Source of the DNA: Phycisphaerae bacterium
Lineage (GTDB): Bacteria > Planctomycetota > Phycisphaerae > Phycisphaerales > SM1A02
Reading direction: 5' to 3'
Assembly (NCBI GenBank): GCA_016873315.1
Contig: VGXL01000012.1
Span: 1-36,592, forward strand
DNA length: 36,592 nucleotides
Shown here: positions 1 through 36,592 of the stretch, piece by piece
How positions within the stretch are numbered: the first letter of the stretch is position 1
Layout of the letters: every line of letters begins with the position of its first letter
The notes under the pieces: generated by a model
Told to the model about the DNA's origin: nothing
What the model saw: only the letters and a program-made list of their open reading frames with translations
Database searches by the model: none
Made by a program: the position numbers and the translations under genes

Positions 1-1
1 G

Positions 2-112
2 ATCGAGCACGAGGACGCGCTGATGAGCATCGAAGAGGGCCTGACGAAGGCGATCGACTTCCTGACCGACGCGATCATCGAAGAGAAACCCGCCACGCCG
101 TGGTGGGTGTGA
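2..112 (+). CDS. C-terminal end of an unidentified protein (partial)
   Basis: An open frame enters from the left edge and ends at a TGA at 110-112, leaving 36 residues. The fragment is mostly helical in character (Glu/Asp/Ile/Leu rich, with KAIDFLTDAI) and ends in a Pro-Trp-Trp-Val tail. I do not recognise the family from so short a piece. It faces rmuC convergently, with 15 bases between the two stop codons. The assignment as coding rests on the open frame and on its tight convergent packing against rmuC. Confidence 0.5.
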   Translation: MEHEDALMSIEEGLTKAIDFLTDAIIEEKPATPWWV

Positions 113-127
113 ATGAGTCGGAGCAGT

Positions 128-1615
128 TCACTCGTCTCGGTCGGCCTCTGGCAGCTCCAGTTGCCGCGGCAATGCGCTGACTTGCTCAGGGGCCTCGACC
201 GATTCCATGGCGGTCATTTCGGCCACGCGATTCGTGCCAGGGAGCAGCCGCGACTCGAACGATCCAACGGCCTTGTTGTAGGCGTTCGTCGCTGAACCGA
301 GCTGCGTTCCAACCTTCGCCAGGAGTTCGGCGAAGGTGCGGAATCGCTTGACCAGGTCTTTGGCGTGCTCGCCGATGCGAGCCGCATTCTCAGCAAGCGC
401 GACGTTGCTCCAGTGCATGGCCACCGTCCGCAGGAGCGCAAGGAGCGTGCTCGGCGTGACGACGAGCACATACTGGTTCATGGCATCAGCGTGTAGCGAA
501 GGGTCCGTCTCGAACGCGGCAGTGAACGCGCTCTCGATCGGGATGAAGAGCACGACAAACTCCATGTCGCCACCCACCGCCTCGGCGTACCCGCGCGAGG
601 CGAGCGCCTTGACATGAGTTCGCACCGCATCAGCATGTGCAGACCGTGCGACGGCGCGCTCAGCATCAGTCGCCGTGGGCTCGATCGACGCGAGGTAGGC
701 GGCCAGGGGGACCTTGCTGTCCACGGCGATCGTGCGTTCACCCGGAAGCTTGACCACCATGTCCGGGCGCAGGCGGCCATCTTGGCTGGCGACGGTGGAC
801 TGCTCATCAAAGTGAATCCCCGCTTGCAGGCCCGCCATTTCGACGACCTGGCGCAGCGCGATCTCGCCCCACTGACCGCGTTGACGATTGTCGCTGAGCG
901 CGCTTGAGAGTCGCTGCGCCGCGGTGCTGGCGGCTTGCTGCAGTTCGGAGATCTGCCGCAGCTGTTCCGTGAGCGCCTTCGCATCGCCCTCGCGCTTTTC
1001 GCCGAGAGACTTCACGAGCGCTTCCTGCTTGACGAGCTGTTCCTGGAGCGGCTTGAGCGTGGCGTCGATCGCCTGTTGGCGCGCGGCGAGATCCTGTTCT
1101 GAGAGTTTCTTCTGACCCTCGAACTGTTCCTTGGCCTGCTTGAGAAGCTGCTCGGCGCTGGCCTGCAGGACCTTGGCGCCGGTCGCCTCGAAGGTTGCTT
1201 TCAGTTGCTCTTGTGCGTGCGCGAGGAGTTCGGCCTGTTCACGCAGGTTGCGCTCGCGTTCGGTGAGTTCGGTCCTGAGCGCGCTGAACTCGGCTTGCAG
1301 CGACGCGCGAGCCGCGGACTCGGCGTCGGCGCGATCACGCTCGGCTTTGGCGGCTGCGACGAGTTCCTGGGCGCGCGTGGTCACGGCCGCGAGGGTGGCC
1401 TTGGTCCCGGCATGCGCCTGTTCGGCGGTCGAGGCCCGCTCGCGCGATTGTGCCAACTCCTGCTTCAGGCCTGCGGCCTCGTTTCGAGCGAGTTCAGCAG
1501 CCGCGTGTTCGGCTGCCTGCGACGCCGTCTGGCGCGCGCGGATGGCAAAGAAGGCGAGGGCGGCGCCGACGGTGGCGCCAAGGACGAGACCGATGATCAG
1601 TGAGATGGCGTCCAT
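128..1615 (-). CDS. rmuC: RmuC family DNA recombination protein
   Basis: This 495-residue protein has the RmuC layout. A single N-terminal membrane segment (about residues 4-25) is followed by a long Ala/Glu/Gln-rich coiled coil (about 30-235) and then the conserved RmuC core. The core shows RGQWGE at 246-251, RPDMVVKLP at 283-291, VDSKVPL at 298-304 and FIPIESAF at 357-364, which fits the nuclease-like fold assigned to this family. In E. coli, RmuC limits inversions at short inverted repeats; the exact activity is not well defined. The ATG at 1615 places the membrane helix at the very N-terminus, as in relatives. It lies 56 bases downstream of the glutamate dehydrogenase gene on the same strand, with an inverted repeat in the gap, so co-transcription is possible but not certain. 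Confidence 0.9.
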   Translation of the reverse strand: MDAISLIIGLVLGATVGAALAFFAIRARQTASQAAEHAAAELARNEAAGLKQELAQSRERASTAEQAHAGTKATLAAVTTRAQELVAAAKAERDRADAESAARASLQAEFSALRTELTERERNLREQAELLAHAQEQLKATFEATGAKVLQASAEQLLKQAKEQFEGQKKLSEQDLAARQQAIDATLKPLQEQLVKQEALVKSLGEKREGDAKALTEQLRQISELQQAASTAAQRLSSALSDNRQRGQWGEIALRQVVEMAGLQAGIHFDEQSTVASQDGRLRPDMVVKLPGERTIAVDSKVPLAAYLASIEPTATDAERAVARSAHADAVRTHVKALASRGYAEAVGGDMEFVVLFIPIESAFTAAFETDPSLHADAMNQYVLVVTPSTLLALLRTVAMHWSNVALAENAARIGEHAKDLVKRFRTFAELLAKVGTQLGSATNAYNKAVGSFESRLLPGTNRVAEMTAMESVEAPEQVSALPRQLELPEADRDE

Positions 1616-1625
1616 GAGGGGATCG

Positions 1626-1657
1626 TAGGGTGACCCTTCAACGCTCCGATCACCCTA
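1626..1657. repeat. 8-bp inverted repeat between glutamate dehydrogenase and rmuC
   Basis: TAGGGTGA at 1626-1633 is matched by TCACCCTA at 1650-1657 with a 16-base loop. The repeat fills most of the 56-base gap between two minus-strand genes. It could be a transcription terminator or attenuator for the upstream dehydrogenase gene, or a protein-binding dyad for rmuC. No T-rich run follows it, so an intrinsic terminator is not clearly supported. Confidence 0.4.
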
Positions 1658-1671
1658 GCGTGACAGACCCC

Positions 1672-4620
<2,949 letters not shown>

Positions 4621-4662
4621 CTCCTATTCTTACCAATTCGCGCCAAGCGCACGGCGCACACC

Positions 4663-5538
4663 ATGCCCGCGATTTCGATTGGCAACTTCGATGGCGTGCA
4701 CCTGGGCCACCAGGCGCTGGTCGCGCTGGCTGGTTCCGGCATGACGGCCGTGACATTTGATCCCACTCCCAACGAGGTGCTCGGGTTACCGGTACCTCCG
4801 CGCATCATGGGGCCGCGCCGGCGCGATCAGGCACTGCGTGCGGCGGGGGCGGCAAATGTGCTGACCCTTGCGACCGATCGCGCGACGCTTGGACTGGCTC
4901 CCGAGGAATTCCTCCTTTGGCTCCGTGATCGCGTGCCGTTCGGTCGCATCGTCGAAGGTCCCGACTTTCGATTTGGCCACCGACGCTCCGGCGATGTGAA
5001 CACGCTGCGCGACCTCGGCGTCCGATTGGGCTTCACGGTGGAGATCGTTCCGGAGGTGGAGGCGTCGCTCCTGTCCGGTCATGTGGTCGCAGCGCGCAGC
5101 ACCACCGTCCGATGGTTGATCCAGCACGGGCGCGTGGCGGATGCAGAACGATTGCTCGGTCGTCCGCACGAACTCGTTGGCACGGTCGAACAGGGCGATC
5201 AGCGCGGCCGGACGATCGGCTTTCCCACGGCGAATCTCGCTTGCGATGGTTGCTTGCTTCCTGCCGACGGCGTGTACGCGGCAACCGCGCACCGTGATGA
5301 CGGACGCGTCTTCGTCGCGGCCGTGAGCGTCGGCATCAAGCCGACCTTTGCCGGCGCGCGTCGCACGGTCGAGGCGCATCTGATCGGCTTCGATGGCGTG
5401 ATCGGCGAGTACGGTTGGTCGCTGCGCCTGGAGCTTCGTCGTTGGGTTCGCGATCAAGTTCGATTCACCAAGGTCGACGATCTGATCCGCCAGATCGGCG
5501 CCGACACCGAGCGGTGCCGCGAGGAACTTCATGCCTGA
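4663..5538 (+). CDS. ribF: Bifunctional riboflavin kinase / FAD synthetase
   Basis: The product (291 residues) should phosphorylate riboflavin to FMN and adenylate FMN to FAD. The N-terminal nucleotidyltransferase domain shows IGNFDGVHLGHQ at residues 5-16 and the GPDFRFGHRRSGD segment near residue 100. The C-terminal kinase domain shows RTIGFPTANL, DGVYAA, SVGIKPTF and the terminal WVRDQVRF helix. I chose the ATG at 4663 because it puts the nucleotidyltransferase motif at the usual distance from the start. An in-frame TTG at 4612 would overlap the divergent dehydrogenase start and add 17 residues not typical of the family. The stop overlaps the start of the next gene by 8 bases, indicating an operon. 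Confidence 0.92.
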   Translation: MPAISIGNFDGVHLGHQALVALAGSGMTAVTFDPTPNEVLGLPVPPRIMGPRRRDQALRAAGAANVLTLATDRATLGLAPEEFLLWLRDRVPFGRIVEGPDFRFGHRRSGDVNTLRDLGVRLGFTVEIVPEVEASLLSGHVVAARSTTVRWLIQHGRVADAERLLGRPHELVGTVEQGDQRGRTIGFPTANLACDGCLLPADGVYAATAHRDDGRVFVAAVSVGIKPTFAGARRTVEAHLIGFDGVIGEYGWSLRLELRRWVRDQVRFTKVDDLIRQIGADTERCREELHA

Positions 5539-6589
5539 CTCCTTCGAGTACACGAGCAACGCCACGCCCGCTGACTTGGCCGCACGAATCAGTGCGTGCA
5601 CCGATGCGTGCGTGATCACCCACCAGAAGCCAGATGGCGATGCGATGGGCAGCCTGCTCGCTGCCGTGCGTATGTGTCGCGCGCTGGGAAAGCGTGCGGT
5701 GGGATACATCGCGGGTGCTGTCGATCCCAACATCCAGTCGCTCGCTGAACCCGGCGAAGTGCGCCATGTGAGCCGCGGCCTGCCGGGGCCGTCGCACGAT
5801 CTGGTCATGGTCGTCGACACGGGTTCGCGCTCGCAGCTTGAGCCCTTTCTGCCTTGGCTCGAACCACGGCGCGACTCCGTGATCCTGATCGATCATCATC
5901 GATCCGGCGATGACCTTGCTGCGCTCCGGCTCGTGCGCCCTGAGTGCGCGAGCGCGACCATGGTGGTCGCCGATGTCGTGCGTGCGCTCGACATCAGCAT
6001 GGTCCGTCCAGGCGGCAGCGCGCATCGATCGATTGCCGAGGCGATGTTTGCGGGTCTTGCGACCGACACCGGTTGGTTCCGCTTCTCGAGCGCCGACAGC
6101 GCGGCGTTCGCGTTGGCGAGCGAACTCCTTGCCCTGGGCGTGGACAAGAGCACGCTGTATCGACAGCTCGAAGAGAACGAGCGACCCGAGCGACTCGCGG
6201 CCACGGCGCAGGCGCTCGCGAGCCTTCGTTTCCTGCAGGATGGGCGCATCGCGGTCATGCAACTGCGCCCCGAGGACTTTGAGCGTTCGAAGGCGCGACC
6301 GGAGGACATCGGCGGCGTCGTGAACAGCACGATGATGGTTGGCTCCGTGTGCGTGAGCATCCTCATGACTGAGCAGGAGCGGGGCATCACGAAAATGAGC
6401 TTCCGCAGCAAGCCACGCGGCACCGGGCAGCCCTTCTTCGATGTGAATGTGCTCGCCGGGCAATTCAATGGCGGAGGACACGCACAGGCCGCCGGAGGGC
6501 GCGTGAAACTCTCGATGGACGACGCCTGGGCGATGGCGCAGCCGATCATTGAAGCATTTGGGCCGGAATCGGCCGACGCACAAGGCTAG
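5531..6589 (+). CDS. nrnA: DHH/DHHA1 phosphoesterase, NrnA-like
   Basis: This 352-residue protein matches the DHH subfamily 1 enzymes that degrade nanoRNA (short oligoribonucleotides), dephosphorylate pAp, or hydrolyse cyclic dinucleotides. Metal-binding motifs are visible: H31 with D35 and D37 (HQKPDGD), D96 in VVDTGS, DHH at 121-123 and D179 in ATDTGWF. The C-terminal DHHA1 domain has the substrate-binding GGGH at 314-317. There is no membrane segment or PAS/GGDEF part, which argues against a GdpP-type enzyme. The ATG at 5531 follows AGGAAC and overlaps the end of ribF by 8 bases, a pattern of translational coupling. The symbol is by family resemblance; substrate preference cannot be read from sequence. 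Confidence 0.85.
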   Translation: MPDSFEYTSNATPADLAARISACTDACVITHQKPDGDAMGSLLAAVRMCRALGKRAVGYIAGAVDPNIQSLAEPGEVRHVSRGLPGPSHDLVMVVDTGSRSQLEPFLPWLEPRRDSVILIDHHRSGDDLAALRLVRPECASATMVVADVVRALDISMVRPGGSAHRSIAEAMFAGLATDTGWFRFSSADSAAFALASELLALGVDKSTLYRQLEENERPERLAATAQALASLRFLQDGRIAVMQLRPEDFERSKARPEDIGGVVNSTMMVGSVCVSILMTEQERGITKMSFRSKPRGTGQPFFDVNVLAGQFNGGGHAQAAGGRVKLSMDDAWAMAQPIIEAFGPESADAQG

Positions 6590-6598
6590 AATCCCCTC

Positions 6599-6976
6599 AT
6601 GCGCTGCATGATCATCCCTGTCGTCCTCCTTGGTGCCGCCTCTCTTCTGGCCTGTGACGGAGGTCGATCCGCGTCGGCTGCCGAGGCTTCCAAGGTCGTC
6701 ATCCCCGCCGCGTACACAAAGTCCTTCTCCGTGAAGGGCATGCACTGCGACGGCTGCGCGAAGACCGTGACAAAGAAGGTCAAGGCCGTCGAAGGCGTGG
6801 TGGATTGCACAGTCGATCTGAAGGGCGAGCGCGCCACCGTGACGATGGATGATGCCAAGCGCACGCAGGCGGTGATCGACGCCATCACCAAACTCGGCTA
6901 CGAGGTTGCGCCGATCGATGACCCCGCGCCGACTCCTGCGCCCGCTACGCCGCCCGCTACCCCGCCCGCCATCTGA
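6599..6976 (+). CDS. Lipoprotein with a heavy-metal-associated (HMA) domain
   Basis: The 125-residue product begins with a lipoprotein signal peptide ending in LLAC (lipidated Cys19), then an HMA ferredoxin-fold domain at about 41-108 with the metal site GMHCDGC at 47-53, and ends in a Pro/Ala/Thr-rich tail. HMA domains of this type bind Cu(I), Hg(II) or similar soft metals through the CxxC pair. Placement on a lipoprotein puts the site outside the cytoplasm, unlike classic CopZ. It starts 9 bases after the phosphoesterase stop, so it is probably in the ribF operon. Its last 20 bases overlap the convergent MMPL gene. A second ATG at 6608 is also possible. Confidence 0.8.
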   Translation: MRCMIIPVVLLGAASLLACDGGRSASAAEASKVVIPAAYTKSFSVKGMHCDGCAKTVTKKVKAVEGVVDCTVDLKGERATVTMDDAKRTQAVIDAITKLGYEVAPIDDPAPTPAPATPPATPPAI

Positions 6977-9668
6977 GCAGCGCAGGCAGCGCGACGACCG
7001 CCACGACCACGCACGCGAGACTGCCGACGAGCATGGCCCAGCCGAGACTGGCCAGCCCGCGATGATCCGCAAGGACCAGCGCGCCGAAACCGATCGCCGT
7101 CGTCACGCCGGTAAACGCCGTGGCCGTGAGCGTGGCGGACAGCCCCGCGGGGTCGCGCTTCCAGCGGTGCAGCACATGGATGGCGCTGTCGATGCCCAGT
7201 CCCAGCAGCATGGGTACTGCGAAGAAGTTCGCCAAATTGAGTGAGAGGCCCAGCGGCCCCAACAGGCCGAGCATGATCAGCACTCCCGCCACGACGGTCG
7301 CCGTGGCCAGGAGTGCCGTCCGCAGCGATCCGAAGTCGACCCACGCGATGATCAGGATCGCAGCCAGTGAAAGCCACGACACAAACTCGAACGCCGATCT
7401 CATGTCGGCAATCGACTCGACCTGCGTCACGGGAACGCCCGTGGCGCGGGGATCGATCGTCTGCACCTGCGTGACGAACTCGCGGAGCGTCGGCTCATCC
7501 CATGCGTCGCCCGCAGGAACGACTCGCAGGAGCCACGAACCCGCTGGAGAGATCGAGCTTGCGCGAACAGCTTCAGGCAGGGCATCGCGCACGGACATCA
7601 TGCAACCCCGTCGGAGTTCGGCCAGCGCCCGTTGCGCGCGCGAGGCCCGCGCCGTGAGTTCAGCGAGCATTGGTCCAGCCGTGGTGGGCTCTGCACAGGC
7701 GCGTTCGACCGCACGCCACCGCGTGGCCAGCGCCGTCAGGATGGGCGCCCCGTCACCCTGATCTGCGCGTGCGGCGAGCGCGGCAAGCCGCTCCAGTCCT
7801 GCGGCGATGCTCGCTGCCTGCTCGGTCCTCATCGTGATCGCTGACTCGGCTGCGACGGAGTCTGCGCGTCCGTCAACAGCGGTTCCCGTTGGCGCTGCGC
7901 GATCGTGCGTTGGCGCTGCGCGATCGTGCGTCGGCGCTGCGCGATCGTGCGTCGGCGCTGCGCGATCTGGCGTCGCTGCACCCGAGTCGGGGATCGCTGC
8001 GGCCAGTTCGGCACGCGCGCGGTCGCCCGCTGCCGTCGGCAGACGCACGATGTCGAACGCGCTACGAATCCTTGCAACTGTTGGCAGTCCACGCAATGCC
8101 TCGCGCATCGTCCACGCGGACTCCGGGCCGTCGGTGGTCGAAGCCGCAAACCAGGTCTGCGTGGCATCGTCAGCCAGGACGCGATGTTCCCATGCGACGC
8201 TGTCGAGCCCTTCGGCCTGCATCGACAGCAGGTTGGCATCGAAGCGCAAGCTCGACGGTGCGACGACCGCCGCAGCCACGATCGCGATCGCAGAGATCGA
8301 CAAGACGAGCCCAACGGACCCGCGAAGCCAGAGCCTGGTCGTGCGCGGCGGCGCGCCCGCTTCACCACCTGCCACGACGAGCAACGCGGGGAGCACCGTG
8401 ACCATCACGATCGCGCAGGTGACCAGTCCGATGCAGGCGAGTGCGCCCAACTCGCGTAGGCCGCCAAAGTCCGTGGCGATGGCGAGCGCGAAGACGACCG
8501 CCGTCGCAGCAGCTCCAGAGAGTGTGCCGGCCCCAGCTTCGCGCACCGTGCGTTCGGCGGCTGACACGCGGGACCCTTCGCCCAGAGACTCGTTGAATCG
8601 ACTCACGATGTGCACGCCGTAGTCGAGCCCAGCGCCCACGAGCACCAGCAAGAACACGCTGGACAGCAGCGTGACTCGGCCGACCAGGAGCCACGCCAGA
8701 CCCATGGTGATGCCCACCGCGATGCCAAAGGCCGCGACGGCAAGGAGCGGTCGGCGCATGCCGCGGAAGAGCCAGATGAAAAGGACCGTGATCACGGCCA
8801 AGGACAACACACTCGCTCGCCCCATGTCGGCATTGCTCGTGGCGAACTCGTCCTCTTGCAGGACGGGTTTTCCCGTCAGGCCGATCTCAACGCCAGGGTG
8901 GCGCGCTTGCACTGCCGAGAGTGCATCGCGCACCGCAGCAAGGGGCCGCGCGATCGCATTGAAGTTGGCAAAGTCCTTGGCGGGCATCGCCTGCACGAAC
9001 CAGAGACGGCCATGCTCGGCGCGCAGAAACAGTTCAGGCAGCGATGCACCCAAGGAGCGATCGATCGCGGTGGATGGCCGACCGTCGGCGCCCGGGTCGT
9101 CAGCCGGCGGCGCCAAGGCATCGAGCGTGACGATGGCTGACTCGATCCCTGTGCGATCAGGGATGGGCGCCGTCACGGCGCGTTGGGCAAGTTCGAGCGC
9201 CGTCATCGATGCCCCGCGCGACAACAGTTCCAATGCCGCCCCCGCGCGGGAGAGTTCATGCAGGTCGCGCTCGGGCATCGCGTGGGCCGCCACGCGCCAT
9301 TGCTCATCGGTCGTGATCCCTCGATGGACCCATGACAGCTGGCCGCGATCGACCAGTGGCGCGAGCGCGCGGTGAATCTCAAGGACGGCGGCTTCAGCGC
9401 GCTGGTTTGCCGCCTCGTCGGTCCCCAGCGGATCGATCACCACGATCATGTCCTCGAGATCCCCGAACTCATCGAGGAACGCTTGGTAGCGCTGCATGAA
9501 TGATCGGTCGCGACCGATCAGCGAGTTCGTGTCTGCATCCAAGGGCAGGTGCCAGATGCCGAGCCAGCCCCCGAGCATGGACAGCGCAACACCCACGCCC
9601 AGCACCACCCTTGGCGCTCGCGTCGCGAGTCGTGCTGCAGCATCAGCGATGGACTGGAAGGGCTTCAC
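6957..9668 (-). CDS. RND superfamily exporter, MMPL domain
   Basis: This 903-residue membrane protein has the duplicated RND layout. Each half has one helix, then a large soluble domain, then a cluster of about five helices. The first helix is at about 20-40, the first cluster at about 285-430, a new helix near 450-470, and the last cluster at about 745-900. The first cluster carries GAGLDYGVH at 345-353 and the second has the matching GLGIDSAIH, the acidic residues expected for proton coupling. It is shorter than AcrB-type pumps and fits the MMPL/HAE3 group, which move lipids or hydrophobic molecules; substrate is unknown. The start is GTG at 9668. The second soluble domain contains an in-frame 21-bp tandem repeat. 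It is divergent from the haloperoxidase-like gene. Confidence 0.85.
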   Translation of the reverse strand: MKPFQSIADAAARLATRAPRVVLGVGVALSMLGGWLGIWHLPLDADTNSLIGRDRSFMQRYQAFLDEFGDLEDMIVVIDPLGTDEAANQRAEAAVLEIHRALAPLVDRGQLSWVHRGITTDEQWRVAAHAMPERDLHELSRAGAALELLSRGASMTALELAQRAVTAPIPDRTGIESAIVTLDALAPPADDPGADGRPSTAIDRSLGASLPELFLRAEHGRLWFVQAMPAKDFANFNAIARPLAAVRDALSAVQARHPGVEIGLTGKPVLQEDEFATSNADMGRASVLSLAVITVLFIWLFRGMRRPLLAVAAFGIAVGITMGLAWLLVGRVTLLSSVFLLVLVGAGLDYGVHIVSRFNESLGEGSRVSAAERTVREAGAGTLSGAAATAVVFALAIATDFGGLRELGALACIGLVTCAIVMVTVLPALLVVAGGEAGAPPRTTRLWLRGSVGLVLSISAIAIVAAAVVAPSSLRFDANLLSMQAEGLDSVAWEHRVLADDATQTWFAASTTDGPESAWTMREALRGLPTVARIRSAFDIVRLPTAAGDRARAELAAAIPDSGAATPDRAAPTHDRAAPTHDRAAPTHDRAAPTGTAVDGRADSVAAESAITMRTEQAASIAAGLERLAALAARADQGDGAPILTALATRWRAVERACAEPTTAGPMLAELTARASRAQRALAELRRGCMMSVRDALPEAVRASSISPAGSWLLRVVPAGDAWDEPTLREFVTQVQTIDPRATGVPVTQVESIADMRSAFEFVSWLSLAAILIIAWVDFGSLRTALLATATVVAGVLIMLGLLGPLGLSLNLANFFAVPMLLGLGIDSAIHVLHRWKRDPAGLSATLTATAFTGVTTAIGFGALVLADHRGLASLGWAMLVGSLACVVVAVVALPALLRWRAG
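7891..7974. repeat. Four 21-bp tandem repeats within the MMPL exporter gene
   Basis: Four copies of a 21-bp unit beginning GGCGCTGCGCGATC lie head to tail at 7891-7911, 7912-7932, 7933-7953 and 7954-7974. The first three differ at one position and the fourth at two more. On the coding (minus) strand each unit reads as the seven residues Ala-Ala-Pro-Thr-His-Asp-Arg (the outermost copy is diverged), at about residues 565-592 of the exporter. Length changes by whole units would keep the frame. Confidence 0.9.
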
Positions 9669-9874
9669 AAGCGTGATTATTGGCTACACAGGGTCCCGAT
9701 CATCGGGCCACTCTACCTCGCAAGCCGTGCTCTGGCCTGACCTTCGGTGACAAAAGTTCCCCCGAATCGAGCAACTCCCGCCTCGTCGATCGTCGCGGCT
9801 GTGGCATCTTCTCCACGCTTCTTCCGGCGGTCGGTCAGGCGCGCGCAGAAAGGACGAGTGTGGGCAGGACGAAG

Positions 9875-11926
9875 ATGTTCAAGACTGCTGGCATCGCGAT
9901 CGTCGCGTGGGCGATGGTGAGCGCGCCGGCACTCGCGCAGTCGGTTGCACGACAGTGGAACGAGGAGCAGTTGGCGGCGATCCGTCGCGACCTCGCTCGT
10001 CCGACCGTGCATGCGCGCAATCTCTATCACGCCAGCGCGGCGATGTGGGATGCCTGGGCAGCGTTCGATCCTGCCGCGACGGCGGTGATCGCTGTGAGTG
10101 TTCCTGACATGTCCGCCAGCGATGTCGGAGCCGCGCGCAACATGGCGATCTCGTACGCGGCCTATCGCGTCCTCAGCAATCGATTTTCCACCGGTCCCGG
10201 CGCTGCTGCGAGTCTTGCCGCCTTCACGGCGCGCATGAACGCGCTGGGCTACGACCCGGCCTACACGAGCACCACCGGCGGTACGCCGGCGGATGTGGGC
10301 AACGCGATCGCTGCTGCAGTGATCGCTCACGGATTGAGTGATGGATCGAATCAGCAGAACGGGTACATCAACCAACAGTATGAGTCGATCAACGATCCGC
10401 TGATCGTGAAGTTGCCAGGGAATCCGTGGGCCATTGAGCCGAGCCGATACCAGCCGCTTGCGCTCGAGTTCTTCGTCGACCAGAACGGCAATCCGATTCC
10501 CGGCGGATTCCCGCCGTTCATGTCACCTGAGTGGGGCTTCGTGACGCCCTTTGCCCTGACATCAGCTGATCGCGCGGTCAAGCAGCGGGGCGGTCACAAC
10601 TGGAATGTCTATCTGGATCCGGGGCCAGTGCCCGCGCTCGACAACGCGATGATCGCCACATTCCAGCAGAGCCATGCCGTGACGCTCACGCTCAGCGGTC
10701 AGCTCGATCCAGCGGATGGCGTGATGATCGACATTTCGCCCGGCGCGATGACGGCGAAGGCGCTCCCGGTCGACCCCGCCAACGACTTCTCCACGCTGTA
10801 TGACGGCTACCTCGGCCCCAAGTGGGGTCCTGGGCTCACGCTGAATCCTGTCACCGGTTCTGCCTACGCTCCCAATGTGGTGAAGCGCGGCGACTTCTCG
10901 CGCGTGCTCGCCGAGTTCTGGGCCGACGGCCCCAGCAGCGAGACCCCGCCCGGTCACTGGTTCAAGATCAGCAACGAAGTCACAGACAACCTGGCCCACA
11001 AGCGTTGGCGCGGCGTGGGTCCTGACCTCGATGCGCTCGAGTGGGATGTGCGGCTCTATGTCACGCTCGGTGGCGCGCTGCACGACACCGCCATCTCGAT
11101 CTGGAGCGTGAAGGGCTACCACGATGCTGGGCGCCCGATCACCTCACTTCGGTACATGGCGATGAAGGGCCAGTCATCGAATCCGGCCGGTCCGTCGTAC
11201 CACCCACATGGCGTGCCGCTTGTGCCAGGCATGATCGAGGTGATCACGGCGCAAACGACGGCTCCAGGACAGCGACATGCCCATCTTTCCGGCCACGAAG
11301 GCGGCATCGCCGCGCTTGCCTGGCGCGGGCCCAATGCCATCTCGGACCCGGCCATCGATGTGGCTGGTTGTGGGTGGGTGCTTGCGCAGGAGTGGTGGCC
11401 ATACCAACGACCGTCCTTCGTGACGCCGCCCTTTGCCGGCTATGTGAGCGGTCACTCGGGCTACAGCCGTTGCGCCGCCGATGTGCTCGAGGCAATCACC
11501 GGATCGCCGTACTTCCCGGGCGGAATGGGCATCTTCAATGCCGTTCAAAATCAGTACCTTGTCTTTGAAGATGGCCCGTCGCAGTCGGTGCAGCTCCAGT
11601 GGGCGACCTTCCAGGATGCCGCGGCGCAGAGCGCCTTCAGCCGGGTGTGGGGCGGGATCCACCCGCCGATGGACGACTATCCGGCGCGCCGCATCGGTCG
11701 AGCCATTGCGCCCAAGGCGCTCGCGCGCGCGCAAGAACTCTTTGGTGCGCCGGCGTGCGTGGCCGACTTCAGTGGCAATGGATCGGTCGATGGCGCTGAC
11801 CTTGGCACCATGCTCAGTTCTTGGGGGCCGTGCGACGCATCGTGTGCCGCCGATCTCAATGGCGATGGCGTCGTCGGCGGCAGCGACCTTGGCTCACTGC
11901 TGTCGGCATGGGGTCCGTGCCAGTAG
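9875..11926 (+). CDS. Secreted vanadium-dependent haloperoxidase-like (PAP2 superfamily) protein with dockerin-like C-terminus
   Basis: Starting at the ATG at 9875, the protein has 683 residues and a signal peptide of about 21 residues ending in ALA. The three vanadate/phosphate-binding motifs of the PAP2/vanadium haloperoxidase superfamily are intact: K413-x6-R420-P421, V-S-G-H at 524-527, and S589-R590-x5-H596-x3-D600. The length and long helical N-terminal part resemble bacterial vanadium haloperoxidases more than small lipid phosphatases, but halide oxidation cannot be proven from sequence. The last 55 residues hold two dockerin/EF-hand-like repeats (DFSGNGSVDGADL and DLNGDGVVGGSDL), each followed by a Trp-Gly-Pro-Cys stretch. 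The frame is open back to 9680, but only the 9875 start (or GTG at 9860) puts the signal peptide at the N-terminus. The end overlaps pyrC convergently by 33 bases. Confidence 0.82.
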   Translation: MFKTAGIAIVAWAMVSAPALAQSVARQWNEEQLAAIRRDLARPTVHARNLYHASAAMWDAWAAFDPAATAVIAVSVPDMSASDVGAARNMAISYAAYRVLSNRFSTGPGAAASLAAFTARMNALGYDPAYTSTTGGTPADVGNAIAAAVIAHGLSDGSNQQNGYINQQYESINDPLIVKLPGNPWAIEPSRYQPLALEFFVDQNGNPIPGGFPPFMSPEWGFVTPFALTSADRAVKQRGGHNWNVYLDPGPVPALDNAMIATFQQSHAVTLTLSGQLDPADGVMIDISPGAMTAKALPVDPANDFSTLYDGYLGPKWGPGLTLNPVTGSAYAPNVVKRGDFSRVLAEFWADGPSSETPPGHWFKISNEVTDNLAHKRWRGVGPDLDALEWDVRLYVTLGGALHDTAISIWSVKGYHDAGRPITSLRYMAMKGQSSNPAGPSYHPHGVPLVPGMIEVITAQTTAPGQRHAHLSGHEGGIAALAWRGPNAISDPAIDVAGCGWVLAQEWWPYQRPSFVTPPFAGYVSGHSGYSRCAADVLEAITGSPYFPGGMGIFNAVQNQYLVFEDGPSQSVQLQWATFQDAAAQSAFSRVWGGIHPPMDDYPARRIGRAIAPKALARAQELFGAPACVADFSGNGSVDGADLGTMLSSWGPCDASCAADLNGDGVVGGSDLGSLLSAWGPCQ

Positions 11927-13204
11927 GAGTTCGCCGCGCACGAACACATGCGACGCGCGACCCGTGACCGGCCACCCGTCGAATGGGCAGTTGCGGCTCA
12001 GGCTGACGAATGACTCCGCATCGATCGTCCACGACATCGTGGGGTCGATCACCGTGATGTCGGCGGGACCGTGCACGGTCAAGGTGCCTAGGCCGCTGCC
12101 GTCGAGGCCGCACAGTCGCGCAGGTTCGATCGTCATCAGCGCGATGAGCCGCGGCCAGTCGATCGCGCCCGACTCCACGAGCGCCTTGGCGTAGAGCGGC
12201 AGTGCGCACTCCAAGCCGATGATGCCGAACGGCGCAGCGGTGAAGTCGCGAGCTTTCTCGGCGACGGCGTGCGGCGCGTGATCGGTGCCCAGGACGGTGA
12301 TGATGCCATCAGCCACAGCCTGTCGAAGCGCTTGAACATCGCTGGCGGAGCGCAGCGGTGGATTCATTTTGGCCTGCGTGTTGTAGCCCTCGCAGAGTTC
12401 GTCCGTGAGCAGCAGATGGTGCGGACTCACTTCGCCGGTCACGCGCTGTCCGCCATCGCGAGCGCGCTTGATGATCTCCACGCTGCCGCCGCTCGACAGG
12501 TGTTGGGCGTGATACATCGCACCGACGCGCGCGTTGAGCCGCACATCGCGCTCGATGACGACTTCTTCTGCAACCGCTGGCCAGCCCCCAAGCCCAAGTC
12601 GCGCGGCAACGGCGCCAGCATTCATGACGCCGCCTGTCGTGAGCGACGCATCCTGGCAGTGCTGCATGAACGCCTTGCCGAGCGCAGCGCAGGTGAGCAG
12701 CACCTTGTGCATCATCGCGGCGCTCTCGATGCAATCGCCGTCGTCGCTGAAGGCGACCGCACCCGCCTTGGCCATCGCGCCCATCGGAGCGAGTTCTTCG
12801 CCCTTGCGCCCCACGGTTGCAGCGCCCACGCTGAACACGCGAGCCTTGCCCGCTTCCTGCGCCTTGAGCCGCACGAAGTCGACCAGGCTCGGAAGATCCA
12901 GCGCCGGCGATGTGTTGGGCATGCAACAGACGGTGGTGAAGCCGCCCTCGATGGCGGACGATGCGCCGCTCAGGATTGTTTCCTTGTGCTCCTGTCCGGG
13001 CTCGCGCAAGTGCACATGCGGATCGATCAGTCCCGGCGCGACGATGCACCCTTCGCAATCGATCACGGTCGCACCAGCCGGCGGCGCGATGCGGCTTGTC
13101 GATCGTTCGCGAATCGCTGTGCCATCGATGAGCAGGTCGCCGGTCGCATCCAGTCCCGAGGCCGGGTCGATGATCCGTCCACCACGCAGCAGGTAGGTCG
13201 CCAT
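11894..13204 (-). CDS. pyrC: Dihydroorotase, class I
   Basis: The 436-residue product should cyclise carbamoyl aspartate to dihydroorotate in pyrimidine biosynthesis. The amidohydrolase metal site appears as DPHVHLREPG at 61-70 (H63, H65). Also visible are CCMPNTSPALD, the middle-domain VSPHHLLLTDE, KMNPPLRS and GTDHAPH near the C-terminal side, in the order expected for class I enzymes. I chose the ATG at 13204 because it starts the usual small beta domain (MATYLLRGGRIIDP). The frame stays open to 13255, but that stretch is unlike the family and runs into a likely terminator. It follows the cysteine-rich lipoprotein gene on the same strand but is separated from it by that terminator. Confidence 0.93.
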   Translation of the reverse strand: MATYLLRGGRIIDPASGLDATGDLLIDGTAIRERSTSRIAPPAGATVIDCEGCIVAPGLIDPHVHLREPGQEHKETILSGASSAIEGGFTTVCCMPNTSPALDLPSLVDFVRLKAQEAGKARVFSVGAATVGRKGEELAPMGAMAKAGAVAFSDDGDCIESAAMMHKVLLTCAALGKAFMQHCQDASLTTGGVMNAGAVAARLGLGGWPAVAEEVVIERDVRLNARVGAMYHAQHLSSGGSVEIIKRARDGGQRVTGEVSPHHLLLTDELCEGYNTQAKMNPPLRSASDVQALRQAVADGIITVLGTDHAPHAVAEKARDFTAAPFGIIGLECALPLYAKALVESGAIDWPRLIALMTIEPARLCGLDGSGLGTLTVHGPADITVIDPTMSWTIDAESFVSLSRNCPFDGWPVTGRASHVFVRGELLLARTPCRQQ

Positions 13205-13245
13205 GGGCGGGAATGGTACGGACGCACGCGTTGCGAACGACGGGC

Positions 13246-13280
13246 GCAAAAACACATCGACCCCGCACGAGGCGGGGCCG
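13246..13280 (-). terminator. Rho-independent terminator downstream of the cysteine-rich lipoprotein gene
   Basis: CCCCGC at 13261-13266 pairs with GCGGGG at 13272-13277 around a 5-base loop, extended by two more pairs beyond a mismatch. On the minus strand the stem is followed within a few bases by a run of five Ts (13248-13252). It sits between the stop of the lipoprotein gene (13322) and the pyrC start (13204), so it should end the lipoprotein transcript and keep pyrC separate. Confidence 0.7.
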
Positions 13281-13321
13281 ATGGTTCAGTCAATCACTCG
13301 GGAGCGGACTCCCGGCAGGGT

Positions 13322-13675
13322 TCAGCCCTGGGTCGCGGGGCAAGCCTTCTTGCAGCAACCTTCGGCCTTCTTCTCGCCGACGGCGCCGGGAGCGACATTG
13401 CCGGTCGCGGGGCAGGCAGCCTTGTCGGCGCCCTTGGTGCATTCAGCCTTCTCGCCAGCGACGGCGCCGGGGGCCGCAGCCGCGTTCTTGCAGCATGCCT
13501 TGCCCTTCGAGCAGCCTTCGCCCTGGGCGCCGACGGCGTCCTTGCAGCACGCCTTGGCATCCTTCGAGCAGCATTCGCTCTTGGCGCCGACGGTGCCGGG
13601 GGCAGCGGTCTTGGTGGTTTCGCAGGCAGCGAAGAGGCCGACGAGGGCGAGGGCAGCGATCGAGAACTTGGTCAT
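13322..13675 (-). CDS. Small cysteine-rich lipoprotein, possible metal binder
   Basis: The 117-residue product has a lipoprotein signal peptide ending in LFAAC (Cys18). The mature part is made of Lys/Ala/Gly-rich linkers around 12 cysteines, four of them as Cys-Cys pairs (for example ECCSKD, ACCKDA, ACCKNA, GCCKKACP). I do not recognise a named family. The paired cysteines suggest metal binding or a disulphide-rich surface protein, which is inference only. The ATG at 13675 follows AGGAA with good spacing, which fixes this start over longer in-frame options. The gene stands alone, with its own terminator and a leader containing a strong dyad, so it is probably regulated separately from both neighbours. 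Confidence 0.75.
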   Translation of the reverse strand: MTKFSIAALALVGLFAACETTKTAAPGTVGAKSECCSKDAKACCKDAVGAQGEGCSKGKACCKNAAAAPGAVAGEKAECTKGADKAACPATGNVAPGAVGEKKAEGCCKKACPATQG

Positions 13676-13720
13676 GGTCAATTCCTGTGATTGGGGAAAC
13701 GGATCGGGGTCGAAGCGGAG

Positions 13721-13758
13721 ATTCGTGAAGGGGGCAACGTGCCCCCAGTGAGACGAAT
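13721..13758 (-). promoter_or_regulatory. Nested inverted repeat in the leader of the cysteine-rich lipoprotein gene
   Basis: A perfect 7-bp dyad GGGGGCA/TGCCCCC (13730-13736 and 13740-13746, 3-base loop) is flanked by a second dyad, ATTCGT at 13721-13726 and ACGAAT at 13753-13758. It lies 46-83 bases upstream of the lipoprotein ATG. A weak -10-like TAGAGT lies just beyond it on the minus strand near 13760. The element could be an mRNA hairpin in the leader or a binding site for a repressor. It is in the gap between this gene and the divergent uvrC. Confidence 0.5.
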
Positions 13759-13803
13759 ACTCTAGCGGGGTTGTTGCCCTCACGGCAGCGAAGTGGGACA
13801 AGA

Positions 13804-15243
13804 ATGACTGCTCCGGAACCCACATTCTTGCCCGGGGACGGCCTTCCGGCTCCGCCGGGGCCTGGCTCGGCGGGCTTCATGGGGTTGCCCCGGTCCCAGC
13901 GGCTGGCGGCGCTCCTGGCGAAGGCCCGGACGCTGCCCAAGGTGGCTGGCGTCTACCTGATGAAGGATGCCGAGGGCCGCGTGATCTATGTGGGCAAGGC
14001 AGGCATCCTGCCCAATCGCGTCGCGAGCTACTTCGTGCCCAGCGCAGATCTGGGGCCGCGCAAGCACCCCATGCTGGACCTGATCCACGACCTCGACACG
14101 ATTCCCTGCGAGGGAGAGTGGGAGGCGCTCCTGATGGAGAGCCGTCTCATTAAGGATCTGCATCCACACTTTAACGATCAGATGACGGACGGCAAGTCGT
14201 TTCCGTACCTCGTCGTGACCACGCGCGATGATTTCCCGGGTGTTTTCATCACGCGCGAACCGGCTGCACCCAGGTTTCGCGGTGCGCGCGTGTTGGGCCC
14301 GTTCACGAGCGGCGGTTCGCTGCGCCATGCCGTCCAGGTGCTGCAGCGGGTCTTCAAGTACCGCACCTGCGAGCTCACGATCGAGGCCTCGAATCCGGCC
14401 AACGCCTCGTTCAGGCCGTGCCTGTTGCATGACATCCATCAGTGCACGGCGCCGTGCGCCAATCGGATTTCGCCAGCGGCCTACCGCGCGGACATCGACC
14501 GATTCCTGCGCTTTCTCTCGAGCAAACGCAGCGCCATGCTGCGTGACCTGCGCGCCGAAATGGAGCAAGCGAGCGCAGCGCTTGACTTCGAGCGGGCCGC
14601 GGTCCTGCGGGATCAACTGCGCGCGATCGAGCGGCTCGATGATCGCGAAACCCGCGGCGACGAGGGGGAGTACGACTGGCAGCCCGAGGTGACGATGTTC
14701 AGCGGGGATCCGCTGGCGATGTCGCGAAGTCTGGCGCGAACGCTCGGCATCGAGTCGATCCGCTGCATCGAGGGCTTCGACATCGCGCATCTCGCTGGCG
14801 AGGAGACCGTCGGCAGCAAGGTCTGCTTCATCGACGGTCGTCCCTTCAAAGATGGCTACCGCCGGTTCCGTGTGCGCAGCGTCGAGAACAACGACTACCG
14901 CGCGCTGCAGGAGGTCGTGAGCCGCCGATACCGAGAGGCGGGCAAGGGACACGAGCTCTATCCCGATGTGGTGCTCATCGACGGCGGGCTCGGGCAACTC
15001 AACGCCGCGCTCGAGGCGTTCGCGCAACTCGATTGCAAGCCGCCGATGGTGATCAGCCTTGCCAAGCGCGAGGAGTTGATCCATGTTCCCGGCCGCACCG
15101 AGCCCATCCGGCTCGGCCGCGAGAACGCTGGGCTCAAGCTCTGCCAGGCGATCCGCGACGAAGCGCACCGCTACGCACAGCACTACCACCACGCGTTGCG
15201 GACCAAGCGCCTGCTCCCGCAGCGCAAGCCGAACGAGGGTTAG
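13804..15243 (+). CDS. uvrC: UvrC-type excinuclease subunit lacking the C-terminal helix-hairpin-helix domain
   Basis: The 479-residue product should make the dual incisions in nucleotide excision repair with UvrA and UvrB. It has a GIY-YIG nuclease domain at about 46-130 (GVYLMKD, IYVGKA at 61-66, R72). A UVR helical hairpin that contacts UvrB follows at about 249-280 (ALDFERAAVLRDQL). The RNase H-like nuclease domain is at about 310-470, with GFDIAHL, NNDYRALQEV, DVVLIDGGLGQLNAAL and AHRYAQHYHH. It stops at LLPQRKPNEG, just where typical UvrCs (about 600 residues) continue into the two helix-hairpin-helix motifs. The stop is a plain TAG, and the convergent ftsH gene ends 9 bases later, so no room remains for the missing domain. 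An upstream TTG at 13771 would add 11 residues. Confidence 0.88.
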   Translation: MTAPEPTFLPGDGLPAPPGPGSAGFMGLPRSQRLAALLAKARTLPKVAGVYLMKDAEGRVIYVGKAGILPNRVASYFVPSADLGPRKHPMLDLIHDLDTIPCEGEWEALLMESRLIKDLHPHFNDQMTDGKSFPYLVVTTRDDFPGVFITREPAAPRFRGARVLGPFTSGGSLRHAVQVLQRVFKYRTCELTIEASNPANASFRPCLLHDIHQCTAPCANRISPAAYRADIDRFLRFLSSKRSAMLRDLRAEMEQASAALDFERAAVLRDQLRAIERLDDRETRGDEGEYDWQPEVTMFSGDPLAMSRSLARTLGIESIRCIEGFDIAHLAGEETVGSKVCFIDGRPFKDGYRRFRVRSVENNDYRALQEVVSRRYREAGKGHELYPDVVLIDGGLGQLNAALEAFAQLDCKPPMVISLAKREELIHVPGRTEPIRLGRENAGLKLCQAIRDEAHRYAQHYHHALRTKRLLPQRKPNEG

Positions 15244-15252
15244 CGCCGCGCA

Positions 15253-17349
15253 TCACGCCGGCGAGGGCAGGGCGTCGGCAGGCGGCTCTTCGCCCGGATC
15301 GGTCGTCGGCGCGGGCGCCGGCTTGGGCGCAGCGAACTCGCGCTGCAGCAGATCGCTCACCGTGCTCTTTTCGAGCTTCTCGCCGCGCATGAGTCGTTCG
15401 ACCTCGTCGCGCGACAGCGTCTCGTACTTCAGGAGCGCCTGCGCCACGGCATCGATCGCGGTCCAGTGCTGCTCGACCATGCGTCGAGCTTCGTCGTACG
15501 CCTCGTCGCTCAGTCGGCGGATCTCTTCGTCGATGATGCGCGCCGTCTCGGGCGAGTACTCCTTTTCAGGGATGTACATCTCGCGGCTGTCTTCACCCGC
15601 GTAGTTCACGAAGCCCAGTCGATCGCTCATGCCCCACTTGAGCACCATCGCGCGCGCGTAGGAGGTGACCATCTGGATGTCCATTCCCGCGCCCGACGAG
15701 ATGTCGCCCGTGTGGCGGCCCTCGGCCAGTCGACCGGCGCACAGCACACGCATGGTCGCCTCCATGAAACGGCGGCTGTAGCCGTAGCGGTCCTTCTCGG
15801 GAAGGCTGAATGTGACGCCCATCGCCTGGCCACGCGGAATGATCGTGACCTTGTGCAGCGGGTCGGCGTCCTTGAGCAGCATTTGCAACACGGCGTGACC
15901 GGCTTCGTGGTACGCGGTGGCCTCGCGCTCCTGCTGCTCGATGCGTCGGCTCTTGTTCGCGCGACCCCAGCGCACCTTGTCGCGGGCTTCCTCGAGATCG
16001 GTCTGTTCGATGAAGTCCTTCTCGGCCATCGTGGCGATGATCGCGCTCTCGTTGATGAGCGCAGCCAAATCGGCGCCACTGAACATGGGCGTGGCCTTGG
16101 CGATGCGCGCCAAGTCGACATCGGGACCCATCTTCACCTTCTTGGCGTGCACCGCGAGAATCTCGGCGCGCCCCTTCACATCGGGCAGCGGCACCTGGAT
16201 CGACCGGTCGAATCGTCCCGGGCGCGTCAGCGCAGGGTCGAGCACATCAAGCCGGTTGGTGCCTGCAATCACGATCACTTGATCGGCGGCCTCGAAGCCG
16301 TCCATCTCGACCAGGATCGCGTTCAGGGTCTGCTCACGCTCATCGTGACCGCCGCTGTTGAAGCCACCGCCACGACGGCGACCGACTGCATCGATCTCAT
16401 CCAGGAAAATGATGCACGGCGCGTTTTCCTTCGCCTGCTTGAAGAGATCGCGCACGCGGCTCGCGCCGACGCCCACGAACATCTCGACGAAGTCTGATCC
16501 GGAGATCGAGAAGAAGGGGGCATCGGCCTCGCCAGCGATTGCCTTGGCGAGCATCGTCTTGCCGCAACCCGGAGGTCCCGACAACAGCACGCCGCGCGGA
16601 ATGCGACCGCCTAGGCGCGCGAACTTCTTGGGGTTCCGCAGGAACTCAACGATCTCGCTGACTTCTTCCTTCGCCTCTTCGATGCCGGCGACATCCTTGA
16701 AGGTGATGCCGGTCGAGTCCTTGGTCTGCAAGCGGTGTCGGCTCTTTCCGAAGTTCCCAAGCATGCCGCCGGGTCCGCCGCCGGCCGAGCGCAGCCCGCG
16801 CATGAAGAACCAGAAGATGAAGATCAGCACGCCCAGCGAGAGCAAGCTCGGCAGAAGCGCCATGAACCACGATTGGCCGGTGTTCTCCTCGCTCCAGCCC
16901 ACGCCGGCTGCGGTCAATTGATTGCGAATCCAGCCGTAATCGTCTGGCAGGATCGTTGAGTAAATGCGCGTTGGCTGCTGCGTCGCGGAACCGGTCGGCT
17001 TGCCGTCGGTCCCAGGCACCGGGGCCGTCCAAGCCGTGGCGTTCTCCTTGACTTCGGCGACGACGCGGCCGGTCTCGATGACGATTGAACCGTCCTTGAG
17101 CTTGCCTTGCTTGGCGTACTCAATGAGGGTCGGCAGCGGCTGCTCCTGACCGTCGGGTCCACCAGAGAAGAGCACCATGCCCACGAGCACCATCAGGCCA
17201 AGCAGCATGACGAGCGTCAGGCCAGGTCGACGCGGCGGCGCGCCGCCAGGGCCGCCCTGACCACCCGGGCCCTTGTTGCCGGGGGTCGGTCCCTTGCCCT
17301 GACCGGGCTGGTTCTGCTGCGCGTGGATGGGCGGGAGAAGTTCGCTCAT
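15253..17349 (-). CDS. ftsH: ATP-dependent zinc metalloprotease FtsH
   Basis: This 698-residue membrane AAA+ protease degrades membrane and regulatory proteins. After a Gly/Pro/Gln-rich N-terminal stretch come two membrane segments (about 46-64 and 162-184) flanking a periplasmic domain. The AAA+ domain has Walker A GPPGCGKT (258-265), the pore loop MFVGVG, Walker B IIFLDEID (313-320) and the second-region-of-homology arginines. The protease domain has the zinc site HEAGH (481-485). The ATG at 17349 lies 5 bases after the LptE-like stop. A GTG at 17358 that overlaps that stop as GTGA is an equally plausible start, adding three residues. It is the last gene of a three-gene minus-strand operon. 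Confidence 0.95.
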
Positions 17350-17354
17350 GGGGT

Positions 17355-17864
17355 TCACCAATCGGCCTGCATACTGTCAACGATCGCCGTGGCCAGTTGT
17401 TCGACGACCTGGAAGCGTGCCAGATCAATCGGCTGTTGGATGGGGAGGCTCGCAACGAAGACGGCGGATTCGCGGAAACCGTTGCGCTGCACGAGCGGCT
17501 TGCCCGTGCGCTGGTCGATCCACTCGTAGTCCACGGTCACATTGAGGGCCATTTCCTCAGTGAGAGCGGTTCCCCGGCTCTTGCTGAGCTGCTGCAGATC
17601 GATCGTGCGGATCGTGGCGTGAAGCACGGTGTCGGATCGGCCTTCGCTCGCCACTCGAAAGTGCGTTCCAGACTCGATGACCTTCACGAGCGCGTCGGTC
17701 AGTTCCGGCGCGATCTTGCGATCAAAGGTGGCGTTCTTGACGACCGGAACCGCGACCGTGCGGATGCCCTTGTCGTAACGCTGGCCCGACTCGTACTTGG
17801 GGGCGCCGTCGCATGCAGCGAAGAGTCCAGCGAGGGTCGCGACGACAGCGAGACGAAGCATCAT
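17355..17864 (-). CDS. lptE: LptE-like LPS-assembly lipoprotein
   Basis: The 169-residue product has a lipoprotein signal peptide ending in LFAAC (Cys18). A compact alpha/beta domain follows, with a pattern typical of LptE-like proteins: a TVAVPVVKNATFDRK strand and turn, a helix ending ALVKVIES, then HATIRTI and the alternating strand ALNVTVDYEW. In Gram-negative bacteria LptE plugs the LptD barrel that inserts lipopolysaccharide into the outer membrane. The start overlaps the stop of the upstream TPR gene as ATGA, and ftsH follows within a few bases. Sequence conservation in this family is low, so the call rests on pattern, length and lipobox. Confidence 0.72.
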   Translation of the reverse strand: MMLRLAVVATLAGLFAACDGAPKYESGQRYDKGIRTVAVPVVKNATFDRKIAPELTDALVKVIESGTHFRVASEGRSDTVLHATIRTIDLQQLSKSRGTALTEEMALNVTVDYEWIDQRTGKPLVQRNGFRESAVFVASLPIQQPIDLARFQVVEQLATAIVDSMQADW

Positions 17865-18952
17865 GGTGTTGCTGCCTTCGCCGGCTCGGGCGTGGCGGTT
17901 GTGGCTGGAGCGGCCTCACCAGCAGGCGCGGTGAGCTGCTTGGGTTCGAGCGCGGCGTGCATGGCCGAGCGAAGCGCTGCGTAGTCCGGTGCGCCGGTCC
18001 TGGCGTGCTCGGGGAGCTTGGCGGCAAGTTCAGGAGCGAAGTCCAGTGCGTCCAGCGTGGACACGCTTCGTGGGAATCGCGTGACCAGACGCCGGATGAA
18101 GCGCTCGGCACCAACGAGGTCGCCCTGATCGATGTACCACCGTGCTTCGGAAAGCAGTTTGCGTGCTTCGCTCTCATCGATGCGCACGAGCAGCGCTTCG
18201 GCGCCGATGCGATTGGCGAGCATGGGATCGCGGACTTGCATCTCACGAAGGCGGATCTGCGCTTCGACGAGCCCCTTGGCGCTGTGATCAGGCCCGCGGA
18301 AGGATGCGCATGTTGCGTAAATCAGGCGAAGTCGCGCCTTGTCGACTTGCGGGCTGCGCGGATAGTTCTGGGCAAACAGGTCATACGCCTCGGCTGCCAT
18401 GTCGAGCTGGCGCGTGTCGAAGTAGTGGTCCGCCAAGCGCATTCCGGCTTGCTCGGCGAGTTGACTCCCAGGCAGTCGTTCCTGAATGCGGATGAGCATT
18501 TCGACGGCTTCATCAGTGGCATCGACGATGCGCACTGTGCCGAAGAACCGACGCTTGAGGCCATCCGCGTACGCACACGCGATCGTGTACTCGCGCTCGA
18601 GCGCCAGCACGAAGACATCGCTCGATGGATAGCGGCGGGCGACCTCCTCGTAGTCGAACAAGGCGTCGTACTCGTTGCCGCCCTTCCAAAGCGCGTCACC
18701 GCGGGCGAGCAGGCAGCGGGCGCGAAGCCCGTTCGCTGGGAAGGTCTCGAGCCAGGCGTCGGCGAGCTTTTGGGCGCGTGCGTACTCCCCGCGAGCGAGC
18801 GTCTCGCGCACGATCTGCAGCCGACCCTCGGCGCTGGCAGGATCCACGCCGGCGGGAGCGACCCACTGGTCGTTGGCGTCGAGGACCTGAGTCTGCCCGA
18901 GGCAGGGGACGGCAAGAGCGATGGGGGCGAGAAGCGCCACAATGCGCAGCAT
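17861..18952 (-). CDS. Exported TPR protein, BamD/YbgF-like
   Basis: From the ATG at 18952 the protein has 363 residues, with a signal peptide of about 19 residues (hydrophobic core LLAPIALAVPCLG). It contains several TPR-like helical pairs (for example ARAQKLADAWLETFPANGLRA, YDLFAQNYPRSPQ, AERFIRRLVTRFPRS) and ends in an Ala/Pro/Thr-rich tail. Recurrent FP-type turns resemble BamD and other outer-membrane assembly factors, but no lipobox is present at the cleavage region. Its stop overlaps the lptE-like start, so the two are probably made together. A role in envelope assembly is inferred from context. The frame extends to 18988, but the later ATG gives the clean signal peptide. Confidence 0.72.
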   Translation of the reverse strand: MLRIVALLAPIALAVPCLGQTQVLDANDQWVAPAGVDPASAEGRLQIVRETLARGEYARAQKLADAWLETFPANGLRARCLLARGDALWKGGNEYDALFDYEEVARRYPSSDVFVLALEREYTIACAYADGLKRRFFGTVRIVDATDEAVEMLIRIQERLPGSQLAEQAGMRLADHYFDTRQLDMAAEAYDLFAQNYPRSPQVDKARLRLIYATCASFRGPDHSAKGLVEAQIRLREMQVRDPMLANRIGAEALLVRIDESEARKLLSEARWYIDQGDLVGAERFIRRLVTRFPRSVSTLDALDFAPELAAKLPEHARTGAPDYAALRSAMHAALEPKQLTAPAGEAAPATTATPEPAKAATP

Positions 18953-19118
18953 GGATGGATCGTAAGGGTTCTCGGCCCACGCCGCCAACGAGCGAGCGGG
19001 TCACGGAACCCAGTTCGCGCGCGGTTGGCGCGAGCGTGGACGGTCCCGTTTGTCGACTCGGAGACGGCTGGCTCAACCCTGCGATCGGCGCGTGAGCAGA
19101 AAGGTCTATCGTGCCGTC

Positions 19119-20015
19119 GTGCGAAGGGTTCTGGTGATCTTCAACCCGATCTCCGGCGGTGGGAGGGCAGCAGCCGCGAGCGTGGGCGTTGAACGCGCGC
19201 TGAGCGAGGCAGGCTTCGTCGTCTGCCGAGTGGCCACCGAACCGGGCCCGAGCGAAGCGTGGCTCGATGGACCGCTCGCTGGTCACGATGCCTTGGTTGT
19301 GATGGGCGGTGACGGCGCCGTGCGCGCTGCAGCCCTGAGCGCGTCCCGCGTTGGTGTGCCGCTCTGCAATCTGCCCTTCGGAACCGAGAACTTGTTCGCG
19401 CGGCACTTCGGGATGAGCCGCGATGTGCCGGCGCTGATCGATCGCCTGAAGCGTGGGCGCGTTCGCCGCGTCGATCTTGGGACGGTCGAAGGTGAGCCCT
19501 TCTTGGCCATGTGCGGCATCGGCCTTGATGCCGAAGTCGTTCATGAGTTGGCGCGCGCGCGAGTGGGGGCGATCACCAAGCTCAGTTACGCAAGGCCAAT
19601 CCTTCGTCAGGTGTTCGCATGGCGCGCGCCGCTGCTGCGCATCGAGCTGGATGGGGCGCTGTGGCCCTTGCCTGGTCCGGGATTTCTCGTGATTGCGAAC
19701 ACTTCGTGCTACGCCGCGCGCATCGATCTTGCGTCAAGGTCCATCGACGACGATGGACTGCTTGATGTGTGCTTCTTCCCGTGCGCATCGTCCATCGGCG
19801 CGGCGTGGTGGGTGACGCAGTGCTGGCTTCGACGACAGACCCGAGCAAAATCATTCATGCATCAGCGAGCTCAGCGCGTCGTCGTCAGCCGCGACGATGG
19901 ACCGGTCCGCTACCAGATGGATGGTGATCGACCGCGCGCACCACAGGATGCTGTGGTCGTGACGGTTGAGGTGCGCCCCAAGGCAGTGCCCATCCTCGTC
20001 AAGTCCGAGAAATGA
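19119..20015 (+). CDS. Diacylglycerol/lipid kinase family protein
   Basis: The product (about 298 residues) fits the DagK/YegS/LCB5 lipid-kinase fold. VLVIFNPISGGG lies at the N-terminus and the nucleotide-binding GGDGAV at 63-68. A PFGTENLFARHFG loop near residues 86-98 occupies the place of the usual PLGTGNDFAR. Later come GIGLDAEVV, the double-Asp DDGLLDVCFF motif and a C-terminal beta-sandwich with YQMDGDRP. It likely phosphorylates a membrane lipid or sphingoid base; the substrate is not readable. No ATG is available. GTG at 19119 gives the short N-terminus typical of the family, and GTG at 19092 is the alternative. It is divergent from the TPR/lptE/ftsH operon across about 165 bases in which I see no clear site. 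Confidence 0.82.
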   Translation: MRRVLVIFNPISGGGRAAAASVGVERALSEAGFVVCRVATEPGPSEAWLDGPLAGHDALVVMGGDGAVRAAALSASRVGVPLCNLPFGTENLFARHFGMSRDVPALIDRLKRGRVRRVDLGTVEGEPFLAMCGIGLDAEVVHELARARVGAITKLSYARPILRQVFAWRAPLLRIELDGALWPLPGPGFLVIANTSCYAARIDLASRSIDDDGLLDVCFFPCASSIGAAWWVTQCWLRRQTRAKSFMHQRAQRVVVSRDDGPVRYQMDGDRPRAPQDAVVVTVEVRPKAVPILVKSEK

Positions 20016-20042
20016 AATTGGCACAAAGGTGCTCAGGTGGCC

Positions 20043-20072
20043 TTGCACCGTCCGGAAACCATCTGCTATGTT
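20043..20072 (+). promoter_or_regulatory. Predicted promoter for the sigma factor gene
   Basis: TTGCAC at 20043-20048 and TATGTT at 20067-20072 are spaced 18 bases apart, resembling a housekeeping sigma-70 promoter. Transcription would start near 20080 and give a leader of about 100 bases before the sigma gene ATG at 20184. The lipid kinase gene ends at 20015, so the site lies in the intergenic gap. Confidence 0.4.
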
Positions 20073-20183
20073 CCACATGCCTTGAGGAGCCATGGATGGC
20101 ACCGAAGAGGCCGACGCGGCACGGATGTCTCGTCGTGAACCTGGTCTGGGCCAACCGGCCCCTTGGTCAAGGAGCGACCACGC

Positions 20184-21179
20184 ATGTCCAGAGCAAATGC
20201 TCGTGCATTGAAGGAAGGGTCTGTCAAGGGCGTTGCCCGTGGCAGCGGTGTGCCACCCAAGCGCAGCGGTCGAACCGCGACGAGCGCGTTGCGGCTGAGA
20301 TCCGCCAAGGAACTTGCCGACCACGACACCGAGGATCTCGTCGAGCTGACCGAGCAGGTAGCGGATGCGGCAGCGCAGAAGGTCGAAGCGCCAGCGCAGG
20401 CGTCGCCCATCGACGCGACCTGGCAGGCGTTCAAGACGCTGCAGGCTAGTGGCGATAACCATGATGAATTGGAGCGCCTGCGCAATGTGCTCATCGAGAA
20501 CTACCTCCACATCGTGAAGTTCAACGCCGAGCGGCTTCGCATGAAGCTGCCGAGCGAAGTCGATGTCGACGATCTGAACTCGGCTGGACTCTTCGGCCTG
20601 ATGGATGCGATCAAGAGCTTTGAGCCAAGCCGCGGCGTGAAGTTCGAGACCTTCTGCGCCCAGCGCGTGAAGGGCGCGATCTACGACGAACTCCGCAGCA
20701 TGGACTGGGTCCCGCGTCTGGTTCGCAGCCGCACGGCGAAGATCGAGCGGATCCGCAAGGACCTGCAGGGTCGCTTGGGTCGCAAGCCGACCGACGAAGA
20801 AGTGCTCGCTGAGAGCGGACTGTCGCGTGAAGACTTCGACAAGGTCGTGAAGGACTCGCGCCCAGTCGGCACCGTGAGCCTCAACCGCAAGTGGTTCGAG
20901 ACCGACTCGAGCCGCGATGTGCGCGAGATCGATGTGATCGAGGACAACCGCCAAGCCGATCCGTTGCAGTCGGTCGGCAAGGCGGACCTGAAGCTGCTCC
21001 TGACCAAGGGGCTCTCGCGTGCCGAGCGACTCATCGTCGTCCTCTACTACTACGAAGAGATGACCATGAAGGAAATAGGCATGACGCTCGACCTCTCCGA
21101 GAGCCGCGTCAGCCAGATGCACTCGAGCATCCTTGCGCGCATGAAGGCGCAGATGCAGCACCGCATGAAGGAACTCTGA
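20184..21179 (+). CDS. RNA polymerase sigma factor, FliA/WhiG (sigma-28) type
   Basis: The 331-residue product has sigma regions 2, 3 and 4. Region 2 is at about 95-180 (LIENYLHIVKFNAERL, DLNSAGLFGLMDAIKSF, KFETFCAQRVKGAIYDELR). Region 3 is at about 185-230 (LGRKPTDEEVLAESGL). Region 4 is at about 277-325 (LSRAERLIVVLYYYEEMTMKEIG, SESRVSQMHSS). The VKGAIYDELR and YYYEEMTMKEIG signatures point to the FliA/WhiG branch. It carries an unusual N-terminal extension of about 75 residues, basic then acidic, with no counterpart in FliA. The ATG at 20184 follows GGAG at 9 bases. No flagellar or anti-sigma (FlgM) gene is nearby. It lies just upstream of the nine-gene GTPase operon but is separated from it by a terminator. 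Confidence 0.88.
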   Translation: MSRANARALKEGSVKGVARGSGVPPKRSGRTATSALRLRSAKELADHDTEDLVELTEQVADAAAQKVEAPAQASPIDATWQAFKTLQASGDNHDELERLRNVLIENYLHIVKFNAERLRMKLPSEVDVDDLNSAGLFGLMDAIKSFEPSRGVKFETFCAQRVKGAIYDELRSMDWVPRLVRSRTAKIERIRKDLQGRLGRKPTDEEVLAESGLSREDFDKVVKDSRPVGTVSLNRKWFETDSSRDVREIDVIEDNRQADPLQSVGKADLKLLLTKGLSRAERLIVVLYYYEEMTMKEIGMTLDLSESRVSQMHSSILARMKAQMQHRMKEL

Positions 21180-21267
21180 CCGACCAAGGGCTGGACCGGC
21201 GATGGCCGGGCCCAGCCGCGCACGATCGCCGGCCGGACTGATCCCCCGACCGACAGCCACCGTTCCC

Positions 21268-21305
21268 GCCGCCTCTCGAGCTCCTCGGGGGGCGGCTGTG
21301 TTTCT
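21268..21305 (+). terminator. Terminator hairpin after the sigma factor gene
   Basis: GCCGCCTCTC at 21268-21277 pairs with GGGGGGCGGC at 21287-21296 (10 pairs, including two T-G wobbles) around a 9-base loop. It is followed by TGTGTTTCT. This is 88 bases past the sigma gene stop and 67 bases before the GTPase operon, so it separates the two units. Confidence 0.6.
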
Positions 21306-21371
21306 AGGGCGTTTCGTTGCGGCGGGTATGCTTCGCCCTGCGCCCCGCGGGCGCGGAAGGGGCGCCGTGCG

Positions 21372-22511
21372 ATGGGCTCGAAGCCACATCCCGATGGTCA
21401 TGACCGGGGCGACGCCTTGCTGGCAAGGGACCTCGATGCGGCATTCGATGCTGTGGCCTTCGGCGAACCTGCGGCACCCGGCATTCCGCCCATGAGCGTT
21501 GAGACGCAGGGGAGCGTGTTCCTCCCGCCCGGGGGCGTGCGTGATCGCATCGTGGTGCTCGGCCGTCGCGGTTCCGGCAAGACCGTCTTCATCACGCGGT
21601 TGTACGAAGCGCTCTGGCAAGGCTGCCGCTTGGTGAATGGTCGATTTGTTCCAGAACGACGCGCGCAGGAGGGTGACGCCGTGCGCACACTCAGTGCGCG
21701 CGCCAAGGACGGTCGCCAACACACCGAGCTTCGACGCATGGCGATGGACCTTGATGCTGGCAAGTGGCCGGTGTCCACGCAGAGCAGCACGCTCATCGAG
21801 ATCGACATCACGCTCGATGGCCGGACGAAGTTGCTCTCGGCGATGGACTATCCGGGCGAAGTCTTCCGCACGGCGTTCGCGCTTGGAGCGCAGGATCCTG
21901 CCAGCATCGACCTGCGCCAGGCCGTCGACTGCGCCGCGGCGTTGATCTTGCTCGTCGATCCGGCGGTCGCGCTCAAGCCCGGTATCGAGCGCGAGGAGGA
22001 TGCGTTTGGATTGGTGGCCGCCGTCGAGCGGTTGCGGGCCATGCCCAATGGCGACACGGTGCCCGTGGTCGTCGTGCTCACCAAGTGCGACGCGCATGTT
22101 CCGCTCTTGCGCGCCGAGGGAGGGCCGCGCGCCCTTGCTGAACGGCTCTATCCGCAGATCTTTCGTCAGCTCGGCGGCACGCGAACGGTGGCGTTTGCGA
22201 GCAGTGCAACAAGCGTCGTGCGTTCGCCTCGGGGAGCCGTCATTCCGCGCAAGCGTCGAGCGCCTCGAGATGTGGTCGAGCCGCTCGTCTTCTGCTTGGA
22301 TTGCATCGAACGGGTCGAGGAGCAGGAGTGGCTGCAGCAGTCCCAAATCGAAGCGAGTCAGCGCCGGCTGGACCAACTCCAGCGCGAGCAGGCGGAGGAC
22401 GAACGCGAGGAACGATCGGCGCGCGTGGCCTGGGTCATCTTCTCGATCGGAGTCGCTGCGTTGATCATCGCTGCCGTGGTCGGCACGCTCTGGTGGATGG
22501 GCAGACTCTGA
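21372..22511 (+). CDS. Tail-anchored P-loop GTPase (double-GTPase type 1-like), first gene of the nine-gene operon
   Basis: The 379-residue protein has a complete GTPase signature set: Walker A GRRGSGKT at 64-71, DxxG as DYPGE at 159-163, TKCD at 237-240 and a possible G5 SSA at 277-279. A 60-residue N-terminal lead precedes the domain. After the domain comes a basic segment, a coiled coil (about 312-348) and one C-terminal membrane helix (353-376), which should anchor the GTPase on the cytoplasmic face. It resembles the GTPases paired in double-GTPase/GAP1 conflict systems, a recollection of the family rather than a search result. The ATG at 21372 follows GGAAGGGG. The next gene starts 1 base after its stop. 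I could not pick a convincing promoter in the 67 bases upstream. Confidence 0.8.
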   Translation: MGSKPHPDGHDRGDALLARDLDAAFDAVAFGEPAAPGIPPMSVETQGSVFLPPGGVRDRIVVLGRRGSGKTVFITRLYEALWQGCRLVNGRFVPERRAQEGDAVRTLSARAKDGRQHTELRRMAMDLDAGKWPVSTQSSTLIEIDITLDGRTKLLSAMDYPGEVFRTAFALGAQDPASIDLRQAVDCAAALILLVDPAVALKPGIEREEDAFGLVAAVERLRAMPNGDTVPVVVVLTKCDAHVPLLRAEGGPRALAERLYPQIFRQLGGTRTVAFASSATSVVRSPRGAVIPRKRRAPRDVVEPLVFCLDCIERVEEQEWLQQSQIEASQRRLDQLQREQAEDEREERSARVAWVIFSIGVAALIIAAVVGTLWWMGRL

Positions 22512-22512
22512 C

Positions 22513-25044
22513 ATGCCGCGCGCGGAAGTCCATGTCTTGGGTTCGAAGGCTGGCTACACGACCCTGATGGCGTCGCCGGGCGTGAGCGCTCGCGAGCGGC
22601 AGGCGCTGGAAGAACTTGGATTCGGTGGCGTTTCCCGCGAGGAAGACATGGACTCGCTTGTGCGGGAACCGTGCATGATGGGTCGCCAACTCCCGGGCGG
22701 CCGTTGGGCGATTTCAAGGTTGCTCCCTGGCGGTCGCGATGACTTTGGTCGCGCGACGGTCGAAGTCGTCACAATCATCCTCACACCGCAGGACTGGGCC
22801 AAGGGGCTGCCCGACTTGGCGAAGCTCGCGATGGATCACGCGGCGTGGGCGTCGATCAGGTTGCAGGCGGATCGCGCAGTGGAGTTTCCATCCACCAGTG
22901 TTGCGCAGCGCGCGATGCAGCGACCGGTGGCGACGACGCTCGACGCTCTCGAACTGGCTCGCGATGCTGCCGGGCTGGCGTGGATGTCCGGCCAACCAGC
23001 ACTCGTCGTGGCGATGTTGCATGCGCTCACGCCGGCCGATGCCATGGCCGTGAGTTGGGGGATCGGACTCTTCACTGTGCCGCCCGCCGTGGAACTCTGC
23101 TCGATGCGCGCGGGGACCACGCCGTCGTCGAGCCGAGCGTTGGTTGCGATCCAACCGCTGGCCACCGAAGCGCGCACCGTGCTGGGCGCGCGCGCCTTGG
23201 CCGCGGTCGCGGCGAACGAGTGCATCGGCCGGCTCGCGTCGCTCAGGGAACTGCAGGTGGAGCTCGCTCCCGCCATGATGACCCGTGAGCGAACGACTCC
23301 GCGATCGATGCCATCGCGCGACGCCGCGCAGGAGCATCGGCAGCAAGGTCTTTCGACCGATCGACGACTGATCTGGGCGGGAGGGGCGGCCATTGCACTT
23401 TCGCTGCTGCTGCTCGTCGTGGCTGTGGTGCTTCGGAGTCGAGGAACGACGACGAATCTGCCTGCAGCCGCAGGAACGACCGGCGGCGCCGTGGCGGTCG
23501 TGCTCGACACCGATGGCGATGGGATCGACGATGCCAATGATCCTGACGATGACAACGATGGAATGCAGGACCGATTGGAAGTCGAGCAGGGCACTGATCC
23601 GCTCGTTCCCGACGCGCCGACTGCGACCACGCCAGCGCCCGTCCCAACAGGCGTCGCTCTGAACGCGCCAACGATCAAGCGTCGCGTTGAACCTGCGGCG
23701 CCACCGATTGGTCCGAAGCCTGATCAGCCCGCCCCGGTTCAACCGTCGGACCCGGACACCGCGCCAGTCACGGCGCCAGTCGACACGCCAGTCACCGCGC
23801 CAGTCGACACGCCAGTCACGGCGCCCCTTGGAAAGCTGGGCGATCTGGACGGCGACGGGCTGCCCGACTGGTTGGAGCGGATCAAGGGCACCGACCCCAA
23901 CAAGAGCGATTCGGACGGAGATGGCGTGGGCGATGCGACGGACGCGTTTCCGCTTGATCCGACGCTCTCGATCGACTCTGACGGCGACGGCATCGACGAC
24001 GCGAACGACGATGACGACGACAACGACGGCTTGGTCGACGCGGCCGAAGCCATCAAGGGATCCGATCCGTTGATCGCCGATACCGATCGCGACGGGTCGA
24101 ACGATCTGGTTGATGCGCATCCGACCGATGCCAACAAGCGAATCGAGGACACCGATCGTGACGGGTTCAACAATGACTCGCCAAGCGAGAGCGACATCGA
24201 CGGCGATGGCATCCCGAACGACGAGGATCGGGACCGTGACGGCGATGGAGTGGAGAATGTCGACGAGCCCGTGATGCCGTCGGAGCAGCGTGACGAAGGG
24301 CGCCTGCCCTGCGACCGTACGACTGACTGCGATGGTGATGGCACTCCCGATGGCAAGGACCGCTTCCCACTGGATGCGACCGAATGGTCGGACGCCGACG
24401 GCGATGGCTTCGGAGACCGCGTCGATGATCCAGAGCCGAAGGATGGATCGAAGCCGGACTGCGTGGGCTATGTTCAGCGTGTTGCCCGCGCCCTCGATTC
24501 CTGGCGGCTCGACGACGGCCCTGAATCGCTTCGTGGGCTTGGTCGACGGGACGGGCAATCCAAGCAGTCTGCGGCGACCTCGAAGGATCGATTGGTTCGA
24601 GCGTTGTCTGCCTTGGTCGAGCGTTCGGCCTCGTATCCCTTCATTCAGGGGCTTTCCGCGACGGACGAGTCGCCTGCGCTGGCGCTCAAGAGGTTTGAGT
24701 CGGGCATGGCGAAGATCGACGATGACACCCTCAAGGACACCGAGCTCGAGGTGCGTCGCGCACTCTGCTCCTTGGGCTCGCTGTGGCGTGATGCACTCGC
24801 CGCAGCCAAGAATGACAGTGAGGTGGAGACGGCCATCGTCGAGGGTGTGCGTGGACAGCAAAGGCTCGACGAGAAGCAACTTGGGCCCGTCCGGGAGTGC
24901 ATTCGACAGCTCAGGTTGGTCGATTGCGATGCTCTTGAACGGGGCAGGGACGCCCCCAGTCGCCGCCTGCTCAGGCAGGAGCTCGATCGACTGCGCGACG
25001 AGCTCGATCGGCGTGCCCGACAGAAGCGTGAGGATGCACCGTGA
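22513..25044 (+). CDS. GAP1-like N-domain, membrane helix, thrombospondin type 3 repeats and helical C-terminus
   Basis: The 843-residue protein has four parts. Residues 1-270 form an alpha/beta domain with GYTTLMASPGVS, then GGRDDFGRATVEVVTIIL near 73-90. This reads like the N-terminal domain of GTPase-associated protein 1 (GAP1). A single membrane helix lies at about 288-308. Next come thrombospondin type 3-like calcium repeats, DTDGDGIDDANDPDDDNDG near 333-351 and a longer array at about 440-650, split by a Pro/Thr/Val-rich linker with a 24-bp repeat. The last 190 residues are helical. Topology predicts the GAP1-like part in the cytoplasm and the acidic repeats in the periplasm, where calcium would be available. 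Both ends abut neighbours: 1 base after the GTPase gene, and a GTGA overlap with the next gene. Confidence 0.72.
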   Translation: MPRAEVHVLGSKAGYTTLMASPGVSARERQALEELGFGGVSREEDMDSLVREPCMMGRQLPGGRWAISRLLPGGRDDFGRATVEVVTIILTPQDWAKGLPDLAKLAMDHAAWASIRLQADRAVEFPSTSVAQRAMQRPVATTLDALELARDAAGLAWMSGQPALVVAMLHALTPADAMAVSWGIGLFTVPPAVELCSMRAGTTPSSSRALVAIQPLATEARTVLGARALAAVAANECIGRLASLRELQVELAPAMMTRERTTPRSMPSRDAAQEHRQQGLSTDRRLIWAGGAAIALSLLLLVVAVVLRSRGTTTNLPAAAGTTGGAVAVVLDTDGDGIDDANDPDDDNDGMQDRLEVEQGTDPLVPDAPTATTPAPVPTGVALNAPTIKRRVEPAAPPIGPKPDQPAPVQPSDPDTAPVTAPVDTPVTAPVDTPVTAPLGKLGDLDGDGLPDWLERIKGTDPNKSDSDGDGVGDATDAFPLDPTLSIDSDGDGIDDANDDDDDNDGLVDAAEAIKGSDPLIADTDRDGSNDLVDAHPTDANKRIEDTDRDGFNNDSPSESDIDGDGIPNDEDRDRDGDGVENVDEPVMPSEQRDEGRLPCDRTTDCDGDGTPDGKDRFPLDATEWSDADGDGFGDRVDDPEPKDGSKPDCVGYVQRVARALDSWRLDDGPESLRGLGRRDGQSKQSAATSKDRLVRALSALVERSASYPFIQGLSATDESPALALKRFESGMAKIDDDTLKDTELEVRRALCSLGSLWRDALAAAKNDSEVETAIVEGVRGQQRLDEKQLGPVRECIRQLRLVDCDALERGRDAPSRRLLRQELDRLRDELDRRARQKREDAP
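23761..23825. repeat. 24-bp tandem repeat encoding a Pro/Thr/Val linker
   Basis: Two copies of a 24-bp unit beginning GCGCCAGTCGACAC (23773-23796 and 23797-23820) differ at one position. They are flanked by partial copies at 23761-23772 and 23821-23825. The unit encodes Ala-Pro-Val-Asp-Thr-Pro-Val-Thr. It lies in the linker between the first thrombospondin type 3 unit and the main array of the GAP1-like protein. Confidence 0.85.
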
Positions 25045-26693
25045 AGTCGATCCGATGCCCCGCATGCGGCCGCTCGTGGCTCGTCGCACGGACCGACGCC
25101 GCGCCGGATCGTTGTCCGAGCGAGGAGTGCGGTGCATCGCTGAGCGCTGGCGACGGTCGCGCGCGAAAACCGATCGACGCGTGGGCCGCTCCGCGCGAGC
25201 GTCGACGCATCGCACGGCCACCCGCGGTGACCGATGCACCTGAACGGCCGCGCCGTTCGAAGAGTTGGATCGGGCTGACGCGCGGAAGCGGGATCGCATT
25301 CGGAGTGATCGCGCTCGCCCTGCTCACGATCACGGTCATTGGCATCGTGCTGCGCGAGGCTTCCAAGCCGAACGGTCTTGGCGACGCAACCGTCCTGATC
25401 GAATCGATTGATCCTGGCGTGCAGCACGAACAGATCGCGGGCGTGGTGGCTCGCATCGACGGGAAGCTCTACGCCATCACGACGCTCTCGAAGCTCCGCA
25501 CACTGCGCCAAGCCGGTGCGGCGCGCGTGCAACTCGTCCCGCGCGTGGCGCAGACGAACCCCAAAGAGCGCGCTCCCGTCGAACTGGTCGTCGATGAGTG
25601 CATGATCCGCGCCGACGCCATCGAGCAGTGGATCGAGGGTTCGCCGGCGGGCAAGGGCGAAGACGCGTGGGGTGCGGTGGGCCGCGGCAGCGTGGTCGAT
25701 CTGGCGTGGTGGCCGCTGGCCGATCAGGCGGGGCTCACGGCGGTCGAGCTCGGTGCTGCGCCGACCGAGGGCGCGGAACTGCGTGCCCCTTCATCGTCCT
25801 CAACGGTGCAGACCGCTCGTTGCCGAACGCTTGCGCCGCAGCCTGCATGCGTCGCGCTGCAGCCATCAACGGGCGCATCGAACTTCGAGGCTGGATCGAT
25901 GTGGATGGACGAAAGCGGTGCACTCGTGGCCATGACGGTCGAGTCGCCGAACATCGAGGAGCGAACTCGGCGCGGCGTGGCCTCACCGGCGACCTGGTCG
26001 GAACTGCACGCAATCCCCGTCGAAAGCCTGCGGCGATTGGTGGATCCGATGTCGACCTCGACCAAGCCGATCGCGCGAGTGCTCGACGCCGTCCAGGCCC
26101 GAGCGACGCAACCTGGTGCACCCGAGCGTTCTGCTCGTTTGCAGTGGCTGATCGCGGCAAGCGCTGCCGAGGGGTTTGCCGCGCTCGCGCCCGCGAGCGA
26201 TCGCGTGGCGACTGTGCCCGCCAGCGCGACGACGCTTGAACTCCAGCCGCGGCCGGTCGATGGCGAAGCGCGAGTCCTGGTGTGGCCGGAACGCAGCGAC
26301 ATGATCGAGCTCGATGTGGTGTCGACGGATCCGGCGATCCGGTTGGTGGCCGTGCCCGGAGTGATGGGGCGGATGTACGAGGTCCGCGATGGTGACGGTC
26401 AGCCAGCGGTGTTGCCCGCGGGTCGGCCTGTCTCGATCTCGATCAGGATGTCGCTCATGGGCAAGCCCATCGGCGGCGCAGTGCGCGCCCTGTTGCTCAG
26501 CCGCGTCGCGGATGCAGCGGTTTCGCAGCGGCGCATTCCCGGCGGCACGCCGCCCGCGCCCGAGCCGCCATCGAACGCCACGCCAGCGCAGCCTGCACCT
26601 TCAGCACCGACTGTGCCACCGCAGCCTGCACCTTCAGCGCCGACTGTGCCACCGCAGCCTGCACCGACCGCAAACTTAGGAAGCACTCGATGA
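25041..26693 (+). CDS. Zinc-ribbon, membrane helix and degenerate HtrA/trypsin-like protein
   Basis: The 550-residue protein starts with a cytoplasmic zinc ribbon (C6, C9, C25, C30), then a basic linker and one membrane helix (84-104). A periplasmic domain follows at about 112-335 with the run of an HtrA-type protease. DGKLYAITTLSKL (140-152) sits where the catalytic-His strand would be, with Ser at the His place. DLAWWPLADQAGLTAVELG (220-238) matches the DLA(L/V)LK...LG region, keeping the Asp. AGSMWMDESGALVAM (284-298) matches the GNSGGPL...G region, with Ala at the Ser place. So it looks like a pseudo-protease, perhaps a binding module. A second beta-rich domain (about 390-480) and a Pro-rich tail with 33-bp repeats follow. 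The start is GTG at 25041, overlapping the previous stop as GTGA. Confidence 0.68.
   Translation: MKSIRCPACGRSWLVARTDAAPDRCPSEECGASLSAGDGRARKPIDAWAAPRERRRIARPPAVTDAPERPRRSKSWIGLTRGSGIAFGVIALALLTITVIGIVLREASKPNGLGDATVLIESIDPGVQHEQIAGVVARIDGKLYAITTLSKLRTLRQAGAARVQLVPRVAQTNPKERAPVELVVDECMIRADAIEQWIEGSPAGKGEDAWGAVGRGSVVDLAWWPLADQAGLTAVELGAAPTEGAELRAPSSSSTVQTARCRTLAPQPACVALQPSTGASNFEAGSMWMDESGALVAMTVESPNIEERTRRGVASPATWSELHAIPVESLRRLVDPMSTSTKPIARVLDAVQARATQPGAPERSARLQWLIAASAAEGFAALAPASDRVATVPASATTLELQPRPVDGEARVLVWPERSDMIELDVVSTDPAIRLVAVPGVMGRMYEVRDGDGQPAVLPAGRPVSISIRMSLMGKPIGGAVRALLLSRVADAAVSQRRIPGGTPPAPEPPSNATPAQPAPSAPTVPPQPAPSAPTVPPQPAPTANLGSTR
26588..26668. repeat. 33-bp tandem repeat encoding a Pro-rich tail
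   Basis: A 33-bp unit starting GCAGCCTGCACC recurs at 26588, 26621 and 26654 (about 2.4 copies, near identical). It encodes the 11-residue unit Gln-Pro-Ala-Pro-Ser-Ala-Pro-Thr-Val-Pro-Pro. It forms the C-terminal tail of the degenerate protease-like protein, presumably a flexible periplasmic extension. Confidence 0.85.
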
Positions 26694-27925
26694 CCACGCT
26701 CCGCCGCACGCTGCGCCCCAACACGACTTGCCCACAGTGCTGGTCGCAGTTCCCGTCTGCCGATGTTCGGTTCATCGCCGAGAGCCCCACGCTCGTCGGC
26801 GATTCGATCGTTGGATCCGATGAACCGCTGCGGTTCCTTCCCACTCGATTCGATCGACTTGGGCGCGCGCTTGATCCCGGGGGCGCCGTCTGCATGCGCA
26901 TGGCGTGCCCGGTGTGCCACCTCGAGGTTCCGCCCGCGCTCCTTGAGGTCGGGCAGTCCGTCGTCTCGGTCGTGGGCGCTCCATCAAGCGGCAAGTCGGT
27001 GCTCCTTGCCGCCGCCACCTTCACATTGCGCTCAGGCCTCGTGGTGCCGGGTCTTGACTTTGCTGACATCGATCCGTCGCTCAACGATCTCACGATCGAT
27101 CTCGAAGGAACGCTCTTCAAGAGCGCGACGCCTGATGTTCCGACGATGATCGCGAAGACTGAGACCTCGGGACGGCTCTATCGCTCGTACCGACGCGGCG
27201 ACCTGCGAATCACCGCTCCAAAGCCGCAACTCTTCGGCCTCGCGCGCGGCGGTACGCGATCAGTGCTCGCTTTGTACGACAACGCCGGCGAGCACTTCCT
27301 GCCTGGCGCCGTCGCACCGTTTGAGCAGGCGACGCGCCATCTAGGTGTGTCGTCGGCGATCGTACTCGTGATCGACCCCACTCAGGATCCACGAGTGCAC
27401 GGACCGCTCGGCGGGCGCGACCATGTGGCCTCGCTCGGAGGCAGCAGCAGCGCTCCCGGTCGAGCAGACTTGGTGCTCCTTGAACTGGTGAATCGTGTTC
27501 GCCGCCAGCGCGGATTGTCCGCCAGCGAGCCGCTTCCCTTGCGCGTGATTGTGGCGCTGTCCAAGCACGATCTCTGGTCTCCGTTGGCGCCGGAGATCGA
27601 GGATGTGCTCCGTGATGCATCGACCGCACATCCGATGCGTGCACCGGATGGCGCGACGCTGGCTCGCGTGCACCACGGCGGTGTGGCGTTCCTTGAGCGC
27701 CACCTGCCCGAAGTCCTTGGCGCGGTTCGCTCGGTCGAGCCTGGATTCAAGGTCGTTCCGTTCAGCGGTCTCGGTCGCGCGCCAAGGCGCGATGAGTCGT
27801 CGGGCGGCATGAGCATCGTGCCATCGCATGTTCGTCCGACCTGGGCCGCAGTGCCGTTCGTAGTGGCGCTCTCCGAGGCGATGCCCGACGCCTTCCACGA
27901 CTATCGATTCGACGCACGCGCATGA
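26690..27925 (+). CDS. Soluble P-loop GTPase with split zinc ribbon (double-GTPase type 2-like)
   Basis: The 411-residue protein has a metal-binding N-terminus with two CPxC knuckles (C14/C17 and C73/C76). A GTPase domain follows, with Walker A GAPSSGKS at 96-103, DxxG as DNAGE at 197-201 and SKHD at 291-294 as the base-recognition motif. No membrane helix or signal peptide is seen, so it should be cytoplasmic, unlike the first GTPase of the operon. The long insert between Walker A and DNAGE and the Gly/Ser loop near 248-257 are unlike translation GTPases. The spacing of motifs differs from the first GTPase, so the two are distant paralogues rather than a recent duplication. It overlaps both neighbours as ATGA, which suggests fixed stoichiometry. 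Confidence 0.8.
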   Translation: MTTLRRTLRPNTTCPQCWSQFPSADVRFIAESPTLVGDSIVGSDEPLRFLPTRFDRLGRALDPGGAVCMRMACPVCHLEVPPALLEVGQSVVSVVGAPSSGKSVLLAAATFTLRSGLVVPGLDFADIDPSLNDLTIDLEGTLFKSATPDVPTMIAKTETSGRLYRSYRRGDLRITAPKPQLFGLARGGTRSVLALYDNAGEHFLPGAVAPFEQATRHLGVSSAIVLVIDPTQDPRVHGPLGGRDHVASLGGSSSAPGRADLVLLELVNRVRRQRGLSASEPLPLRVIVALSKHDLWSPLAPEIEDVLRDASTAHPMRAPDGATLARVHHGGVAFLERHLPEVLGAVRSVEPGFKVVPFSGLGRAPRRDESSGGMSIVPSHVRPTWAAVPFVVALSEAMPDAFHDYRFDARA

Positions 27926-28863
27926 GCTTCGAGTTGATTCATACCTCGGTGTCGCGCGACCTCGATGGTCAGTCCGGATTTGGCATCGCTGCCATGTCGC
28001 GTGATCTCCCGCGGCCAGTGCGCGATGCACTCGTCGCATGGAGCGATGGATCGGAACTCGACGCGACCACCGATCGTGCGATCTCCTACGCGATCTGTCA
28101 GGCTGGTGGTGCTGCGTGGCCGGTGCTGACTTGCGTCACGCGATGCGGCGTTGACTGGTCGGGCCGCGCCAATCGCGTGGCGCACCATCTGGTGCTCGAA
28201 CCAAGTGATCGATGCATCGAGGGCCCGATCGCCCTCGCACGAGCCTTCGAGTTCGCTCGTCAAGTCCCCGAGGTCGCGCTTCGGTCGCCGCCATCTCTGC
28301 CGCATCCGATCGAGGGGGGACATGCGGCACCTGGGGTCGATCCGGGCTGGATCGAGCACCTTGCCGAGCGCATGAGTTCCCCGGACGCTCCTGCGGTCGC
28401 GGTGCGACTGCCGCACGGCCTCGATCCCTTGGCGCTGATCGCTGCGGTCACGGCGCGCGTCGAGCCCAAGCGGCGGTGGGCCGTGCAATGGTCGACTGCA
28501 CCGGTCTTCCATGCGGGGCGTGCGTTGCCATCGATCGTCATCGCACGGGAACACGATGCACACGCGCTCGATCTTGCGCAGACAGCACCCAGTCCGCGCG
28601 CCGTCGAGTCGTCGAAGCGATCGGAGTCGAAGGGCGCCCCGCAGGGGATTCGGTCGGCGGAGCCTGTTGGTGAAGCCACCAAGACGACCACGGGGATCCA
28701 CGATGACTCGGTGCGCGCGCGACGAGCGAGCCACGCAGAAGGCGCCAAGCGCACCACGCGTGATCCAGTCGCGCCAACTTCCGTCAACCCTTGGGTGCCG
28801 ATCGTGCTCTTCGCCGTTGCTGGCGTGATCATGCTCGTGGCGCTGAGGCTCTTGCTATGGTGA
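27922..28863 (+). CDS. GAP1-N-like protein with C-terminal membrane anchor
   Basis: The 313-residue protein opens with an alpha/beta domain (1-220) that strongly recalls GAP1 N-terminal domains: a TSVSRDLDGQSGFGIAAMSRD start, a DLPRPVRDAL helix, then VTRCGVDWSGRANRVAHHLVL at about 72-92. A Ser/Arg/Lys-rich disordered linker (about 220-288) leads to one membrane helix at 291-311 near the very end. This predicts a cytoplasmic domain tethered to the membrane. In described double-GTPase systems GAP1 proteins are linked to the paired GTPases; whether they act as GTPase-activating or effector parts is not settled to my knowledge. It overlaps the second GTPase as ATGA. The next gene starts after 28 bases, the largest gap in the operon. 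Confidence 0.72.
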   Translation: MSFELIHTSVSRDLDGQSGFGIAAMSRDLPRPVRDALVAWSDGSELDATTDRAISYAICQAGGAAWPVLTCVTRCGVDWSGRANRVAHHLVLEPSDRCIEGPIALARAFEFARQVPEVALRSPPSLPHPIEGGHAAPGVDPGWIEHLAERMSSPDAPAVAVRLPHGLDPLALIAAVTARVEPKRRWAVQWSTAPVFHAGRALPSIVIAREHDAHALDLAQTAPSPRAVESSKRSESKGAPQGIRSAEPVGEATKTTTGIHDDSVRARRASHAEGAKRTTRDPVAPTSVNPWVPIVLFAVAGVIMLVALRLLLW

Positions 28864-28891
28864 CCATGTCCATTCGATCGGGGAATCTCGC

Positions 28892-31891
28892 ATGAGCCTG
28901 ACACCGACCATCAGGGAAGTCCACCAGGCGCTCGAGTCGCTGCCGTCTCACGATGGCGATGAGTTGCAGCGCATGCAGGTCGCGGCCACCGTGCGCAGCT
29001 TCGCCGTGGCGCTGCGACAGTCGATTGGTCGAGCGATCGAGTTCGCCGAGGAGTCGCTCCTGAGCGAGGCGCATGGCGTCATCGCCGACTTCCCGGATCT
29101 CCTCAAGCAGTCCGTGGCGTGGAACGGAGTGCTCGGCCGGCAGGACGGCGTGGGTTCGTTCGCTCGTGCATCGTGTGATGGAGTGCGTGCAGGGACGGAG
29201 GCAGAGCACGATCGCATCGAGCAGGTGATGCTGGCCTACGGTGAGCGCGAAGCTGCACTCCGCGGGTTCCGACGAGCCTGCTTGGAGGGCGAGGGGCCGG
29301 CAGCGATGCGCCAGCGTCTGCGCGCACTCATGGCGGCCGATGGTGGTGCGGGGGCGTGGGTTGCCCAGTTGGCCGCGGTCGAACGGGACTGGATCGAGGA
29401 TGTCCGCCGTCGGTTGCACACCTCGATCGACGAGGACGAGTTGATCGCCTTCGCCGACGAGACGCGGCGCGGGGGATGGGCGGCACGGATCGATCCGGAG
29501 TTCGTCCGTCTCGTCGAGTCGCGGGCGCAGCCGTTGCGCGACAAGGTCGCGCAGCGGCGATTCGCAGCGCTGGCAAGCGAACTCTGCGCCGCCAGAGCTG
29601 CTGATGATCTGGCCGAAGTCGATCGGTTGGAGCGGATGTGGGCGGAACTGCAACGCCTGACCGGCGTCATGCCGAACGATGATGTCGTCGCGGCCGTCGC
29701 CCCAATCTTTGCGTGGTCGGCCGAGACCGTGGCGCGTCGCGAACGCGAGGCCAACCATGCGCGGGCGCTCGACGAATTGGACCTGCTCCTGCTCGACCAG
29801 GCCAACGCGCAGTCCGTGCTCACCGCGTGGACCCGGATCCGTGATGCAGCGATGCCCGTGCCCGAAGGCCTTGAGTTGCGCGCGATCCGCTTCATCCAGT
29901 TGCACGAAGAGCGAGAAGCTCGGCGGCACCGCCTGCAGCTGATCGGTGGTGTCGCGGCGATGCTCGTCTTGGGCGGAGTCTTGACGGTTGCCGTGGTTGC
30001 GTTTCAGAAGAGCACTGAACGAAGGGCTGCGGTCGACGCCGTCATCGCCGCGATCGAAGCCAACGATGGCGATCGTGCGGTGTCGTTGGCAGAAGGGATC
30101 GAGAAAGCACATCCTGGGGCACTGAATGCAGCGGAACGCGGAGCGCTTGACGCTGCCGTGGCGCTGCGCGATCGCTTGGTCGCGGTGGAAGCGCGCGCCG
30201 ATCGCGAACTCGCTGCCGCAGACGAGGCGCTTGCGGCACAAGCGCCGCTCCCTCGCGTGGCACTCCTGGAAACATCACTGCGCGGGCTGCTCGCCGAAGC
30301 CGGACTCTCGAACGCGGCGAAAACGCGGATTGAACTCACGCTCGTCCGCTGCACGGCGCGCCGTGATGAGATCGCTGGCGGGCACGACACGATCGCCCGT
30401 GCGGCGATGGCCGACGCGGATCACCTCTTCAAGGCCTGGCCGCCGCCGTCGCAGTGGTCCGCACGCGAGCGGGCCGATCCGATGCGCTGGGAGCAGTACA
30501 AGGCTGCGCTCGACAAGCTCGGCCCGACACTTGCGGCCGCGAAGTCACAGGTCAGCGAGACGGAGCGTGCGAGCAAGAGGCTCGAACCCGACCTCGCCGC
30601 CGTGAAGGATCGACTCGACGAGGCGACCGAGAAGATGGCGTCACTCGACGCGGCGCTTCGTCAACTCGACGCCACCGAGATCGGGCGCGAGATCACGAGC
30701 GAACAGCAGTTCATCGATCGCATCAAGTCGATGCTCAAGGGGCAGACGGGCGTCGTGCTGGGCGATCTTGGACTTCGTTCGGCGTTCGAAGAGTCCGATC
30801 AGACCGATGACGCGATGCTCGCGCTTGCCGAGTGGCGCGAAACGCTGCGACCGAGTCTCTTGGCGCATCTGGGGCCGGAGTTCGAGGTCGCGGACGATCC
30901 CGCCGTGGCCCAGAAGGTGCTGGTCGAGATCGAGTCGCACCTGCGCAAGTACCCTGAATCGCCTCTTCGAATCGCGCTTGAGGCGCTCCGCGATCGGCAG
31001 GATCCGGCGAAGCGACAGCTCGTGACCACGGTCGAGGATGTCGTTGCGGCGCTCGAACTCGATGGCTACGCGGGACTGCAAGTCCTGAATCTCCGACAGC
31101 AGGGGCGCTTCTTCTACCGGCGTGCCTCCGTGGATGGCGGTCCCACCAAGGGCGCGCTTGAAGACGCGCTCGACCTCATTGAGTCGCCCGACAAGTTGGG
31201 CACTGCCTCGGCGATCAAGGCGGATCAGGTGCGCGGGGAGGCAGTGGCATCGCCCGTGTCGGTGGTCTGGGCCGACGGTCTTTCGCGGCTTCGCGGCGCG
31301 CGCGTGTCGGTGGTGGTTCCGGCCATCAACCGGATGCTGATCGAGATCGCGGAACTCAAACCGAATGCACCCGGGCAGGATGCGCTGATGCAGTTGGCGG
31401 CGCTCGCCAACCTCAGCGAGATTGCGATCGACGGACTGGGCCAGCCGGTCGATGCCGATCGCGCACGAGAGGTGCGGGCGTGGATCGAACAGATCCGCAA
31501 GCAGAATGCTGGACTGCTCAGCCTGGATTGGGTCAAGGCGGCCTACGCGCCGGAGCAGACCACGCCGCAACATCGTCGTGAGGCCGCTGAACTCGTGCGG
31601 AACTTCCCGCTGAAGAGGGGGATGACGCTGGTGTCGAGCTCGCAGCGGCTGGGCGGACTCAGCACCTATTCGCCCATCGGCGTCATGCTGGCGGAGGACG
31701 ACAAGCGCGGGACGCGACGCGTCGTCCTGTGGCGGCCTGCGCACGAGGTCCTTGCGATCTCTCAGTCGCTCGACCGGAGCACACTCGTCCCGATCCGCGT
31801 CACCAGTGGCACCGCCAGTGATGCCGGCTTGGCGCTGAGCCGAGGTCCCATCCTCCTGTATCGCGACGAAGCAGAGCAGAGCAAACCATGA
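28892..31891 (+). CDS. Large bitopic protein of unknown function (999 residues)
   Basis: I do not recognise a family. Residues 1-349 are mostly helical with charged Arg/Glu/Ala-rich segments and should be cytoplasmic. One membrane helix lies at about 350-372. The remaining 625 residues should be periplasmic, starting with helical repeats (about 375-480), then a coiled coil (about 545-600, EATEKMASLDAALRQLD). A mixed region to the C-terminus includes a beta-rich part (VSVVWADGLSRLRGARVSVVVPA near 785-807). Its size and topology make it a candidate scaffold joining the GTPase side to the envelope side. It is separated by 28 bases from the upstream gene and overlaps the ExbB-like gene as ATGA, so it is made together with the channel genes. 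Confidence 0.6.
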   Translation: MSLTPTIREVHQALESLPSHDGDELQRMQVAATVRSFAVALRQSIGRAIEFAEESLLSEAHGVIADFPDLLKQSVAWNGVLGRQDGVGSFARASCDGVRAGTEAEHDRIEQVMLAYGEREAALRGFRRACLEGEGPAAMRQRLRALMAADGGAGAWVAQLAAVERDWIEDVRRRLHTSIDEDELIAFADETRRGGWAARIDPEFVRLVESRAQPLRDKVAQRRFAALASELCAARAADDLAEVDRLERMWAELQRLTGVMPNDDVVAAVAPIFAWSAETVARREREANHARALDELDLLLLDQANAQSVLTAWTRIRDAAMPVPEGLELRAIRFIQLHEEREARRHRLQLIGGVAAMLVLGGVLTVAVVAFQKSTERRAAVDAVIAAIEANDGDRAVSLAEGIEKAHPGALNAAERGALDAAVALRDRLVAVEARADRELAAADEALAAQAPLPRVALLETSLRGLLAEAGLSNAAKTRIELTLVRCTARRDEIAGGHDTIARAAMADADHLFKAWPPPSQWSARERADPMRWEQYKAALDKLGPTLAAAKSQVSETERASKRLEPDLAAVKDRLDEATEKMASLDAALRQLDATEIGREITSEQQFIDRIKSMLKGQTGVVLGDLGLRSAFEESDQTDDAMLALAEWRETLRPSLLAHLGPEFEVADDPAVAQKVLVEIESHLRKYPESPLRIALEALRDRQDPAKRQLVTTVEDVVAALELDGYAGLQVLNLRQQGRFFYRRASVDGGPTKGALEDALDLIESPDKLGTASAIKADQVRGEAVASPVSVVWADGLSRLRGARVSVVVPAINRMLIEIAELKPNAPGQDALMQLAALANLSEIAIDGLGQPVDADRAREVRAWIEQIRKQNAGLLSLDWVKAAYAPEQTTPQHRREAAELVRNFPLKRGMTLVSSSQRLGGLSTYSPIGVMLAEDDKRGTRRVVLWRPAHEVLAISQSLDRSTLVPIRVTSGTASDAGLALSRGPILLYRDEAEQSKP

Positions 31892-32793
31892 CGACCATCG
31901 ACCCAACCAACCATGCTGCCCGCCGACTTGATGCCGCCGCAGCGGCCTACCGCTTCAAGGCGCTCGACCCGGAGGCCCGTTGGGGCTTCCGGGCTGGCGC
32001 AGGAACGACGCCGAGCCAGATCGCCTGCCTGATCTCGACGGTCGTCGTTGCCGGTGGGGCCTATCTCATCGTGGGGTTGCTTCGCGGCACCGTGTGGGGC
32101 GCCTACCTGTGGCACGAGATGACCGCCTATCAGTCCATCCCGATTCCCGTGATCGTGTTCACGGTCTGGTGCTTGGCGTTCCTGCTCCTGAAGTCCTTGA
32201 AAATCAAGGCGCAGCGCGCCGTCCTGGCCGCGCCCGTGCTCCCGACCAACACGGCCTTCACGCTGACGGCCGAATCAGCCGATGCGGTCGTGGACAGGAT
32301 CGATGCGATCGCGGACGAGCCAGAGCGTTTCCTCTACCTCTCGCGGGTGCGCGGCGTGCTGCGGATGATGCGCAACCTCGGCCGCGTGGGTGATGTGGAT
32401 GAACTCCTTGCCTCGCGCGCCGAGCAGGACGAGGCGTCGAATGACTCTGGCTACACGGTCATGCGGGGGTTCATCTGGGCGATCCCCGTGTTGGGGTTCA
32501 TCGGAACCGTGCTCGGTCTGACCGAGGCGATGGGCCAGTTCGGTGCCACGCTCGGTGCGGTGCAGGATGGAGCGGGTTCTTCACAGGTTTCGGCGCTCGT
32601 TCAAAATCTGACTGGTGTTTTGGATGGCCTCAAGACGGCGTTCGTCACGACCGGCCAGGCCTTGGTCGCGGTCCTCATCATCCAACTCGTCATGATTGCG
32701 GTGAAGCGGGCCGACGAGCAGTTGCTCGATGACATCCAAGGCACATGCACCCGAACGATCGTTGCGCGGGTGCGCCTGAGTGGGAACACCTGA
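31888..32793 (+). CDS. MotA/TolQ/ExbB family proton channel protein
   Basis: The 301-residue protein has four predicted membrane helices (about 45-65, 85-102, 192-214 and 251-273) with a cytoplasmic domain of about 90 residues between the second and third. The third helix carries the family signature P200-V-L-G-F-I-G-T-V-L-G-L. The fourth helix carries LKTAFVTTGQALVAVLI with the paired Thr (254-255) that line the ion path in TolQ/ExbB. Such proteins form a pentamer around a dimer of ExbD/TolR/MotB-type partners and convert ion flow into movement. Two such partners follow directly. It overlaps the 999-residue gene upstream (ATGA) and the first ExbD-like gene downstream (TGATG). Confidence 0.85.
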   Translation: MTTIDPTNHAARRLDAAAAAYRFKALDPEARWGFRAGAGTTPSQIACLISTVVVAGGAYLIVGLLRGTVWGAYLWHEMTAYQSIPIPVIVFTVWCLAFLLLKSLKIKAQRAVLAAPVLPTNTAFTLTAESADAVVDRIDAIADEPERFLYLSRVRGVLRMMRNLGRVGDVDELLASRAEQDEASNDSGYTVMRGFIWAIPVLGFIGTVLGLTEAMGQFGATLGAVQDGAGSSQVSALVQNLTGVLDGLKTAFVTTGQALVAVLIIQLVMIAVKRADEQLLDDIQGTCTRTIVARVRLSGNT

Positions 32794-33608
32794 TGGCCCG
32801 GCGCTCCGCCGAGGCTCCGGTCACATTCTTCTCCTTTCAGGATGTGCTGCTGTCGCTCATCGGGATCACGATCCTGGTGACTGTGCTGCTCATCATCAGT
32901 TCGATGGTCCAAGCGGTCGAGACGGTCGAACGCGCCGTGTCGGCAGCCAAGTCCGATGTGTCCAGCTCGGTCAGCGTGACAGCGCTCAGAGAACGACGCG
33001 ACCAACTGACCGAGGCGCTTCGTCGAGCGCAGCGGCGCCCGAACGAGGACCCAACGGCGCGTCGCGCAACGCTCCGTCAGGAGGTGCTCGCTGCGCGCGA
33101 GGAACTCGACGATCTGAAGCGCGAGATCGAACAGCTCGAGAAGTCCCTGCGCGACATCCTGCTGCGTCACCCTGAAGCAGGCGCGGCACGGCGATTCCAA
33201 TCGCTCGAGGAGCGCCGGCAAGAACTCGAGTCGGAACTTGAGCGCGAACAACGCCGTCGACAGGTGACCTACCTGCTCGGAGACTCGCCCAAGGGCATGC
33301 CCGTTGGCGTCGAAGTCAGCTCGCGTGGTTTCCTTGTCTTTTCCGTCGGGAAGGGTGGCGGGGCGATGATGGTCTCGGCTGACGGTTCGCTCGGCGCGAT
33401 CACGGACGCTGCGGCCGTCATCGCGGGCGGCAAACCGTTCTACCTGCTGTTCGTGGTGAAGCCTTCGGGCATCGATCACTACCGCGGCATCGTCGCCGAA
33501 CGCTCGTCCATGCCCGAGGATCGTCGGCCGGGCATGGGGCTCGACCTCGTGGCCGAGTCCTCGATCCTCGACGGTGCGATGCCCGGTCGTCAGGAGCAGT
33601 CGCCGTGA
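32793..33608 (+). CDS. ExbD/TolR/MotB-like protein, first copy
   Basis: From the ATG at 32793 (271 residues) a short cytoplasmic N-terminus leads to one membrane helix at about 18-38. D17 in FSFQDVLLSLIGITILVT aligns with the proton-accepting Asp of ExbD (IDVVFLLLIFFMVT). A long periplasmic coiled coil follows at about 45-165, rich in Arg/Glu. A small C-terminal alpha/beta domain contains KPFYLLFVVKPSGIDHYRG. There is no OmpA-type peptidoglycan-binding motif, so anchoring must differ from MotB or ZorB. The frame opens earlier (32745), but the ATG that overlaps the channel gene stop is the natural start and puts the helix near the N-terminus. Confidence 0.78.
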   Translation: MARRSAEAPVTFFSFQDVLLSLIGITILVTVLLIISSMVQAVETVERAVSAAKSDVSSSVSVTALRERRDQLTEALRRAQRRPNEDPTARRATLRQEVLAAREELDDLKREIEQLEKSLRDILLRHPEAGAARRFQSLEERRQELESELEREQRRRQVTYLLGDSPKGMPVGVEVSSRGFLVFSVGKGGGAMMVSADGSLGAITDAAAVIAGGKPFYLLFVVKPSGIDHYRGIVAERSSMPEDRRPGMGLDLVAESSILDGAMPGRQEQSP

Positions 33609-34558
33609 GCCGTCGTCCACGAGCCCGGGCGGATGATGGAGGGAGCCTTGAGCTCCTGCTCGATCCGATCTGCAACATGTTCGGGACGATCATGTTCGTC
33701 ATGCTGATTGCCGCCATCATGGCGATGGTGAAGGCGAGCCAAGTGACCGCAGAGGGGATGCGGCGCGCTGCGGACAGCGCTCCAGCAGTTCCAGCCGATG
33801 CGGCTGTGCTGGAGCAGGACATCGCGGATCTGGAGCGCCGACTTCAGGAGCAACCCGCTGCCAAGATCGATCCAACGACCGCCGAACGCATGGAAGATGT
33901 CGAACGCGCGATGGGCGAGATCGCGCGTCGGCGCAAGCTTCGCGCTGCGTATGAGCGTTCAGTCGAGGCCGCCGGTCGCGACATCACGACGATGTCCGAA
34001 CTCGTTCAACCGCTCGAGGCGGCGATCACGCGGCTCGAAGAGGACCTGAAACTCGCGAAGCAGTCCAAGTCTCGCGCGGCTCGTCCACCGATCGAGCGGC
34101 TCATCACGCAGCGGGCCTTTACGGTGGTGGTCTGGGGCGACCGGCTCTACGCGGTCTGCCGGTTCCCCCCGGGACCTCGACCACGCGAACGATGCAAGTG
34201 GTACTCGCTCTGGCACCCCCAGCACACGATCGCGTCGCGGTGCCGCGTTCCCGTCGAGAATTGCGAGCGCGGGCAGGAGCGCATTGAGCGTGATGTCGTG
34301 CTTGCTGCAGGCAAGGGCATTGACCTCACTGCGGGCAACGCAGTCGAGTCGGATCCGGCCTTCCTCGATCTCTTGGCCACGCTCGATCCAAAGAAGGACT
34401 TCATCGACTTTGAGGTGGCGCCGGATTCATTCGACACCTTTTTCCTTGCGAAGCGGCTCTTCGTCGATCGGGGCTTCGAGTACGGAGTGAGTGTGAACAC
34501 GCAGCCCTTGCCGGAGTACCGCGATCTCGTCGTGCCTGGCCAACCGCGCGGGCTTTGA
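33605..34558 (+). CDS. ExbD/TolR/MotB-like protein, second copy
   Basis: The 317-residue protein starts at a GTG overlapping the previous stop as GTGA. It has D20 at the start of one membrane helix (LLLDPICNMFGTIMFVMLIAA, about 18-42), in the same place as D17 of the first copy. A coiled coil follows at about 68-165. The C-terminal domain contains KKDFIDFEVAPDSFDTFFLAKRL, which resembles the C-terminal segment of the first copy. The proteins are therefore distant paralogues that could form a heterodimer inside one channel pentamer. Four cysteines in the periplasmic part (for example VCRF, RCKW, RCRV, NCERG) could form disulphides. It is the last gene of the operon and ends 84 bases from the convergent vWA gene. 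Confidence 0.75.
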   Translation: MSRRPRARADDGGSLELLLDPICNMFGTIMFVMLIAAIMAMVKASQVTAEGMRRAADSAPAVPADAAVLEQDIADLERRLQEQPAAKIDPTTAERMEDVERAMGEIARRRKLRAAYERSVEAAGRDITTMSELVQPLEAAITRLEEDLKLAKQSKSRAARPPIERLITQRAFTVVVWGDRLYAVCRFPPGPRPRERCKWYSLWHPQHTIASRCRVPVENCERGQERIERDVVLAAGKGIDLTAGNAVESDPAFLDLLATLDPKKDFIDFEVAPDSFDTFFLAKRLFVDRGFEYGVSVNTQPLPEYRDLVVPGQPRGL

Positions 34559-34559
34559 G

Positions 34560-34601
34560 CGGGTCACGCTCGGAGCGCCGGCCGTGCCGTTGTATGACCC
34601 G
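34560..34601. repeat. 7-bp inverted repeat between convergent genes, possible terminator
   Basis: CGGGTCA at 34560-34566 is matched by TGACCCG at 34595-34601, enclosing a smaller CGCT/AGCG dyad. It lies in the 84-base gap between the end of the nine-gene operon and the end of the convergent vWA gene. A bidirectional terminator would be expected here, but there is no T run on either side, so the role is uncertain. Confidence 0.35.
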
Positions 34602-34642
34602 GGACCAGGGCCCTTTCGCGGGCGATGGAGTTCCCACGCTGT

Positions 34643-36592
34643 TTAGCGCACGAGGCGGAATTCGCCGTCATTCTCGTCAGCGATCTGTTCGAGGATCGCG
34701 ATCGCTTGGGGTGAGTCGTCGAAGCCCAGCGTGTTGATCTGCGTGATGGTCGCACCATCGTTCAGTTCGCGAATGCGATCCGGCACATCGGTCGGGATCA
34801 GTCCATCGGTGAGGATGAAAACGCAGTCGGGGATCGGGTCCATCGACTCAAACGCGAACTGCAGAGCTGGCAGGGGATCGGTTCCGCCCATCAACCCTTG
34901 CTGACGGATGCGTTCGACGGCCGCCTTCGTGTCGACGCCGGCCTCGAGCCAGCCGTCCTTGAGTGCACCGGCGCCGTCCGTGAAGAAGGCGACGCAGAAC
35001 TCCGTGCCCGCTGGCAAGGACTCGATCGATGTGATGAGTTCGTCTTTGGCGTGCTCGAACTTCGTGGTGTTGCCCCACGAGGCACCCATCGATCCCGAGA
35101 CATCGATGATGTACATGAATCGGCTGCCACCGCCCTTGACGCCCATGAAGGTCGAGACCTTCGTGGCGCGCTTGGTCTCGGGCGCTGCTGCTGCCGCCGC
35201 ATGTCGCGCCTGCCGTGCGCGTTCCGCTGCAGCGGGATCGGGACCGTCGCGTCGAAGTGACTCGAATCGTGCTGGGTCGCAAGGGATATAGCGCTTGGAG
35301 CCAAGTTCGAGCGCCATTGGTTCGCGCTTCCACTGAAGGATCCAAGGACCGGATCCTGCTGGTGCCGTGAACGAGGTTCCGCCGACCGTGCCACCGCGCG
35401 CTGGGAATCGACTGGTGAGCGACGCATCGAGCGAGAGCGTGCAGTCGCCGTCGAGCGTGCCAGCGGCCCGTGCACCGGACGAGATGCGGAACTCACCTGG
35501 CAGGACGACCGGCGCCGTGCCGGACACGACGCGGAGGACCGTGACGACGCCGCCGACCATGTCGATGCTCAGCATCGACTGGCTGTAGCCGCCGATGCCG
35601 AAGTCCGCGCTCGAGTCGGGGGACTCTTGGATCCATGTCCCGTGCAGCGGATGCTGCGCGACCTCGCCACGCTGCTGGCCGGCGCGTTTCAACGCCTCAG
35701 CATCCCCATCCAGATGATCGACCTTGAGTTCGGGGAGTTCGGGATCGCCTTCGGGCGCGTTGCGCGCGTCGGTCGTGTCAGTGGGCGGCGTGTCCTTCGG
35801 CTTGACCGGAGCGGCCGCTGTGGCCGGCGCGCTGCGTGTTCGTTCGCGCGCGCCTTCATCGACGCCGGTCGGCGCGCCGGGATCTGTTTCCTTGGCCTTC
35901 GCGTCGCCAACTCCCTCGCCGCGCGTCGAGCCCGTGGCCTTGTCCTTCGATGGCGTCGTGGTCGCGTCGCCAGAGCTCGACGATGTGACGCCCGTCGCGG
36001 GTTCGGTCGTGCTCGGCTTCGCGGCCCCGGTCGATGGTTTCGGCGACTCCGGCTTCGATGTGCCACTCGCTGCGCGAGAGGTTCGCGCGTTTGGATCGGC
36101 CGGGTCGCCACCAGGTTCGTTCTCGTCGGAGCCGCTGCCATCGGCGGGACCGGTGCGGCCGCGGCGCTCCAGCGAGCGTTCGTCGCGGGGCTTGCGATTC
36201 GGATTCGAGCCGGCCTTCACCAAATCGTCGAGGCCACGACCGATGCTGCCATTGCCGGCGCCCTGACCTTGCGCACCGTTGCCTTGCACGGTCGGCACAC
36301 CCGAGCGCCCTTGCCCCGTGCTTGATGCACTGCTGCCGCTGCTCGAGCCCGATCCCAACGAACCACCTTGCGATCCACCTTGCGATCCACCTTGCGATCC
36401 GCCTTGCGATCCGCCTTGCGATCCACCTTGTGATCCGCCTTGCGAACCGCCTTGCGAACCGCCTTGTGAACCACCTTGCGAACCGCCTTGCGAACCGCCT
36501 TGCGATCCGCCTTGCGATCCGCCTTGCGATCCACCTTGTGATCCGCCTTGCGATCCGCCTTGCGATCCGCCTTGTGAACCACCTTGCGACCC
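34643..36592 (-). CDS. von Willebrand factor A domain protein with long low-complexity N-terminal part (partial)
   Basis: The C-terminal 190 codons form a vWA domain with an intact metal-ion site: DVSGSMGAS (about 35079-35105), the Thr in MGGTDPLP (about 34870-34895) and the Asp in ILTDGLIPTD (about 34795-34825). Before it is a beta-rich domain (about 35270-35660, HGTWIQES, GEFRISSGAR, GPWILQWKRE). Before that lies a 250-residue Ser/Thr/Pro/Gly/Ala-rich region. The frame does not start in the window: a TTG at 36358 is possible, but the frame stays open to the right edge through 19 copies of a Gly-Gly-Ser-Gln repeat. The true start, and perhaps a signal peptide or membrane helix, lies outside. 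It is convergent with the operon, so a shared function is not implied by co-transcription. The stop is TAA at 34643-34645. Confidence 0.8.
   Translation of the reverse strand, partial: GSQGGSQGGSQGGSQGGSQGGSQGGSQGGSQGGSQGGSQGGSQGGSQGGSQGGSQGGSQGGSQGGSQGGSQGGSQGGSLGSGSSSGSSASSTGQGRSGVPTVQGNGAQGQGAGNGSIGRGLDDLVKAGSNPNRKPRDERSLERRGRTGPADGSGSDENEPGGDPADPNARTSRAASGTSKPESPKPSTGAAKPSTTEPATGVTSSSSGDATTTPSKDKATGSTRGEGVGDAKAKETDPGAPTGVDEGARERTRSAPATAAAPVKPKDTPPTDTTDARNAPEGDPELPELKVDHLDGDAEALKRAGQQRGEVAQHPLHGTWIQESPDSSADFGIGGYSQSMLSIDMVGGVVTVLRVVSGTAPVVLPGEFRISSGARAAGTLDGDCTLSLDASLTSRFPARGGTVGGTSFTAPAGSGPWILQWKREPMALELGSKRYIPCDPARFESLRRDGPDPAAAERARQARHAAAAAAPETKRATKVSTFMGVKGGGSRFMYIIDVSGSMGASWGNTTKFEHAKDELITSIESLPAGTEFCVAFFTDGAGALKDGWLEAGVDTKAAVERIRQQGLMGGTDPLPALQFAFESMDPIPDCVFILTDGLIPTDVPDRIRELNDGATITQINTLGFDDSPQAIAILEQIADENDGEFRLVR
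36365..36592. repeat. 12-bp minisatellite, 19 copies, reaching the window edge
   Basis: The 12-bp unit CCTTGCGATCCR recurs 19 times without a break in period, and the array runs off the window. Variation is limited to a few positions (GATCC/GAACC, TTGCGA/TTGTGA, CCA/CCG). In the frame of the vWA gene (minus strand) every unit reads Gly-Gly-Ser-Gln or a synonymous form, and the variants do not change the amino acids. This favours selection for the peptide over random spread. It is not a CRISPR array because there are no spacers. Confidence 0.92.

Follow-up and report, generated by a model that had tools for sequence, protein, structure and literature searches.

We analysed a window of 36,592 nucleotides from a Phycisphaerae bacterium, in which a small minus-strand gene encodes a cysteine-rich lipoprotein of 117 amino acids including its signal peptide (Table 1). 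The reading frame runs from a start codon at 13675-13673 to a stop codon at 13324-13322. The signal peptide is accompanied by a lipobox, FAAC, whose cysteine (C18) is predicted to be lipidated, and 12 more cysteines lie beyond it. A sequence-only reading of this DNA had described a cysteine-rich lipoprotein gene with its own terminator and a dyad in the leader, and all of these elements were recovered, the dyad as an inner repeat of 7 bp.

Table 1. Features of the lipoprotein locus and its neighbours, in window coordinates.
Feature	Position	Strand	Basis
pyrC-like dihydroorotase, downstream neighbour	11894..13204	-	Pfam amidohydrolase/DHOase; neighbour in related loci
Intrinsic terminator (12-nt arms, loop, T run)	13248..13283	-	Folding against shuffles; stem nearly invariant in 9 genus genomes
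CDS, Cys-rich repeat lipoprotein	13322..13675	-	ORF; matches in 9/9 genus genomes; nonsynonymous below synonymous differences
Lipobox F-A-A-C (Cys18 predicted lipidated)	13622..13633	-	Sequence; FAAC in 9/9 genus sequences
Shine-Dalgarno-like AGGA	13683..13686	-	Leader alignment; AGGAG in 8 orthologs
Outer dyad, distal arm (ACGAAT on minus strand)	13721..13726	-	Sequence
Inner dyad / 5' hairpin GGGGGCA-CGT-TGCCCCC	13730..13746	-	Repeat search, folding, genus leaders, paired changes
Outer dyad, proximal arm (ATTCGT on minus strand), directly after -10-like hexamer	13753..13758	-	Sequence
-10-like hexamer TAGAGT within block GCTAGA(G/C)TAT	13759..13764	-	Block in 9/9 genus leaders, with a single substitution in L008
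uvrC, divergent neighbour	13804..15243	+	Pfam UvrC_RNaseH_dom, UVR
ftsH, convergent with uvrC	15253..17349	-	Pfam Peptidase_M41 + AAA; also in related loci

The terminator hairpin is strong: its arms (13255-13266/13272-13283), together with the T run, fold at -24.1 kcal/mol (z -4.69), a value equalled by none of 200 shuffles, and by a strict rule gene-linked terminators are present at 18 of 33 loci of the taxonomic family. Because this terminator separates the lipoprotein gene from its co-directional neighbour pyrC, and uvrC is divergent, the lipoprotein gene is predicted to be monocistronic. An Rfam scan of positions 13200-13900 returned no model at its gathering score, the isrK model reaching 19.5 bits over the terminator against a cut-off of 50; a known RNA family for the leader or the terminator was ruled out at that threshold.

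The protein is built from repeats. Within the genus, each protein contains three to four units starting PG(A/T)V and spaced 25–28 residues apart, one unit spacing in the window's own protein being 43 residues, and the number of units differs between species. Over codons 1–37 the genus sequences differ by a mean of 0.94 nonsynonymous versus 3.67 synonymous changes per pair (36 pairs). Across 39 proteins of the taxonomic family the composition is dominated by alanine (20%), serine (15%), lysine (12%), cysteine (11%) and glycine (11%); aromatic residues, histidine and arginine are nearly absent and methionine is also scarce. The 436 gaps between cysteines in these proteins are most often CC (94), CxxxC (77) or Cx5C (61). 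Metallothioneins have cysteine clusters rich in CxC and CxxC, spacings that occur here once and nine times, respectively, and no metallothionein profile was matched. The number of non-lipid cysteines is odd in 23 of the 39 proteins, a count affected by a lipobox call that falls one cysteine too early in at least three of them (L032, L048 and L056), and on these numbers a fixed pattern of intramolecular disulfides is not favoured. The window lipoprotein matched no Pfam and no NCBIfam family at E<=1 and nothing in the PDB, and five other family members gave nothing above a Pfam cut-off. An AlphaFold2 model computed from nine close sequences has a mean pLDDT of 34.1, which suggests that the protein is probably unstructured.

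The gene is present in all nine available genomes of the genus, with pyrC adjoining it at every one of the nine loci; the isolate names of some of these relatives suggest ponds or lakes. An anchor search with uvrC across the 41 genomes of the taxonomic family gave matches in 38 and returned 30 loci, 24 of which carry a cysteine-rich protein divergent from uvrC. Twenty-two of these are clear lipoproteins, most with PGAV...Cys repeats; in three (L052, L057 and L058) the PGAV motif is nearly or wholly missing, so that the case for their homology depends on location and composition. The other two, at L042 and L046, are longer cysteine-repeat proteins ending in a similar LGxVS...CC motif; both stand in place of the small lipoprotein, the one at L042 having units such as QINASDCATKCSGAAKPVA. 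No such protein was recognised at the remaining six uvrC loci (L031, L035, L038, L045, L051 and L055). Synteny extends to the flanking genes, with pyrC at no fewer than 16 and ftsH at no fewer than 18 of the 30 loci, the stretches being short.

Beyond the taxonomic family the gene largely disappears. At the uvrC loci of 24 genomes (17 genera) from other families of the order the gene was found in none, and neither pyrC nor ftsH was matched; on visual inspection, none of the cysteine-containing reading frames listed at 12 of these loci was taken for a lipoprotein. A profile search of the order placed the gene in at least 41 of 301 genomes, of which 40 belong to the same family; G147 gave a weak match outside it. 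In the phylum, at least eight of 392 genomes were found, seven from the same family and one a weak outside match (G541, E 7.7e-6), with a profile that is insensitive: it did not pick up G026, although the gene is present at the uvrC locus of that genome (L056). Loci L012 and L011, from the weak outside matches G047 and G055, contain no lipoprotein by our filter. In G072 (genus g58), profile matches fall on two contigs, G072:C31 and G072:C47 (L155), which suggests a second copy of the gene away from the uvrC locus; no gene start passed the filter at L155. A scan of viral contigs found no relative, and a viral origin was rejected. The lipoprotein family is apparently confined to one family of its order as far as the searches extend. 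No paper describing it was found in the open-licence literature, and this repeat-built, cysteine-rich family at a conserved locus is apparently undescribed so far.

We next consider the leader. The inner dyad has 7-bp arms (13730-13736/13740-13746) enclosing a 3-nt loop and, as RNA, folds at -14 kcal/mol (z -3.27), with none of 200 shuffles equal to it. No T run follows the hairpin, which is best read on that account as a 5'-terminal mRNA stem-loop and makes an attenuator unlikely; a Shine-Dalgarno-masking element or thermosensor is likewise unlikely, the hairpin lying about 43 nt from the Shine-Dalgarno sequence. The dyad had been proposed to be nested, and both sets of arms are indeed in the sequence, with support from paired changes extending to the inner arms only. 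The outer proximal arm directly follows the likely -10 (TAGAGT) and is probably, for this reason, mostly upstream of the transcript start. Within the genus the outer helix is kept in a shorter CGT/ACG form without double changes; given this, and the abutment of its upstream arm on the -10-like hexamer, we do not count it as RNA structure.

In eight of the nine genus genomes a near-invariant block, GCTAGA(G/C)TAT, which we infer to be the promoter -10, is followed by a hairpin. The hairpin begins 10–12 nt past the -10-like TANNNT hexamer, and the predicted transcript start lies between the two. The exception is L002, where gene and block are kept and the hairpin is missing (p 0.94). Absence of the dyad from close relatives that keep the gene, the outcome that would have counted against the earlier observation, was found in part: the exact dyad of the window occurs in none of the eight other genomes, but seven of them carry a hairpin at the corresponding position. 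A possible ECF-sigma promoter motif, GGCAAC...CGTC, could be made out by eye in most leaders of the genus and is absent from L002 and L008. Compared with shuffles, the hairpin reached p <= 0.05 in four of eight genus leaders tested (L003, L008, L029 and L030); that of L005 has a mismatch in mid-stem.

Paired base changes, which had been suggested as a check on the dyad, were found for the inner stem at two positions. These came from an alignment of seven distinct hairpin-bearing rows, from which L004 (identical to L003 over the segment) and L002 (no hairpin) were excluded, a choice that favours structure. Two inner-stem pairs have changes on both sides, one appearing as A-T, G-C or T-A and the other as A-T, C-G, G-C or G-T. 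The covariation score of this alignment was matched by five of 500 shuffles, and 88.1% of stem cells are paired, against 31–53% for slid partners. The bare count of pairs changed on both sides is not significant, with 211 of 500 shuffles equalling it; in addition, three of the eight inner pairs are invariant, and two others are unpaired in three and four of the seven sequences, respectively. Structure is conserved over sequence in the genus, where with eight hairpins in nine genomes and two covarying pairs we regard the element as secure; beyond the genus it is recurrent and patchy.

Perfect symmetry at a promoter also invites a reading at the DNA level, in which a repressor sensing metals or redox state would bind the dyad as its operator, over the transcript start, and the protein would be a metallothionein-like metal sink. 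Tight control of this kind had been proposed from the sequence. A symmetric operator can show paired changes too, and a cysteine-rich protein nearly devoid of aromatics and histidine does resemble a metallothionein. Against this, GGGGGCANNNTGCCCCC occurs only at this locus in the 2.42-Mb genome and in none of the eight other genus genomes, and the stem drifts between species of a single genus, a pattern easier to reconcile with an RNA structure than with an operator bound by protein. A search for the promoter block with up to two mismatches found the locus in eight of nine genomes plus six other sites, versus seven for the reversed control, so that membership of the dyad in a regulon was rejected. 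A Pfam scan of five neighbouring proteins revealed no regulator, and the scarcity of CxC and CxxC spacings, with no Pfam match, argues against the metal sink as well. We consider this joint reading quite improbable, and the proposal of tight metal or redox control is not borne out.

Whether hairpins recur in the wider taxonomic family was assessed on 39 leaders, 14 of which contain a hairpin that beats its shuffles at p<0.05, compared with eight of 90 control leaders drawn from a single relative (G004) with crude gene calls. A layout defined by eye after the leaders had been inspected, TANNNT 4–12 nt before the best hairpin, is present in 14 of the 39 leaders and one of the 90 controls, and in seven of 23 genera when one leader was picked per genus with p values in view. 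Because of that choice we repeated the analysis on the full set of 52 leaders (26 genera), which includes 13 added at a later stage, and took medians per genus and representatives drawn at random. Shuffling of the upstream sequence predicts the layout in 1.9 genera, and it was present in eight of 26 (P 0.0006); with the window's genus removed, 1.8 are expected and seven of 25 have it (P 0.0012). The hairpins of these leaders are also the stronger, with a median of genus-median p values of 0.213 against 0.455 for the 90 controls (Mann-Whitney 0.0035). The 13 later leaders alone have the layout in one case, a median p of 0.30, and p<0.05 in one on the re-run, an earlier run having given two at about 0.05 or less. 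In genus g59 none of four leaders has a strong hairpin; in genus g7, two species (L044 and L143) carry, by eye, hairpins without mutual resemblance at roughly equal distances past the -10.

Several loci were set aside in these counts. L063 and L065 were dropped as duplicates of L044 and L049 before the hairpin, layout, Cys-gap and terminator counts, and L010 and L074 as the same genes as L039 and L048. L042 and L046 were left out of all leader counts, and L004 out of the family hairpin, Cys-gap and layout counts. Of 16 regions added later, three had no start by the filter (L144, L154 and L155) and 13 were kept.

The patchiness gives some weight to the notion that GC-rich DNA alone accounts for the leader hairpin, which would then be incidental, and that the gene is an ordinary small lipoprotein gene. 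The hairpin is missing in L002 and weak or missing in many other leaders, and the 46-nt segment after the block folds at p<0.05 in only one of nine genus genomes, the window's own. Set against these observations are the paired changes at a fixed position within the genus, the z score of the window hairpin and the excess of genera with the layout over expectation, in view of which we think an incidental hairpin unlikely.

The coding sequence itself suggests that the lipoprotein is made in large amounts. Its codon adaptation index is 0.784, measured against the codons of EF-Tu and EF-G only, and all 23 long ORFs in the window score lower (next highest 0.573), one of the 23 being a probably spurious frame that overlaps the lipoprotein gene on the opposite strand. 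Synonymous versions of the same protein drawn from the codon usage of the window gave 0.488±0.055, with a maximum of 0.670 in 2000 draws. Codon adaptation of this strength implies high translation and, by extension, an abundant protein.

Taken together, the gene, lipobox, dyad, terminator, paired changes, synteny and codon bias, all of them read from sequence, point to an abundant, unstructured envelope lipoprotein whose monocistronic mRNA is shielded by a 5' stem-loop and whose cysteines are held as disulfides, a joint reading to which we give about an even chance. The transcript would start at the -10 promoter GCTAGAGTAT, a few nucleotides ahead of the inner stem-loop, and the terminator hairpin would close the other end of the message. 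The stem-loop would most likely guard the 5' end from attack by pyrophosphohydrolase and RNase, by analogy with stem-loops of the ompA type; a 5' hairpin impedes conversion of the 5' end by RppH, and 5' stem-loops can stabilise messages, according to two reviews (PMC3997798, PMC7509114). A message guarded in this way would be long-lived and allow the small protein to be highly made. Its product would be a probably unstructured lipoprotein anchored in the envelope, each tandem unit consisting of a PGAV motif and then a Cys cluster, and the cysteines would most likely be joined by disulfide bonds, both intramolecular and intermolecular, giving a structural or thiol-buffering coat.

The resemblance to the ompA-type stabilisers of E. 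coli ompA and other messages extends to a hairpin apparently a few nucleotides from the 5' end, upstream and clear of the Shine-Dalgarno sequence, on a message with strong codon bias for an envelope protein; the difference is that here both the 5' end and the stability are sequence-based predictions. No report of such a 5' stem-loop leader in Planctomycetes was found in the open-licence literature.

Chlamydiae and Planctomycetes share the wider PVC lineage. Chlamydial OmcA is, like the window protein, a small cysteine-rich envelope lipoprotein, described as a 9-kDa outer-membrane protein (PMC2811131); the window protein differs in its tandem PGAV-Cys repeats and, with no profile hit in Pfam or NCBIfam at the threshold given above, did not match the OmcA family. 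A protein-based wall has been proposed for planctomycetes, and cysteine-rich YTV-domain proteins have been found in Rhodopirellula and Gemmataceae (PMC8567305). Those are cysteine-rich envelope proteins as well, whereas the present one is a small lipoprotein without a Pfam domain, known from one family of its order as far as tested. We regard OmcA and the planctomycete wall proteins as the nearest analogues in kind and claim membership in neither. An apparently abundant, repeat-built family of this sort offers a concrete envelope candidate in a different, uncultured lineage, and the genus leaders form a natural hairpin series in which pairing is kept as sequence changes. One could go further and picture the PGAV-Cys lipoproteins as a major disulfide-cross-linked scaffold or tether in the envelope of one Phycisphaerae-like family, an independent counterpart of OmcA in which repeat number is free and 5' hairpins have repeatedly re-evolved, an extension that we hold doubtful.

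The same hairpin could serve as a plain mRNA stabiliser for a different product, namely a constitutive lipoprotein that binds a metal such as copper. The many CxxxC and CC spacings would suit such a protein, CxxxC being the putative copper-binding motif of CutF (PMC9973294). The methionine and histidine that would aid copper binding are almost absent, however, and the scan of five neighbouring proteins found no copper gene, so that we rate metal binding as unlikely too. CutF (DUF2946) is itself similar: it too is small and exported, contains CxxxC and has an mRNA hairpin at its locus, but that hairpin lies downstream, where it masks the cutO Shine-Dalgarno sequence (PMC9973294), and here the hairpin is upstream. 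The window protein matches no Pfam family, DUF2946 included, and a terminator follows its gene.

Some further features of the surroundings were observed. The -10-like block GCTAGAGTAT, at window positions 13757-13766, reads ATACTCTAGC on the opposite strand, facing uvrC, and could thus be a bidirectional promoter element. On the far side of the lipoprotein gene, an open reading frame of 733 aa, in which Pfam finds a DUF6851 domain, occupies 9725-11926 on the plus strand and has two dockerin-like repeats at its end (DLNGDGVVGGSDLG...). Just upstream of ftsH, at 17355-17864 on the minus strand, lies a gene for an LptE-domain protein (Pfam), which places an outer-membrane assembly gene in the neighbourhood of the lipoprotein as well.
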